From Methylocystis heyeri (lineage in GTDB: Bacteria > Pseudomonadota > Alphaproteobacteria > Rhizobiales > Beijerinckiaceae), in NCBI RefSeq assembly GCF_004802635.2, contig NZ_CP046052.1:2852001-2916000 (forward strand): DNA of 64,000 bases. Direction: 5' to 3'. The position numbers were made by a program, and so were the translations under genes. A model generated the notes under the pieces. That model saw nothing but the letters and a program-made list of their open reading frames with translations. It did no database searches and was not told the origin of the DNA. Below are positions 1 through 64,000 of the stretch, piece after piece; position 1 is the stretch's first letter, and the number at the start of each line of letters is the position of its first letter.

Positions 1-108
1 CTCCCGGATCTGGCCGTCGCAATCTGTGACCAGAGCGCTATGGCCCTGGTGCAGAGCGAGTTGGGAAGGTCCGACATCGATACGAAAGCTCAACGCTGCG
101 GCTCCTTC

Positions 109-1779
109 TCATGCGCGTCGACAAAGCTCGCCTCGCTTCGCCAACTGCTCGATGCGATCCGCGGTGCGCAGAGCCACCGCCTGGATCGTCAGCGAAGGGT
201 TGACGCCGCCCACGGTCGGGAAGACGGAGCCGTCGCAAACCCAAAGATTGCCGATGTCCCAGCTTCGGCAGTCGGCGTCCACGACGCTGGCGCGCGGATC
301 GTCGCCCATGCGCGCCGTGCCGCCGAGGTGATTGGCGTCCTGCTCCTGGCGGAAAGTGTTGCGCACGCCGGCCGCCTTCATGCTCAGCTCCATCTGGTCG
401 AGAGCGTGACGGATCAGAGCTTCGTCGTTCTGCGTCCAGGCGTAATGAATGCGGGCAATGGGCAGACCGTCGTCGTCTTTTTCCTCGTCCAGGGTGACGC
501 GATTACGCTCGTCGGCCATCGCTTCGCCGACCATTTTGACCCCGACCATGTGATTATATTTGGTCATCTCCTCGCGTAGCGCCGCGCCCCACAGCCCGCG
601 CGAACCGGTCAGCACCGTCGCCCATTCGATCGGGAGCGGGCCCTGCGCCATCCAGCAATAGCCGCCGTGAAAATCCTTGTTGTCGTCGTAGTTCCAATGT
701 TCGGTGACCGTGGTCGAGGGCGGCGCCTTGTACCAGCGGATCTCTTCATCGACCTCGCCGAACACCGCCTGGTTGGGCTGGGTCATCAAATTCTTGCCGA
801 CGAGGCCGGAGGAATTGGCGAGCCCATCGGGAAAACGGTCGTTGGCGGACATCAGCAGCAGCCGCGGCGTCTCCACCGCATAGCCGGCGACGACCACGTT
901 CCTGGCGCGCTGGAAACGCCACTGGCCCTCGCGGCGATAATGCACGCCGGTCGCGAGCCCACGCCGATCGGTCTCGATCCTGCCGACCATCGCGAGGTCG
1001 CGCACTTCCGCGCCCGCGGCCATGGCGCGCGGAATCCAGACGATCAGCGCGCTCTGTTTTGCGTTGGTGGAACAGCCGAAACGGCAGAAGCCGCGATAGA
1101 CGCAGGGCGGCGATTTTCCACGCGGGGCGGAGACGGTGGCGAGCGGAGTGGGGCTCCACGCCATGCCGAGCGCCTCGGCGCCGCGCGCCAGCACCATGCC
1201 CGCGGCGTTGACGGGATGGGCGCGGTAAGGATAGCGCGGGCGCTTCGGCCCCCACGGATAGTCGATCGGGCCGGAGATCGCGAGCGCCTGCTCGGCTTCT
1301 TCATAGTAGCGCCACATCTCGCGCCAATCGAGCGGCCAGTCGGCGCCATAGCCCATCTTCGAGCGCGCCTTGAACCATTCGGGACGGAAGCGCAGCGAGA
1401 CCATCGCGAAATGCACCGTCGAGCCGCCCACCGCCCTGCCGCTGTTCTTGGCCCCCATGATGAGCCAGTCGTTGCCCTCGACGATACGGTTTCCGGTCCA
1501 ATAGAGCTTGGTCTGTTCGGTCTCGTCGGAGGCGAAATCTTCGAGCGGCCTGAAGAACGGACCGGCGTCGAAGCCGATGGCGGTAAAACCTTTCTCGGCG
1601 AGGCGGCAGAGCAGCGTCCCTCCTCCGGCGCCCGTGCCGACAATCGCGAAATCCACCTCCTCGTCGTCGTCATACTGGCGCATCGGCACATATCCGCCCG
1701 GCGTGAAGACATCCGGCGCGCGCCCGCCCCTGGCCCGCGGCTCGGCGAAGGCGTCGCCGACATGGTCTTCAAACGACAT
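109..1779 (-). CDS. GMC-family FAD-dependent oxidoreductase
   Basis: A protein of 556 residues that probably oxidises a sugar, polyol or sugar acid with FAD and passes electrons to the respiratory chain. The dinucleotide-binding motif GTGAGGG lies at about residues 48-54. The C-terminal GMC region holds HLGGTARMGDDP and GGVNPSLTIQA, where the family carries its active-site His and Asn. The start chosen is the ATG at 1779 behind GGAGAACC; it overlaps the end of the upstream subunit 3-like gene by 11 bases, as expected for coupled translation. No Tat signal is visible, so localisation is unclear. The family resembles the large subunit of membrane-bound gluconate, 2-ketogluconate and sorbitol dehydrogenases. 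The substrate cannot be read from the sequence. Confidence 0.88.
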   Translation of the reverse strand: MSFEDHVGDAFAEPRARGGRAPDVFTPGGYVPMRQYDDDEEVDFAIVGTGAGGGTLLCRLAEKGFTAIGFDAGPFFRPLEDFASDETEQTKLYWTGNRIVEGNDWLIMGAKNSGRAVGGSTVHFAMVSLRFRPEWFKARSKMGYGADWPLDWREMWRYYEEAEQALAISGPIDYPWGPKRPRYPYRAHPVNAAGMVLARGAEALGMAWSPTPLATVSAPRGKSPPCVYRGFCRFGCSTNAKQSALIVWIPRAMAAGAEVRDLAMVGRIETDRRGLATGVHYRREGQWRFQRARNVVVAGYAVETPRLLLMSANDRFPDGLANSSGLVGKNLMTQPNQAVFGEVDEEIRWYKAPPSTTVTEHWNYDDNKDFHGGYCWMAQGPLPIEWATVLTGSRGLWGAALREEMTKYNHMVGVKMVGEAMADERNRVTLDEEKDDDGLPIARIHYAWTQNDEALIRHALDQMELSMKAAGVRNTFRQEQDANHLGGTARMGDDPRASVVDADCRSWDIGNLWVCDGSVFPTVGGVNPSLTIQAVALRTADRIEQLAKRGELCRRA

Positions 1780-2413
1780 GGCGGTTCTCCGCTCTCGCCC
1801 GATCCTGTTCCTCCTCGGGATGAGCCTCCACGGCCTCCCAGGGATCGCGCCGATCGGCGTCGAGCCTGACATAGCCGCGCGGGCTCGCAGGCCCGCCCCA
1901 GCCGATTTCGCTCCAGGCGGTCGGATGGCTGTAATAGGCGTTGACGACGTCGTGCAGCACGCGCCTGGCGAAGAACAATTGCGAAGGCATGCCGCGCCAG
2001 AGCGGCCCGACGAGCCGGTTTTCGGCCATCAGCGAAATCATCACGTCCTGATCGGCCGGGGGCAGTTCGTGAAACGGCAGCTTGCGGCGCTCGCGCGCGG
2101 CGGCGTCGAGAGCGGCCAGCGCCGCCTTCCAGGCTTCGCCCTGCGGCAGCATTTGCGCGAAGCGGTAGCCGTCGACGCGGTTGGCGAACATTTTTTCGTC
2201 GATATAGGCGGCGATCGGAACGGGCGGACGATCCGCCGGCTGCGGGATGATGCGGCCGCAGAGCGCCCGCAGCGTCTTCCACTCGTCGCTGGAAAAAAAA
2301 CGCGGCCCGGGATGCACGGAAAGGCGGGCGTCGATGGCGCGCCGCGTCGCCTCGTTCCAGGAAAGCGTGTTGCGTTTGAGGAGAACGTCGTAACCCGGAA
2401 ATCGATCGGTCAC
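1769..2413 (-). CDS. Gluconate 2-dehydrogenase subunit 3-like protein
   Basis: A protein of 214 residues. The central part (FFSSDEWKTLRALCGRIIPQ, then PVPIAAYIDEKM) is typical of gluconate 2-dehydrogenase subunit 3, the small partner of GMC dehydrogenases. Family members often carry a Tat signal, but none is seen here, so export of the pair is uncertain. Translation starts at GTG 2413, whose last two bases with the next base form the TGA stop of the upstream gene (GTGA overlap). The 3' end overlaps the GMC gene, so the two are almost certainly made together as subunits of one enzyme. Confidence 0.82.
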   Translation of the reverse strand: MTDRFPGYDVLLKRNTLSWNEATRRAIDARLSVHPGPRFFSSDEWKTLRALCGRIIPQPADRPPVPIAAYIDEKMFANRVDGYRFAQMLPQGEAWKAALAALDAAARERRKLPFHELPPADQDVMISLMAENRLVGPLWRGMPSQLFFARRVLHDVVNAYYSHPTAWSEIGWGGPASPRGYVRLDADRRDPWEAVEAHPEEEQDRARAENRHVV

Positions 2414-3423
2414 TGGCGCTCTCCCTCGATCAGATTCAGCGCGGCGAGACCCGCGAGCGCAAGGCCCGAAAAACTCGGCGGGGCAGGAATGGGCGGGCCG
2501 TCGAGCGCATTCTGGCGCCAGTTGCGCCAGCCGCCCATGCCCCGCGAGACGCCATAGCTGTGGAAGCCGACCCCGGCCATGCCGAGGAACGAGGTGAGGC
2601 CGAGCCAGAATCTTGCGAGCGGGCGCTTGCGCGGTGCGGGATTGAGAGCGGCCTCGGCGGTCAGCGCCGCAGCGATCGGCGGCAAGGTCACGGGCAGGAA
2701 CATCGCCGGATTCTGGAAACTGCCGCGAAAATGCAGCAACGCGGCTTCGGCCGTCGCGCCGAGCAGGCCGATGCTCGAAAGCGCCGCGAGCGCGCGCCCT
2801 GCCGAGAGCCCCATGAAGCGGGGTTTCTTGTGGCTCTCCCGCGCGCTGGCGATACGGTCGGCGGCGAGCCCGGTCAGGCCGGAGAGAATGAGCGCGAAAG
2901 GAGCGCCCACCGGCGCCCCATAGAAAAAATTCTCCCAGCGGAATCCGCCGACGCGCTTTCCCACATTGTAGAAATGAAAGCCCGCGCCCGCCGCGCCCAC
3001 CGCGATCCCCGCCCAATAGACGAGGCTGCGCCCCGTGCGGCCTGCGTGCGTCGACGCCCCCTGCGCGCTGGCGGCGATGTCGAGAGCCGAGCAGATCAGC
3101 GGAACGTACATGATCCTGTTGTGGAAGGAGCCGCGGTAATGCTCCATCGCGCTGTCGGCGAGGACCGAGGCCGCCAGCGTCGCGGCGGCGCCGCGCAGCT
3201 GCAGGACGGGGCGCTCCCGATGGAGTTGCGTCACGGGGAGTGGGGCCGCCCTACCTCCCCCTGCGTGGGGAGGTCGACCGCCAAAGGCGGTCGGATGGGG
3301 GGCCAAGACAGCTAGTGTTGGTTGTTTTTCGCCCCACCCCGCCGCTTCGCGGCGACCCTCCCCCTCGAGGGGTGGGTAGGCGCCCTCCGCCCGTTTCAAA
3401 TGGCTGTTCTGGAGAGCTCTCAT
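2410..3423 (-). CDS. Membrane protein with internal duplication, function unknown
   Basis: I do not recognise a named family. The 337-residue protein contains two copies of one unit: each starts with HYRGSF/HFRGSF plus N and M, runs through hydrophobic helices, then shows GAGFHFY/GVGFHSY, a GG-W patch and a G-P-AP patch, and ends in a further hydrophobic helix. About six to eight membrane segments are likely. The ATG at 3423 lies 5 bases after the stop of the preceding gene, with a GGAGGAG site inside that gene's 3' end, so this is the natural start. Residues about 15-62 are encoded by a palindromic repeat (3240-3390) that looks inserted in frame. Position in the operon suggests a membrane anchor or electron-transfer partner for the GMC dehydrogenase; this is inference. 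Confidence 0.7.
   Translation of the reverse strand: MRALQNSHLKRAEGAYPPLEGEGRREAAGWGEKQPTLAVLAPHPTAFGGRPPHAGGGRAAPLPVTQLHRERPVLQLRGAAATLAASVLADSAMEHYRGSFHNRIMYVPLICSALDIAASAQGASTHAGRTGRSLVYWAGIAVGAAGAGFHFYNVGKRVGGFRWENFFYGAPVGAPFALILSGLTGLAADRIASARESHKKPRFMGLSAGRALAALSSIGLLGATAEAALLHFRGSFQNPAMFLPVTLPPIAAALTAEAALNPAPRKRPLARFWLGLTSFLGMAGVGFHSYGVSRGMGGWRNWRQNALDGPPIPAPPSFSGLALAGLAALNLIEGERQ
3240..3390. repeat. Palindromic interspersed repeat inside a coding region
   Basis: About 150 bases with several perfect hairpins: ACCTCCCC/GGGGAGGT at 3253-3274, CGACCGCC/GGCGGTCG around an AAA loop at 3275-3293, then GCCGC/GCGGC and a CCCTCCCC-CTCGA-GGGG-TGGG block up to about 3385. This C/G-rich arrangement resembles intergenic palindromic repeats common in alphaproteobacteria. 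Here it is read in frame and adds roughly 50 residues (for example PPLEGEGRREAAGWGEKQ) near the N terminus of the membrane protein. No second copy was noticed in this window. Confidence 0.65.
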
Positions 3424-3427
3424 AAGA

Positions 3428-4534
3428 TCAGCGCTCCTCCACCAGAAATTTCGCGGCGTCGGCGCTCTTGAACTCCAGCCCGTGTCCCGGCCGGCTGAGA
3501 TCGGGCGCGATCTGGCCGGCGCAGGGAACCGGCGCGCCCTCGAACAGCATCGCTTCGATCCTCGCGTGGTCATGGAACCATTCCAGATGGCGCAGGCGCG
3601 GCGCGGCGCAGGCGGCGTGCAGATGCATCGCCGGGCCGCAATGTCCGGAAAGATCGATGTGATGGGTTTCGCACAGGATCGCGACGCGCAGAAAGCCGGT
3701 GACGCCGCCGCAGCGGGTCAGATCGGCCTGCTGGCAATCGACCGCCTGCGCCGAAAGCATGCGCTCGAAATAATCGAGCGTGTAGCCATATTCGCCGGCG
3801 GCGATGTCCATGCCGCCCGGCGCGCTGGCGCGGATCAGCGCGAGGCCTTCGAGATTGTCGGAAGACACCGGCTCCTCGAACCAGCGCACATCAAGCTCCC
3901 CGATCGCCTGCGCCATGCGCAGCGCTTCCCGCGCGGAGAACGCGCCGTTGGCGTCGACGAATAGCGCCGCGTCGCCCGCGGCCCGCCGTGCGACTTCCAC
4001 CCGGTGCGGATCGAGGCCCGGATCGGAACCGATCTTGATTTTGACCGAGCGGCAGCCGTCGCGCCCGACCCAGTTTTCGAGCTGGGCGCGCATTTTGTCG
4101 TCGCTGTAGGTGGTGAAGCCCCCGGAGCCGTATATCGGAACGCTGTCGCGGATTCTGCCGAGGAGCGTCGCGAGTGGCAGGTCGAGAAGCCGCGCCTTGA
4201 GGTCCCACAGGGCGGCGTCGACCGCGGAGATCGCCGTCGACGCCAGCCCCTCGCGTCCGAGATTGCGCACCGCACGCTGCATGGCGCCCCATGCCCTCGA
4301 CGGATCGAAAACGTCCAGCCCCTCGACCGCGCGCGCCAGCGTCGCTGCGATGAGGCCTGCGATCGACGCGTCGGCATAGGTGAATCCCAGACCCTCGCGT
4401 CCGCCCGCAAAGGCCTTCACCAGCACCAGCGTCGTCGCGTCCCAGGCGAATGTCCCGTCGGCCTCCGGGCCATCGGTCGGAATCGTATAGGCGGCGGTTT
4501 TCAGTTTCTCGATCCGGGCTTCGACGCGCGTCAT
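3428..4534 (-). CDS. Enolase-superfamily enzyme (mandelate racemase/muconate lactonizing type)
   Basis: A protein of 368 residues, normal for the superfamily. It shows the KIK motif at about residue 163 (base catalyst lysine), VDANG at about 191 and EEP at about 219 (metal ligands), and GEYGY near 245 for the third ligand. CGPAMHLH near 300 carries a His in the C-terminal barrel, where many sugar-acid dehydratases have a catalytic His. This points to proton abstraction alpha to a carboxylate, most likely as an acid-sugar dehydratase. Start ATG 4534 has an AAAGGAG site 9 bases upstream. It follows the ThDP enzyme by 24 bases and precedes the membrane protein by 4 bases. Racemase or epimerase activity is also possible. 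Confidence 0.85.
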   Translation of the reverse strand: MTRVEARIEKLKTAAYTIPTDGPEADGTFAWDATTLVLVKAFAGGREGLGFTYADASIAGLIAATLARAVEGLDVFDPSRAWGAMQRAVRNLGREGLASTAISAVDAALWDLKARLLDLPLATLLGRIRDSVPIYGSGGFTTYSDDKMRAQLENWVGRDGCRSVKIKIGSDPGLDPHRVEVARRAAGDAALFVDANGAFSAREALRMAQAIGELDVRWFEEPVSSDNLEGLALIRASAPGGMDIAAGEYGYTLDYFERMLSAQAVDCQQADLTRCGGVTGFLRVAILCETHHIDLSGHCGPAMHLHAACAAPRLRHLEWFHDHARIEAMLFEGAPVPCAGQIAPDLSRPGHGLEFKSADAAKFLVEER

Positions 4535-4558
4535 GGCGGAACGCTCCTTTCGCGTCGG

Positions 4559-6346
4559 TTATTTGTCGCCCGGCAGCACGGAGCTGAAGAGTTGTCGCGC
4601 CGTATTCGCCAGAATGGCTCCCTCGCGCTCGTCGCCCTTGATCAGCATGGAGGTGAAATTGCGCATCTGCTCCAGGCTGACATGCGGCGGCAGAGGCGGC
4701 ACCTCCGGATCGGTCTTGAATTCGATCACGACGGGGACGCTCGCCGCGAGCGCCTGCTCCCAGGCGGCGCCGATATCCTCGGGATCGTCGACATAAATTC
4801 CCTCGAAGCCGAGCAGGCGGGCGAATTTGTGATAGGGAACGTTGGGCAGCTCCTGCGAGGCGACGAATTTGGGGTCTCCCTCCATCACGCGCTGCTCCCA
4901 GGTGACCTGGTTGAGATCCTCATTGTTGAACACCCCGAGGATCCAGGTCTTGTTCTCCCACTTGCGCCAATATTTCGCGACCGTGATCAGCTCCGCCATA
5001 TTGTTCATCTGCATCGCTCCGTCTCCGACGAGGCCGATGACCGGACGATCAGGACAGGCGAATTTCGCGGCGATGGCGTAAGGCACGGATGCGCCCATCG
5101 AGGCGAGCCCGCCCGACAGCGACGCCATCATGCCGCGCCTCATTTTAAGGTCGCGCGCGAACCAATTGGCGCAGGAGCCCGAATCGCTGGTGAGCACGAC
5201 GCCCTCGGGCAGGCGCGGCGAAAGCTCCCAGGTCACGCGCTGCGGATTGATCGGATTTGCCTTGGCGTGGGCGCGCGCTTCCAGCGTCTTCCAGGACTGT
5301 GCGACCCATTCCTCCACGCGCTCGCGCCAGGCCCGGTCGGTCTTCTGGCGCAGCAGCGGCAGCAGCGCGGCGAGCGTTTCCGCAGCGTCGCCGACCAGAT
5401 TGACCTCCATCGGATAGCGGATCGACAGCATATCCGCCTTCAGGTCGATCTGGACGCCGCGCGCCTGGCCTTCTTTCGGCAGAAACTCGGAATAGGGAAA
5501 TCCCGAGCCGACCATGAGCAGCGTGTCGCACTCCATCATCATCTTGTAGCTGGCTTCGGTCCCGAGCAAGCCGATCGAACCCGTGACCCAGGCCAGTTGA
5601 TCGGGCAGCGCCGCCTTGCCGAGCAGCGCCTTGGCGCAGCCCGCGCCGAGCTTCTGCGCCACGGCGATGACTTCATCGGTCGCGCCCAGCGCGCCGGCGC
5701 CGACCAGCATGGCGACCTTGGAGCCCGCGTTGAGCGCATCGGCGGCGCGCTGCAGATCCGCCTCATAGGGGATCGTCTTCGGCCGCGCATAGCCGACGCC
5801 GGAAAACACCGCGCCATGCTTGCGCGGCGGATCTTCATAGGGAAGATCCTGAAGATCATTGGGCAGAATGAGAGCGCAGACCTTGCGTTCGGCCACCGCT
5901 ATCCGAACCGCCCGATCGACGAGGTGACGCACCTGAGCCGGCGCCGAAGCCTGTTGCACGAAGGCGCCGGCGACATCCTTGAACAGGTTCTGCAGATCCA
6001 GCTCCTGCTGGTAATGCGCGCCCATCGCCGTGCGCGCCTGCTGCCCGACGATCGCCAGCACCGGCTGGTGATCCATCCGCGCGTCATAGAGACCGGTCAG
6101 AAGATGCGAGGCTCCCGGCCCCGAAGTCGCGATGCAGACGCCCAGCTCGCCGCTGAATTTGGCGTAAGCCGAAGCCATGAAAGCCGCCATCTCCTCGTGA
6201 CGCGCCTGGATGAATTCGATTTTTCCGGGAGCCCGATTCATTGCGCCGAAGACGCCGTTGATGCCGTCGCCCGGATAACCGAACATCCTGCGCACGCCCC
6301 AGGCGTGCAAACGATCGATGAGGAAATCGCCGACGGTGGTGCTCAT
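4559..6346 (-). CDS. ThDP-dependent enzyme, pyruvate oxidase/acetolactate synthase-like
   Basis: A 595-residue ThDP enzyme. The N-terminal PYR domain has GYPGDGINGVF and the conserved Glu in RHEEMAAFMA at about residue 51. The middle domain spans about 190-330. The C-terminal PP domain has GDGAMQMNN at about 437, the Mg/ThDP motif. Length and motifs match the poxB-like group annotated as thiamine-pyrophosphate-requiring proteins, which act on pyruvate or another 2-keto acid. The start ATG 6346 is preceded by GAGGGG; a longer frame to 6475 lacks a good site. It is the first gene of a minus-strand run of five that looks like one operon, so it may process a keto acid made by the downstream enzymes. 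Confidence 0.82.
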   Translation of the reverse strand: MSTTVGDFLIDRLHAWGVRRMFGYPGDGINGVFGAMNRAPGKIEFIQARHEEMAAFMASAYAKFSGELGVCIATSGPGASHLLTGLYDARMDHQPVLAIVGQQARTAMGAHYQQELDLQNLFKDVAGAFVQQASAPAQVRHLVDRAVRIAVAERKVCALILPNDLQDLPYEDPPRKHGAVFSGVGYARPKTIPYEADLQRAADALNAGSKVAMLVGAGALGATDEVIAVAQKLGAGCAKALLGKAALPDQLAWVTGSIGLLGTEASYKMMMECDTLLMVGSGFPYSEFLPKEGQARGVQIDLKADMLSIRYPMEVNLVGDAAETLAALLPLLRQKTDRAWRERVEEWVAQSWKTLEARAHAKANPINPQRVTWELSPRLPEGVVLTSDSGSCANWFARDLKMRRGMMASLSGGLASMGASVPYAIAAKFACPDRPVIGLVGDGAMQMNNMAELITVAKYWRKWENKTWILGVFNNEDLNQVTWEQRVMEGDPKFVASQELPNVPYHKFARLLGFEGIYVDDPEDIGAAWEQALAASVPVVIEFKTDPEVPPLPPHVSLEQMRNFTSMLIKGDEREGAILANTARQLFSSVLPGDK

Positions 6347-6562
6347 GCCCCTCGCCTTTCGCTGGGCGGCGCGACGCTCAAAGCCTGCGCCCGCGCTCTT
6401 TGGAAAAACTGCGAGCCTGGACGCTCGCATCCTTCTCATCGCCCCCGCGGCGTTTTTCCAACTATCGCCGACCACTGCGAAAACAAGCTGCGCCGACGGG
6501 CGGAAAACAAGCTCCCTTGTCGCCTTCGGACGGCCGCCGATTTAAGCTGCAGGAGGGAGAAC

Positions 6563-7372
6563 ATGGCGCCGCGCCCGTTCTGGAAAGGCTATCTGAAACT
6601 CTCGCTGGTGAATTGCCCCGTCGCGCTCACGCCCGCGATCACGGAAGACAAGAAGCTGCGCTTTCATATTCTGAACCGTGACACGGGCAATCGCGTGGTC
6701 AGCCGTTTCATCGACGAAGGGAGCGGCGAGCCGGTCGAGGACGAGAACAAAGCCACGGGCTATGAAAGAGGCGCCGACGATTACGTCCTCCTCGAAGAAG
6801 ACGAGCTCGATGCCGTCAGCCTCGAGAGCGCCCGCACCATCGACATCGAGACCTTCACGCCGGGCTCGAGCGTCGGCTGGATCTGGCGCGACAGACCCTA
6901 TTATCTGACGCCCGACGATCCTGTCGGAGAAGAAGCTTTTTGCGTCATCCGCGACGCCATGAAATCGGCGCGCGTCGTCGGAATTTCGCGCCTCGTGCTG
7001 TTCCGGCGCGAGCGCGCGGTCATGCTGGAGCCGCGCGACAACGGCCTCGTTTTGTGGACATTGCGCTATGGCGACGAGGTGCGCGGCGCAGAGGAATTTT
7101 TTGCAAATATCGAAGACGGCGAATGCGACCCCAAGCTGCTCGACCTCGTTTCGACCTTGATCAAGGTGCGCAGCGAAGCCTGGAGCCCGGCCATGGCCGC
7201 CGATCCCATCCGCGACAGGCTGCTCGGCGTCATAGATTCGAAAAAGAAACACAGGCCGCCGCCGCGCGTCAAAGCGAAGGAGACCGAGGCGCAGCCGAAA
7301 AATGTCATCGACATCATGGAGGCTCTGCGCAAGAGCATCGCACGCGAAAAAAGCGAGGGCGACCGGAGATGA
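6563..7372 (+). CDS. ku: Non-homologous end joining protein Ku (first copy)
   Basis: A 269-residue Ku-core protein starting MAPRPFWKGYLKLSLVNCPV, the usual opening of bacterial Ku. Further motifs are RFIDEGSGEPVE, the DYVLLEEDELDAV stretch and a basic C-terminal tail after residue about 225 that probably aids DNA binding or LigD recruitment. Ku homodimers bind DNA double-strand ends and recruit LigD. The ATG is preceded by GGAGGGAGA. The gene is divergent from the ThDP operon and convergent with ligD, so it has its own promoter in 6347-6562 and may be controlled separately from the second ku. Confidence 0.93.
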   Translation: MAPRPFWKGYLKLSLVNCPVALTPAITEDKKLRFHILNRDTGNRVVSRFIDEGSGEPVEDENKATGYERGADDYVLLEEDELDAVSLESARTIDIETFTPGSSVGWIWRDRPYYLTPDDPVGEEAFCVIRDAMKSARVVGISRLVLFRRERAVMLEPRDNGLVLWTLRYGDEVRGAEEFFANIEDGECDPKLLDLVSTLIKVRSEAWSPAMAADPIRDRLLGVIDSKKKHRPPPRVKAKETEAQPKNVIDIMEALRKSIAREKSEGDRR

Positions 7373-7443
7373 TCTGCCCGACGTCCATTGCGGCCGCGAT
7401 CACGCCGACCGATGGGAAGTTGCGGGCGTCAAGCATCGGCTTG

Positions 7444-9906
7444 CTACGCCGCTTTTCGGCGTTTTCCCTTTTTGAGCTCCAGCGGCGCGGCGGCCATAAA
7501 GAAATCCTTCCAGGGATCAAGGTTGAGCGAGGAAAGCCGGGTGGGCGCATTGTCGACGGTGAAATAAGCCGGCCCGACGGCGTCGCCGAGTTCGGCCCAG
7601 TCGAGCGGCATCGAGACCGCTGCGCCCGGCCGCGCCCGCGTCGAATAGGCGGCGACCGCGGTGGCGCCGCGCTGGTTGCGCAGATAATCGACGAAGATCC
7701 TGTCCTTGCGCCGCGCCTTGGTTATCGTCGAAACGTAACGCGCAGGGCTGTCGGCCTTCATTGCCTCCGCCAGTCCCTTGGTGAAGGACTTCGCCTCGCT
7801 CCAGCCCACCTTGCGCAGCAGCGGCGAGACGACATGCAGCCCCTTCCCGCCCGAGGTTTTCACAAAGGCGGCCAACCCCGCTTGGGCGAGCCTTTCGCGC
7901 GTTTCCTGCGCAGCCTCTACGATATCCGCCCATCCGACGCCTTCGCCGGGATCGAGGTCGATGGTGATCATATCGGGCCGCTCCCAATCGGCGACGCCAG
8001 CGCCCCAGGCGTGGATTTCGAGCGCCGCTCCCTGCACCAGCCCCATCAATCCGTCGAAATCGTCGATGCTGATGAGCGCGGGCTCCCCCGGCGCTCCCGG
8101 GTCTTTCACCAAAGCCACTTTTGGATTGATTCCCCGCCAGCCGTGCTTTTGAAAAAAGCATTGCCCTTGCGTTCCGTCGGGGCAGCGCAGCAAGGCGAGC
8201 GGGCGGCCGATCACAAAGGGCCGCATATAAAGCCAGACCTCGGCGTAATAATCCGCGAGGCCCTGCTTGGTCACGCCGGATTCCGGCCAGTAGAGCCGAT
8301 CGAGATGGGTCATCTTCACCGCGGATCTTTCTGGTTCGGGCCTATGGGGCTGGTCTGGCGTCTCGAGCACGACCTCCCGGGCCGGTTTGTCTTCGCGCAA
8401 CCCGCAAAAGGAAGCGTGGCGCAGATGGCCGTCATGGGTCCAGCCTCGAAACTCTACCTCAGCGACGAGTTCGGGACGCACGAAGCGTAGGCCCCGCGCT
8501 TCCGCTGCGCCGAGACGCTTGCAGAACGGACTCGACGTCGCCGGCATGGCATTGAGCTTCGCGAAGAGTCGCTCGGCCACGGCGGCAGAGAAGCCGGTTC
8601 CGACGCGCCCCACATGTCTCAGGCCGGCCTTTTCGAACACGCCCAGCGCCAGAGATCCGACCGCATTGCGGGAAGCGGTCGCGGGCGCAAAACCGCCGAT
8701 CACGAATTCCTGCCGCAACAGGCATTTCGCTTTGAGCCAGCTCTTGGCGCGGCCGCTGCGATAGGGCGCGTCCGCGAGCTTCGATATGATTCCTTCGAGA
8801 CCGAGCCGGCAGCAATGGCGCAGGACCAGCGGGCCGTCTTCGTCGAAATGGGCGCTGAAGCCCAGCGCGCCGGCGCCCTCCGGCACGATTTTTCGCAGCA
8901 GCTCCCTGCGATGTTTGAGGGCGCAGGAGCGCAGGTCGAACCCGTCGAGATAGAGAAGATCGAAAGCGTAAAAACGGAAACGATCGCCGCGCCCCTCGCT
9001 GAGATCTGTCTGTAGGGCTGAAAAATCCGACGCGCCGGCGGCGTTCTCCACCACGATCTCGCCGTCGATCAGAGCGGAGCGAAGCTCCAGCGCGCCGAGG
9101 GCGTCGACGATCCTCTTTCCAAATCTCGCGCTCCAATCCAGGCCGCGCCGCGTCAGGAGCCTAACGCGCCCCGCCTCTATCCGCGCCTGAATGCGATAGC
9201 CGTCGAATTTGATCTCGTGAAACCAGCGCCCCCCAGAGGGCGCGGTCTCTGTAAGGGAAGCCAGCATCGGCTCGACAAAAGCCGGCAGGAGCGATTTTTT
9301 GGCGCCCTTGTATTTTGCAGGCTTTGCCGGCTCAACGATGGGCTTGTCGTCGATCTGCGCAATCGGCCGGCCGCTTTTGACCGATTCCGGCCTTTCTTCG
9401 AGTATGTCGGGAGCCGCCCGAGCCTGCGCGAATTCGTCCTCGCCCTTGATGAGCAGCCAGTTCTCGTGCTTGTCCCGGACGTTTTTCCGCATCCTCACCA
9501 GATGCCAGCGGCCCTTGAGCTTTTCCCCGAACAGCTCGAAATCGAGATGGCCTTTTTCATAGCCCTTTCTGGCGTTCCCGATCGGCGACCAGCGGCCCCG
9601 ATCCCAGACGATGACCTTGCCGGCGCCATATTCCCCCTTTGGAATCACGCCCTCGAAATCGCCATATTCCAGCGGATGATCTTCAACATGAACGGCGAGC
9701 CGCTTTTCGCCCGGCGCAAGGCTCGGCCCCCTCGTCACCGCCCAGCTCTTGAGGGCGCCGTCCATCTCGAGCCGCAAATCGTAATGCAGCCTTCTCGCGG
9801 CATGCTTTTGAACGACGAAGCGGCTTCCCTCGGAGGGCGCAACCGCGCCATAGGGCTCCGGCGTCCCCGAAAAATCCCGCTTCTCGCGATAGGCCTGCAG
9901 CGCCAT
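7444..9906 (-). CDS. ligD: Multifunctional ATP-dependent DNA ligase LigD
   Basis: An 820-residue three-domain LigD. Order: 3'-phosphoesterase domain (about 1-165, with RLHYDLRLEMDG), ATP-dependent ligase domain (about 205-510, with the nucleotidyl-lysine in KFDGYR at about 229 and DGEIVV), and primase/polymerase domain (about 530-815, with DLDPGEG and KTSGGKGLHVVSP). It processes, fills and seals broken ends held by Ku. All three active-site motifs look intact. It follows the second ku by 3 bases and is likely cotranscribed with it. It ends facing the first ku gene with a gap of 71 bases. Confidence 0.95.
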   Translation of the reverse strand: MALQAYREKRDFSGTPEPYGAVAPSEGSRFVVQKHAARRLHYDLRLEMDGALKSWAVTRGPSLAPGEKRLAVHVEDHPLEYGDFEGVIPKGEYGAGKVIVWDRGRWSPIGNARKGYEKGHLDFELFGEKLKGRWHLVRMRKNVRDKHENWLLIKGEDEFAQARAAPDILEERPESVKSGRPIAQIDDKPIVEPAKPAKYKGAKKSLLPAFVEPMLASLTETAPSGGRWFHEIKFDGYRIQARIEAGRVRLLTRRGLDWSARFGKRIVDALGALELRSALIDGEIVVENAAGASDFSALQTDLSEGRGDRFRFYAFDLLYLDGFDLRSCALKHRRELLRKIVPEGAGALGFSAHFDEDGPLVLRHCCRLGLEGIISKLADAPYRSGRAKSWLKAKCLLRQEFVIGGFAPATASRNAVGSLALGVFEKAGLRHVGRVGTGFSAAVAERLFAKLNAMPATSSPFCKRLGAAEARGLRFVRPELVAEVEFRGWTHDGHLRHASFCGLREDKPAREVVLETPDQPHRPEPERSAVKMTHLDRLYWPESGVTKQGLADYYAEVWLYMRPFVIGRPLALLRCPDGTQGQCFFQKHGWRGINPKVALVKDPGAPGEPALISIDDFDGLMGLVQGAALEIHAWGAGVADWERPDMITIDLDPGEGVGWADIVEAAQETRERLAQAGLAAFVKTSGGKGLHVVSPLLRKVGWSEAKSFTKGLAEAMKADSPARYVSTITKARRKDRIFVDYLRNQRGATAVAAYSTRARPGAAVSMPLDWAELGDAVGPAYFTVDNAPTRLSSLNLDPWKDFFMAAAPLELKKGKRRKAA

Positions 9907-9909
9907 GGC

Positions 9910-10758
9910 TCAGCCGGCCTTCGGACGGCGCGACGCCGCCGGCGCCTTCGTAGCGCGGGTGGCGGCGGGTTTGTCTGCCTTTTTCAGCGCAGCGGCGCTC
10001 TCCCTGAGCGCCGCCATCAGATCCACCACCTTCTCCCGCTCCGGCTTCCTGGCGGAAACGATCTTTCTTCCTTCAATTTTGGCCTTGATGAGATCGGCCA
10101 GGGCCTTTTCGTAGCGGTTCTCGAAGGTCGACGGATCGAAGACGCCCATCTTGCCGCGAATGATATGTTGTGCGAGCTCGATCGCCTCGGCCGGAATTTC
10201 TATCGCCGGCACATCCGCGAAAGCCTCTTTGGCCGACCTCGCCTCATAGTCGTAGTGGAGCGCCATCGCCAGCATGCCCGCGCCGTGCGGGCGAACGACC
10301 AGCGTGCGGATGCGGCGGAAGAGAAGCGCCGACGCGACAGCGGCCCTGTTCTCCTTTTTGAGCCCCTCACGCAACAGCCGAAAACTTTCCTCGGCCGTTT
10401 TGTCCGAAGGGGCGAGATAATATGGCTTGTCGAAGAAAACGTCGTCGACGTCCTCGCAGGCGATAAAGGACGAGATGTCTATCGTCTTGGAGTTGTGCGG
10501 CTGAGCCGGGGCCAGCTCCTCCGGCTCCAGGGCGACATAATCGCCCTCGCCGATCTCGTAGCCCTTGACCTGTTTTTCCTTTTCGACCGGTTTCTGCGTC
10601 TCGGAATCGATGAACTGCCTGTGGAGCCGGCGGCCGGTCTCGCGGTTGATCGAGTGAAGCGAGATCCGCTCCGAAGTCGAAGCCGCGGAGTACAAGCCGA
10701 CGGCGCAGGTCAGCTCGGCGACCTTCAGGAAGCCTCTCCAGACGGCCCTCGGCGCCAA
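9910..10758 (-). CDS. ku: Non-homologous end joining protein Ku (second copy)
   Basis: A 282-residue Ku homologue (MAPRAVWRGFLKVAELTCAV) clearly diverged from the copy at 6563. It keeps the Ku core, including GYEIGEGDYVALEPEEL, KPYYLAP and RGKMGVFDPSTFENRYEKAL, and has a long Lys/Ala-rich C-terminal tail from about residue 245. It lies directly upstream of ligD with a 3-base gap, so the two form an operon. Two Ku paralogues at one ligD locus suggest heterodimers or condition-specific complexes, as described for some rhizobia; which applies here cannot be judged. Confidence 0.93.
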   Translation of the reverse strand: MAPRAVWRGFLKVAELTCAVGLYSAASTSERISLHSINRETGRRLHRQFIDSETQKPVEKEKQVKGYEIGEGDYVALEPEELAPAQPHNSKTIDISSFIACEDVDDVFFDKPYYLAPSDKTAEESFRLLREGLKKENRAAVASALLFRRIRTLVVRPHGAGMLAMALHYDYEARSAKEAFADVPAIEIPAEAIELAQHIIRGKMGVFDPSTFENRYEKALADLIKAKIEGRKIVSARKPEREKVVDLMAALRESAAALKKADKPAATRATKAPAASRRPKAG

Positions 10759-11054
10759 TTGCGCCCCTCCTTCGCGATATCCCGAGAGGCCCGGCGGTTC
10801 GCGCGCGGGCCCCCGCGTAAACCTAGAGCGCCTTGCGCAAAAGTTGACGGGGCTTCGAGATCGAATCGGGCGGGAGCGCCGCCGAGGTCGCTACGCCTCG
10901 ATCGGAAAAAGCGCCCGGCAGCGGGATTTCGAGCAGCGGAAAAGCTGTTAATTCACAGGAAAACATCGCAAATTCCGGCTTATCGCGGCCGAAGGCTTGG
11001 GGTAAAAGAATCATTAATTGCCTGATTTTCCGAAACTGCGGCCCGGGATCGCGA

Positions 11055-12047
11055 ATGTCCAAGAAAACCCTGACCTGGATTGTTGCTGCCGCCCTCGTAG
11101 CCGCAGGCTACTTCGGCTACCAATATTGGCTGCAAATGAAGTCGGCGCTGCCCAAGAACATTGCTTCGGGAAACGGCCGGGTGGAAGCCAAGCTCGTCGA
11201 CATCGCCGCCAAAGAGGCGCTGCGGGTGAAGGAAATCCGGGCCGCGGAGGGAGACCTCGTGAAGCCCGGCGAAGTGCTCGTCGTGATGGACACGGCGACG
11301 CTTCAGTCGGAGCTCGAAGAAGCGAAACTGGTGGTCGCGACCACGCTGCAAAAGGCGGCGGTCAGCAAAGCTTCCATCATCAGGAAAAAGAGCGAGATCG
11401 AGCTCGCCAAGATCGAGGTCAAACGCAGCACGGCGCTGGTCGCGCAGCGCGCCGGATCGCAGCGCGAGCTCGATTTTCGCAAGATGACGCTGGAGACCAC
11501 GACCGCCGGCCTGCAGGAAGAGGAAGCCAAGCTCCACACCACCGAGCAGGAGGTTAAAACCGCCGAGGCCAAGGTCGCGACCGTCCAGACCCGCATCGAC
11601 GACGCCATCCTCAAGTCTCCGGTGACCGGAAGGGTGCTTTATCGGCTTGCGGAAGTCGGCGAAGTCCTGGGCGCGGGCGGCAAGGCCCTGACGCTGGTCA
11701 ACCTCGACGACGTCTATATGGAAATATTCCTCCCTTCGGCGCAGGCGGCGAGTTTGAAAATAGGCGGCGACGCCCGCCTCACCGTCGACGCCCTGCCGGG
11801 AATAGCGATACCCGGTTATGTGAGTTTCGTGTCGCCCGAGGCGCAGTTCACGCCCAAGCAGGTCGAAACCAGGAGCGAGCGTGACAAGCTCATGTTCCGG
11901 GTGAAGCTCCGGGTCCCGGAAAAAATCGTCGAGGAACACATCGATGCGGTCAAGACGGGCGTGCGCGGCGTCGGCTACGTCAAGCTGGACGATTCCGCCG
12001 AATGGCCGGCCTTTCTGCAGAACGTCGTTGCGCCCAAGAAGAACTGA
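11055..12047 (+). CDS. HlyD/EmrA-type membrane fusion protein
   Basis: A 330-residue periplasmic adaptor with one N-terminal membrane anchor (about 5-25, WIVAAALVAAGYFGYQY). It has a biotinyl-lipoyl-like half (GNGRVEAKLVDIAAKEALRV), a long coiled coil at about 90-185, the second lipoyl half (SPVTGRVLYRLAEVGEVL) and a beta-barrel domain. It should bridge the inner-membrane ABC parts to the outer-membrane NodT-like protein encoded downstream. It is the first gene of a four-gene same-strand cluster with short gaps, matching the yhiI-rbbA-yhhJ arrangement plus an outer-membrane factor. Confidence 0.9.
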   Translation: MSKKTLTWIVAAALVAAGYFGYQYWLQMKSALPKNIASGNGRVEAKLVDIAAKEALRVKEIRAAEGDLVKPGEVLVVMDTATLQSELEEAKLVVATTLQKAAVSKASIIRKKSEIELAKIEVKRSTALVAQRAGSQRELDFRKMTLETTTAGLQEEEAKLHTTEQEVKTAEAKVATVQTRIDDAILKSPVTGRVLYRLAEVGEVLGAGGKALTLVNLDDVYMEIFLPSAQAASLKIGGDARLTVDALPGIAIPGYVSFVSPEAQFTPKQVETRSERDKLMFRVKLRVPEKIVEEHIDAVKTGVRGVGYVKLDDSAEWPAFLQNVVAPKKN

Positions 12048-12091
12048 CGCGCGCACGCCCTTTTCAGCGCAACGATTCAAGAAGACCGACC

Positions 12092-14875
12092 ATGCCTGAA
12101 CCCATGACGAAGGCGCAAGCGGGAAACTCCGATGGCGCGCCGGTAGTATCGGTCGAGAATGTCACGCATCGCTACGGCGTAACCCTCGCGCTCGACGGAT
12201 TCTCGCTCGATGTTCCGAGCGGGAAGATGGTCGGCGTCATCGGCCCCGACGGCGTCGGCAAATCGACTCTGCTCGCCCTGATCGCAGGCTCCAAGAAGAT
12301 CCAGCGGGGCAAGGTGAGCGTGTTGGGCGGCGATATGGCCGAAGGGGCTCACCGCAGCGACGTCTGCCCGCGCATCGCCTATATGCCGCAAGGCCTCGGC
12401 AAGAACCTCTATTTGGAGCTCAGCGTCCAGGAAAACACCGATTTCATGGCCCGGCTGTTCGGGCTTTCGGAAAAGGAACGGCCGGCGCGCATCAAGGAAT
12501 TGCTCGACGCTACCGGGCTCGGCCCTTTCCCGGATCGTCCCGCGGGCAAGCTCTCGGGCGGCATGAAGCAGAAAGTCGGGCTTTGCGGCGCGCTGGTTCA
12601 CGAGCCCGATCTTCTCATCCTCGACGAACCCACGACCGGCGTGGACCCGCTTTCGAGGCGCCAGTTCTGGACGCTCATCGACGACATTCGCGCCGAGCGT
12701 CCGAGCATGAGCGTGATGATCTCGACCGCCTATATGGACGAGGCGCAGCAATGGGACTGGATCGTCGCTATCGACGCCGGCCGCGTGCTCGCGACCGGGA
12801 CCCCGGCGGAGCTGATGCAGCGCACGGGAACGACGGATCTCGAAAAATGCTTCGTCGCGCTCCTGCCTGAAGAAAAACGCACCGGCCATGTTGAGCTCGC
12901 CATTCCGCCGCGACCGGAGGGAAAAACCGAAATCGCCATCGACGCCAAAGGATTGACGCGCCGCTTCGGCGATTTTGTCGCCGTGGATCACGTCACTTTG
13001 ACGATCGAGCGCGGCGAGATATTCGGCTTCCTCGGCTCCAACGGCTGCGGCAAGTCGACGACGATGAAAATGCTCACCGGCCTGCTGCCGCCGACCGAGG
13101 GCAGCGCGACGCTGTTTGGGCAGTCCGTCGACGCCGGCAGCATGGAGGTGCGCAGGGCCATCGGCTACATGACCCAGGCCTTCTCGCTCTATGGCGAGCT
13201 CACGGTCCGGGAAAACCTGATCCTCGACGCGCGCCTCTATCACATTGCGCCGGAAAAGGCCGAGGCGCGCATCGTCGAACTGGTCGAGAAGTTCGGACTC
13301 GGGCCCCATCTCGATGCGCTCGCCGGCGATCTGCCCATGGGACTGCGCCAGCGTCTCTCGCTGGCGGTGGCGGTCCTGCATGAACCGCAGATGTTGATTC
13401 TGGACGAGCCCACATCGGGCGTCGATCCGGTCGCGCGCGACAGTTTCTGGGAGTTGCTGATCGATCTCTCGCGCAATCAGGGCGTGACCATTTTCGTCAC
13501 CACCCATTTCATGAACGAGGCGATGCGCTGCGACCGCATCTCCCTGATGCACGCCGGCAGGGTTCTCGCCGCCGATGCGCCGCAGAAGCTGATCGAGGCG
13601 CGCGGCGCAGCCTCGCTGGAAGAAGCCTTCATCGGCTATATGGAAGATGCGATCGGCGAAAACGCGTCCAAGGGCGCGGAAACGCAAAAGTCCCAGGCGG
13701 AGGAACATCCGAAAGAAACCGCGGTCCATCCCGCCCGTTCGGATATTTCTCTGCGCATGGCCCGCCTGATGGCCTACAGCGTCAACGAGACGATGCAGAT
13801 CCTGCGCGATCCCGTGCGCCTCGCCTTCGCTTTCGTGGGCTCCGCACTTCTGATGTTCATCTTCGGCTTCGGCATCACGACCGATGTCGAGCATATCCGT
13901 TACGCGACCTTCGATCACGATCGCAGCCCCGAGAGCCGCGCCTATCTGGAGCAGTTCGCCGCCTCGCCGCGCTATTTCCGGCAAATGCCGCCGGTGACGT
14001 CGGCCGAAGAAGCGCTGGCGCGCATGCAGGCCGATGAAATTTCGCTGGTGATCGAAACCCCGCCCAATTTCGGGCGCAACCTCGAAAAGAACATCACCCC
14101 TGAGGCGCTGGCGGAAATCGACGGCGCCGACGTGTTTCGCGGCGAAACCATCTCGCAATATGTGCGGAACGTGCAGGACACTATGCTGCGCGATCCGGGC
14201 AATGCGCTGCATCTGCGTCCCGAAAAATTCACCGCGAATTTTCAGGACCGCTACATGTATAATCCCACCTTCGAGAGCGTCTATGCGATGGTCCCGAGCA
14301 TACCTCCCATCCTGCTGATTCTGATTCCGTCGATTTTGATGGCGATCAGCATCGTGCGCGAGAAGGAGCTCGGCTCGATCATCAACTTCTACGTTACGCC
14401 GACGGGGCGGCTCGAATATCTCTTGGGCAAGCAGCTCCCCTATATCGCCATCGGCATGCTGAATTACTTCATTCTGACGGCGATGGCCGTCACCGTCTTC
14501 GGCGTTCCGATGAAGGGAAGCTTCCTGATCCTCACTTTGTGCACCGTGCTTTATGTCACGGCGACGACCGGCGTCGGCATGGTGATCTCGACTTTCACCA
14601 GCAGCCAGGTCGCCGCGGTCTTCATCACCACGGTGCTGACGCTGCTGCCGACAATCCAGTTCTCGGGCTTCCTCCAGCCAGTCTCGACCCTGTTGGGCAA
14701 CGCCAAATTGATCGGCTCGATCTGGCCGACGACCTATTACATGCACGCCAGCACGGGAGTCTTCTCCAAAGGGCTCCAGTTCGACCTTCTGGCGAAGGAT
14801 TTCCTCGTCCTCGCCTGCATGATCCCTGTGCTCTGGGTTGTGAGCATGCTCGGATTGGCCAAACAGGAAAAGTAG
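12092..14875 (+). CDS. ABC exporter with two ATPase domains fused to an ABC-2 permease (RbbA-like)
   Basis: A 927-residue fusion. First nucleotide-binding domain: Walker A GPDGVGKST, signature LSGGMKQK, Walker B LLILDEPTTG. Second domain: Walker A GSNGCGKST, Walker B MLILDEPTSG, but the signature reads LPMGLRQR instead of LSGGQ. The permease half starts near residue 560, with one membrane segment near 595, a periplasmic loop, then five segments at the C terminus. This is the RbbA/YhhJ-type drug or metabolite exporter architecture. Start ATG 12092 follows a weak AAGA site; a second ATG lies at 12104. The next permease begins 2 bases after its stop. Confidence 0.9.
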   Translation: MPEPMTKAQAGNSDGAPVVSVENVTHRYGVTLALDGFSLDVPSGKMVGVIGPDGVGKSTLLALIAGSKKIQRGKVSVLGGDMAEGAHRSDVCPRIAYMPQGLGKNLYLELSVQENTDFMARLFGLSEKERPARIKELLDATGLGPFPDRPAGKLSGGMKQKVGLCGALVHEPDLLILDEPTTGVDPLSRRQFWTLIDDIRAERPSMSVMISTAYMDEAQQWDWIVAIDAGRVLATGTPAELMQRTGTTDLEKCFVALLPEEKRTGHVELAIPPRPEGKTEIAIDAKGLTRRFGDFVAVDHVTLTIERGEIFGFLGSNGCGKSTTMKMLTGLLPPTEGSATLFGQSVDAGSMEVRRAIGYMTQAFSLYGELTVRENLILDARLYHIAPEKAEARIVELVEKFGLGPHLDALAGDLPMGLRQRLSLAVAVLHEPQMLILDEPTSGVDPVARDSFWELLIDLSRNQGVTIFVTTHFMNEAMRCDRISLMHAGRVLAADAPQKLIEARGAASLEEAFIGYMEDAIGENASKGAETQKSQAEEHPKETAVHPARSDISLRMARLMAYSVNETMQILRDPVRLAFAFVGSALLMFIFGFGITTDVEHIRYATFDHDRSPESRAYLEQFAASPRYFRQMPPVTSAEEALARMQADEISLVIETPPNFGRNLEKNITPEALAEIDGADVFRGETISQYVRNVQDTMLRDPGNALHLRPEKFTANFQDRYMYNPTFESVYAMVPSIPPILLILIPSILMAISIVREKELGSIINFYVTPTGRLEYLLGKQLPYIAIGMLNYFILTAMAVTVFGVPMKGSFLILTLCTVLYVTATTGVGMVISTFTSSQVAAVFITTVLTLLPTIQFSGFLQPVSTLLGNAKLIGSIWPTTYYMHASTGVFSKGLQFDLLAKDFLVLACMIPVLWVVSMLGLAKQEK

Positions 14876-14877
14876 CC

Positions 14878-16005
14878 ATGGCGACGATGCTGCTCAATAT
14901 TCTCTGGTTGGGCCTCAAGGAGCTGCGCAGCTTCGGCAGCGATGTCGTCATGCTGCTCTTCGTCGTCTATTCCTTCACCGGCGCGATTTACTCCCAGGCG
15001 ACCGGAACCTCCAGCGAAGTCAACAACGCCTCCATCGCTTTTGTGGACGAAGACGGCTCGGCCCTGGCGAAGGAACTGGTCAACGCCTTCTATCCTCCCC
15101 GCTTCCAATATCCCGAGCTCATCGACGCTTCCGAGGTCGAGAATGCGATGGACCAGGGCCATTTCATGTTCGTGGTGGTGATTCCCCCGCGTTTCGAAAT
15201 GGATCTGCGCGCCGGCCGGCATCCCGACATACAGCTCAATATCGACGCGACCGCGATGACCCAGGCGTCGATCGGCAGCGGCTATATCAAAAACATCGTA
15301 AACGACCGCATTTCGAGTTTCTTCCGGCGCACCGACCAAAATTCCCAGCCGCCGATCAATCTCGTCATCCGCCGCCTCTTCAACCCCAATGGCGTGAGCG
15401 CCTGGTTTGCGAGCGTCGTCGCCATCATCAATCAGATCACTCTGCTTACGGTGGTTCTGACCGGCGCTGCGGTGATCCGCGAACGCGAGCACGGCACGCT
15501 GGAGCATCTGCTCGTCATGCCTCTGAACGCTTTTGAAATCGCCATGGCGAAAGTCTGGTCCAACAGCCTCGTCATTCTCGTCGCGACGGCCGCGTCTCTC
15601 TATCTGATCGTGACCAAAGCGCTCGAGGTTCCTTTCGCCGGTTCCGTGACGCTGTGGTTCGCCGGGGTCATTCTCTATCTGTTCTTCGCGACGGCGCTCG
15701 GTCTCTATCTCGGGACGATCTCGCGCACCATGGCGCAATTCGCGCTTCTGATCATATTCGTGAACCTGGTGTTGCAGCTTCTGTCGGGTGGTTCGACCCC
15801 GGTCGAAAGTCAGCCCGCCTGGCTGCAATATGTGACCTTCCTGCTGCCTTCCCGGCACTTCGTGAACTTCTCGCAGAAAATCATCTATCGCGGCGGCGGC
15901 ATCGAAGCGGTGTGGCCGCAATTCGCCATGGTGGCGGGCATCGGCTTCGGCTTCTTCGTCTACAGCCTCTCGCTGTTCAGGAAATCCATCGCGGTGACGA
16001 AATGA
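14878..16005 (+). CDS. ABC-2 type permease (YhhJ-like)
   Basis: A 375-residue inner-membrane permease with one N-terminal segment (about 20-40), a periplasmic domain of about 130 residues and five C-terminal membrane segments. It contains REREHGTLEHLLVMP, the conserved cytoplasmic helix of ABC-2 permeases. It pairs with the permease half of the RbbA-like protein, with which it is translationally linked (2-base gap). The ATG at 14878 is chosen because it restores the family N terminus; the frame is open further upstream but overlaps the preceding gene. Confidence 0.9.
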   Translation: MATMLLNILWLGLKELRSFGSDVVMLLFVVYSFTGAIYSQATGTSSEVNNASIAFVDEDGSALAKELVNAFYPPRFQYPELIDASEVENAMDQGHFMFVVVIPPRFEMDLRAGRHPDIQLNIDATAMTQASIGSGYIKNIVNDRISSFFRRTDQNSQPPINLVIRRLFNPNGVSAWFASVVAIINQITLLTVVLTGAAVIREREHGTLEHLLVMPLNAFEIAMAKVWSNSLVILVATAASLYLIVTKALEVPFAGSVTLWFAGVILYLFFATALGLYLGTISRTMAQFALLIIFVNLVLQLLSGGSTPVESQPAWLQYVTFLLPSRHFVNFSQKIIYRGGGIEAVWPQFAMVAGIGFGFFVYSLSLFRKSIAVTK

Positions 16006-16033
16006 TCGGGCGGCCGGCAACCGGGGATATGTT

Positions 16034-17644
16034 ATGAGCTTTCGGACAAACCTGAAGCAACGGCGACGCCGGAGCTACGCCGCTTACGCCCTGCCTCTGG
16101 CGGGTCTCGCCTCGCTCCTCGCCGGATGCGCCGTCGGCCCCGACTACCAGTCGCCGCCGACGGAGGTTCGCGCCAACTGGATCGAAGCGCGCGACTCCAG
16201 AGTGGTGACGCGAAAAGAGATCAGGGCCCATTGGTGGAAAGTCTTCAAGGACCCGACTCTCGATCGCCTGATCGAGGTCGCCTATGAAGAAAATCTTCCC
16301 GTTCGGATCGCCGGCTTGAGGATCATGGAGGCCCGCGCCCAGCTCGGCGTCGCCGTCGGAAGCCTGTTCCCCCAGACTCAGGAAGGAGCCGGCGAAGCGC
16401 AGTGGAACAAGCTCAGCTCCCGCGTCGCCAACCAGGGCAGCGGCATACAGCACGCCTTTGCGCTCTACAACCTCGGTTTCGACGCCGGCTGGGAGCTGGA
16501 TTTCTGGGGACGGTTCCGCCGCAATGTGGAAGCTTCCGAGGCCGGCCTGCTCGCCTCGGCGGCCGAATACGACAATGCGCTGGTCTCCCTGACCGCGGAG
16601 GTCGCGCGCACCTACACGGCGATGAGGACCGCCGAGGTTTTCATCGCCCTCGCGCATGAGAACGCCAAAATCCAGCAGGAAGGCCTGGACGTCGCGCTGT
16701 CGCGGTTCCGCAACGGCGCGACATCGGAGCTCGACGTCGCCCAGGCCCGCTCGCTGCTCGAAAGCACCCTCGCGACGATCCCGCAATATCAGGCTGACCT
16801 TCAGCATACGAAAAACGCCCTCAGCGTTCTTCTGGGCCGGCCGCCGGGACAGATCGACTCGCTGCTGCGGGGACCGCAGGTCATACCCTCGCCCCCGCGC
16901 AGGATCGCGATCGGCCTGCCCGCGGAGCTCCTGCGGCGCAGGCCGGACGTCCGCGCGGCGGAACTCGCCGCGGCGGCGGAAAGCGCGCGCATCGGCGTCG
17001 CCGAAGCCGACCTCTATCCGAGATTTTTTCTTTTCGGCGAAATCGGCGCGCAGGCGAGCAACGCCGCAAAGCTGTTCGCGCCGGGGAGCCTCGCGCTCAC
17101 CGCGGGGCCCGGTTTCAAATGGTCGATCCTGAACTACGGGCAGATCACCAACAATGTGCGCGCCCAGGACGCCCGTTATCAGGAGGCCCTGGTCCATTAT
17201 CAGGACACGGTGCTCAAAGCCGCGCAGGAAGCCGAAGACGGGCTGATAAGCTATCTCAAGCAAACCGACAGCGCCGTCAGCGAGCTGAAATCAGTTGAGG
17301 CGGCCAGGCGTTCGGTGGATCTCGCCATGATCCAATATCGGGAAGGCGCCGACAATTACCAGCGCGTCGTCGACGCCGAACGTTTCCTGCTGCAGGAGAA
17401 AAACCGCTACGCGGAAACGCGCTCGGCCATCGCCGCCAATCTGATCGCAGTCTACAAGGCGCTCGGCGGCGGCTGGGAGCTTCGCGAGGGCAAGCCGATC
17501 ATTCCGCCTGCGATGCAGGCTGAAATGGCGGCCAGAACCAACTGGGGCGACCTCCTGCCGGCGCAATCGCCGCCAGTCACCCCGGATTTACCGCTGCCGA
17601 CGCCGGCCGGCGCCGCGCCGATCCTGCTGCCGCCCGATTGGTGA
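16034..17644 (+). CDS. NodT-family outer-membrane efflux lipoprotein (TolC-like)
   Basis: A 536-residue outer-membrane factor. The signal sequence ends in a lipobox (LLAGC, Cys at about residue 31) followed by AVGPDY, the standard opening of NodT/OprM-type lipoproteins. Two repeated outer-membrane efflux domains (about 60-260 and 270-470) contain the long helices and strands of the trimeric channel, for example GWELDFWGRFRRNVEAS. A proline-rich tail follows. It closes the exporter operon and should form the outer-membrane duct for the HlyD/ABC proteins. The gap to the permease is 28 bases. Confidence 0.92.
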   Translation: MSFRTNLKQRRRRSYAAYALPLAGLASLLAGCAVGPDYQSPPTEVRANWIEARDSRVVTRKEIRAHWWKVFKDPTLDRLIEVAYEENLPVRIAGLRIMEARAQLGVAVGSLFPQTQEGAGEAQWNKLSSRVANQGSGIQHAFALYNLGFDAGWELDFWGRFRRNVEASEAGLLASAAEYDNALVSLTAEVARTYTAMRTAEVFIALAHENAKIQQEGLDVALSRFRNGATSELDVAQARSLLESTLATIPQYQADLQHTKNALSVLLGRPPGQIDSLLRGPQVIPSPPRRIAIGLPAELLRRRPDVRAAELAAAAESARIGVAEADLYPRFFLFGEIGAQASNAAKLFAPGSLALTAGPGFKWSILNYGQITNNVRAQDARYQEALVHYQDTVLKAAQEAEDGLISYLKQTDSAVSELKSVEAARRSVDLAMIQYREGADNYQRVVDAERFLLQEKNRYAETRSAIAANLIAVYKALGGGWELREGKPIIPPAMQAEMAARTNWGDLLPAQSPPVTPDLPLPTPAGAAPILLPPDW

Positions 17645-17678
17645 GCAGGCGCGTTTCGAATGACGGGAAGCCCGCCGG

Positions 17679-19585
<1,907 letters not shown>

Positions 19586-19805
19586 GCGCATGAAACATCT
19601 TCAAGCCAGCTGGATGGCTTTGACGATAGAGCGACGGTTTTGATTCGGTCGAAACCGGGCGCTCTGGTGCGATCCTTAGATCTGTCGGAATGAAGGCCGC
19701 TCACCGAGTGCGTCGAATGCGCCTTCGCTTAAACCACCAGATCATTGGATTTCGGCGCGCATTCGACTTCCTTTGTGCCGAACGCGCGCAAACCGTTCAA
19801 TCGCC

Positions 19806-20762
19806 TCAAGCCACCTGAGGCACCGCATTGTCGGCGCCGCCGGTCTTGTTCTCGAGGAACCAGCGGTAGGCCCCGGCGATGCCCTCGTCGAGCGAGATTT
19901 CAGGCTTCCAGCCGAGCGTGCGAATCCGGCTCGAATCCATCAGCTTGCGCGGGGTGCCGTCGGGCTTGGTGGTGTCGAAGACGAGTTCGCCGCTGAACCC
20001 GGTCGCGCGCTGCACGCATTCGGCTAGCCCGCGAATCGATATCTCGCTTCCGGCGCCGCAATTGATGTGCTCATAGCCGTCATAATTGTCGAGACAGAAC
20101 ACCACGCCTCTGGCGAGATCGTCGACATGCAGGAACTCGCGCAGCGGCGCGCCCGTGCCCCACACCACGACTTCCCTGCGTCCGTTTTCCTTGGCCTCGT
20201 GAAACTTGCGAATCAAGGCCGGAAGAACGTGGCTCGTCGTAAGGTCGAAGTTGTCGTTGGGTCCATAGAGATTGCAGGGCATGACCGAGATGTAGTGCCG
20301 CCCATATTGCTTGCGATAGGCCTGACACAGCTTGATGCCCGCTATCTTGGCGATGGCGTACCACTCGTTGGTCGGCTCGAGCGGACCGGTCAGCAGCGAT
20401 TCTTCCTTGATCGGCTGAGGCGCGAATTTGGGATAGATGCAGGACGAACCGAGAAACACCAGGCGGTCCACATTGGCGGCGTGGGCCGAATGAATGATAT
20501 TGGTTTCGATCGCCAGATTGTCGTAGATGAAATCTGCGGGGAAAGTGTCGTTCGCAAAAATGCCGCCCACTTTCGCGGCGGCGAAAATGATCGCGTCCGG
20601 TCGATTCTGTTTAAGCCATACTTCGACTGCAATCTGATTTCTGAGGTCCACCACGGTGCGATCGACCTTGATGACCTCGTCGCCCCTGCCCTCAAGGTAG
20701 CGGGTCACGGCAGAACCCACCATGCCTTTATGACCGGCGACCCAAATTCGACGCTTGCTCAT
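19806..20762 (-). CDS. fcl: GDP-L-fucose synthase
   Basis: A 318-residue epimerase/reductase completing GDP-L-fucose from the Gmd product. Motifs: GHKGMVGSA for NADP binding, the GSSCIYP block with the catalytic Ser/Cys, and the YxxxK motif in WYAIAKIAGIKL. CNLYGPNDNF and PLREFLHVDDLA are characteristic of the family. Start ATG 20762 has GGAG at good spacing; the earlier ATG at 20777 has none. It converges with gmd, so the two are not one operon despite acting in series. Confidence 0.95.
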   Translation of the reverse strand: MSKRRIWVAGHKGMVGSAVTRYLEGRGDEVIKVDRTVVDLRNQIAVEVWLKQNRPDAIIFAAAKVGGIFANDTFPADFIYDNLAIETNIIHSAHAANVDRLVFLGSSCIYPKFAPQPIKEESLLTGPLEPTNEWYAIAKIAGIKLCQAYRKQYGRHYISVMPCNLYGPNDNFDLTTSHVLPALIRKFHEAKENGRREVVVWGTGAPLREFLHVDDLARGVVFCLDNYDGYEHINCGAGSEISIRGLAECVQRATGFSGELVFDTTKPDGTPRKLMDSSRIRTLGWKPEISLDEGIAGAYRWFLENKTGGADNAVPQVA

Positions 20763-21123
20763 CGCTATCTCCGGCATTCAAAGCAAAACCGCCCTCGCCC
20801 CTTTGCGGCGAGGCCCATACAATCCCAAAAGCATATGTTCGGCAAGGGCAATTAGCCATCTGGCGCAGCGAAGCGCGAACGCGCTCGGCCAGCTTTTTCG
20901 AGGCGCCCGATTTGAGCGCGCCGCCCCATCGGAACGAATGCCTTTGCGTCACATTACCTTTGCAAGATGAATCGGACGTGTCGTCGCCACGCCCGATTTT
21001 TTTTTCGCTCTGCATGCGACGAGCATTTCCCGGAAAGAAGCCAAAAAGGCCACTGCGCAAACGCGCAGCGGCCCCTGAAACTCCAATTCGACGGCGCCCC
21101 ATTAAGCGGACGCCATTATCGGA
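20763..21123. other. Intergenic region, nothing clear
   Basis: A 361-base gap between fcl and the first sedolisin-like gene, both on the minus strand. It holds the fcl promoter region and an eight-T run near 21000. Open frames across it have no family features or ribosome-binding sites. Confidence 0.45.
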
Positions 21124-22563
21124 TCAATAATTGCCCTTCGGAGTGCCCCAGCCGGTGCACCAATCCCAGGTGAGCGGCGCCGCCTGGTCATTCTTGTAAG
21201 TTTTTTCGATCCACAGCGGATTGTAGCCTTGGCCCAGGCCGCCGAGCGGACCGCCCGGTCCGCAGAGACCACTCTTGACGTTAGTCGTATAGCCGACGAT
21301 GCCGCCCGTCTGCCCGAGACCATAGATGTTCTGCAACACCTTGCTGCTGCTGGCCCAGAAGAAACTGGCCCAGTTGAAATAGCCGCCCATCAGCGCGGTC
21401 GCGAGACCCGTGCCGCCCACAGGGGCCCAGCCGCTCTGATAGGTGGTGTTGTAGACCCAGAAACCGTTCACCGGATCGGCGAGCGCGGACAGATCGGGGG
21501 TTCCGCGCTTGGAGCCGAGCAGCTGATTCAGAGGCGCGAAATTCTGGTAGCTCGGCAGCGTTTCATAGGCGCTGGGTCCGCCGCCGGTGCCGGTCCCATA
21601 GAAGGCGTCGTTCCAGACCGCTTCGCTCTTGAAATTGCCATTGCCCTGATTCCGGCTGTAGGTCGTGCCGCCGACGCCGACCACATAAGGCGAAGCCGCC
21701 GGATAGCTGACGCCGGGAGCGTCGCCCGCGGCGGAGAGATAGGCGACGTTGGAGTTGTTGAAGTGGGAGTCATAAGAGGCCTCCGCAGCGAACTCCGGAA
21801 CGCCCCAGGGCATGACGATCTGACCGCCGACTGGCTTAATGCAAGCAGTCGCCGTGTCGACGGCCCTTAATATATCGGCGACGGAGGGCGATTGCGCCTC
21901 GACCAGCCAGATTGTGGCGCCGGGAGCCATGGCGTGAACCGCTTCCACGGCCATCGCGCCCTCTAGGTCCCATCCCGTCCCGACTCCGCTGGGAGGGGTG
22001 CTGGAGTTATTGCACCCGGGAACGCCCGCTGCGCCCGGCGCGTAGACATAAACGAAAGCGGGATCCGGCAGATTGAAATAAGTAGAGAAGATACGCAGAT
22101 CGCCCAGCGCATTGGGGTTGTGGTAAGCGGTGACGACCGCAATGCCCCTGGAGCCGCCCTGGGAAGTCACAGTCGCGCTGAGCGGGCTACATCCCTGCTG
22201 GAAGCCGGGAGCTATGTGATAGGTGCAGGCGACCGAGGCCGGAGTCTCGATCAGATTCGCCGCCTGAGGCGGCACGGGAAAGACGCCAGGAGCCGGAGGA
22301 ACGACTCCGCTGGGCGTCGCCAGCAGCTTCACATTGGTGTGAGCGGCCCCCGGAACCTGGGCGTCCGACGGCGGGACGATGATGTGCGGGCTGCCCGCCG
22401 GCGGGGCTGCCGCCGCGCCATTGACGTTGATCCCAAAAGCTTGTGCGGGAACAGGCGCCGGGCCGGCGTCGGCCGCGATTGCGGCTCCGCAGCCATAAAC
22501 CGCCAGCGCGGTTCCCGCTAGCAACATTGCGGCTAAACTCTTTGTATGCCCCAGAGAAGCCAT
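21124..22563 (-). CDS. Secreted sedolisin-like (S53) protein, catalytic residues lost
   Basis: A 479-residue exported protein with a signal sequence (cleavage probable after AIAADA, about residue 32). The body follows the S53 peptidase pattern: GTGWDLEGAMAVEAVHAMAP, MPWGVPEF, SAAGDAPG, VVGVGGTTYS, GGGPSAYE, RGTPDLSALADP and a C-terminal GWGTP. Two of the three catalytic positions differ: the Asp expected four residues after the Glu of WDLE is Ala, and the Ser of GGTS is Gly (GGTGLAT). The oxyanion Asp in AGD remains. A non-proteolytic binding or structural role at the cell surface is inferred. The RBS is TTTTAGGAGAACG. A paralogue lies at 24705-26147. Confidence 0.82.
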   Translation of the reverse strand: MASLGHTKSLAAMLLAGTALAVYGCGAAIAADAGPAPVPAQAFGINVNGAAAAPPAGSPHIIVPPSDAQVPGAAHTNVKLLATPSGVVPPAPGVFPVPPQAANLIETPASVACTYHIAPGFQQGCSPLSATVTSQGGSRGIAVVTAYHNPNALGDLRIFSTYFNLPDPAFVYVYAPGAAGVPGCNNSSTPPSGVGTGWDLEGAMAVEAVHAMAPGATIWLVEAQSPSVADILRAVDTATACIKPVGGQIVMPWGVPEFAAEASYDSHFNNSNVAYLSAAGDAPGVSYPAASPYVVGVGGTTYSRNQGNGNFKSEAVWNDAFYGTGTGGGPSAYETLPSYQNFAPLNQLLGSKRGTPDLSALADPVNGFWVYNTTYQSGWAPVGGTGLATALMGGYFNWASFFWASSSKVLQNIYGLGQTGGIVGYTTNVKSGLCGPGGPLGGLGQGYNPLWIEKTYKNDQAAPLTWDWCTGWGTPKGNY

Positions 22564-22680
22564 AAACGTTCTCCTAAAACCGGGTTAATCCAGACCGACT
22601 CGAACCTTAGCGAGCCCCCTAACGAAGATTAATTATTTCAATTCTCTGCCCGACGCAATCCCGAGACGCTCTAGCTTCAT
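22434..22680 (-). repeat. Shared leader and signal-peptide cassette, copy 1
   Basis: The 117 bases upstream of the start codon (22564-22680) match 26148-26264 with 2 mismatches, and the first 42 codons encode the same residues in both paralogues. Similarity stops abruptly upstream of 22680 and falls off within the coding region. The block contains the RBS TTTTAGGAGAACG and, further up, TTGCGT and TAATTA spaced by 17 bases, which might be a promoter. Confidence 0.85.
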
Positions 22681-23010
22681 TGGAAAGTGAAGGCTTTCGG
22701 CGGCGCTCGGCGCGGTAATTTCCTCTATTTCAGCAATCACGGGGCTTTACGGCGCTGAACGCGAGAAAGCGCCGCAAGCTGAACCCCGCGTTTCCGAAAA
22801 CCCATAACTTTAAACTGTATTGCAGCCATATTTTTTAAGGCCCCAGTCGCGCCGGAAACTGGACAATGGGAAAGCGTATGCGTATGATGAACGAGTTGCG
22901 GCTGACAGATTCAGGCGCGACGAGCCAGACTATGCGGCGGCAGTAAGGTTATAGAGCCAATCAATCCGCCATATCTGTCCTTTTCTAATTTTGGCCGGAC
23001 GAGGCATGTG

Positions 23011-23325
23011 ATGCTTAGACGAATCGCTGCGGTAACGTGTGTTTTGCTGATCGGCGCTTCAGGCGCATCGGCTTTGGAGAGGCCCGCCGACAATTGTCAG
23101 GGGGCGAACGGCAGAGGCGCGAGCGGAGCGGCCTGCGAGCCGAAGATCGGGTCTTCCGCGGTCGTTAAGCCGGGCAGCGCGAATGCCACGGGAACTTCTG
23201 CGACCGGCGACGCCACCAAGGTCGCGGACACAAATGTTATCGGAAGAAACCCTCCTCCGACGCATAAGGGGCACTTCCCGCTCCCGGGGCCGATCCACCA
23301 GCCCCCCCACGTCAGCCCGAACTGA
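23011..23325 (+). CDS. Small secreted protein, unknown function
   Basis: Not recognised. About 104 residues with a clear signal peptide (MLRRIAAVTCVLLIGASGAS then ALE) and a low-complexity Gly/Ala/Ser/Pro-rich mature part with two Cys (NCQG and AACEP) and a His/Pro-rich end. The start may be ATG 23011 or the adjacent GTG 23008, both after GAGG. It is transcribed away from the first sedolisin-like gene and lies between the two paralogues, so a shared surface role is possible but unproven. Confidence 0.55.
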   Translation: MLRRIAAVTCVLLIGASGASALERPADNCQGANGRGASGAACEPKIGSSAVVKPGSANATGTSATGDATKVADTNVIGRNPPPTHKGHFPLPGPIHQPPHVSPN

Positions 23326-23805
23326 TTCGGCTCAGGCGACGGCGGCGGAAAATCGGTCGCAAAGCCTCTTGAATGATTAAGCGCGATGCGCCCGGCGCCT
23401 TGCGCTTTTTCATGTTCAGAGCATCGCGCGGGTTGATGGCGATTTCGCGCATATCAATCTGTTATTTCCGACGTGGAGGAAGATAAAGCGATAGCCTAAA
23501 TCGCAGCGGTGGGCGCCCTGCATGCAGGTCTCGGCGTAAAGGCGTTAGGCGATGAAGTGCCGGCGGACACCCGCGGTTCCGGCGTGAGGGTATTACGATT
23601 TTCCCATAAACAGGGCCTGTCGGGATTTAGGATTGAAGGCGCCGATCGCGGCGGGTGCGTCTAGGTCTGGTGATTCCCTTACGGTCTGGAAGGATTTGAG
23701 CGTCATATAATTTCAAGCAGATCTGCTCGGGTGTGCGCCCAACTCGAGCAAACCAGGGCCCTCCGTCCTGAGGAGACCGCCTGCGGCGCTTTCCGCTCGA
23801 CCATA

Positions 23806-23876
23806 GCCCGTCATATAGGACGGGCGTCCAGCAGGATGCCCTATGGCCCGTCATATAGGACGGGCGTCCAGCAGGA
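23806..23876. repeat. Two tandem copies of a 31-base hairpin unit, 40-base period
   Basis: The units at 23806-23836 and 23846-23876 are identical. Each begins with the inverted repeat GCCCGTC-atatag-GACGGGC and continues CGTCCAGCAGGA. The 9-base linkers differ. Two copies are too few, and the units too close together, for a CRISPR array. Confidence 0.8.
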
Positions 23877-24202
23877 CGCCTCATGTTCGTTTGAGCGATA
23901 AGAAATCGCGCTGGAATTAAATGGCTCGAAAGCGTTCCGTAAAAGGGCCTCAAGATCTGGCGCCGGTTGGGTCTCAAGGTGGAAAGATCAAACGGAATTC
24001 GAGACCCCACTCTCAATCCGGCGGTTTCCCGGGGGCCCCGAGATGAGCCCTTTGCGCCGTCTCGTGATCGAGCATTTAGCAGTTAGCAATCCTTCGCCTG
24101 AGCCCCAACGATTCGACATCCGCGTTCAGCGGGTATTTTGATCGATCCCAGATTGATTTGGGGAGCAGTTGCGCGCATTCCAGGCGCATCGGCCGCCTTA
24201 TA

Positions 24203-24319
24203 CGAAATCCGCTCTATTGAAACGGCATTTCGTATTCGTTCGCCGCAAAAATCGATGCCGATCGTTGATTTTTTGCGGCGGTCGCTGCCGCGATTCGCGA
24301 AGCGATCTCGCGGAAGCCG
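24203..24319. repeat. Dispersed two-hairpin element, copy A
   Basis: About 117 bases homologous to 31107-31220. The first hairpin has arms CGCCGCAAAAATC (24241-24253) and GATTTTTTGCGGCG (24267-24280). The second, less perfect here, covers about 24286-24313 (CCGCGATTCG ... CGATCTCGCGG). Confidence 0.75.
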
Positions 24320-24625
24320 CCTTAGAGAAGGGGCGCGCTCTGATTCTTCGACGAGCTGGCGCCGCTCTCCCTGCGAAGCGTACTCGCCTCTATCACGGGC
24401 AGAACGATTCGATCATCTAGCTTCGGCGGTTTCCGCGCCTGTTCCTGCTCATCTTGTCCGCGCTGCATCCGTTGCGCCGCGATCGCTAACCCGGCCCGAC
24501 GCGATCACCCGCGAGGTAATCGTCCACTCCCGCAGTGACGCCGCCCGTAGGGGGCATCCCATCATGCGCCTGGAGCCGTCGTCCCAGCATATCGAATCAG
24601 ACGTTGACGCATTCTCTGGGCAAGA

Positions 24626-24657
24626 AAAAGCCGCTGCAGGGTTATGCAGCGGCTTTT
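24626..24657 (-). terminator. Rho-independent terminator of the second sedolisin-like gene
   Basis: A perfect 13-bp stem AAAAGCCGCTGCA/TGCAGCGGCTTTT with a 6-base loop. Read on the minus strand it is followed by TTTTTCTTG and lies 48 bases after the stop of the gene at 24705-26147. Confidence 0.85.
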
Positions 24658-24704
24658 CGTCGAATTCCCAACCTGGTCTCGCTGCTTCCAGCGAGAGAGC
24701 CGAG

Positions 24705-26147
24705 TTAGTTGTAGTTTCCGTGCGGAGTGCCCCAGCCGGTGCACCAATCCCAGGTAAGCCCCGTCTGCTGGAAGTTTACGACGCCGACGTAATTCTGCTG
24801 GATCCACTGAGGATCATAGCCTTGGCCGTTTCCATTAGCGGCGCCGCCCGGCCCGCAGAGGCCGCTGTTGACGTCGGTCACGAAACCCGGGCCGGCAAGG
24901 CTGGACGAGTACAGGGTGTTGAGGAAGGTCTGGCTCGACCAGAAGAAACCAGCCCGGTTGGCGATCGCGGCCACAAAGGAAGCCGCAAGGCCGGTGCCGC
25001 CGAAGGCGCCCCAACCGTGTTGATAGGTGGTGTTGTAAACCCAGAAGCCGTTTTGCGGATCGCCGAGCGCAGCCAGATCGGGTGTGCCACGACGACCGTT
25101 CAAGAGGGACGCCAAAGGAGCCCAATACGCCGACTGGAACGTCGGAATGGGTTCGTAAAGGCTGGGGCCGCCGCCGGTGCCGACCTGGGCGTAGGCGTCG
25201 TTCCAGACCGCTTCGCCGAGGAAGGCGCCGGTCGACTGGTTGCGGCTGAAGCTCGTGCCGCCCACGCCGACGGCGTTGGGCGATGCGGCGGGATAGGTGG
25301 TCCCGGGAGCGTCGCCGGCCCCGGCGAACATCAGGTAGGAGCCCATGAAGTTGTCATAGGCCGACTCGGCCGGAAATTCCGCAGTGCTCCAGGGCGCGAC
25401 GATCTGGCCGCCGTTCGTGGATTGCAGGCAGGAGCCGGCGACGGCCACGGCGTCCATCGTATCGGCGATGGAGTCGGACTTCGCTTCGATAAGGTAGATC
25501 TTGGCGTTGGGCGCCAGCGAATGGACCGCCTGGATGCTCAGAGCGGCTTCGAGATCCCAGCCCGTGCCCGCACCTGACGTGGGAACGGGGCCGTTGCTGC
25601 AACCGGCGTTCGGACCGGAAGTCGCGTAAACGACCTGGAGGTTGGCCGTAGCCAATCCGAAGGCCGCCGAGAAATATTGGAGGTCGGAGAGGGCGGCCGA
25701 GTAATCGAAGGCGGTGACGACCGCGATGGCTCTGGCGCCGCCCGTAGCGAGATTGGTCGCCGTGGTGGGGCTGCACCCCGCAGAGAAGCCGGGAACGATG
25801 CGATAGACGCAGGCGACCGAAGCGGGAGTCTCGACCAAGCCCCCTGCCGGCGCCGCCACATTGGCGGCCGGCGTCGCGGCGTTGGGCGCGGCGCCAGCCG
25901 GCAGCCCCAGCATCTTGACATTGGTGTGGACCGCGCCGGGCTTTTGCTGATCGGACGGCGGAACGATGATCTGCGGCCTGTTGGCCGGAGCGAGCACGAC
26001 GCCGTTGACATTGACGCCAATAGCTTGTGCGGGAACAGGCGCCGGTCCGGCGTCGGCCGCAATTGCGGCTCCGCAGCCATAAACCGCCAGCGCGGTTCCC
26101 GCTAGCAACATTGCGGCTAAACTCTTTGTATGCCCCAGAGAAGCCAT
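24705..26147 (-). CDS. Secreted sedolisin-like (S53) protein, second paralogue, catalytic residues lost
   Basis: A 480-residue exported paralogue of the protein at 21124-22563. The first 42 residues are the same, while the mature region has diverged widely but keeps the S53 pattern: GTGWDLEAALSIQAVHSLAP, APWSTAEF, GAGDAPG, VGVGGTSFS, GGGPSLYE, RGTPDLAALGDP, GGTGLAA and WCTGWGTPHGN. The catalytic Asp is replaced by Ser (EAALS) and the catalytic Ser by Gly (GGTG), so both paralogues share the same losses. Cys in GLCGPG and DWCTGWG is conserved in both and could form a disulfide. The RBS is TTTTAGGAGAACG. Confidence 0.82.
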   Translation of the reverse strand: MASLGHTKSLAAMLLAGTALAVYGCGAAIAADAGPAPVPAQAIGVNVNGVVLAPANRPQIIVPPSDQQKPGAVHTNVKMLGLPAGAAPNAATPAANVAAPAGGLVETPASVACVYRIVPGFSAGCSPTTATNLATGGARAIAVVTAFDYSAALSDLQYFSAAFGLATANLQVVYATSGPNAGCSNGPVPTSGAGTGWDLEAALSIQAVHSLAPNAKIYLIEAKSDSIADTMDAVAVAGSCLQSTNGGQIVAPWSTAEFPAESAYDNFMGSYLMFAGAGDAPGTTYPAASPNAVGVGGTSFSRNQSTGAFLGEAVWNDAYAQVGTGGGPSLYEPIPTFQSAYWAPLASLLNGRRGTPDLAALGDPQNGFWVYNTTYQHGWGAFGGTGLAASFVAAIANRAGFFWSSQTFLNTLYSSSLAGPGFVTDVNSGLCGPGGAANGNGQGYDPQWIQQNYVGVVNFQQTGLTWDWCTGWGTPHGNYN

Positions 26148-26264
26148 AAACGTTCTCCTAAAACCGGGTTAATCCAGACCGACTCGAACCTTAGCGAGCC
26201 CCCTAACGAAGATTAATTATTTCAATTCCCTGCCCGACGCAATCCCGAGAAGCTCTAGCTTCAT
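26018..26264 (-). repeat. Shared leader and signal-peptide cassette, copy 2
   Basis: Counterpart of 22434-22680: 117 bases upstream of the start plus the first 42 codons, almost identical at the DNA level. A further 33-base identical block lies at the 3' ends (21139-21171 and 24723-24755), encoding the C-terminal WDWCTGWGTP region. Confidence 0.85.
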
Positions 26265-26416
26265 GAGAAACTGGATATGATCTGGTTAGCGGAAAGGAGA
26301 GAATTGAACTGATTTAGGGCCGGCATTCGGTCGAGCTTCGCTTTACGTAGTCGCGGCGGCGCGGCATGAACCGGACATCGGCGCGCAGTCGCGACGCCGC
26401 CGACGAATTGCAGACG

Positions 26417-27775
26417 TCATCCGACCTCCGCCGTTTCCCGGTTTTTCGCCTCTTCGAGGCGTTCCGCCGGAGCCGTGAGAAGATCTTCGAATTGCGGCAG
26501 TATCCGCTTTGCTCCCATGCTGTCGGCGAGCCGCAGGCCGGCTTCCGCCTGCTCCGACAAATCCGTTTGGGAGGCCGTCAGTATCGCGGCCGCCAAGGCC
26601 TCTGGATCGCCGCTCGGCGTGAGGATGGCGGCATGGCTCAGCATGTCGAACAATTCGGTGTCGGGATCGGCGGTCGCCACAACGGGACGCCCGCTGGCCA
26701 GCATGCCGCTCAATTTGGAAGGCAGAACGAGATCGGCTGCGCCCCGATGCTGCGGCAACACATGCAAATCCGCGAGCCCCAGCAGATCGTTCAATCTCTC
26801 GGCCGGCTGCAGCGGAAGATGCAGCACATTCGGCAGATCGGCCGACGCCGCGATCAATGATTGCCGACTCGGCCCGGCGCCCGCGATGACGAAATAAATA
26901 TTGCTTCGCTCTGTCAGGCGGCGCGCCGCCTCGACCACGATATCGAGCGCCTGCTTGACGCCGATATGGCCGGAATAGAGCACGACATAGGCGTCTTCCG
27001 GCAATTTCAGTTCTGCGCGGAAGCTGTTGGAGCGACTGTCGGTGGGATGAATAGCGCTGGTGTCGACCCAGTTTCTCAGCACCCTGATCGCGCCGGGTTC
27101 GAGCCCTTTGGCGGCGAGCGCCAGACGCATTTTGAATGAAATCGTAACGATATGGTCGAAGCCGCGAAGCAGAAGCGCTTCGCCGGACACCGCGAGATTT
27201 TTCAGCGCTGCGCCCTTGATGTGCCCGACGCCGAAAGCCGCGTCCACCTCGAGGTCCTGCACGTGAAGCAGAGAACGCGCGCCGAGCAGCTTGGCTGCCA
27301 ACAAGGCGACGGGGGCGGAGAAAAGCGTCGGTTCGACGCACATGATCGCATCGGGCCGAAAACGCAGGGCGCGCCACAGCAGCATCGGAACCGCGGAGAT
27401 CCCGAAGCTCAATGGCGCCAGAAGTCGCCAGACGCCGCCGGCGTCGGTCTTCATCGCCATGGGGCAGCGCGAGACCCTCACGCCGTCGAGCGTTTCGCTG
27501 CTGTAGGCGAAGGCTTTGTATGGCTTGCGCACATACCAGCCGGGATAGTGCGGCGGCGCCGTCACCACCTCGACCTGATGCCCTTGCCGGGCGAGATGGC
27601 GGGCGAGTTCGGCAGTGTATTTTGCGCAACCGATCAGCTCGGGCGCATAATTTATCGCATGGATGAGAATCTTCCGCTTCGGCGCGCCGTCGCCTGTATC
27701 ATCACTTTGCGATTGAATGCTGCTCGATGAAAACGCGCGACACAAATCGCGCCAAACGGTTTTGAACGGCGGCAT
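26417..27775 (-). CDS. WcaI-like glycosyltransferase (GT4 type)
   Basis: A GT-B glycosyltransferase of about 452 residues from ATG 27775. The conserved core begins at KRKILIHAINYAPELIGC with the family's N-terminal ILIHAINYAPE and PHYPGWYV motifs. The C-terminal donor domain has VVLYSGHIGVKQALDIVVEA and LPSKLSGMLASGRPVVA. The group includes WcaI of colanic-acid synthesis, which fits with gmd and fcl in the same region, so it may transfer fucose to a surface polysaccharide. The start is uncertain: ATG 27775 has a weak AAGG site, and the frame is open to 27934. Confidence 0.85.
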   Translation of the reverse strand: MPPFKTVWRDLCRAFSSSSIQSQSDDTGDGAPKRKILIHAINYAPELIGCAKYTAELARHLARQGHQVEVVTAPPHYPGWYVRKPYKAFAYSSETLDGVRVSRCPMAMKTDAGGVWRLLAPLSFGISAVPMLLWRALRFRPDAIMCVEPTLFSAPVALLAAKLLGARSLLHVQDLEVDAAFGVGHIKGAALKNLAVSGEALLLRGFDHIVTISFKMRLALAAKGLEPGAIRVLRNWVDTSAIHPTDSRSNSFRAELKLPEDAYVVLYSGHIGVKQALDIVVEAARRLTERSNIYFVIAGAGPSRQSLIAASADLPNVLHLPLQPAERLNDLLGLADLHVLPQHRGAADLVLPSKLSGMLASGRPVVATADPDTELFDMLSHAAILTPSGDPEALAAAILTASQTDLSEQAEAGLRLADSMGAKRILPQFEDLLTAPAERLEEAKNRETAEVG

Positions 27776-28019
27776 CAGGGACCTTGCGTCTAAGATATTC
27801 GGGTTTATACGTAAGCCTAACGAAGGCTTGGTGTTATGGCAAGCGAGATCGTCCATGGGCGAATTGGTCTCGGAACGGCAAGCTGCGGTTGAAACACCGA
27901 CTATTTTGCGCTGGGTCTGAGCCAAACGCGCCACCGCATTAAATCATTTTCACGTAATCACGGAAGCCTCCAGATTGGAGTTTTCCGACTGCGACAGCCC
28001 GTAGATTTTTATGCAAATG

Positions 28020-29210
28020 CTATCGGTCGATCTCCCCGAATACGATGTCGAGGGAGCCGACGATAGCCGCCACGTCGGCCAGCATATGCCCTCGCGAAAG
28101 TCGCTCCATCGCCTGCAAATGGGCGTAGGACGGCGCTCTTATCTTGCAGCGGTAGGGCTTGTTCGCGCCGAGCGAGACCAGATAGACGCCGAACTCGCCC
28201 TTGGGCGCCTCCACCGCCGCATAAACTTCGCCGGCCGGCGCGTGAAACCCCTCCGTATAGAGCTTGAAAAATTCGATCAGCCCTTCCATCGAACGTTTCA
28301 TGACGCTTCTTCCGGGCGCCGCGATCTTGTGATTTTCGATCGCGACCGGCCCTTCGCCGGATTTTGAATCCAGTCTTTCGATGCATTGCTTCATGATCTT
28401 GGCGGACTGCCGCATCTCCTCCATGCGGATGCAGTAGCGCGCATAGCAATCGCCGCTTTTCGCCACCGGAATATCGAAATCGAGTTCGTCGTAGCACTCG
28501 TAGGGCTGCGCCTTGCGCAGATCCCACGAGGCGCCGCAAGCCCGAACCATCACTCCCGAAAAGCCGAGCCCCCAGGCTTCGTCCAGGCCGATAGCGCCTA
28601 TGCCGACATTGCGCTGCTTGAAAATGCGATTCTCGGTCAAAAGCCCTTCGAGATCGTCGCAGGTCTGCAGGAACGGGTCGCAGAAGGCGTAGATGTCTTC
28701 CAGCAGGCATGGCGAAAGATCCTGATGAACCCCGCCGAAGCGGAAATAATTCGCATGCATGCGCGCCCCCGAGGCCCGCTCGTAGAACACCATGAGCTTT
28801 TCGCGCGCCTCGAACCCCCAGAGGTTGGGCGTGAGCGCGCCGACGTCGGAGGCCTGGGTGGTGATGTTCAGCAAATGGGAAAGCAAGCGGCTTATTTCGC
28901 AATAGAGAACCCGGATGAGCTGCGCGCGGCGCGGAACCGCGACGCCGAGAAGCTTCTCCGCCGCAAGGCAGAAGCCGTGCTCCTGGCTCATCGGCGCGAC
29001 GTAATCGAGCCTGTCGAAATAGGGCAAGGCCTGCAGATAGGTCTTGTCCTCGATGAGCTTCTCGGTGCCGCGGTGCAGGAACCCGATATGGGGATCGGCC
29101 CGGATCACGGTCTCTCCATCGAGCTCCAGGATCAGACGAAGCACGCCATGGGCCGCCGGATGCACGGGCCCGAAGTTCAACTCGAAATTGCGCAGCGGGG
29201 CGACTTCCAT
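28020..29210 (-). CDS. nuoD: NADH-quinone oxidoreductase subunit D paralogue (orphan)
   Basis: A 396-residue 49-kDa-type subunit of complex I, near family length. It keeps [86 protein letters not shown] and the [13 protein letters not shown] terminus, including the His and Tyr positions near the quinone site. No other nuo gene lies nearby, so it is either a second copy apart from the main operon or part of a dispersed operon. It follows pckA by 46 bases on the same strand and may be cotranscribed with it. Confidence 0.92.
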
Positions 29211-29256
29211 GCCGGCCGGCTCCTTGCCTTATGAGCGAACGCCGCGCTTTCGGTCT

Positions 29257-30846
29257 TCAAGCAGTCGCGAGGCGGCGCGGCCCCCCTTGCAGAACTTCCC
29301 TCCCGACGAGTTGTTCGAAGGTCCTGAAATTTTCGCCGAACATCCGGGCGAGCCGGTCGGCCGCCTGCGCAAATTCCTTCTGCGACGACCAGCTCCTTTC
29401 GGCGCGCAGCAGATCCGAATCGATCCCGGGCGCAGAAAGCGGCGTCATCAGGTTGAAATTTTCTTCCTGTTCAAATCCGGCTTTCGCCAGCGACCCGTTC
29501 AACGCCGCGTGGAGCAGCTTGCGCGTGACCTCGATCGGCATTCGCTCGCCGACGCCATATGCGCCGCCGCTCCAGCCCGTGTTGAGCAACCAGCAGTCGA
29601 CCTTGTGCGCGCCGATCAGCTCGCGCAGAAGACCGGCGTAAGCCGATGGATGGCGCGGCATGAAAGGCGCGCCGAAACAGGTGGAGAAAGTGGCCCTCGG
29701 CTCGCGCACGCCGGTTTCGGTTCCTGCGACCTTTGCGGTGTAACCGGAAAGAAAATGATAGATCGCCTGGGCCGGAGTGAGCTTCGCGACCGGCGGCAGA
29801 ACGCCGAAGGCGTCGCAGGTCAGCATCACGATGTTTTGTGGATGCTCGGCGGTCCCGCCCAGCGCGGCGCCCGGAAGGAAGTCGATCGGAAAAGCGATCC
29901 GCGTGTTTTCCGTTATCCTGTCGTCGTCATAGTCGGGCTCGCGCGTTTGCGGATCGAGCGCCACATTCTCCAGAATTGAGCCGAAACGCCGGGAGGCCGC
30001 GTAAATCTCGGGCTCGGAGCGCTCGGAGAGCCTGATCGCCTTGGCGTAGCAGCCGCCCTCGAAATTAAAGACGCCGTCCCTCCCCCAGCCATGTTCGTCG
30101 TCCCCGACGAGCCGACGCGACGCATCCGACGACAAAGTCGTTTTTCCCGTGCCCGAAAGGCCGAAGAACAGCGCGGAGCCTTCGGCTCCCGAATTGGCCG
30201 CGCAGTGCATCGGGAGGACGCCGCGCCCGGGAAGCAGGAAATTCAGATAGCCGAACACGGCCTTCTTTATTTCGCCGGCGTAGGCGGTGCCGGCGATGAG
30301 AGCCGTTCTTCGACTGACGTCGACGGCGATCACGGTGTTCGACCGGCAGCCGTGGCGCTCGGGATTCGCTTTGAAGGAAGGCAGCGCAATCACGGTGAAA
30401 TCGGGGGAAAAGCCGTCGAGTTCCTCCTTGCGGGGCCGGATGAGGAGGTTGCGGATGAACAGGGAATGCCAAGCATATTCCGTATAGACCCTGACATTGA
30501 GACGCCAGGAGGGATCGGCGCAGGCCTGGAGGTCCTGTTCAAAGAGCGGAACGCCTTTCGCGAATTCCACCATATCGGCGTAGAGCGCCGCGAACTGGTC
30601 GCTGGTCAGGGACTTGTTGTTCTCCCACCAGACCGACCGGTCGGTCGCCTCGTCGCGCACGATGAATTTATCCTGCGGCGCCCGGGCGGTATGCACTCCG
30701 GTCATCACAGCCAGAGCGCCGCCGCTGCTGATCCGGGCTTCGCCCCCGCGCAGGGCCAGTTCATAGAGCGCCGGAGCATCCAGGTTGCGCAGCAGACGCT
30801 GCGACGCGATCGCGCCCGTTCGACAGGCAGCCTCTTCATCACGCAC
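29257..30846 (-). CDS. pckA: Phosphoenolpyruvate carboxykinase (ATP)
   Basis: A 529-residue gluconeogenic enzyme converting oxaloacetate and ATP to phosphoenolpyruvate, ADP and CO2. Seen: [11 protein letters not shown] (kinase-1a/P-loop), the kinase-2 metal site as [21 protein letters not shown], and [14 protein letters not shown]. Start GTG 30846 is chosen because it gives the family length; the frame runs on to 30951 but those residues do not resemble the family. Fits growth on organic acids or one- and two-carbon compounds. Confidence 0.94.
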
Positions 30847-31243
30847 TTTTTTTCCCGTCGGTCGTTTTCTCGTTGGCCGCAAGAGTCTTGCTCGTCCGGC
30901 GCGGCGAGGGTCCAGTCTTCGGCGATATGATGAGGCCATTCGCCGCCGCAAACAGAAGAACTAGAGGAGGCGCATAAGGCGGCAAGACTGCATCAACCCG
31001 GCGAGAAGCTCTCGCCGCTCTCGCGAATCCCCTCAAACCGAAAGGACCGAAATTTCCGGCCTCCTGCGACCGCGCTTGTCGAGGACGGCGCGGCGAAGCA
31101 ATGATGCGAAATCCGCTCGATCGGAGCGGAGTTTCTTATTCGTTCGCCGCAAAAATCGACGCCCGTCGGCGATTTTTGCGGCGGTCGTTTCCGCGGATCG
31201 GAAGCGATCTCGCGGAGGCCGTATGAAGCAATGGAGAGAACCC
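30847..31243. other. Divergent intergenic region with repeat element
   Basis: A 397-base gap between pckA (minus) and the MDR reductase (plus). It holds the upstream regions of both genes and a full copy of the dispersed two-hairpin element (31107-31220), which ends 23 bases before the reductase start codon. Confidence 0.6.
31107..31220. repeat. Dispersed two-hairpin element, copy B
   Basis: First hairpin: perfect 14-bp arms CGCCGCAAAAATCG (31145-31158) and CGATTTTTGCGGCG (31170-31183). Second hairpin: CCGCGGATCG-gaag-CGATCtCGCGG at about 31191-31215. The whole unit aligns with 24203-24319. It lies directly upstream of the reductase gene and would be in its transcript leader if transcription starts further upstream. 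Confidence 0.8.
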
Positions 31244-32206
31244 ATGAAGGCTGTCGCGATTTACGGCTATGGCGGCGTCGAAAAACTGCAATGCTGCGAT
31301 TTGGCCCGCCCCAGGCCCAAGCCGGGGGAAATGCTCATCCGCGTGCGCGCTGTGGCGGTCAATCCGCTGGATTGGAAGATCGGAGAAGGACAGCTGCGGC
31401 TCTTTCTCCGCAATGCTTTTCCATATGTCCCGGGCAGCGACGTCGCCGGCGAGGTCGTCGAAGTCGGCTCTTCCGACAGCGGGTTCAACCCCGGCGACGA
31501 GGCGGTCGCTTTTCTCGATCCGAAAAAGGGCGGCGGCTACGCCGAATTCGCCCTGTGCAAAACGAGCGCGGCCGCAAGCAAACCTGCGTCTGTCGGTTTT
31601 GCGGAAGCCTCGACCTTGCCGATCGCCGGCTGCACTGCGCTCCAGACATTGAGAGACCTCGGCGCGATCAAGGAAGGCGGGTCGGTTCTCATACTCGGCG
31701 CAGCCGGCGGCGTAGGGCATTTCGCGGTCCAGATCGCAAAGGCCCTCGGCGCCAGGGTGACGGCTTCCTGCAGCGCCGCTCATGTCGATTTCGTGAAGGG
31801 GCTGGGCGCAGACGTGACGCTGGACCGCGAGCGCGACGGGGCCGAGGCGCTGCGCCATCGTTACGATTTGATTTTCGACACGCCATCGAAGAGTTCTTTT
31901 TCGCATTGCCGCGACGCGCTCAATCCCGGCGGCGCCTATGTGGCCACGCTGCCGTCGGCCAATCTCGCATTCTGGATGGCCGCTCAATCGATCATTGGAG
32001 CTTTTGCGCCCGCGCCCAGGGCGCGCCTCGTCATGGTGCGTCCGACGCGAGCGGATCTGGAATTTCTGCTCGCATTGACCGCGAGCGGAAAGCTCCGGCC
32101 GGTCCTCGGCGAGCGCTTCCCTCTCGAACAAGCGAAAGCGGCGCAAGAGCTGAGCCGGGAAGGCCATATGCAGGGTAAGATCGTCCTCGAGCCAAAATAT
32201 TCCTGA
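31244..32206 (+). CDS. MDR-family NAD(P)H:quinone reductase/alcohol dehydrogenase-like protein
   Basis: A 320-residue medium-chain dehydrogenase. N-terminal catalytic domain MKAVAIYGYGGVEKLQ with VNPLDWKI and PGSDVAGEVVE; Rossmann domain with GAAGGVGHFAVQIAKALGA. No zinc-ligand cysteine pattern is visible, which puts it with zinc-independent quinone oxidoreductases that use NADPH. Start ATG 31244 follows GGAGAGAA. The gene stands alone between two copies of the dispersed repeat (B upstream, partial inverted C downstream). Confidence 0.88.
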   Translation: MKAVAIYGYGGVEKLQCCDLARPRPKPGEMLIRVRAVAVNPLDWKIGEGQLRLFLRNAFPYVPGSDVAGEVVEVGSSDSGFNPGDEAVAFLDPKKGGGYAEFALCKTSAAASKPASVGFAEASTLPIAGCTALQTLRDLGAIKEGGSVLILGAAGGVGHFAVQIAKALGARVTASCSAAHVDFVKGLGADVTLDRERDGAEALRHRYDLIFDTPSKSSFSHCRDALNPGGAYVATLPSANLAFWMAAQSIIGAFAPAPRARLVMVRPTRADLEFLLALTASGKLRPVLGERFPLEQAKAAQELSREGHMQGKIVLEPKYS

Positions 32207-32256
32207 TGGGCGCGTCGGCGCATGGAGGACAGCGGCGCGCCGCACGCTATCTGATA

Positions 32257-32297
32257 CGGCTTCCGCGACATCGCTTCGCAATCCGCGGAAGCGACCG
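32257..32297. repeat. Dispersed element, partial inverted copy C
   Basis: About 41 bases matching the reverse complement of the second hairpin of copy B (31183-31221) with a few mismatches and one extra base. The first hairpin is absent. Together with copy B it brackets the reductase gene in opposite orientation. Confidence 0.65.
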
Positions 32298-32332
32298 ATC
32301 AGCATGTCGGCCGGGGAAAATAGGAGGAAAAT

Positions 32333-32824
32333 ATGAAACGGTCAGCCGCCGCCTTCCTCTTAGCTGGGGCCGCAGCCTGGGCCCTGCCCGCGCTCGCCGA
32401 AACGATCGACGTCCACAAGGCCTTTCTTCCCAACGAGATCGACTGGTCGGCGGCCCCGCCCGCCCTGCCGGCGGGAGCCGAGTCGGCGACGCTCTATGGC
32501 GATCCGCAAAAGCCGGGCGTCTTCGCGATGCGGCTGAAGCTGACGAAGGGATACAAGATTCCTCCGCACATGCATAAGGCTCTGGAACTGGTGACGGTGA
32601 TCTCCGGCCAGGTCAGGCTCGGTCTCGGCCAGGCGGCCGACCTCGCGAGCGTCGAAACCTTGCCGGCGGGAGGCTTCTCCTCCATGCCGCCGGGCGTCGT
32701 TCATTATGTGCTGGTCGATCAGGACGCCGTGGTGCAGGTCGAAGGCGTGGGCCCGTTCGATGTGGAATATCCGAACCCCAAGGACGATCCCCGCCTCAAC
32801 CGGAGCCTGCGCGCCCCCGAGTAG
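32333..32824 (+). CDS. Secreted cupin-domain protein
   Basis: A 163-residue protein with a signal peptide (about 1-22, ending LPALA) and one cupin domain. The first cupin motif region has PPHMHKALELVTVISG, where the two His and the Glu can bind metal; the second has MPPGVVHYVL with another His. This resembles ChrR-type cupins, but it is exported and no ECF sigma gene is near. It has a strong RBS (AGGAGG). Substrate unknown. Confidence 0.82.
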   Translation: MKRSAAAFLLAGAAAWALPALAETIDVHKAFLPNEIDWSAAPPALPAGAESATLYGDPQKPGVFAMRLKLTKGYKIPPHMHKALELVTVISGQVRLGLGQAADLASVETLPAGGFSSMPPGVVHYVLVDQDAVVQVEGVGPFDVEYPNPKDDPRLNRSLRAPE

Positions 32825-32962
32825 AACGCGGTCTGGGCCGCGGCGGATCGCCCCGATCAGGCAGGCGCAAAATTGAGCTCCAGCCTATGGAAGGCTGGCG
32901 CGTCTCTATCTAGCTTAGCTTTCATCGGCAGCCGCCGGCCGCCTGAAATCGATGTCGAAAAA

Positions 32963-33286
32963 ATGGCCATGTCCGCTCGGCCGGAGGAAACCCCGGCGCC
33001 CGAGGAGCCCGCGACGCGCGAGGCCGCCGGCGCGCGATTGGAGTTCCGCCTTTCGCTCGCCGAACAATCGCAGCTGGCCGCCGCTCTGAGGATTGCCGGG
33101 CTGGCCTATCCGTCGCCCCTGCCCCAGGACGTGATCGACTTCCTTTTCTCGGCGGTTTGTTTCGCTGCGGCGGTCTCCCGGCTCGACCGCGCCGACGACA
33201 AGGAATCCGAGACCACATGTTACGAGCGGTTGGCCGACCTCAAGAGGAAACTCAACGAGGTCACTTTACAGCGCGCGCTCTCATAG
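32963..33286 (+). CDS. Hypothetical protein
   Basis: Not recognised. About 107 residues from ATG 32963, or 105 from ATG 32969; the frame extends to a TTG at 32873. It is acidic and Ala/Glu-rich at the N terminus, then helical: LEFRLSLAEQSQLAAALRIA, a central FLFSAVCFAAAVSRL and a charged end. No signal peptide. It lies between the cupin and the sensor kinase genes on the same strand. Confidence 0.5.
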   Translation: MAMSARPEETPAPEEPATREAAGARLEFRLSLAEQSQLAAALRIAGLAYPSPLPQDVIDFLFSAVCFAAAVSRLDRADDKESETTCYERLADLKRKLNEVTLQRALS

Positions 33287-33413
33287 ATTTCCGAGTTAAG
33301 GATAGCTGTTAATCTCCTTTGCTTACCATTTTCCAGGAAAACAGTTTGGCGCCGGAGCCAAGCAGTATAACTTGTTCCTGTCCCGCCTTTTTACTCAGAC
33401 ATAAACTGATCTT

Positions 33414-34805
33414 ATGAGTGTTACGCTCATGCGGGATTTAATATCTGCCATGAAACCTTACGAGCTGCTCTTCAACGAACCGTCGGACATTATCGTCGCG
33501 GGCAGGTTGAGAGCGGCGCAGTTTTCTTCGATCATCAGTATGACGCCATGGCTCATGCTAGCCAATATTTGTAATGCGTCCGCTTTATTGATCGGCTTTT
33601 GGGGAACTCCTCGTCTCATGGAGGCGATATTCTGGACCGCTTCGATATTTCTGGTCGCAGGATTCGTTTATATCTCTCACCGAACCCGCTCTTCACGCGC
33701 ATTGAAGAAGCCGCACTCGAAAATTCGGGCGGTAATGAACGCTTTCGGCCTCGGAACCTGCTGGGCGGCGCTGCCCATCTTCTTCTTTCAGCAGTCAGCC
33801 CCCGGCTTGCAGACTTTGATAGCGTGCCTCAGCGCAGGAACGCTCTGCGGCGGCGCGCTGGCGCTGGCGAGCATTCCGGCGGCGGCGCTCTCCTTCGCGA
33901 CCCCGATCGTCGCGGCGTCTCTCACGACTTTGCTCATGTCCGGCCAAAAGGACCATCTGCTGACGGCGGCGGTGCTGTTCGTCTACGCCGCCGCGCTGAT
34001 CGCCGGCGTATTCGTCTACAGTGAAGACCTCAAAAATCGGGTCATGCTCCAGATCGGCGCCGAAGAGGAAGCGCGCCTGCGCGTCGCGAAACTCCAGGGT
34101 TCCGGCATTCGCATCGTCGGCGAGATCACCTCGAGCATCGTGCACGAGGTCAATCAGCCGCTTTCCGCGGCGACGCTGTATCTTCACACGGCGCTCAAGC
34201 TGCTTCGCCTCGATCCCCGCCATCGCAAGGCCGATCCCGAGAGCGTCATCGAACAGGCGCTGGCGCAAATCGGCAAAGCCAGCCAGATCATCGGACGGCT
34301 GCGCAATTTCTTCACGGGCCAGGCCTCCGATGTGGCCGCGCTGCATCTTCATCCGCTGATCGAAGAAACATGCCGCCAGTTCGAGGCGGCGGCGGCGAGA
34401 TCGAAAATCGTTCTGGAGCTTCGCCTGGAAGCGGAAAGCGACATCATATACGCCGACAGTGTGCATATAAGCCAGGCGCTCACCAATCTGATCGACAACG
34501 CCGTCGACGCGACGGCGCTAAGCCCGCTGCGGCGCATCGTCGTTTCGACCTCTCTGACGAGCGATCGTCGCATGAGGACGGAAGTCCGCGATTCAGGTCC
34601 CGGCGTCCCCGCCGCGCTCGCCGGCGCGTTGTTTACGCCTTTCTGCACGACCAAGAAGGAGAGAGTGGGAATCGGCCTGGCCGTTTCCCGCTCGATCATC
34701 GAGGCCCATGACGGAAAAATTTGGCTCGAGCCGGCCGACGAAGGGGGAGCGGCCTTCTGTTTCGTTCTCCCTCTGGCGTCGACAGACGCCGGGCAAAAAG
34801 GTTAG
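33414..34805 (+). CDS. Membrane sensor histidine kinase
   Basis: A 463-residue kinase with about five or six membrane helices in the first 205 residues and little periplasmic loop, so it probably senses a membrane or intracellular state. The dimerisation/phosphoacceptor box is IVHEVNQPLSAATLYL (His at about 245), followed by NLIDNAVDA (N box), DSGPGV (G1) and GIGLAVSRSIIEAHDG (G2). The HEVNQPL type matches the FixL/DctB-like group. No response regulator lies next to it, so it is an orphan kinase. Confidence 0.88.
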   Translation: MSVTLMRDLISAMKPYELLFNEPSDIIVAGRLRAAQFSSIISMTPWLMLANICNASALLIGFWGTPRLMEAIFWTASIFLVAGFVYISHRTRSSRALKKPHSKIRAVMNAFGLGTCWAALPIFFFQQSAPGLQTLIACLSAGTLCGGALALASIPAAALSFATPIVAASLTTLLMSGQKDHLLTAAVLFVYAAALIAGVFVYSEDLKNRVMLQIGAEEEARLRVAKLQGSGIRIVGEITSSIVHEVNQPLSAATLYLHTALKLLRLDPRHRKADPESVIEQALAQIGKASQIIGRLRNFFTGQASDVAALHLHPLIEETCRQFEAAAARSKIVLELRLEAESDIIYADSVHISQALTNLIDNAVDATALSPLRRIVVSTSLTSDRRMRTEVRDSGPGVPAALAGALFTPFCTTKKERVGIGLAVSRSIIEAHDGKIWLEPADEGGAAFCFVLPLASTDAGQKG

Positions 34806-34857
34806 CCTCGGCGCCGGAGATCAAAACCGCTTCGCTCTTTTCGGGGAACGCGCACTC

Positions 34858-35742
34858 ATGCGTCTGCTGGTGATTTTTGCGGCCTGGGCGCCGGACGACG
34901 GGGAAAACTCGCAAAAATGGCTGGCCTGGTACGAAAATATCCTCGCCGAGCGCTTCCCCGGCGACGACAAGATCGTGGCGGCGAATTGGGGGTCGGCGGA
35001 TTGCGTCGAGCGACGCCTCGAGGGCCTGCCCGGGATTTTGGAGTTCGGCCGGGTTCCCGAGGAGCTCCATGTCAATTCCGACGCCGCGCCGTTTCAACTG
35101 GGGCTGAGCCTCGCTCGGGAAATTCTCCCCGATTACGACTATGTGCTCTTCGCGCATACCAAAGGCGTCAGCTATGCTTTCGAGAGCATCGAAAATTGGC
35201 GAAACGACGTTTCGAAGACGGTGTTCGACCGCCGCCTCGTGTCGGATTTCATCCAAACCGCGCCGCCGAGCCTGATCGCGGATAGAGGCCATATGGTCAC
35301 CGGGGCGGACTCGATCAAAACCTTTCGCGCTAGGACGGGCGCGATGGGCTTCGTCCTGCCGTTCTTCTTCGGCGCCACGATGACGGTCTATTACGCGCCT
35401 GCGCGCCTCGTGGCCGAGTTGATCGAACGCATGCCGGGCGAATTCCTGTCCAAAAACCTCCTCAGCCAGGGCATGACCCGATATATGTTCGAATCGGCGA
35501 CGCCGAGCCTGTTGACGATGCTGGACGCGAAGCCCGCCTTCCTTTGCGGCCCGCGCTTCAACGAGAGACTGAACCCTCATGTCTCCTATGATTTCGATCC
35601 GCGGCACAATTCCGCGCTGGTGATGAGGGAGTTTGAAAAAAGAGAAGCCGAAGGGGAGGCTTATCAGCAAATTCCAGTCCCCTATGTCTTCGGCGCTGCG
35701 GAAGACGTTTATAGATCGAACGTCGCCTTCAAGCTGACGTGA
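34858..35742 (+). CDS. Unknown protein, possibly glycan-related
   Basis: Not confidently recognised. The 294-residue protein has no signal peptide. ILPDYDYVLFAHTKGVSYA and the later FFFGATMTVYYAP recall the HTKG-type blocks found in proteins acting with rhamnan synthesis or other glycosyltransferases, but the resemblance is weak. Start ATG 34858 lies about 11 bases after GGGGAA, 52 bases past the end of the histidine kinase. Read-through from the kinase transcript is likely. Confidence 0.6.
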   Translation: MRLLVIFAAWAPDDGENSQKWLAWYENILAERFPGDDKIVAANWGSADCVERRLEGLPGILEFGRVPEELHVNSDAAPFQLGLSLAREILPDYDYVLFAHTKGVSYAFESIENWRNDVSKTVFDRRLVSDFIQTAPPSLIADRGHMVTGADSIKTFRARTGAMGFVLPFFFGATMTVYYAPARLVAELIERMPGEFLSKNLLSQGMTRYMFESATPSLLTMLDAKPAFLCGPRFNERLNPHVSYDFDPRHNSALVMREFEKREAEGEAYQQIPVPYVFGAAEDVYRSNVAFKLT

Positions 35743-35879
35743 GGGCGACGAACCGGGGCTGGGGAACCGTAGCGACGACCGGCGCCAAAAGCGTCATCGC
35801 CGCCGGCGATCCAAGAGGCCGCCAAAGGCTGGAAAAGCATCCATCACTGAAAGCCCGCACTGCAAAGGTTCCAACTGGC

Positions 35880-35954
35880 ATTCGGCGAGGAAAGAGTCTC
35901 CCTCGCCGAGCTTTGAGCAAACCGCTGCGGCACAGTTCGATGTGCAGTCTCACC
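35880..35954. repeat. Direct repeat flanking the comJ-like gene, copy 1
   Basis: About 75 bases that align with 36476-36552 at roughly 75-80 % by eye. On the minus strand each copy encodes VRLHIELC/VRLQIELF-like text and can form two hairpins: CTGCACA...TGTGCCGCAG and CGGCGAGG...CCTCGCCG. The copies bracket the ComJ-like gene. Confidence 0.7.
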
Positions 35955-35964
35955 AGCGCCGCAT

Positions 35965-36444
35965 TCAGGCTGCCGATGTAGTGAGAAGCAACTGCCCTTC
36001 AGAATTTAACTCAGGATCAGCACGAACAATGCAAAACGATGGGTTTGCTTTCCTCAAAAATAAAAATCGAACTCTAGCCGGTTGGCCACTTAGAGGCTGG
36101 TAGCACTCGAATCTTAGACTATAGGTTCCTGGCGGCACCTCAAGCAACGAACTATCAGATATACTTCCAATCTCAATGACGCCATCGTTAGGCGCCTCGA
36201 ACGGCACCTCTATTACCCTGATCGCATCAGCTGGTTGCTCGCCTTCTATGGTGTCAACTATTACAGTCACGAGATGCGGACCACTTTCAGCAATGGTACG
36301 GAATGCCGCACTCCCCGGTCTCCACGAAAACCCCTGAGCAACATGCGCACTGGTCCACTGATTGAACGGACCTTCTGTCGAGTGGTCGAAAACAGTCACC
36401 TGCGAATATGAGACAAGAATGGGGAATTCTACGGAACTAATCAT
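35965..36444 (-). CDS. ComJ-like immunity protein
   Basis: A 159-residue protein from ATG 36444 (AAGG upstream). The pattern SYSQVTVFDHSTEGPFNQW, HVAQGFSWRPGSAAF and LVTVIV is that of the competence protein J family; the Bacillus member inhibits the DNA-entry nuclease NucA. Outside competence operons such genes usually act as immunity proteins to nuclease toxins. No NucA-like toxin lies beside it, so it is probably an orphan immunity gene of the neighbouring Rhs locus. The frame extends to 36612, but that part is the flanking direct repeat. Confidence 0.75.
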   Translation of the reverse strand: MISSVEFPILVSYSQVTVFDHSTEGPFNQWTSAHVAQGFSWRPGSAAFRTIAESGPHLVTVIVDTIEGEQPADAIRVIEVPFEAPNDGVIEIGSISDSSLLEVPPGTYSLRFECYQPLSGQPARVRFLFLRKANPSFCIVRADPELNSEGQLLLTTSAA

Positions 36445-36475
36445 GGGACAACCTTGATTTGAACCTGTGAGCCAT

Positions 36476-36552
36476 CGGGGAACGAGGAAAGTAGTCCCCC
36501 CTCGCTGAGCTCCGGGCAAACCGCTGCAAAACAGTTCGATTTGCAGTCTCAC
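36476..36552. repeat. Direct repeat flanking the comJ-like gene, copy 2
   Basis: Counterpart of 35880-35954. The first hairpin is CTGCAAA...TTTTGCAG, with different arm bases than copy 1 (CTGCACA...TGTGCCGCAG) but still able to pair, and the second is CGAGG...CCTCG. Confidence 0.7.
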
Positions 36553-36670
36553 AAAATCAGAGTTGTCACACCCCACGCTCTGAAGATGCTGGCACATAGC
36601 CGAGCGCGCCATGTATTAGTCATCCAACAATGTCGCGGCCGCGGGACGCAAACTCAAGTGTCATCCGCAT

Positions 36671-36925
36671 CTATTCATATATCCGTGACGCATATAAAAT
36701 ATCAGCTATCGTTTTCCATGTAGGAGACACAGGGACAGCTTGTCCCGTGTTAATGTAGTAATTATCCATTGCTCTTATCCAATCCTCCATTGCTGCCAGG
36801 AATTTCTCGAGGGTAGGATTCTCCCATCTTTCGGGGTTGACCTCGAAATCGCGGCGCAACTCGCCCACAAACTCTGCGAGATCTTCTTTAGTTTTTATTG
36901 TAGATATTCTAGACGACAGTTCCAT
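36671..36925 (-). CDS. DUF7660-like immunity protein
   Basis: An 84-residue acidic protein from ATG 36925 (AAAGGA 7 bases upstream), 10 bases after the stop of the Rhs-toxin gene. The features WENPTLEKFLAAMEDWIRAM, YYINTGQ, WKTIADILYASRIYE match the DUF7660 family, found repeatedly as a small partner of polymorphic toxins. It is the likely specific antidote to the toxin domain encoded immediately upstream. An earlier in-frame ATG at 36952 overlaps the toxin gene and is less likely. Confidence 0.75.
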   Translation of the reverse strand: MELSSRISTIKTKEDLAEFVGELRRDFEVNPERWENPTLEKFLAAMEDWIRAMDNYYINTGQAVPVSPTWKTIADILYASRIYE

Positions 36926-36935
36926 ATCGTGTCCT

Positions 36936-38102
36936 TTATTCAACCGTTCCACCTTTAAGACAAATAATGCACCCGTAATTTGTTGTTGTTAGTTTCCATC
37001 CTTCTGCGATAATTTCTTCGGTAGTAGCCGGTATAGCGTTGACTCGGGTTCCTGCCAGCTGCGTTGCCAACAACCGTCTATTATCGAGGGTGAAAGTTAG
37101 ACCACCTTGTTGAAAAGTCCGTATTGGCGGTAGTTCAACCGGCGACATCGTCCCTGCTCTGAGCGCGTCGACGGTCGTTTGCAAGGAAGCCCCATCACGA
37201 AACGTTGCGCTAACGCTACTCTGGGTAAACCGAATGGCGCTGCCGTCGATAAGGCCCGCCATTCTTTCTGCGGTCCCAGTAGCCTTGGCGAAGTTTCCAA
37301 GTATGCCGAAGACGGCGGCGCCGGGTACATCACCGATCGACATTTGCACGCCGGGGTCGCAAAAGGCGCCGCAGGCATTGAGAATCCCACCGACCGCATT
37401 CGGAACCGTGGTCCCAAAATAATGCTGAGGCGAAGAGAACATATCGCCAAACGCACTTTGCACGCCGCTCACGAAGCCGGGGCCGTCGGCGGAGGTCCCG
37501 AACGGGTCGATCAGGCTTACCGGATTGTTCCCGGCATAGACATAGGTGTTGACGCCGCCGCCGAGGCCGATCGGGTCGCTTTCGATATAGCGCCCGGAGG
37601 TCGGGTCGTAGTCGCGGGCGCCGTTGTAGTTCAGCCCGGTCTCGCCGTCGGCGAATTGACCCGGAAAGCGAAGGTTGAACCCAACTGCGCCCGTGGGGTT
37701 TCTCGGCGTTCCATTGCCGAACGGATCGGGATCGAACGACCACAGGATCATGGGCGTCGCCGGCGATTGGGGCGTCGGGCCGATCAGCGCCATCGCCCCA
37801 TTCAGATGGTCGGGCGCGATAAAATAGGGCGATTGATTGGGGAAAATCTCGGCGATCGGCATGTCGCCGAGCCAGACGATCTCCCGAACCAGCGTGCCGG
37901 CGGCGTTATAACCGCCGATCAAATGGCCCGATATGTCATAGGCGAAATAGGTCGCCGGCTGGCCGCCGGTGCTCTTGCTCACTCTCTGGCCGAGGCCGTC
38001 GACGCCGTAGCTGGTGGAAATCGCTCCGACCGTCGCCTGCGCGAGACGGTTCTTGGCGTCATAGGCGAAAGCGTAGCTCGCCCCCGGCGTCGTAGTGGTC
38101 CG
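36936..38102 (-). pseudogene. Rhs-core remnant with C-terminal polymorphic toxin domain
   Basis: The open frame reads Rhs repeats (AYDAKNRLAQATV, YDISGHLIGGYNAAG) and the Rhs core end (GARDYDPTSGRYIESDPIGL, YVYAGNNPVSLIDPFG), followed by a unique toxin region of about 180 residues. Full Rhs proteins exceed 1,000 residues; here an in-frame TGA at 38103-38105 and the groES promoter cut the frame, so the 5' end is missing. The toxin tail contains ELPPIRTFQQGGLTFTLDNR then RLLA, which recalls the ParB-type nucleotide-binding pattern; this is a guess. GTG 37982 could still start a 348-residue product. An immunity gene follows, so the locus may be a displaced Rhs tip rather than dead DNA. Confidence 0.8.
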
Positions 38103-38132
38103 TCAAGCCGCAGTTTGCTCCCCCCGCGCACC

Positions 38133-38161
38133 TTGACAGCGCACAACCCGGCGCCTATCTG
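38133..38161 (+). promoter_or_regulatory. Predicted groESL promoter
   Basis: TTGACA at 38133-38138 and TATCTG at 38156-38161, spaced 17 bases, directly before the CIRCE element. It begins about 30 bases after the truncated Rhs frame ends. Confidence 0.75.
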
Positions 38162-38173
38162 TCCTGCATCTTG

Positions 38174-38200
38174 CTGGCACTCTATTCGCGCGAGTGCCAG
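38174..38200 (+). promoter_or_regulatory. CIRCE operator (HrcA site)
   Basis: Inverted repeat CTGGCACTC-N9-GAGTGCCAG. The consensus is TTAGCACTC-N9-GAGTGCTAA, so the core GCACTC/GAGTGC is kept and the outer bases are a symmetric variant. It lies between the promoter and groES, so heat-inducible repression by HrcA is expected. Confidence 0.92.
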
Positions 38201-38272
38201 CAGGACTTCTTCAATCCCTTTGGCGGGGTCCGCAGCAGCGGGCGCCGCGGCGCAAAAAAGGAACATCGCAAC

Positions 38273-38560
38273 ATGGCATTCCGTCCTCTGCATGACCGGG
38301 TCGTGGTCAAGCGCCTTGAAGGCGAGGAAAAGACCAAGGGCGGCATCATCATCCCGGACAGCGCCAAGGAAAAGCCCCAGGAAGGCAAAGTGGTCTCGGT
38401 CGGCCCCGGCGCGCGCGACGAGTCCGGCAAGCTGGTTCCCCTCGACGTGAAGGCCGGCGACCGCGTGCTGTTCGGCAAATGGTCCGGCACCGAGGTCAAG
38501 GTCGACGGCGAAGACCTTCTGATCATGAAGGAAAGCGACATCCTCGGGATCGTCGACTGA
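38273..38560 (+). CDS. groES: Co-chaperonin GroES
   Basis: A 95-residue Hsp10: [16 protein letters not shown], the mobile loop [19 protein letters not shown], and [14 protein letters not shown] at the end. It caps GroEL during protein folding. The ATG at 38273 follows AAAGGAAC. groEL lies 149 bases downstream on the same strand under the same CIRCE/promoter unit. Confidence 0.97.
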
Positions 38561-38709
38561 GAATTCATTGGCGCGGAAGCCTAAAGCGGCTTTCGCGAGT
38601 CAATTTTTGATCTAGCGCGATTTTCTGTTTCTCGTCCGATCCGGCGGGCGGAAGGCGCGCTAATCCCCGCCAACACAGCCTGGACAGACTGTCCCACGGA
38701 GTTAGCTAA

Positions 38710-40347
<1,638 letters not shown>

Positions 40348-40374
40348 TCCCGCTCGAACGAGCGAGAAATCAGG

Positions 40375-40403
40375 CCCCGGGCGAAAACGCCCGGGGTTTT
40401 TTT
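40375..40403 (+). terminator. groESL terminator
   Basis: A perfect 9-bp stem CCCCGGGCG/CGCCCGGGG with an AAAA loop, followed by seven T residues. Confidence 0.93.
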
Positions 40404-40465
40404 ATTGCTTGACGATGTTCTCTATACGTTCTAGATTCGCCATATTACCACCAGGGGTTGTCCTT

Positions 40466-41518
40466 ATGGACGGAACTGAATTTGCCGCCGCGCGCGGCTA
40501 CCGTCTCGAACCGCCGGGGCATCCTCAAGGCGCAAGCTGCGGCGCCGAGGGGCCTTCGCTCGGGCCGATCCCTTTGCTGGCTAAAACCGCAACCGGTTTC
40601 GAGCCGCGGCCCCTGGCTGAGCTAAACCGCGTGCTCTCCTTTGTTTTTGCACGGGAAATCGACTGTGCCGGCCTGATCCCGGGATTGACGAGCGTCGCTT
40701 GCGCGCTCGATTCCGGCGATCTCGCTCTCGCCATGATAACCACCACCCATCTGCGCCTTCCCTATCTCAGCGAAGAGGAAGCGCGGCGGGCGGCGAGCGT
40801 TTCGGCGCTGAACAAGGCCAGTCCCGACGACCCTGAACATCCGGGATGGCCGGCCGGGACGCCCGGAGGCTGCGGCGGGCGGTTCCGGCCGAAGGACGAA
40901 GCCGGCGACGAAACCCAGAGCGGACGGAAGCAGAAGACCGAAGAGGCTTTGGAGCGACGCGCTCAAAGGGCGTTTATCCGTCAACTCTTGCGCAAGGCGC
41001 TCTCGGCGCGCGCCGCCAGCATCCTCGGCGAGGCGGCAGCAAATGCGATTCCAGGATTGAACGTCCCCGCGGACATCGCGCTTGCGGCGCAAATCGTCGA
41101 GGCGGCCGCCGAATTCGCGGCGTTGAAACGCGACGCCGACGCAGCGCTCGAATTCGTGAAATACGGGCCCTACAATCTCGAAGACCTTTTCGTGGATAAG
41201 GAAGAGCGCTCCTTCTCGACCTATGCGGAATTCAAAAAATTCGACGTCGAGAAAGTCTATGGAGAGGCTGACGAGGGGTTCCAGTATCACCACCTGATCC
41301 TGCAATCGAATTCGGAAGGAATTTCGTCAGGCGCAATACATTCGAGCCGGACCATCATTCGAATTCCGACGCTGCTGCATGAGGAAATCAACGGAGAATA
41401 TGAGCGCAAGGACAAGACCACCGGCCAGTCCTTGCGGCAGGCATTGAAGGGATGTCCGGCGAACGAACAATATGACGAAGGCCTGAAAGTCCTGCGACGG
41501 GTTGGGATAATCGAATAG
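40466..41518 (+). CDS. Candidate polymorphic toxin with HNH-like C-terminal domain
   Basis: About 350 residues from ATG 40466 (AGGGG upstream). The middle carries DDPEHPGWPAGTPGGCGGRF followed by RPKD, a motif seen in toxin-like proteins of Hyphomicrobiales. The C-terminal 80 residues run YHHLILQSN, RTIIRIPTLLHEEINGEY, SLRQALKGCPANEQYDEGL, then VLRRVGIIE, which fits HHH/HNH-like nuclease toxins (double His, later His, C-terminal helices). No signal peptide or Rhs core is seen, so the delivery route is unknown. The downstream gene starts 10 bases later and looks like its antidote. Confidence 0.65.
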   Translation: MDGTEFAAARGYRLEPPGHPQGASCGAEGPSLGPIPLLAKTATGFEPRPLAELNRVLSFVFAREIDCAGLIPGLTSVACALDSGDLALAMITTTHLRLPYLSEEEARRAASVSALNKASPDDPEHPGWPAGTPGGCGGRFRPKDEAGDETQSGRKQKTEEALERRAQRAFIRQLLRKALSARAASILGEAAANAIPGLNVPADIALAAQIVEAAAEFAALKRDADAALEFVKYGPYNLEDLFVDKEERSFSTYAEFKKFDVEKVYGEADEGFQYHHLILQSNSEGISSGAIHSSRTIIRIPTLLHEEINGEYERKDKTTGQSLRQALKGCPANEQYDEGLKVLRRVGIIE

Positions 41519-41527
41519 GAGTAAAAG

Positions 41528-41896
41528 ATGCCCGCCAAGAAAAGAAGCCCATTCGCGTGGATTATCATCGAACGCTTCAGGCAGTCGGCCAAGGTGGCCG
41601 ATTTTGGATATCAGCAGGAAGATCACGCCATGCAGCTCGCAGGGCTCCGCGCCGTCGACCGCGCGGCAAAGCAGCTCGACTTGGTCTGCGGACCCGACGG
41701 CCGGTTGGAGCTCGTCCCTCTGCTCGATGATCCAGATTTGAGCGTCGCCGTCTTCGCCGCGGGATATTTGGTCAAACGCATGCCGGAGCGCGCCCTGGCG
41801 GTGCTCAACGACATCGAACAGCGCGGCCATGTGGAGGTACGCATGACCGCGGGGAGTATTTTGCGGCGATACAAAAAGGGAGAACTGGATATGTGA
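41528..41896 (+). CDS. DUF2019-like immunity protein
   Basis: A 122-residue helical protein. LVPLLDDPDLSVAVFAAGYL then ERALAVLNDIEQRGHVEVRM and AGSILRRYKKGELDM form a short HEAT-like array matching DUF2019, a family often adjacent to toxins. It lies 9 bases after the toxin candidate and is followed by a terminator-like hairpin, so the two genes form a closed toxin-immunity unit. Confidence 0.7.
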   Translation: MPAKKRSPFAWIIIERFRQSAKVADFGYQQEDHAMQLAGLRAVDRAAKQLDLVCGPDGRLELVPLLDDPDLSVAVFAAGYLVKRMPERALAVLNDIEQRGHVEVRMTAGSILRRYKKGELDM

Positions 41897-41931
41897 CTCA
41901 GCGGGGAGAACCGTAAAAAATCTCTATCGCC

Positions 41932-41951
41932 GCCGGCGATTTTTGGGCAGC
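41932..41951 (+). terminator. Probable terminator of the toxin-immunity pair
   Basis: ATCGCC-gcc-GGCGAT stem followed by TTTTT, about 36 bases after the immunity gene stop. It may also serve the convergent membrane protein gene on the other strand, where an A-rich side gives T-rich RNA. Position is accurate to a few bases. Confidence 0.55.
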
Positions 41952-41967
41952 CGCTTGCGGCGCTCAT

Positions 41968-42633
41968 CTAGCACGAACGCTCGCGTCGCAGTGAAATCTC
42001 CTCATAACCATCCATCCGTTTCACATAATCGAAGACGACGGCCTCGTAGCGCTTCACGACCACATCAGCCGGAGCAATCTTGCGGACGGCCTCCAGCAGC
42101 TCTTGCGAAACTTGAAGAGGGTAGCTCGCCAACTGAAAAACGCGTCCCTCGGCGGAACGCGCCAATCCGTTCCTGGCCAGATCGAACCAGCTTGCGCAGG
42201 CGTATTCGCCCGCCGCAAAAAAGACGATGAGAGCGCCCCGATTGTACGCCGTCTCGTCGGCGTGCCTGGTCCTCAAAGAATCGGCGAGCGCAACTTCGCT
42301 GATTGCAGGCCAGGGAAATCTTTGCGATGCAGACCCCGGCCAGGGCGCAACTTCGACGCCCTTGGCGTCAGCGCGAAAAACAACGGCGCCGTCCTCGGCG
42401 AGCCAGCTTTTGGCCGTTTCGGCGAGGCGCCTCCAGACCGCTAGGCCGGCGGTGAGGAAAACGAAACAAAAAGGCGCGATGAAAAGCGAAGGCGCTCGAT
42501 CGGCCCCGAGGGCGTAAAACCCTATCGCAAAGGCAATGCAAGCCGCTCCCAAAGCGAGGCCGAACGCGAAGGCGCCCCATTTCTCTCGAAAAACGACGAC
42601 CTCTTCATGGGTTCGTCGCAGCCCCAGCTTCAT
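41968..42633 (-). CDS. Hypothetical membrane protein
   Basis: Not recognised. The 221-residue protein has two membrane helices near the N terminus (about 20-42 and 48-68), then a cytoplasmic domain of about 150 residues with GVEVAPWPGSASQRFPWPAI and GALIVFFAAGEYACASWFDL, a layout resembling bacterial PH-like membrane proteins. ATG 42633. It converges with the toxin-immunity pair, and no partner gene is adjacent. Confidence 0.65.
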   Translation of the reverse strand: MKLGLRRTHEEVVVFREKWGAFAFGLALGAACIAFAIGFYALGADRAPSLFIAPFCFVFLTAGLAVWRRLAETAKSWLAEDGAVVFRADAKGVEVAPWPGSASQRFPWPAISEVALADSLRTRHADETAYNRGALIVFFAAGEYACASWFDLARNGLARSAEGRVFQLASYPLQVSQELLEAVRKIAPADVVVKRYEAVVFDYVKRMDGYEEISLRRERSC

Positions 42634-42978
42634 GAAGCCCTCTCGCTATCCCCCGCTATTTTGGCGAGGCGTCCGATGAGCGTAGCATGGGGACGGACGA
42701 GCCGCCTCGGGCGCGATGGCCTTCGGCTCGATGAGGCTCCAGGCCTTCGCAGCCGCCTATGCTTGGATAAGCTCCGGAAAGCGCAGGGGGAGCAAGGCCT
42801 TGGCGCATTCCCGAAGCGGCGCGGACTTAGCGGGCGCAGCACATTTTGTCGCGCCCCGAAGCCCGCTCGACAGCCAAGCGGCTGTTGCAGGACGGGTCAA
42901 GCTCGGCTAGCATCCGCGCCAGTCAGCGCCTTGGGCCAGAGCGCCCGAAGCTACTAGAAAACTGGCTGGGGGAAACGA
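42634..42978. other. Intergenic region upstream of the coxIV-pnt cluster
   Basis: A 345-base divergent gap. No tRNA or RNA element was found. It should contain the promoter of the small coxIV-like gene and pnt operon; no motif is strong enough to call. Confidence 0.45.
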
Positions 42979-43113
42979 ATGAGCAGCACGGACGCCATGG
43001 GCGATTTCAACGAACATCTCAAAACCTACAAAGGTTTCCTGAATCTCCTCACCTACAGCGCAGCGGGGACGGTAGCGTTGCTGGTGATCCTCTTCTTCTC
43101 ACTGGCGCGCTAA
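42979..43113 (+). CDS. aa3-type cytochrome c oxidase subunit IV-like small membrane protein
   Basis: A 44-residue protein: a polar N terminus with DFNEHLKTYKGFLNLL and one membrane helix (AAGTVALLVILFFSLAR). The H-TYxGF pattern followed by a single helix is that of bacterial aa3-type cytochrome c oxidase subunit IV, which often lies next to pntAA in alphaproteobacteria. A GGGGGAAA site precedes the ATG. It is 76 bases before the preferred pntAA start and likely in the same transcript. Confidence 0.8.
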   Translation: MSSTDAMGDFNEHLKTYKGFLNLLTYSAAGTVALLVILFFSLAR

Positions 43114-43189
43114 ACGCCAACCACCCAAGGCAGCACCGTCTTGGGAAACCATGACGGAACGAAGAGCCACGGCGCTATCGGAGTCCGTC

Positions 43190-44326
43190 ATGCGCATTGC
43201 CGTACCTGCCGAAACCGACAAATCCGAATTCCGCGTCGCCGCAACCCCGGAAACAGTCAAGAAATTCATTGGTCTCGGAGCCGACATCGCCGTTCAGGCG
43301 GGGGCCGGCGCCGCTTCCGGATTTTCGGACGCCGATTATGCGGCCGCGGGCGCGAAGATCGGCGCCTCCGCGCAGGAGACGCTGACCGCCGCGGATATCG
43401 TCCTGCGGGTTCGACGCCCCGCGGCCTCCGAAGTCGACGGAGCCCGGCCCGGGGCCGCGGTCGTCGCGATGCTCGATCCTTTCGGCCATGAGCGCGAACT
43501 CGCGGAACTCGCCGGCGCCGGCGTCACCGCCTTCGCCATGGAGCTGATGCCGCGCATATCCCGCGCGCAATCCATGGACGTCCTTTCCTCACAGGCGAAT
43601 ATCGCCGGCTATCGCGCCGTCATCGACGCCGCCGCCGAATACGGCCGCGCGTTGCCGATGATGATGACGCCCGCCGGCGCGGTCCCCGCCGCCAAGGTCT
43701 TCATAATGGGCGTCGGGGTCGCGGGCCTTCAGGCCATCGCCACGGCGAAGCGCCTCGGCGCGATCGTGACGGCGACGGACGTGCGTCCCGCCACCAAGGA
43801 ACAGGTCGAGTCGCTCGGCGCCAAATTCGTCGCCGTCGAGAACGAGGAGTTCAAACAGGCGGAGACGACGGGCGGCTACGCCAAGGAGATGTCCGCGGAA
43901 TACAGGGCCGCGCAGGCGGAGCTGATCAGCGCCCATATCGCAAAGCAGGACATCGTCATAACCACCGCGCTCATTCCCGGACGCCCTGCCCCGCGGCTGA
44001 TTTCCGCCGCGCAGTTGCGTTCCCTGCGGCAGGGCTCGGTGATCGTCGACCTCGCCGCGGAACGGGGCGGCAACTGCGAATTGACGAGGCCCGGCGAGAC
44101 CGTGGTCGTCGACGGCGTCAAGATCGTGGGCGCTCTCAACCTCGCCGGACGCCTCCCGGCGACCGCCTCCAGCCTCTACGCCAGGAACCTGCTCGCTTTC
44201 GTGGAGACGCTGGTCTCGAAGGAAAGCGGAGGGCTCTCGATCAATTGGGACGACGAGCTGGCCAAGGCCACATGCCTCACCCGCGACGGCGCGGTGGTCG
44301 ATCCGCGCTTCCAGCCGAAAGCCTGA
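43190..44326 (+). CDS. pntAA: NAD(P) transhydrogenase subunit alpha, part 1
   Basis: A 378-residue NAD(H)-binding subunit (domain dI). MRIAVPAETDKSEFRVAATP is the family opening, so ATG 43190 (GGAG upstream) is preferred over ATG 43151. The Rossmann region has VFIMGVGVAGLQAIATAKRLGA and ATDVRPATKEQVESLGAKF, and RPAPRLI follows. It is split from the membrane part, as usual in alphaproteobacteria. Enzyme role: proton-driven hydride transfer from NADH to NADP+. Confidence 0.95.
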   Translation: MRIAVPAETDKSEFRVAATPETVKKFIGLGADIAVQAGAGAASGFSDADYAAAGAKIGASAQETLTAADIVLRVRRPAASEVDGARPGAAVVAMLDPFGHERELAELAGAGVTAFAMELMPRISRAQSMDVLSSQANIAGYRAVIDAAAEYGRALPMMMTPAGAVPAAKVFIMGVGVAGLQAIATAKRLGAIVTATDVRPATKEQVESLGAKFVAVENEEFKQAETTGGYAKEMSAEYRAAQAELISAHIAKQDIVITTALIPGRPAPRLISAAQLRSLRQGSVIVDLAAERGGNCELTRPGETVVVDGVKIVGALNLAGRLPATASSLYARNLLAFVETLVSKESGGLSINWDDELAKATCLTRDGAVVDPRFQPKA

Positions 44327-44361
44327 AAAAACCGAAGCTATTCCAAACGAGGGGCTGAGAA

Positions 44362-44814
44362 ATGGCCAACGACTCGACGCAGCAATTGCTTGAAAGGGCG
44401 CAAGCCGCCGCAGAGGCCGCGCGCCATCTCGCGGAGCAGACCCAGCACTTTTCCGAACAGCTGGCCCAGACCGCCGCGGCGGCCGCCGCCCACGGCCTCG
44501 GCGGCGGCGCGATCGATCCCGTCGTCTTCCGGCTCGCGATCTTCGCCCTCGCCGTGTTCGTGGGCTATTATGTGGTCTGGGCGGTTACGCCGGCGCTGCA
44601 TACGCCGCTGATGTCCGTCACCAACGCGATTTCCTCTGTGATCGTGGTCGGCGCGCTGCTTTCGGTCGGGGTCGAAGCGTCCACGGCTTCCGACGACGGC
44701 GCCGGATGGGCGCGCTGGTTCGGTTTTCTGGCCCTCATTCTCGCAAGCGTGAACATTTTCGGCGGCTTCCTGGTCACCGAACGCATGTTGGCGATGTACA
44801 AGAAGAAGGGCTGA
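44362..44814 (+). CDS. pntAB: NAD(P) transhydrogenase subunit alpha, part 2
   Basis: A 150-residue membrane subunit. The N-terminal region is helical and Ala/Gln-rich (about 1-50), followed by four membrane helices with [20 protein letters not shown], the conserved proton-channel segment. It lies between pntAA (35-base gap) and pntB (5-base gap). Confidence 0.95.
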
Positions 44815-44819
44815 AGGCA

Positions 44820-46217
44820 ATGAGCGCCAATCTTACAGCCCTGCTTTATCTCGCGGCCGGAATATTGTTCATCCTGGCCCTTCGCGGACTGTCCTCTCCG
44901 GCCACTTCCCGGCAGGGCAACCGCTACGGAATGATCGGCATGGCGATCGCCGTGGCGACGACGCTCCTGCTTCATCTGCCGACCCTCTGGGGCCTCACTC
45001 TGATCCTGATCGGCGCCGCGATCGGCGGCGGCGTGGGCGCGACCGTCGCCCAGCGCATCGAAATGACCAAGATGCCGCAGCTGGTCGCCTTCTTCCACTC
45101 GCTGGTCGGTCTTGCCGCGGTGCTGGTGGCGGGAAGCGCCTTTTTCGCCCCTCAGGCCTTCGGCATCGGCTCCCGCGGCCAAATCGAAGGCGGCAGCCTG
45201 TTCGAAATGTCGCTCGGCGCGGCGATCGGCGCGATCACCTTCACGGGCTCGGTGATCGCCTTCCTGAAGCTCGACGAGCGGATGACCGGCAAGCCGATCC
45301 TCCTGCCGGAGCGCCACACCATCAACATCATGCTCGGCCTCGGGCTACTCACCTTCATCGCGCTTTTCGTCGGCACGGAAAGCGGCTTCTGGCTGTTCCT
45401 GCTGATCCTGGTCTCGCTGGCCCTGGGCGTGACGCTCATCATTCCGATCGGGGGCGCCGACATGCCGGTGGTGGTGTCGATGCTCAATTCCTACTCGGGA
45501 TGGGCGGCGGCCGGCATCGGTTTCACGCTCGGCAATCTGGCTTTGATCATCACCGGCGCGCTGGTGGGATCGTCCGGCGCGATCCTCTCCTACATCATGT
45601 GCAAGGGGATGAACCGCTCCTTCGTCTCGGTCATCCTCGGCGGCTTCGGCGGCGAGGTCGCGGCGGCGAGCGGGGCTAAAGAGCAGCGCCCGGTGAAGCA
45701 GGGCTCCGCCGACGACGCCGCCTACATCATGCAGAACGCCGCCAAGGTCATCGTCGTGCCGGGCTATGGCATGGCGGTGGCCCAGGCCCAGCATGTGTTG
45801 CGCGAGATGGCCGATCTGCTCAAGAAGGCGGGGGTGGATGTGTCCTATGCGATCCACCCGGTCGCCGGACGCATGCCCGGCCATATGAACGTCCTCCTCG
45901 CCGAGGCCAATGTCCCATACGACGAGGTGTTCGAACTCGAGGACATAAACTCCGAATTCGCCGAGGCCGACGTCGCCTTCGTCATCGGCGCCAACGACGT
46001 GACCAATCCGGCGGCCAAGACCGATCCGCAATCGGCGATCTACGGCATGCCCATCCTCGATGTCGAGAGAGCCAAGACGGTCCTGTTCCTCAAGCGCGGC
46101 ATGGGCTCCGGCTACGCCGGCGTGGAGAACGAGCTGTTCTTCCGGCCGAATACGATGATGCTGTTCGGGGACGCCAAGAAAACCGTCGAGCAGATCGTGA
46201 AGGCCTTGTCTCACTGA
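44820..46217 (+). CDS. pntB: NAD(P) transhydrogenase subunit beta
   Basis: A 465-residue subunit with eight to nine N-terminal membrane helices (including IGGADMPVVVSMLNSYSGWA) and a C-terminal NADP(H)-binding domain dIII (VIVVPGYGMAVAQAQHVLRE, HPVAGRMPGHMNVLLAEANV, FVIGANDVTNPAA). The ATG at 44820 follows pntAB by 5 bases. Together the three genes make the proton-pumping transhydrogenase that supplies NADPH. Confidence 0.96.
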   Translation: MSANLTALLYLAAGILFILALRGLSSPATSRQGNRYGMIGMAIAVATTLLLHLPTLWGLTLILIGAAIGGGVGATVAQRIEMTKMPQLVAFFHSLVGLAAVLVAGSAFFAPQAFGIGSRGQIEGGSLFEMSLGAAIGAITFTGSVIAFLKLDERMTGKPILLPERHTINIMLGLGLLTFIALFVGTESGFWLFLLILVSLALGVTLIIPIGGADMPVVVSMLNSYSGWAAAGIGFTLGNLALIITGALVGSSGAILSYIMCKGMNRSFVSVILGGFGGEVAAASGAKEQRPVKQGSADDAAYIMQNAAKVIVVPGYGMAVAQAQHVLREMADLLKKAGVDVSYAIHPVAGRMPGHMNVLLAEANVPYDEVFELEDINSEFAEADVAFVIGANDVTNPAAKTDPQSAIYGMPILDVERAKTVLFLKRGMGSGYAGVENELFFRPNTMMLFGDAKKTVEQIVKALSH

Positions 46218-46601
46218 AGCGCGTTCGGTTCAAACGCAGTCGAACGCGCTCCAAATCTGATTGACGGAGCATGTTCTTTTCCAAAAACCGCTTCGCACTT
46301 TTTGGGAACATGCTCTAAAAATTCAGGCGAAAGCCTGTTTCGCCCGGAGCGCCGGCCAAGCGCTCCGGGCGTTCTTATGTCATACTCCGACCGAAGACGC
46401 GGTTTTGCGCCGTCATCGTGAGGAGCGCTGCGACGCGGCGATCCAGGAAGACTGGCGCGGCCCCGGTTTGCTTCGCGTCGCCAGCAATGACGCGAGCCCG
46501 CCAGTCGGAACCCACGTCACAACGGCGGCGCCGCGGAAAACGGCCCGGCGCGAACGGGGCCAGCCCGCCGGCGCCCAAAAACAACAAGGGGATATCCTTC
46601 G
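46218..46601. other. Intergenic region with palindromic repeat
   Basis: A 384-base gap after pntB holding the palindrome at 46267-46315 and a second hairpin (CCCGGAGCG...CGCTCCGGG, about 46343-46369) followed by a weak T-rich stretch, possibly the pnt terminator. No gene is evident. Confidence 0.55.
46267..46315. repeat. RIME-like palindromic element
   Basis: GAGCATGTTC/GAACATGCTC perfect 10-bp arms, with inner CCAAAAA/TTTTTGG pairing around a CCGCTTCGCAC core. It resembles intergenic palindromes widespread in Rhizobiales (AGCATGTTC ... GCGGTTTT). A degraded relative with CACGCGAAGCGGTTCCCACT lies near 58370-58435. Confidence 0.7.
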
Positions 46602-47336
46602 ATGGTGATGCCGATCTACGACGATACGCCGATGCGCTACCTGCGCCGACCGGTCGTGAATTGGGCGCTGATCGGCCTCAACATCCTGGTCTTTGTGCTG
46701 GTGCACAGCGAGTTGTTCGGCGACCCGCTGACGATCACGCGCGGCTTTGCGGTCATACCCCGCGTGCTGTTCGGAGAGGCGGCGCTGGCCAATTGGGTCG
46801 TCGGGCCGCCCGCGCCCCTGACGCTGGTGACCTCGCTGTTCTTTCATTCCAGCGTGCTCCATCTGCTCGGCAACATGCTGTTCCTCTATGTGTTCGGAGA
46901 CAATATCGAGGATGCGATGGGGTCCTTGCATTACCTGCTGTTCTATCTGAGCTGCGGGGTCGCCTCGGGAGTCTTCTTCGCCTACGCCTCACCCCACACG
47001 ATCACGCCGCTGGTGGGCGCATCGGGCGCCATCTCGGGCGTTTGCGCCGCCTTTCTGCTTCTGCACCCCCGGTCGACGATCTTCGGCCTCGTCGCCGGCG
47101 TGTTTCCGATCCGCGCGGCGGCGTGGATGTTCGTCGGCACCTGGATCGTGCTGCAATTCCTCAACGCCCTTTTCGGCGAGCAGGGGCACGTCGCCTGGTT
47201 CGCCCATGTCGGCGGCATCCTCGCCGGCCTCGCCCTCACGCCCCTGTTCAAGCGCCGCAGCGTGCGGCTTTTCGCCCCTCCGCCTCCGCCGCCCCCGCCG
47301 CTGCCCGAAAACATCGACGCGCCGCCGGGGTTCTGA
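46602..47336 (+). CDS. Rhomboid family intramembrane serine protease
   Basis: A 244-residue polytopic membrane protein with six or seven helices. The rhomboid signatures are HLLGNMLFLYVFGDNIEDAM (helix 2 Asn), GASGAISGVCAAF (nucleophile Ser at about residue 140) and AHVGGILAGLALTPL (catalytic His at about 201). The proline-rich tail is probably unstructured. The ATG follows GGGG and no signal peptide is needed. Both catalytic residues are present, so it is probably active. Confidence 0.9.
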   Translation: MVMPIYDDTPMRYLRRPVVNWALIGLNILVFVLVHSELFGDPLTITRGFAVIPRVLFGEAALANWVVGPPAPLTLVTSLFFHSSVLHLLGNMLFLYVFGDNIEDAMGSLHYLLFYLSCGVASGVFFAYASPHTITPLVGASGAISGVCAAFLLLHPRSTIFGLVAGVFPIRAAAWMFVGTWIVLQFLNALFGEQGHVAWFAHVGGILAGLALTPLFKRRSVRLFAPPPPPPPPLPENIDAPPGF

Positions 47337-47441
47337 GCGTTTCAAGGGGGTTTGACTTGAACCGGCGCGCCCGTTACCAGAGCGCAATCCAGCTTTTGCC
47401 GCATTAGGTGACCAAGCGTCACGCTCGCCGGGAGTTGAGCG

Positions 47442-48188
47442 ATGAAGATTCTCGTACCCGTGAAACGGGTCGTCGATTACAATGTAAAGATCAGGGTCAA
47501 GGCCGACGGCTCCGGCGTCGATCTGGCCAATGTGAAAATGTCCATGAACCCCTTCGACGAAATCGCCGTCGAGGAGGCTCTGCGCCTCAAGGAGGCAGGC
47601 AAGGCCAGCGAGGTCGTGGTGGTCTCGATCGGGCCGGCGAAGGCCGACGAAACCCTGCGCACCGGCCTCGCCATGGGCGCCGACAGGGGCATTCTGGTCA
47701 AGACCGACGAAACGGTCGAGCCGCTGGCCGTCGCCAAGATCCTGGCCAAGATCGCCGCCGAAGAGCAGCCGGGGCTGATCATCCTCGGCAAGCAGGCGAT
47801 CGACGACGACAGCAATCAAACCGGCCAGATGCTGGCAGCGCTGCTCGGCTGGGGCCAGGGCACCTTCGCCTCCAAGGTCGAGATCGGCGGCGACAGCGTC
47901 GACGTGACACGCGAGATCGACGGCGGTCTGCAGACCGTCACGGTGAAGCTGCCGGCGATCGTCACCACCGATCTGCGGCTGAACGAACCGCGCTACGCCA
48001 GCCTCCCGAACATCATCAAGGCCAAGAAGAAAGAGGTCGCCGTCAAGGCGCCGGCTGATTACGGCGTCGACATCGCGCCGCGCCTCGAGGTGCTGAAGAC
48101 CGCTGAGCCCCCGGTTCGCAAGGCCGGCGTCAAGGTCGGCTCGGTTCCGGAACTGGTCGCGAAACTCAAAGAAGCGGGAGTTCTTTAA
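47442..48188 (+). CDS. etfB: Electron transfer flavoprotein subunit beta
   Basis: A 248-residue EtfB with [40 protein letters not shown], and the signature [20 protein letters not shown] before NIIKAKKKE. It binds AMP and with EtfA carries electrons from acyl-CoA and other dehydrogenases to the ETF-quinone oxidoreductase. It is followed after 2 bases by etfA. The following hydroxyacyl-CoA dehydrogenase gene supports a role in fatty-acid or butyrate-type metabolism. Confidence 0.96.
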
Positions 48189-48190
48189 TC

Positions 48191-49135
48191 ATGGCGACGC
48201 TCCTTCTCGCTGAAACCGCCGGCGGCGCGCTTGCTCCCGCCACCGCGAAAGCGCTCACCGCCGCCACGGCGATCGGCGGCGCTGTCCATATCCTCGTCGC
48301 CGGCTCGGGCCTCGCCGCCGCCGCCGAACAGGCCGCCAAGCTCGCGGGCGTGGAAAAGGTCCTCCTGGCCGACTCCGCGACCTTCGACCATGTGCTGGCC
48401 GAACCGACCGCGGCGCTGATCCTCGGGCTCGCCGGCGCCTATGACGTCATCCTCGCGCCCTCGACCAGCACGACCAAGAACGTGCTGCCGCGGGTCGCGG
48501 CGCTGCTCGACGTCGCCCAGATCTCCGACATCATCAAGGTCGTCGCGGCGGATACTTTCGAGCGCCCGATCTATGCCGGAAACGCGATCCAGACCGTCCG
48601 CTCCAAGGACGCCAAAAAGGTGATCACGGTGCGCACCACCGCCTTTTCGGCGGCGGGCGAGGGCGGCTCGGCCGCGATCGAGACCATAGCCGGTCCGGCC
48701 GACCCCGGCCTTTCCAGCTTCAAGAGCGAGGCCCTGGCCCAGTCCGAACGGCCCGAGCTCACCGCCGCCAAGATCATCGTCTCCGGCGGACGCGGGCTCG
48801 GAAGCGCCGAGAACTTCGCCAAATATATCGAGCCGGTGGCCAATCGGCTCAACGCCGCGATCGGCGCATCCCGCGCTGCGGTGGACGCCGGCTACGCCCC
48901 CAACGACCTCCAGGTCGGCCAGACCGGCAAGGCCGTGGCGCCGGACCTCTATGTCGCCGTCGGCATTTCCGGCGCGATCCAGCATCTCGCGGGCATGAAG
49001 GACTCCAAGATCATCGTCGCGATCAACAAGGACGAAGAGGCCCCGATCTATCAGGTGGCGGATTTCGGCCTCGTCGCGGATCTCTTCAACGCCCTGCCGG
49101 AGCTCGACGCGGAACTCGCCAAAAGCGGCCGCTGA
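48191..49135 (+). CDS. etfA: Electron transfer flavoprotein subunit alpha
   Basis: A 314-residue EtfA. The C-terminal FAD-binding domain has [36 protein letters not shown] and the family signature [20 protein letters not shown] before [14 protein letters not shown]. It partners with etfB (2-base gap) and is followed by a strong terminator. Confidence 0.96.
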
Positions 49136-49153
49136 GCTTCAAAGAAAGCAGGC

Positions 49154-49193
49154 GGGTCCGGGCCGTTTCAAAGGCCCGGACCCGTTTCTTTTC
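49154..49193 (+). terminator. etfBA terminator
   Basis: A perfect 11-bp stem GGGTCCGGGCC/GGCCCGGACCC with an 8-base loop, followed by GTTTCTTTTC, 18 bases after the etfA stop. Confidence 0.92.
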
Positions 49194-49298
49194 GGCCCCG
49201 ACCCGATTTGAAAAGATGGTGGTTTTCATAAAAGCCAAACGCGCGCTATATTGCACTGCATAAGAGGGTCTGAAATCTCGCTGGGGGCGCCCCGAAAC

Positions 49299-50180
49299 AT
49301 GAGCCTTGAAATTCGCAAGATCGGCGTGATCGGAGCCGGACAAATGGGCAAGGGCATCGCCCATGTGTGCGCGCTGGCGGGTTTTGACGTCGCATTGAAC
49401 GACGTCAGCGACGAACGTATCGCTGCGGGCGTAGACGATATTGCAGCGCAAATGCAAAAGTCGGTCGAGCGCGGAACGATCGACGCCTCGGGGAAGAGCG
49501 CAGCGCTGGCCCGCATTTCCCCGGCTCCGGCAGTCCAGGATTTTCGCGACGCCGACCTCGTGATCGAAGCGGCCTCGGAAAACGAGGAGATCAAGCGCAG
49601 GATACTTTCCGACGTCGCGCTCGCACTGAAGCCCGACGCCATCATCGGCACCAACACCTCCTCGATCTCGATCACCCGCCTCGCCTCGGTCACCGGACGG
49701 CCCGAGCGGTTCATCGGCATTCATTTCATGAATCCGGTGCCCAAGATGCAGCTCGTCGAGCTGATCCGTGGCATAGCCACCGAGGATCGCACATTCGAGG
49801 AGACGCGCGGCTTTATCGCGAAGCTCGGCAAGACCATCACGGTTTCGGAGGATTTCCCGGCCTTCATCGTGAACCGCATTCTGCTTCCGATGATCAACGA
49901 GGCCATCTACACGCTCTATGAGGGCGTCGGGTCGGTCGAGGCGATCGACACCGCGATGAAGCTGGGCGCGAACCACCCTATGGGTCCGCTTCAGCTCGCC
50001 GATTTCATCGGTCTCGACGTCTGTCTCTCCGTCATGCAGGTGCTGCATGAGGGGCTGGCGGATTCGAAATACCGCCCCTGCCCTCTGCTCGTGAAATATG
50101 TCGAGGCCGGATGGCTCGGCCGCAAGACCCAGCGCGGCTTTTACGATTACCGCAGCGGCCAGCCGATCCCGACGCGCTGA
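49299..50180 (+). CDS. 3-hydroxybutyryl-CoA dehydrogenase
   Basis: A 293-residue NAD(P)-dependent dehydrogenase interconverting acetoacetyl-CoA and 3-hydroxybutyryl-CoA. Seen: GVIGAGQMGKGIAH dinucleotide fold, the catalytic His in HFMNPVPKMQLVEL, TISVSEDFPAFIVNRIL-like region (TITVSEDFPAFIVNRILLPM) and a C-terminal domain ending YDYRSGQPIPTR. Start ATG 49299 is chosen because it gives the normal N terminus. A terminator separates it from etfBA, so it has its own promoter in 49194-49298. Confidence 0.93.
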   Translation: MSLEIRKIGVIGAGQMGKGIAHVCALAGFDVALNDVSDERIAAGVDDIAAQMQKSVERGTIDASGKSAALARISPAPAVQDFRDADLVIEAASENEEIKRRILSDVALALKPDAIIGTNTSSISITRLASVTGRPERFIGIHFMNPVPKMQLVELIRGIATEDRTFEETRGFIAKLGKTITVSEDFPAFIVNRILLPMINEAIYTLYEGVGSVEAIDTAMKLGANHPMGPLQLADFIGLDVCLSVMQVLHEGLADSKYRPCPLLVKYVEAGWLGRKTQRGFYDYRSGQPIPTR

Positions 50181-50227
50181 AGCGCTTCAGGCGCCTCCAA
50201 AGAAAGCGCCCGCGGGCAAATGCGCGG

Positions 50228-50545
50228 TTACGAGCCCGGCTTGACAGGCTTTTCCTTGCCGGAGGGCGCTTTACCGCTCTGGGTGTCGGGACGCCCTTCG
50301 ATGGCCGGCGCGCCCGCCGTAGTCCCGCTGACGCCGCTCTCCTTTTGCTTACCGGCGTTGGGGATATTGGGATTTTGCTTCTGGATCGCCGTGGACGGCT
50401 CGACGTCGCCGCCGGCGGCGGGTCCGGTCGTGCTGCCCGCGGAGTGGCCAGGCGCGCCTCCGGACGGATGCTGCTGCGCGAAAGCCGCGCCGGAAGCAAG
50501 GATCACGACAGACGAAATAAAAATCGCGACGCTGGAGTATTTCAC
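50228..50545 (-). CDS. Small secreted Pro/Gly-rich protein
   Basis: Not recognised. About 105 residues from GTG 50545, which has AAAGGAGA upstream; the frame is open to 50614 but without a site. A signal peptide (KYSSVAIFISSVVILASGAA, cleavage after AFA) is followed by a low-complexity Gly/Pro/Lys-rich chain with no predicted fold. It converges with the dehydrogenase gene. Confidence 0.6.
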   Translation of the reverse strand: MKYSSVAIFISSVVILASGAAFAQQHPSGGAPGHSAGSTTGPAAGGDVEPSTAIQKQNPNIPNAGKQKESGVSGTTAGAPAIEGRPDTQSGKAPSGKEKPVKPGS

Positions 50546-50804
50546 CGGCTTCTCCTTTACTGGATCGCGAAACGAGGCTCGGATAAAATATAGAAGCTGA
50601 GCAATTATTGACAACGAATCGTAGCCGATCCTCGACTGTATTTTTATTTTGCAAGAAATAGTCTGGCGTCAGGATATGGTTTAGCCTTTTTCCCGCGCCC
50701 CTGTCCAAGTCCCGCATAATCCTTCGAGAAAGTTTGCCAGCAAAGCAATTGGGTAACCGCCTCCCGCTAATTTCTCGCGTGAAACTCACTTCGGCGGACA
50801 CGGC

Positions 50805-51047
50805 ATGTTCGACGCCTTGATCACCATAGTTACGGCTTTATTCCTGACCAGATTCTGGTCGGGCTGGCGCTATGGCTTTTTCGATTGGTTTTGCGCCGCC
50901 GCTGCTGTGGCGGGGGCTTTCGCGGCGCCTCCTCTCCTCGAAGCCCTGGCCCCGGAAGCCGCCTCCCTGGGCGTATTCGGAGCGGAATCGGGCGGAGCCC
51001 TGCTCGGCTGCCTCCTCTACGACGCTTTGGCGTCGGCGCGGCGGTGA
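50805..51047 (+). CDS. Small hypothetical membrane protein
   Basis: Not recognised. 80 residues with FDALITIVTALFLTRFWSGW and two further hydrophobic Ala-rich stretches, ending LYDALASARR. A GGCGGA sequence lies before the ATG, which is weak. It converges with trmD 55 bases away, where many alphaproteobacteria carry rplS instead. The membrane-like composition supports a real gene, but it could be a chance frame. Confidence 0.45.
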   Translation: MFDALITIVTALFLTRFWSGWRYGFFDWFCAAAAVAGAFAAPPLLEALAPEAASLGVFGAESGGALLGCLLYDALASARR

Positions 51048-51102
51048 CCAGGGGTCGACGAGCATGGGCTCCCGTTCCGGCGGCGCGACAGGACTCGGGC
51101 GT

Positions 51103-51792
51103 CTACCGCTTGAACCTCGCGATCAGATCGGGCCGGCGTTCCCTGGTCAGGCGCAAAGCCTGCTCGTGCCGCCACTGGGCGATTTTCTTGTGGTCTCCAC
51201 ACAGCAGGACTTCCGGAATCTCCGCGCCCTCGAACCCTCTAGGCCTTGTATATTGCGGATATTCCAGCAGGCCGTCCTCGAAACTCTCCTCGGTCCCGGA
51301 GGCTTCTTCGCCCATCACGCCGGGCAGGAGCCGGACGCAGGCGTCCATCAGAGCCAGAGCCGCGACCTCGCCGCCCGAGAGTATGTAATCGCCGATCGAG
51401 ATTTCCTCGAGGCCGCGCCCCGCGATGATGCGTTCGTCGACGCCCTCGAATCTGGCGCAGAGGATGATCGCGCCCGGCCCTTCAGCGAGCCGCCTCACCC
51501 TCTCCTGGGTGAGCGGCGCGCCGCGCGGACTCATCAGCAGGCGAGGACGGGGGTCGTCGGCAGCGGCAGCCGCGTCGATCGCGGCGGCGAGCACATCGGC
51601 CCGCATCACCATGCCGGGGCCGCCGCCCGCGGGCGTATCGTCCACCGCGCGGTGACGGCCGAGACCGTGCTCGCGTATCTGCAGGGCCTCCAACCGCCAG
51701 ACCTCGCGGGACAGCGCGTCTCCGGCCAGCGAAAAGCCCAACGGGCCGGGGAACATTTCCGGGAACAGCGTAAGGATGGTTGCGCGCCACAT
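51103..51792 (-). CDS. trmD: tRNA (guanine-37-N1) methyltransferase
   Basis: A 229-residue SPOUT methyltransferase making m1G37 in tRNAs. Seen: [40 protein letters not shown] (the TPAGGGPGM block and following residues bind the substrate) and [20 protein letters not shown], the trefoil-knot SAM site. It is the last gene of ffh-rpsP-rimM-trmD, 40 bases after rimM. Confidence 0.96.
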
Positions 51793-51832
51793 GAAGGGCT
51801 TATGGCACGACGGCGCGCAAGCCGAAAAGCTT

Positions 51833-52396
51833 CTATTTTGCAGGCTCGGGACCTTCTTCCTCGATCTCCTCGGGCGGAGCGACGATCACGCGCCCGCCGG
51901 CGATGTCGACGACCGGAACCACCGCCCTGGTGAAAGGAAACAGAAGGGTCTCGCCGCCGACCGGCGGTGCGATCTCCAGAATGTCTCCGGCGCCGAAGTT
52001 GCGCACGCCGAGAACCTGGCCGAGCAGCAAACCCTCGCCCGTTTCCGCGCGCAGCCCTTCGAGATCGACGAGATAGAATTCGTCTTCATCGGGCGGAGGG
52101 AGGCTGGAGCGCGGCGCAAAGAGCTCGAGGCGACTCAGCTGTTCGGCGCCATTGCGGTCGTTGACGCCCTCGACGCGGGCGACCAGCATGTCCTTGCCCT
52201 GTGGCCGCACATTGGCCAGCACGAATCTTTGCCGGCCGCTCTTGTCGAAGAGCGGACCGTAGCTCGCGATGGACAAAGGGTCCGCCGTGAAGCTTTGCAG
52301 GCGGATTTCGCCGCGCACGCCATGCGGCGCGCCGAAACGCCCGAGCAGAACCATATCCCGCCCCTTGCCCGGGGCGGGAGGCGCCTTGTCGATCAC
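51833..52396 (-). CDS. rimM: Ribosome maturation factor RimM
   Basis: A 187-residue 16S rRNA processing factor with an N-terminal RimM domain ([20 protein letters not shown]) and a C-terminal PRC-barrel ([40 protein letters not shown]). It starts at GTG 52396, overlapping the stop of rpsP as GTGA, so its translation is coupled to rpsP. Confidence 0.94.
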
Positions 52397-52740
52397 TCGG
52401 CGGCTTCAGCAGCGGCCGCGGCGGCGGCGGCGCGCTCCTGAGCCTTCTTCTTCGGCTGGGCCTTGACGGGATTGTTGCGGGCCTCGCGCTTGCCCACGCC
52501 CACGGTCTCAAGCAGGCGGGCGACGCGATCGGTCGGCTGCGCCCCCTTGGCGATCCATTCCTTGGCCTTCTCGGCGTCGAGCACGAGACGGTCGGCCGCG
52601 TCCTTGGCCTTCAGGGGATCGAAGGTGCCGAGCCGGTCGATGAAACGGCCGTCGCGCGGCGAGCGGGAGTCGGCGACGACGACGCGATAGAAGGGGCGCT
52701 TCTTGGCGCCGCCGCGGGACAGTCTGATCTTGAGCGACAT
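52393..52740 (-). CDS. rpsP: 30S ribosomal protein S16
   Basis: A 115-residue S16: [40 protein letters not shown] and a Lys/Ala-rich C-terminal extension of about 30 residues beyond the usual core, common in alphaproteobacteria. It lies between ffh (48-base gap) and rimM (4-base overlap). Confidence 0.97.
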
Positions 52741-52788
52741 CTATGCTTCCTTTGTTTTGCGAAGGGGACGCAGCCTTGAAGGCGCGCC

Positions 52789-54330
52789 TTATTTTTTCTT
52801 CCCGAACGGATTGAACCCGCCCAGAAGACTTTTGCCGCCCAGCCCCGGCAAAGAGGGCTTGGACGCGAACAGATCCGCCGGCGGCGCCTCGGGAAGGCCC
52901 GCAGGCGGCGTGAAGCCGCCGGCGCCGAGCTTCTTCTGCATCTCGGCGATTTCTTCCTTGCTGGGGGTCGGCATGCCGCCGAGGCCCATCATCTGGGCGG
53001 CGCGGCCCATGAGACCGCCGCCGCGCTTATTGGCGCCGCCCATGGATTTCATGAGGTCGGCCATGCCGCGGTGCTGCTTGAGCAGCTTGTTGATCTCCTC
53101 GACCTTGACGCCCGAGCCGGCCGCGATGCGGCGCTTGCGCGAGGCCTTCAGGATGTCGGGATTGCGGCGCTCCTTGGGGGTCATCGAGAGAATGATCGCG
53201 CGCTGGCGCTTGATGATCCTGTCGTCGATATTGGCGGACGCGAGCTGGTCCTTCATCTTGGCGACGCCGGGCAAAAGGCCCATGATTCCGGTGAGGCCGC
53301 CCATTTTCTCGGCCATGGCGAGCTGATCGCAAAGGTCCTGCAGATCGAACTTGCCCTTGGCCATGCGCATGGCGGCGCGTTCGGCCTCCTGCTGGTCGAT
53401 CGTGGCGGCGGCCTTCTCCACCAGCGCCACGATGTCGCCCATGCCGAGAATGCGGTCGGCGATGCGCTTGGGGGCGAATTCGTCCAGCGCGTCCATTTTC
53501 TCGCCGGTGGCGATCAGCTTGATCGGCTTGCCGGTGACGTGGCGCATCGAGAGCGCAGCGCCGCCGCGCCCGTCGCCGTCCATGCGGGTGAGGACGATGC
53601 CGGTGATGCCGACGCGGGCGTCGAAGTTCTTGGCGAGATTGACCGCGTCCTGGCCGGTGAGAGCGTCGGCGACGAGCAGGATTTCATGCGGGCTGGCGTA
53701 GGACTTGATGTCCGCCATCTCCTGCATGAGGGGCTCGTCGATATGGGTGCGGCCCGCGGTGTCGAGCAGAACGACGTCATAGCCTTCGAGCCGCGCCGCC
53801 TCGGCCGCACGGCGGGCGATCTGCAAGGGCGTCTGATTGGGGACGATGGGGAGGGTGTCGACCTCGACCTGACGGCCGAGAATGGCGAGCTGTTCCTGCG
53901 CGGCCGGGCGCTTGACGTCGAGCGAGGCCATCAGCACCCGCTTCTTGTTGCGCTCCTTGAGGCGCTTGGCGATCTTGGCCGTCGTGGTGGTTTTGCCGGC
54001 GCCCTGCAGGCCGACCATCATGATGATGACGGGCGGGCGTTCTTCGGTGTTGAGCGGCTCGGCGGTCTCGCCCAGGGTCTCGACCAGAACGTCGTTGACG
54101 ATCTTGATGACCATCTGGCCGGGGGAGATCGACTTGATCACATTGGCGCCGACGGCGCGATTCTGCACCTTGTCGGAGAAGGAGCGCACCACGTCGAGCG
54201 CGACGTCGGCGTCGAGCAAAGCGCGGCGGACCTCGCGCAAAGCTTCTTCGACGTCGGCTTCGGTGAGCGAGCCGCGCCGCGTGAGCTTGTCGAAAATGCC
54301 GGAGAGCTTATCGGAAAGGCTCTCGAACAT
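52789..54330 (-). CDS. ffh: Signal recognition particle protein Ffh
   Basis: A 513-residue SRP54 GTPase. N domain MFESLSDKLSGIFDKLTRRG; G domain with MVGLQGAGKTTTTAKIA (P-loop), DVKRPAAQEQL, DTAGRTHID and TRMDGDGRGGAALS; methionine-rich M domain from about 320 (GSGVKVEEINKLLKQHRGMA), which binds 4.5S RNA and signal sequences. ATG 54330 has AAAGGAGAAC upstream. First gene of the ffh-rpsP-rimM-trmD operon. Confidence 0.97.
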   Translation of the reverse strand: MFESLSDKLSGIFDKLTRRGSLTEADVEEALREVRRALLDADVALDVVRSFSDKVQNRAVGANVIKSISPGQMVIKIVNDVLVETLGETAEPLNTEERPPVIIMMVGLQGAGKTTTTAKIAKRLKERNKKRVLMASLDVKRPAAQEQLAILGRQVEVDTLPIVPNQTPLQIARRAAEAARLEGYDVVLLDTAGRTHIDEPLMQEMADIKSYASPHEILLVADALTGQDAVNLAKNFDARVGITGIVLTRMDGDGRGGAALSMRHVTGKPIKLIATGEKMDALDEFAPKRIADRILGMGDIVALVEKAAATIDQQEAERAAMRMAKGKFDLQDLCDQLAMAEKMGGLTGIMGLLPGVAKMKDQLASANIDDRIIKRQRAIILSMTPKERRNPDILKASRKRRIAAGSGVKVEEINKLLKQHRGMADLMKSMGGANKRGGGLMGRAAQMMGLGGMPTPSKEEIAEMQKKLGAGGFTPPAGLPEAPPADLFASKPSLPGLGGKSLLGGFNPFGKKK

Positions 54331-54827
54331 GCTGTTCTCCTTTGCCCGGCCGGCGGGCGAAACAGGATCGCTCAAAGCAAAACGCGCCCGGGAGCGCGAC
54401 GCGCCGCCGGACGTGGGCCTGCGCTCCCTTGGGCGACGCAGGTTTTGTTTGAGCACCTCTTGCGAGATTTTGGGAGAGGTTTACGCAGCAGGGCGGCCCG
54501 AGTCAATGGGGTGGAGCGGGTTCAGCATCTTCGAGACCAAACCACCATTTCTCAATCGCTCGCGGGTTGAACTCGCGAATCGCAACGGCTCCGCCTCACA
54601 AAAATATAGTAAAAGCAGCATTGCGAGCGCCAAGCGCCGTAATGTGAGACGCCGACGTTCATGAGTCTCCAACCCGGATAACCCTTATTTTACTTTGGGC
54701 GCGCGTTCTTCGCGCAAAATATTGATATTTCTATCTCAACTAAATAACGTAACTTGTTGGCCTTCGCAAACCGCATCGGAGCCGGGGCGCACTGCGACAA
54801 TATCGCTTTAAACGAGACCTATTGATC
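54331..54827. other. Divergent intergenic region between ffh and the GGDEF-EAL gene
   Basis: 497 bases. The ffh side is GC-rich with inverted repeats near 54390-54455 (for example CGCGCCC/GGGAGCGC). The right side (54680-54760) is AT-rich and probably holds the promoter for the signalling gene. I looked for a 4.5S RNA-like hairpin and saw none. Confidence 0.5.
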
Positions 54828-57800
54828 ATGCTGCCGGACCAGCCGCCGAAATCCTCACCGACTTTGCATGAGCAAAAATTCTTGAGCGTTGCGGAGAGTT
54901 CGTCGGATTTCCTCGGCCGTGACGGCAGTATCCTCTATTCGCGCGCGGCCGGCGAGCCCGCGCCGAACGCCTGCGATCCCGGTCTGCTGACGAAGTGCGG
55001 AGAGCGTTGTGAATCCGCAGCCGCCCACGTTCCAGGCGTCGAGCCTGCGCCGATCGTCCCCATAGGCAAGGACATCACGGCGCGCCAATTGGCCGATTTC
55101 GAGTTGACGCTCCTCCAGAGCGCTTGCGAGCAATCGTCCGAAGCATTGTTCGTGACCGATAGCCGGACTCGCTTCATTATCGTGAACGCCGCCGCTTGCC
55201 GCTCGCTCGGATACAGCCGCGAGGAACTTCTCGGAATGACGCCGCTGGACATCGATCCAGACGTGACGCACGAGGCGATCGAAAAACTATTGACGCCGCC
55301 AGGCGATTTCGCCCTGGAAACAAGGCATCGCGCCAAGGACGGACGGATATTTCCGGTGGAGGTCAAAGGCGCCGTTTTCGAAACGAACGGCGAAAAACAC
55401 ATCGTCGCCCTGGCGCACGACATCACCGCGCGCAAGCGTATGGAGAACACGCTGCGTTTCATCGCCGATCCCGGCGAGCCTAATTTTCTTGCTGCGCTCG
55501 CGCGTCATATCGGCGAAGCGCTCGGCGTCGCCTATGTCGTGATCGATCTGTTGTCGGCAAATTCGGGCGTCGCCGAAACCATCGCGTTTTACGCCAAAGG
55601 CGACATCGCTCCCAATGTGAGCTATGAGCTGGCGGGCACGCCTTGCGAAGGGGTCGCCGCCAAGCGGACCTGTTGCTATCCTTCCGGCGTGCAGGAGCTC
55701 TTCCCAAAAGACAGACTGCTCGTCGAGATGGGCGTCGAGAGCTATGCGGGCGCGCCTTTGTGGGATTCGACCGGAAAACCGCTCGGCTTGATCGCGGTCA
55801 TGGACACGTCGCCCCTCGCCGATCCTGCGGCCGCGACGCAAATCCTGCAACTCGTCGCGCCGCGCGCCGCGGCGGAGCTGGAGCGTTCGGAGAGCGATCG
55901 GCAATTGCGGCTGGGCGAGCAAACCTTTCGCAGCCTCGCAGAGAATTTGCCGGATATGGTGGTTCGCTACGACAGCGATTTCCGCCGCACTTTTTTGACC
56001 CGCTCCCATGAGACGCTCACCGGCATCCCAACCCAGTCGCTGCTGGGCAAAACGCCGGTCGAACTCTGGTCCGCGCCGAACGGCCCCGAAGGCGCAGCGG
56101 CGTTTCAGGCGCAACTGGCGGACGTCAGGGATTCCGCCGAACCCAGAGAGTGGGAAGTCAACTGGATCCGCCCCGATGGGAGCCTGGGCGCCGTCGAAGT
56201 GCGCGGCGTGCCGGAGTTCGGCTCCGACGGCAAAGTGAGCGGCATCCTCACCGTTTCGCGCAATGTCACCGCCAAACGCGGGATAGACACTCAGCTGCGC
56301 ATGGCGGCCAGCGTGTTCGGGACCGCGCGCGAAGGCATTCTCATTACCGATCCGGCCGGGCGCATTCTCGACGCCAATCCAGCCTTCACCACCATCAGCG
56401 GCTATGATCGCGACGAGGTTCTGGGCAAACGACCCAGCCTGCTTTCATCCGGCGCCCAGGACACGGCGTTCTATCAGAGCATGTGGTCGACTCTGCTCGC
56501 CGAGGGCTCGTGGAACGGCGAGTTGACCAACCGTCGCAAGAACGGCGATCTCTTTGTCGAAAACCTTCACATCGAAGCCGTGCGCGACGAAGCGGGCAAG
56601 GTGAAACACTACGTCGGAATTTTTTCCGACGTCAGCCAGCTCAAAGCGCATGAAGAATATCTTCAGCACATCGCGCATCACGATGCGCTCACCGGACTTC
56701 CGAACCGGCGGCTTCTGACCGACAGGCTGACGCGGGCGATCGCCCAGGCGAAAAGTTCCGGCGACATGCTGGCGGTGCTCTATTTCGACCTCGACGGCTT
56801 CAAGCCGATCAACGACAATCACGGCCACGGGATCGGCGACCAGGTTCTGATCGACGTCGGTGAGCGTTTGTCTCGGACCTTGCGCGCGGGGGATATGGTC
56901 GCGCGCATCGGCGGCGATGAATTCGTCGCGCTTCTGATTGGGGTCGGCGATACGCGGGAATGCGAGAACACGCTTCGTCGCCTGCTGGATGTCATCAACA
57001 GCCCTATCGCAATCGACGGCAATTGCTTTTCCCTTTCGGCGTCGGTCGGCGTCAGTCTCTACCCCGCCGACGACAGCGACGACGCCGACATGCTGCTTCG
57101 CTACGCCGATCAGGCGATGTATTTCGCCAAGGCGTCGGGGCGCAATCAATTCGTCTTCTTTGGTTCGCAGGCGCGAAGCAAGATAAGAGGCGACAATCAG
57201 ATGGTTCATGATCTGCGCCATGGATTGAACCAGGGCCAGATTTCGGTACATTACCAGCCGATCATCGACGTAAAGACGGGGCGCATCGTCAAGGCCGAAG
57301 CTTTGGCGCGCTGGAGCCATCCCGTGCAGGGCGTGATCTCGCCGTCTGAATTTATTCCGATCGCGGAGACCGGCGGCCTGATCCACGAGATCGGGGATTT
57401 CGTGTTCAAAGAGGCCGCGCGCGTCGCCCTAAGCTGGAGCAAATGCGCCGGCGCGCCGGCCTGCGGACATCCGCGCATCAGCGTCAACCGTTCGCCCCGC
57501 CAGTTTTTCGGCCGCGACGGCGTGGCCCCTTGGGTGCAGCACCTGATCGACAACGCCATTCCCGGCGAACTGCTCGGCGTTGAAATCACCGAAGGTCTGC
57601 TGCTCGAAAACCAGCCGGAAGTTCTTGCGCAATTGAAGCAGTTGCGCGCGCTCGGCGTCGCCGTATCGCTCGACGATTTCGGCACCGGCTATTCGGCGCT
57701 GTCCTATCTTAAGAAATTCGACATCGACTATCTCAAGATCGATCGTTCCTTCGTCCGCGACATCGTCGAAGACGAGCATGACCGCGCCATTGTAGAAGCC

Positions 57801-57980
57801 ATCATCGCCATGGCGAAGCGGCTCGGCATCGAACTTATCGCCGAAGGCGTCGAGACCCGCGAACAGGCGGATTTACTGGCTGCGGGCGGCTGCAATCTGG
57901 CGCAGGGATTCCTCTATGCGGAGCCGTTGCCGGAAAAAGACTTCCTCGACTTCGTTCTCGCATCCGGGGCCTCCTGCTAG
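54828..57980 (+). CDS. PAS-GAF-PAS-PAS-GGDEF-EAL cyclic-di-GMP signalling protein
   Basis: A 1,050-residue cytoplasmic sensor without membrane helices. PAS at about 90-205 (SEALFVTDSRTRFIIVNAAA), GAF at about 220-355, PAS at about 365-485, PAS at about 490-610 (GILITDPAGRILDANPAFTT). GGDEF domain: active motif IGGDEF at about 695 with an inhibitory I-site RAGD just before it, so the cyclase is probably active and product-inhibited. EAL domain: EAL at about 823, EITEG, DDFGTGYS, LKID and AEGVE, so the phosphodiesterase is probably active too. Start ATG 54828 (a TTG lies at 54822). It stands alone, so its input is unknown. Confidence 0.93.
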   Translation: MLPDQPPKSSPTLHEQKFLSVAESSSDFLGRDGSILYSRAAGEPAPNACDPGLLTKCGERCESAAAHVPGVEPAPIVPIGKDITARQLADFELTLLQSACEQSSEALFVTDSRTRFIIVNAAACRSLGYSREELLGMTPLDIDPDVTHEAIEKLLTPPGDFALETRHRAKDGRIFPVEVKGAVFETNGEKHIVALAHDITARKRMENTLRFIADPGEPNFLAALARHIGEALGVAYVVIDLLSANSGVAETIAFYAKGDIAPNVSYELAGTPCEGVAAKRTCCYPSGVQELFPKDRLLVEMGVESYAGAPLWDSTGKPLGLIAVMDTSPLADPAAATQILQLVAPRAAAELERSESDRQLRLGEQTFRSLAENLPDMVVRYDSDFRRTFLTRSHETLTGIPTQSLLGKTPVELWSAPNGPEGAAAFQAQLADVRDSAEPREWEVNWIRPDGSLGAVEVRGVPEFGSDGKVSGILTVSRNVTAKRGIDTQLRMAASVFGTAREGILITDPAGRILDANPAFTTISGYDRDEVLGKRPSLLSSGAQDTAFYQSMWSTLLAEGSWNGELTNRRKNGDLFVENLHIEAVRDEAGKVKHYVGIFSDVSQLKAHEEYLQHIAHHDALTGLPNRRLLTDRLTRAIAQAKSSGDMLAVLYFDLDGFKPINDNHGHGIGDQVLIDVGERLSRTLRAGDMVARIGGDEFVALLIGVGDTRECENTLRRLLDVINSPIAIDGNCFSLSASVGVSLYPADDSDDADMLLRYADQAMYFAKASGRNQFVFFGSQARSKIRGDNQMVHDLRHGLNQGQISVHYQPIIDVKTGRIVKAEALARWSHPVQGVISPSEFIPIAETGGLIHEIGDFVFKEAARVALSWSKCAGAPACGHPRISVNRSPRQFFGRDGVAPWVQHLIDNAIPGELLGVEITEGLLLENQPEVLAQLKQLRALGVAVSLDDFGTGYSALSYLKKFDIDYLKIDRSFVRDIVEDEHDRAIVEAIIAMAKRLGIELIAEGVETREQADLLAAGGCNLAQGFLYAEPLPEKDFLDFVLASGASC

Positions 57981-58091
57981 GGCGCGTTCGGTTTAGTTTC
58001 AGGCCGACCCTCGCAGCCACGACGGCCCTTGACGCCCGTCCCGAGCGGCCAATCTCCAAAGCTATGTTCCACCCAGGCGACGGAGACGCAG

Positions 58092-58307
58092 ATGAGCTCG
58101 GAATGGGTCAAATTGACCCCGCAGGGCAAGCCCAACCAGATCGTCTATGTGAATCTGAACCGGGCCAGCTCCATATGGTCGTTCGAAGGAGGCGCGGAGA
58201 TCTGGTTCCGGGCCGATTCCGGCGATGAAGGCTACGCCCGGGTCAGGGAAACCCCGGACGAAATCATCGCCAAGCGCAAAGAGCGCAGAAGCGCCGAGCG
58301 GTCGTAA
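58092..58307 (+). CDS. Small conserved hypothetical protein
   Basis: A 71-residue acidic/basic protein (WVKLTPQGKPNQIVYVNLNR, IWFRADSGDEGYARVRETPD, ending in a Lys/Arg-rich helix). The pattern of short beta strands followed by a basic helix is seen in small proteins of unknown function. ATG 58092 follows GGCGACGGAGACGC, a plausible site. No named family is recognised. Confidence 0.65.
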   Translation: MSSEWVKLTPQGKPNQIVYVNLNRASSIWSFEGGAEIWFRADSGDEGYARVRETPDEIIAKRKERRSAERS

Positions 58308-58445
58308 CCCGCAATCCGCGACCTTGTTGCGGCTTGAACCCGCCCGGTCCGCGGCGCTAGAGTCTTTCCGGTTCAAATTGAACCGCGTTTTCTTCACGCG
58401 AAGCGGTTCCCACTTCGCCCGAAAACACTCTATGCTGAAAGACGC

Positions 58446-58556
58446 CAGGGGAGCCCCGCCCGGCGACGTTTGGGGCTGAGAGGCCGAGAATGCGCCATAG
58501 GCGGCGCGGCGCGGCGACCCTTATAACCTGATCCAGCTCATACTGGCGTAGGGAGG
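58446..58556 (+). promoter_or_regulatory. TPP riboswitch (THI element)
   Basis: The conserved GGGGCTGAGA (58472-58481), a central stem, ACCCTTATAACCTGATCCAG, CTCATACTGGCGTAGGGAGG: this is the classic thi-box consensus for the thiamine pyrophosphate aptamer. It lies immediately before the thiOSGE genes. The conserved 3' end overlaps the ribosome-binding site GGGAGGAAG, so the switch probably blocks translation initiation when thiamine pyrophosphate is bound. Ends are approximate. Confidence 0.94.
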
Positions 58557-58560
58557 AAGA

Positions 58561-58620
58561 ATGCCCCGAAGAATCGACCAGCGCCCGCTCGGCGGGCAAG
58601 CGCTTCGTCATGCGCATTGA
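58561..58620 (+). CDS. Candidate 19-codon leader ORF overlapping the thiO start
   Basis: ATG at 58561 sits 5-6 bases after GGGAGGAA, the only strong ribosome-binding site in the thi leader. The frame encodes MPRRIDQRPLGGQALRHAH and stops at TGA 58618-58620, past the thiO ATG at 58610. thiO itself has no good site, so its translation may depend on ribosomes finishing this ORF. Alternatively ribosomes may enter thiO directly from the same site; the spacing (about 50 bases) argues against it. Short conserved peptide function is not claimed. Confidence 0.45.
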   Translation: MPRRIDQRPLGGQALRHAH

Positions 58621-59605
58621 AATTTTGGGCGCAGGCGTCGCCGGCCTGACCGCCGCCTTCGAGCTTGCGCGCCAGGGCGCCGAACGCGGCGTCGAGATCG
58701 AGCTGGTCGAGACCCGGCCTCAGGCCGGCATGGGATGTTCGCGCTTCGCCGGCGGCATGATCGCTCCCTGGTGCGAGCTGGAGACGGCCGAGCCCATCGT
58801 GGCCGAACTCGGCGCGGAAGCGATCGACTTCTGGGCGGACCTCGGCCTTGCGACGATCCGCGGCAGCCTCGTCGTCGCCCCGCCCCGCGAGCCCGCCGAG
58901 CTGCGGGATTTTTCGCGGCGCACCAGAAACTTCGAGGCGCTCGACGCCGCCGGCCTCGCGCGGCTGGAGCCGGACCTCGAAGGACGATTCGAGAGCGCGC
59001 TCTATTTTCCGACAGAGGCGCATCTCGATCCGCGAGCGGCCATGGCCGCGCTCGGCGAACGGCTGGCGCATCTGGCCAACGTAACCTTGCGCTTCGGCGC
59101 CGAGCCGCGCGGCGGAGCGGACTGGACCATCGACTGCCGGGGCTTTTCCGCCCGGGACCAGCTCGCCCGGCTGCGGGGCGTCAAGGGCGAGATGCTGGTG
59201 CTGCGCAGCGAGGAGCTGAAACTCTCTCGCCCGGTGCGCATGCTCCATCCGCGCCGGCCGGTCTATGTCGTTCCGCGCGGAAACGGAATCTTCATGATCG
59301 GCGCGACGATGATCGAAAACGAGGAGGCCGCGCGCGTCACGGCAAGATCGGTGGTCGAGCTGGTGAATTCCGCTTTCGCCATTCACCCGGCCTTCGCCGA
59401 AGCCGAAATCGTCGAAATGGGCTCGGACGTGCGGCCCGCTTATCCCGACAATCTCCCGCGTCTTACGCGGCGGGGCCGCGCTCTCTATATCAACGGACTC
59501 TATCGCCACGGCTTTTTGCTCGCGCCGGCGCTCGCGCGCCGCGCCGCCCGGGTGGTTCTCGAAGACGCATGGTTTCCGGAGGTCTGCGATGCAGATTCGG
59601 ATTAA
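58610..59605 (+). CDS. thiO: Glycine oxidase ThiO
   Basis: A 331-residue FAD enzyme of the DAO family oxidising glycine to iminoacetate (dehydroglycine) for the thiazole ring of thiamine. Seen: MRIEILGAGVAGLTAAFELA (FAD motif), GMIAPWCE, the middle substrate domain and a C-terminal GLYRHGFLLAPALARRAARV, typical of ThiO. thiS overlaps its 3' end by 17 bases. It starts the operon thiO-thiS-thiG-thiE; thiC is not adjacent and must be elsewhere or absent. Confidence 0.92.
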   Translation: MRIEILGAGVAGLTAAFELARQGAERGVEIELVETRPQAGMGCSRFAGGMIAPWCELETAEPIVAELGAEAIDFWADLGLATIRGSLVVAPPREPAELRDFSRRTRNFEALDAAGLARLEPDLEGRFESALYFPTEAHLDPRAAMAALGERLAHLANVTLRFGAEPRGGADWTIDCRGFSARDQLARLRGVKGEMLVLRSEELKLSRPVRMLHPRRPVYVVPRGNGIFMIGATMIENEEAARVTARSVVELVNSAFAIHPAFAEAEIVEMGSDVRPAYPDNLPRLTRRGRALYINGLYRHGFLLAPALARRAARVVLEDAWFPEVCDADSD

Positions 59606-59786
59606 CGGCGAAGAGCGCGAGGTCGCCGCCGCCACGCTCGAAGAGCTGCTGGCCGAACTCGGCTATGGGGATCAGCTGGTCGGCACGGCCCTCAATCTGG
59701 ACTTCGTGCGCGCGAAAGACCGCGCCGATGCCCGGCTGAAGCAAGGCGACGCAGTGGAAATTCTCGCTCCGAAACAGGGAGGCTGA
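59589..59786 (+). CDS. thiS: Sulfur carrier protein ThiS
   Basis: A 65-residue ubiquitin-like carrier (MQIRINGEEREVAAATLEEL, VEILAPKQGG). It ends in the required Gly-Gly tail, which is adenylated and then thiocarboxylated to donate sulfur for thiazole synthesis. It overlaps thiO by 17 bases and precedes thiG by 3. Confidence 0.95.
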   Translation: MQIRINGEEREVAAATLEELLAELGYGDQLVGTALNLDFVRAKDRADARLKQGDAVEILAPKQGG

Positions 59787-59789
59787 GCG

Positions 59790-60581
59790 TTGGACGATCC
59801 GCTGACCCTCTATGGTGAAAAATTCGCCTCGCGGCTGCTGCTCGGCACGGCGCGCTACCCTTCCCCGGCGATTCTCGCCGATTCGATCAAGGCCTCGGGA
59901 GCCGAGATAGTGACCATTTCCCTGCGCCGCGAGGCGGGCGGCTCGCGCGCGGGCCGAAGCTTTTGGGACCTCGTCCGCGAGTCGGGCGCGAAGGTCCTGC
60001 CGAACACCGCCGGTTGCCGCACCGCCAAAGAGGCGATCACCACGGCGCAGATGGCGCGCGAGGTTTTCGGCTGCGACTGGATCAAGCTCGAGGTCATCGG
60101 CGACGAGGACACGCTTCAGCCCGATCCCTTCGGGCTGGTGGAAGCGGCCCGCAGTCTTTCCGCCGAGGGCTTTCGGGTCTTTCCCTATATGACCGAAGAC
60201 CTCGTCCTCGCGGAAAAGCTGCTCGGCGCCGGCTGCCGGGTGCTGATGCCCTGGGCGGCCCCGATAGGCTCCGGGCGCGGGCTCAACAACCCTTACGGCC
60301 TGCGCGCTTTGAGAGCCCGCTTTCCCGAGGCCCCCCTGATCGTCGACGCGGGGATCGGCGCGCCCTCCCACGCCGCGGCCGCGATGGAGCTGGGCTACGA
60401 CGCCATTTTGCTCAACACGGCGGTCGCACGGGCCGGCGATCCGGCGACGATGGCCCGCGCCTTTGCGCTTTCAATCGAAGCGGGACGCGCGGCCTGGCTC
60501 GCCGAACCGATGACCCCGCGCGATCTCGCCGAGCCCTCGACGCCGCTCATCGGCCGCGCCTTCGACGAGGGCGCGGCGTGA
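59790..60581 (+). CDS. thiG: Thiazole synthase ThiG
   Basis: A 263-residue TIM-barrel enzyme that joins deoxyxylulose phosphate, ThiS thiocarboxylate and dehydroglycine. The Schiff-base lysine is in [10 protein letters not shown], with [13 protein letters not shown] and the phosphate-binding [20 protein letters not shown]. Start TTG 59790 is chosen because GGGAGG lies upstream and the N terminus then matches ([20 protein letters not shown]). thiE overlaps its end as GTGA. Confidence 0.95.
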
Positions 60582-61186
60582 CGCTCGACCCCTTCTACCT
60601 CATCGTCGACGACGCCTCCTGGCTCGAGCGCCTGCTGCCCGTCGGCGTGAAGCTCGTGCAACTGCGCGTCAAGGATCGCCCGGAAAGCGAGATTCGGGCG
60701 CAGATCCGCGCGGCGCGCGGCCATTGCGAGCGATACGGCGCGCAGCTCATCGTCAACGACTATTGGCGCCTCGCCATCGAGGAGCGATGCGACTTCGTTC
60801 ATCTCGGACAGGAAGACTTGGGCGGCGCCGATCTTTCCGCTCTGCGCGAAAACCGAGTGCGGCTGGGCGTTTCAACCCATGACCAGGCCGAACTCGATCT
60901 GGCGCTGGCGCTTTCGCCCGATTACATCGCCCTCGGGCCCATTTACCCGACTCTGCTCAAGCAAATGAAGTTTGGGCCGCAGGGGCTCGATCGTCTCGGC
61001 GAATGGCGGCGGCGCTGCGGCGCGACGCCGCTGGTCGCGATCGGCGGGCTGACGCCGGAACGCGCCCGCCTTTGCCTCGCCGCCGGCGCGGACAGCGCCT
61101 GCGTCGTGACCGACATCCTGCGCAACGCCGACCCGGAGGCCCGGACGCGGGAATGGCTACAGGCCACGGCCGACCGGCGCGGCTAA
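60578..61186 (+). CDS. thiE: Thiamine-phosphate synthase
   Basis: A 202-residue TIM-barrel enzyme joining HMP-PP with the thiazole phosphate. It begins at GTG 60578 overlapping the thiG stop, giving [20 protein letters not shown], then [51 protein letters not shown] and [20 protein letters not shown]. The HLGQED and TLLKQMKF sequences correspond to the pyrophosphate-binding loops. Last gene of the riboswitch-controlled cluster. Confidence 0.92.
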
Positions 61187-61429
61187 CGGGGCGCGGCCAC
61201 GAATGTCAGGAAGCTCAAGAGCTTCTTTAAAAAAAGCGCCCTCTCCCGCTCCACGCGCAGGGGCGGCAGGCGCGCCGATTCGGATGCGAGCCGCCCTCCT
61301 CGAGACTTTGACGGCGCCAGCCCTTATGTTACGAGGAAAATCCACCGCCGGCCCGCCGGCGCTTCGAGTGCGGCGGGCCGGCCATAAAAAGCGGGCGAAA
61401 AGCCCCAGGAATCAGAGGGAACGCGACCC

Positions 61430-61951
61430 ATGAGCGAACGGCGCTCGTCTTTTGGCTATGAAGATCTGCTGGCCTGCGGCCGCGAGGAGCTGTTCGGCCC
61501 TGGCAACGCCCAGCTTCCGTTGCCGCCCATGCTCATGTTCGATCGCATCACCGAAATATTCGAAGACGGCGGCGAACACGGCAAGGGCTATATGCGGGCC
61601 GAACTGGACATCAAGCCTAGCCTGTGGTTCTTCGATTGCCACTTCAAGGGCAATCCCGTCATGCCCGGCTGCCTCGGGGTCGACGCGCTGTGGCAGATGG
61701 TCGGCTTCTACCTCGCCTGGCTGGGCAATCCCGGACGCGGCATGGCGCTCGGCGTCGGCGAAGTGAAGTTCACCGGCCAGGTCCGCCCGACCGTGAAGAC
61801 CGTCGCCTACGGCATCGATTTCAAGCGCGTCTTCAAGGGCAAGCTCGTGCTCGGCATCGCCGACGGCTGGGTGGCGGCGGACGGCGTCCGCATCTACGAG
61901 GCCAAGGATCTGCGCGTGGGCCTCGCCAAAGAGGCCGCTCCGGCGCAATAA
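61430..61951 (+). CDS. fabA: 3-hydroxydecanoyl-ACP dehydratase/isomerase FabA
   Basis: A 173-residue FabA that introduces the cis double bond of unsaturated fatty acids. Seen: [13 protein letters not shown], the active-site [20 protein letters not shown] with the catalytic His at about 70 and the Asp in [10 protein letters not shown]. Length matches the family. It is followed after 61 bases by fabB, so unsaturated and saturated chain elongation genes are cotranscribed. Confidence 0.96.
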
Positions 61952-62012
61952 GCCTCCGGGAACAAGCCCGGCGCAATAGAAGCGGCAGACAGCCGCCTGG
62001 GGAGTCGAAACT

Positions 62013-63236
62013 ATGAGACGAGTCGTCGTCACCGGTATGGGAATCGTGTCGTCCATCGGCGACAATGTCGAGGAGGTGACCGCCTCCCTGCGCGCCGCCA
62101 GATCGGGCATCGTCCGCGCCGAAAAATATGCCGAACTCGGATTTCGCTCGCAGGTTCACGGCATGCCCAGGCTCGACGCCAGCAAGGTGGTCGACCGCAG
62201 GGCGATGCGCTTCCATGCCGCCGGCACCGCCTGGAACCATGTCGCCATGGAACAGGCGATCGCCGATTCGGGCCTCGGCGAAGACGAGGTCTCCAACGAG
62301 CGCACCGGCATCGTGATGGGTTCGGGCGGCCCGTCGGCCAAGGTGATCGTCGACTCGGCCGACCTCACCCGCACCAAGGGACCCAAGCGCGTCGGTCCTT
62401 TCGCAGTGCCGAAGACGATGTCCTCGACCGCCTCGGCGACGCTCGCCGTGTGGTTCAAGATCAAGGGCGTCAATTATTCGATCTCCTCGGCCTGCGCGAC
62501 CTCGAACCACTGCATCGGCAACGCTTTCGAGCAGATCCAGTGGGGCAAGCAGGACATCATGTTCGCCGGCGGCTGCGAGGAGCTCGAATGGGAGCTTTCG
62601 GTGCTCTTCGACGCCATGGGCGCAATGTCCTCCTCCTATAACGATACGCCCGCCACCGCCTCGCGCGCCTATGACAAGAACCGCGACGGCTTCGTGATCG
62701 CCGGCGGCGCCGGCGTGCTGGTGCTGGAGGAATATGAACGCGCCAAGGCGCGCGGCGCGAAAATCTACGCCGAGATCGCCGGCTATGGCGCGACCTCCGA
62801 CGGCTACGACATGGTGGCCCCCTCGGGCGAGGGCGCGGTGCGCTGCATGCGTCAGGCGCTCGCGACCGTGAAGACCCCGATCGACTACATCAACCCCCAT
62901 GCGACCTCGACCCCGGTCGGAGACATCAAGGAAATCGAAGCCCTTCGCGAAGTGTTCGGGGCGGGGGAAAAATGCCCTCCGATCTCCGCCACCAAATCGC
63001 TGACCGGCCACTCGCTCGGCGCGACCGGCGTTCAGGAAGCGATCTATTCGCTGATCATGATGCGGGACGGCTTCATCTGCGAAAGCGCCAATATCGAAGA
63101 ACTCGATCCGGACTTCGCCGACATGCCGATCCTGCGGGAGCGGCGGGACAATGTGTCTCTTCGCGCCGTGCTCTCCAATTCTTTCGGATTTGGCGGCACC
63201 AACGCGACGCTGGTTTTCAAGCACCCCGACGCCTGA
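62013..63236 (+). CDS. fabB: 3-oxoacyl-ACP synthase I (FabB)
   Basis: A 407-residue beta-ketoacyl synthase elongating unsaturated acyl chains. The nucleophile is in [15 protein letters not shown] (Cys at about 164), with catalytic His residues in HATSTPVGD and [35 protein letters not shown] opens the chain. [11 protein letters not shown] closes it. It lies between fabA and fabI. Confidence 0.96.
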
Positions 63237-63287
63237 AGCGGCGCCTTTCGCCAGTTGCGAAAAGAGGATCTGAAGGAACAATAATAG

Positions 63288-64000
63288 ATGACGGTTGCCA
63301 AGGGTTTGATGCAGGGCAAGCGCGGCCTCGTCATGGGCGTCGCCAACGACCATTCGATCGCCTATGGAATTGCTCGGAAACTGGCCGAGCATGGCGCTGA
63401 ACTCGCTTTCACCTATCAGGGCGACACGCTGTTGAAGCGTGTCGCGCCGCTCGCCGGGGAACTGGGTTCGAATCTCGTCATCCCCTGCGACGTCGAGGAT
63501 CTTTCCACCGTGGACGCGGTTTTCGCGCGCCTGGAGAAAGAATGGGGCGAACTCGATTTTCTGGTTCACTCGATCGCCTATTCCGACAAGAGCGAACTCA
63601 AGGGCCTCTACGCGGACACCAGCCGCGAGAACTTCATCCGCACCATGGTGATCTCCTGCTTTTCCTTCACCGAGACGGCGAAACGCGCCGCCGCGATGAT
63701 GAAGGGCTCGGGCTCCATGCTGACGGTGAGCTTCGCCGGCGGCTCCCATGTAATGCCCAATTACAATGTCATGGGCGTGGCCAAGGCGGCGCTCGAATCC
63801 TCCGTGCGCTATCTCGCCGCCGATTACGGCGCGCGCGGCGTTCGGGTGAACGCGATTTCTCCCGGCCCGGTTCGCACCATGGCGGGAGCCGGCATCACCG
63901 GCGCCCGCGCGATGGGCGCGTTCCAGAAGTCGCACTGCCCCCTGCGCCGTTTCATCACGCTCGACGAAATCGGCGGCTCGGCGCTCTATCTGCTTTCAGA
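63288..64000 (+). CDS. fabI: Enoyl-ACP reductase FabI (3' end outside the window)
   Basis: 237 residues of a FabI are visible; the C-terminal 30 or so residues lie beyond the window. It reduces enoyl-ACP with NADH. Seen: RGLVMGVANDHSIAYGIARK, the HSIAYSDK segment, and the catalytic pattern with Tyr and Lys in NYNVMGVAKAALE. The start ATG 63288 follows AAGGAACA. Third gene of the fabA-fabB-fabI cluster (51-base gap). Confidence 0.95.
   Translation, partial: MTVAKGLMQGKRGLVMGVANDHSIAYGIARKLAEHGAELAFTYQGDTLLKRVAPLAGELGSNLVIPCDVEDLSTVDAVFARLEKEWGELDFLVHSIAYSDKSELKGLYADTSRENFIRTMVISCFSFTETAKRAAAMMKGSGSMLTVSFAGGSHVMPNYNVMGVAKAALESSVRYLAADYGARGVRVNAISPGPVRTMAGAGITGARAMGAFQKSHCPLRRFITLDEIGGSALYLLS

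Follow-up and report, generated by a model that had tools for sequence, protein, structure and literature searches.

Two predicted exported S53-type pseudopeptidases in the methanotroph Methylocystis heyeri

Introduction

Kumamolisin, kumamolisin-As and sedolisin belong to peptidase family S53 in the MEROPS classification. The EXXXD motif, with its catalytic Glu and Asp, is described as the motif of active S53 members (PMC7804941). Pseudoproteases are already known in several families. In the case of Clostridioides difficile, CspA and CspC are reported to have the subtilisin fold, to be mutated at two catalytic residues and to act beside an active sister, CspB (PMC6636752). Among the literature matches listed, as far as their accessible text goes, no studied S53 pseudoprotease was found.

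In this study, we describe two genes, here called W1 and W2, from a 64,000-nucleotide stretch (the window) of the genome of Methylocystis heyeri, an alphaproteobacterial methanotroph. Their products are alike kumamolisin, kumamolisin-As and sedolisin in fold and motif order, and the columns of the catalytic Glu and the oxyanion Asp of kumamolisin and sedolisin are kept; they differ from these enzymes in lacking the catalytic Asp and Ser, with EXXXD and GXSXXXP both broken, and in that the propeptide family PF09286 is unmatched genome-wide. Four nearer relatives, L003, L004 and L005 from the same genome and L016 from genome G207, share with W1 and W2 a short N-terminal region, a signal-peptide-like start and a C-terminal W-D-x-C-TG-G block, but retain intact E-x3-D, SxSxG and GGTSxxxP motifs. 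CspA and CspC offer a functional precedent, as dead clan-SB proteases beside a live sister; the likeness is one of analogy, whereas in family (S8), in their His-containing triad and in being spore proteins they differ from W1 and W2.

Results

The two genes and the features that accompany them are as follows.

21124..22563, reverse strand: W1, predicted secreted pseudo-sedolisin, 479 amino acids; Glu kept, Asp four residues further on replaced by Ala, Ser by Gly
24705..26147, reverse strand: W2, predicted secreted pseudo-sedolisin, 480 amino acids; Glu200 kept, Asp204 replaced by Ser, Ser386 by Gly
22433..22680, reverse strand: 5' tract of W1, probably homogenised; made up of 117 nt of leader and 131 nt from the 5' end of the gene, the signal-peptide-like region
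26017..26264, reverse strand: 5' tract of W2, counterpart of the W1 tract
24626..24657, reverse strand: hairpin (inverted repeat I22) with perfect 13-nt arms, 3' of W2 and followed by a T-rich run on the gene strand

The two proteins are 60% identical, show a signal-peptide-like start when read from the sequence, and do not differ at all over residues 1-42. The 248-nt tracts are identical at 243 positions (98%) while dS between W1 and W2 is about 1.06 outside them, and recent gene conversion is therefore the probable cause, with strong constraint on the leader as a possible alternative. A genome search with 26020-26290 returned the two copies and one weak 36-nt match (L008, E 0.013); the latter reads by eye as coding sequence and was taken for chance. 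RNA folding of 26080-26264 was no better than that of shuffles (z = 0.17), and thus nothing points to an RNA element in the tract. A sigma-70-type scan of 20900-26500 gave one site, on the opposite strand and outside the 5' tract. The hairpin is a possible terminator of W2, and is absent from the output of the terminator scan. The genome encodes the type II secretin GspD, the sole type II component sought.

Neither protein matched any Pfam or NCBIfam family, and W2 alone, used in a phmmer search of the PDB, matched no S53 chain; homology was therefore shown by profile and structure. A 12-member profile, made of W1, W2 and ten intact relatives, matched kumamolisin (1.4e-33) and sedolisin (2.9e-26) in the PDB. 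The AlphaFold models have pLDDT values of 83.3 (W1) and 81.6 (W2), and for each of them the 17 best PDB matches in Foldseek were all S53 proteins, with pro-kumamolisin ranked first. Judged by these models and the profile, W1 and W2 belong, in fold and in ancestry, to the S53 (sedolisin) family, in agreement with the preliminary description made from the sequence. Pfam Peptidase_S8 was matched by five of the 12 profile members (best 1.4e-8), W2 not being among them. The Pro-kuma_activ propeptide (PF09286) had no match in the whole genome at E <= 0.001, so that its absence extends to the intact paralogues and does not set the dead pair apart.

Residues are given in W2 numbering, in which the Glu of WDLE is Glu200. 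Aligned to the sedolisins, the Asp column of E-x3-D (204) holds Ser in W2 and Ala in W1, and the nucleophile column (386) holds Gly in both, at the same columns where kumamolisin and other family members have E-x3-D and GGTS; the two losses first noted by eye are thereby borne out. EXXXD retains its Glu and lacks its Asp, contrary to what is expected of an active S53 peptidase, and the GGTS region reads GGTGLAAS in W2 and GGTGLATA in W1, which breaks GXSXXXP at both its Ser and its Pro. Among other members of the family, 107 rows have a letter in each of the three columns (a table that omits L104, L122, L123 and the plasmid matches). Glu, Asp and Ser are intact in 105 of them, and none of the 107 is without both Asp and Ser; the loss in the aligned W1 and W2 sequences is therefore not a chance pattern. 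The two exceptions are L039, with Glu replaced by Asp, and the remote row L105, which is probably misaligned.

The rest of the scaffold was compared over 108 rows (118, less four for the pair, two proteins each present twice, three duplicates and three short fragments). The family conserves 46 columns. Both copies retain 37 of these and both deviate at six, and the other three are changed in one copy only (150 in W2; 164 and 203 in W1). All six shared changes lie in active-site or adjacent columns, assigned by motif or alignment; besides 204 and 386, they affect the Asp of beta-1, which has become Thr (D145T), the SxSxG motif, which has lost its two Ser (S250V, S252P), and the GxSxxxP proline P390, now Ser (W2) or Ala (W1). 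For the literature-based set (EXXXD, GXSXXXP and the oxyanion Asp), three of six columns are changed versus three of the 40 others (p = 0.022); a wider active-site set, picked after viewing the alignment, gives p = 9e-6.

Asp145 may correspond to Glu32 of kumamolisin, a residue that lies ahead of the start of the kumamolisin alignment, and position 252 belongs to the strand which in S8 enzymes pairs with the substrate. Neither column is strict, each having another letter in five of the 108 rows; at 252, two of the five are Pro (L058 and L065), and both rows look misaligned there. The Asp of the GD motif, which we take to be the oxyanion-hole residue, is kept as Asp279 in W2 and as the aligned Asp in W1. 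At the candidate C-terminal calcium site, for which we take columns 467 and 425 as putative binding positions, Asp467 is kept in both copies, and column 425, which is variable among intact rows (Asp in 73 of 108), is occupied by Asp in W2 but by Asn in W1.

The genome contains three further paralogues, L003, L004 and L005, with Glu, Asp and Ser intact and genes that are all distant from the W1/W2 locus; together with L016 they are 42-51% identical to W1 and W2. In the tree, W1 and W2 are sisters (support 100/100) on a long stem branch (0.57), nested within a six-row clade (100/100) with intact rows from their own genome and genus. Because of this sister relationship, and because both copies have Gly386, Thr145, Val250 and Pro252, most of the active-site loss is most simply read from the sequences as one ancestral event rather than two parallel ones; the only changed columns that differ between copies are 204 and 390, at both of which W2 has Ser and W1 has Ala. 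Over 426 codons, dN/dS between W1 and W2 is 0.36 (bootstrap 0.27-0.47, maximum 0.61), which on these sequences indicates purifying selection after the loss of activity if, as this use of the ratio presumes, the dead state is older than the split.

Homologues were sought with the W2 protein, the genome of origin being counted wherever it was searched. Matches were found in two of 39 genomes of the genus (with completeness of 90% or more and contamination of no more than 5% in 30 of the 39), in eight of 15 of the sister genus and in seven of 199 of the family (at most eight candidates scored per genome). In the wider searches, with at most four candidates scored per genome, three of 397 genomes matched in the order, five of 385 in the class and five of 398 in the phylum; the own-genome copy L005 is missing from these matches, and misses are therefore possible. 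A named genome collection gave no match with W2 alone and at least 501 relatives with the alignment as query, the best 80 loci being retained, and 23 plasmid records matched, none covering 80% of the query. All nine sister-genus sequences inspected (L009-L015 in the table, L115 and L116 by eye) have E-x3-D and GGTS. The dead pair was seen in one genome only among the 39 of the genus, so that conservation of the dead form across species is not observed. Further dead relatives and a tree had been proposed in the preliminary description as the next things to look for; the tree unites the pair in a single clade, and among the rows read from these searches there was no second dead pair.

Discussion

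We consider it quite probable that W1 and W2 are maintained, exported, catalytically dead sedolisins, that is, S53-type pseudopeptidases, with a predicted binding or regulatory role. The preliminary description had argued for a maintained non-proteolytic function from the identical loss in two diverged copies. That argument is weakened now that the copies prove to be sisters, and the claim is instead supported by the dN/dS ratio and the 37 conserved columns.

That the pair are decaying remnants, former proteases on their way to becoming pseudogenes, would be in keeping with the long stem branch, the single genome with the dead form, the conserved columns lost in one copy or the other and the Asn of W1 at column 425. 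The low dN/dS, however, counts against decay, as do the full-length reading frames, the confinement of the shared losses to the active site and its surroundings, and a leader and signal peptide that are nearly identical in both; we regard decay, which had been doubted from the start, as quite improbable. Even less probable, in our view, is an enzyme of altered chemistry, in which Glu200, Asp279 and the scaffold would run another acid-base reaction. Both residues and the modelled S53 fold are indeed retained, but the nucleophile is missing, both motifs are broken, and none of the 12 columns in which the two copies have the same new residue relative to four close intact relatives has gained Asp, Glu, His, Lys, Arg or Cys.

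Flanked by genes of GDP-fucose-type synthesis and by a glycosyltransferase, W1 and W2 might alternatively have a structural or adhesive role in a matrix linked to exopolysaccharide. The neighbouring genes are:

18104-19585: GDP-mannose 4,6-dehydratase
19806-20777: NAD-dependent epimerase/dehydratase, of GDP-fucose-synthase type as named by eye
26417-27934: glycosyltransferase, WcaI-like

In G207, too, the glycosyltransferase lies amid genes that by eye resemble an exopolysaccharide cluster, but the single S53 match of that genome is elsewhere on the same contig, at 34861, and the glycosyltransferase at 800692. In the two other genomes of the genus with the glycosyltransferase, no other protein of the window was matched in the 19-20 kb compared. 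Genomic context is a weak guide to function here because it is not shared between genomes, and we consider this alternative unlikely, though less so than the two above.

Under the reading of W1 and W2 as maintained pseudopeptidases, the ancestor of the pair would have lost proteolysis once and then been duplicated in tandem, the 5' end being homogenised later by gene conversion. The two proteins would be expressed together and, by predicted Sec export, reach the periplasm, or the outside through a type II system, where they would bind through the retained subtilisin-like scaffold. The likeliest candidate partners, by analogy, are the intact sedolisin paralogues or their substrates or peptides; this is a tentative guess. 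With both Ser of SxSxG lost, the cleft may also be impaired in binding peptides, an argument against a decoy or substrate trap. More doubtful still is the fuller proposal that the twins, co-regulated via gene conversion of leader and signal peptide, regulate the three live sedolisins or assist them in a chaperone-like way. If true, this would be the S53 counterpart of the CspA/CspC-CspB arrangement, of which no description was found among the literature matches listed, within the text available.

With two dead and three intact-looking S53 paralogues, Methylocystis heyeri offers a clean system. As the dead pair carry one common leader and signal peptide, deletion and binding tests would be directly readable in this organism.

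Two neighbouring S53 homologues with an altered active site

The two genes considered here are full-length open reading frames:

W1, 21124-22563, minus strand, 479 aa
W2, 24705-26147, minus strand, 480 aa

Both have, by eye, a Shine-Dalgarno-like AGGAG 5' of the ATG and a signal-peptide-like N-terminal stretch, and the proteins are 60% identical. No Pfam or NCBIfam model matched either protein, even with the cutoff relaxed to E = 1, and Pfam Peptidase_S8 matched 5 of 12 family members. Among solved structures, the 12-member profile matched kumamolisin (1.4e-33), sedolisin (2.9e-26) and tripeptidyl-peptidase 1 (5.9e-11), and the top 17 structural matches of each AlphaFold model (mean pLDDT 81.6 for W2 and 83.3 for W1) are all S53, with pro-kumamolisin ranking first. 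By sequence profile and predicted fold, the assignment of both proteins to S53 thus holds, which bears out the S53 layout claimed in the preliminary description.

The catalytic Glu200 (W2 numbering) is retained in both, as is Asp279 of the GD motif, which we take to be the oxyanion Asp. The proposed loss of the catalytic Asp and Ser is confirmed by the profile alignment, where W2 has Ser and W1 has Ala in place of Asp204, and both have Gly in place of the nucleophile Ser386. The 118 aligned rows, minus the pair, duplicates and fragments, left 108 for comparison, 107 of them with letters at all three catalytic positions. Glu/Asp/Ser is intact in 105 of these; L039 carries Asp in place of the catalytic Glu, and the other exception, L105, is remote and looks misaligned. 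None of the 107 lacks both Asp and Ser. As nucleophile and Asp are absent, W1 and W2 cannot, judging from their sequences, use the S53 mechanism.

Across the 108 rows, 46 columns are at least 90% conserved, and 37 of them are kept in both copies. Three are altered in a single copy (150 in W2; 164 and 203 in W1) and six in both: 145, 204, 250, 252, 386 and 390. Column 145 is the Asp at the end of the first strand; like column 252 it is less strict, each deviating in 5/108 rows. Columns 250 and 252 are the SxSxG serines, which, in proteins of the subtilisin fold, presumably line the substrate strand, and the strand bearing them is broken at residue 252 in both AlphaFold models. Columns 204, 386 and 390 fall within the S53 motifs EXXXD and GXSXXXP, as given in an excerpt of PMC7804941. 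In the literature active-site set, comprising these motifs plus the oxyanion Asp, 3/6 columns changed in both copies, versus 3/40 of the others (p = 0.022); a broader set gives p = 9e-6, a figure weakened by its post hoc choice after the alignment had been viewed.

Origin and maintenance of the pair

A 45-protein tree joins W1 and W2 as sisters (support 100/100) within an equally supported (100/100) six-row clade that also holds L003, L004 and L005, three paralogues scattered along the same chromosome with motifs intact in 3/3, and L016, the single, intact copy of another genome of the genus, G207. Inner nodes of this clade are weaker (83/29 and 92/92), leaving the branch order unsettled. Given the sister placement, most of the active-site loss is most simply read as one event in the ancestor of W1 and W2. 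S53 matches occur in 2/39 genus genomes, the present one and G207, and L016 is probably the orthologue of L003, from similar flanking genes (judged by eye) in the two species. In the sister genus (including Methylocella and Methylocapsa records) 8/15 genomes have a match, with motifs intact in 9/9; many of the best 80 of at least 501 relatives in the named genome collection are acidobacterial or actinobacterial.

Over 426 codons, leaving out the near-identical 5' tract, dS is 1.06, dN 0.38 and dN/dS 0.36 (bootstrap 2.5-97.5%: 0.27-0.47), a ratio that reflects evolution after the loss only on the condition that the active site was lost before the gene duplicated; the intact paralogues give a similar 0.32-0.44 among themselves. 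This ratio and the conserved-column counts make decay of the pair unlikely.

The 5' tract begins 117 nt before the ATG and reaches 131 nt into the coding sequence; W1 and W2 agree there at 243/248 nt. Upstream of it (-300 to -126) 51/174 positions agree, ungapped, and downstream similarity falls to the level of the remaining gene. The first 42 codons differ by 2 synonymous changes and zero amino-acid changes. Recent gene conversion of leader and signal peptide fits best, while the identity may also stem from strong constraint on the leader; folding of 26080-26264, most of the leader, was no better than that of shuffled sequence, and a genome search found no further copy. In effect, W1 and W2 share one leader and export signal.

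Genomic setting

Three PF02461 (AMO/PmoA-type) genes, together with 24 plasmid records (13 Methylocystis, 9 Methylosinus; the best covering 49% of the length) matching an 8-kb stretch of the second contig, mark the host as an alphaproteobacterial methanotroph, probably a Methylocystis or a near relative of that genus. The window also contains:

23008-23325, plus strand, ORF of 105 aa divergent from W1, beginning with a signal-peptide-like stretch, without Pfam match
23803-23882, pair of adjoining direct repeats (40 nt each, 90% alike) between W1 and W2
26417-27934, minus strand, WcaI-like glycosyltransferase adjoining W2, in 3/39 genus genomes including this one (E <= 1e-80)
35965-37982, three ORFs with third-position GC 0.44-0.66, below most of the window
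36936-37982, minus strand, one of these three ORFs, resembling an RHS/YD-repeat protein fragment by eye, zero Pfam matches at 1e-3
58437-58571, plus strand, TPP riboswitch (60.5 bits), 5' of an ORF resembling, by eye, an FAD-dependent oxidase

Discussion

No studied S53 pseudopeptidase was found in the part of the literature searched, mostly abstract openings and some passages; in an excerpt of PMC5567314, fragmented, likely inactive homologues were discarded from a fungal set. The nearest case in that literature that works alike comes from C. difficile, where, according to PMC6636752, the subtilisin-fold proteins CspA and CspC are dead and occur alongside their live sister CspB.

Their signal peptides suggest that W1 and W2 are exported and, with the type II secretin encoded in the genome (the one type II component searched for), they could get outside the cell. 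The GDP-fucose-type genes and glycosyltransferase nearby suggest a surface-polysaccharide link, although the neighbourhood is not conserved, which counts against it. Since the scaffold is kept, it argues for W1 and W2 being binding proteins, whose candidate partners would be the intact paralogues, peptides or a surface component.
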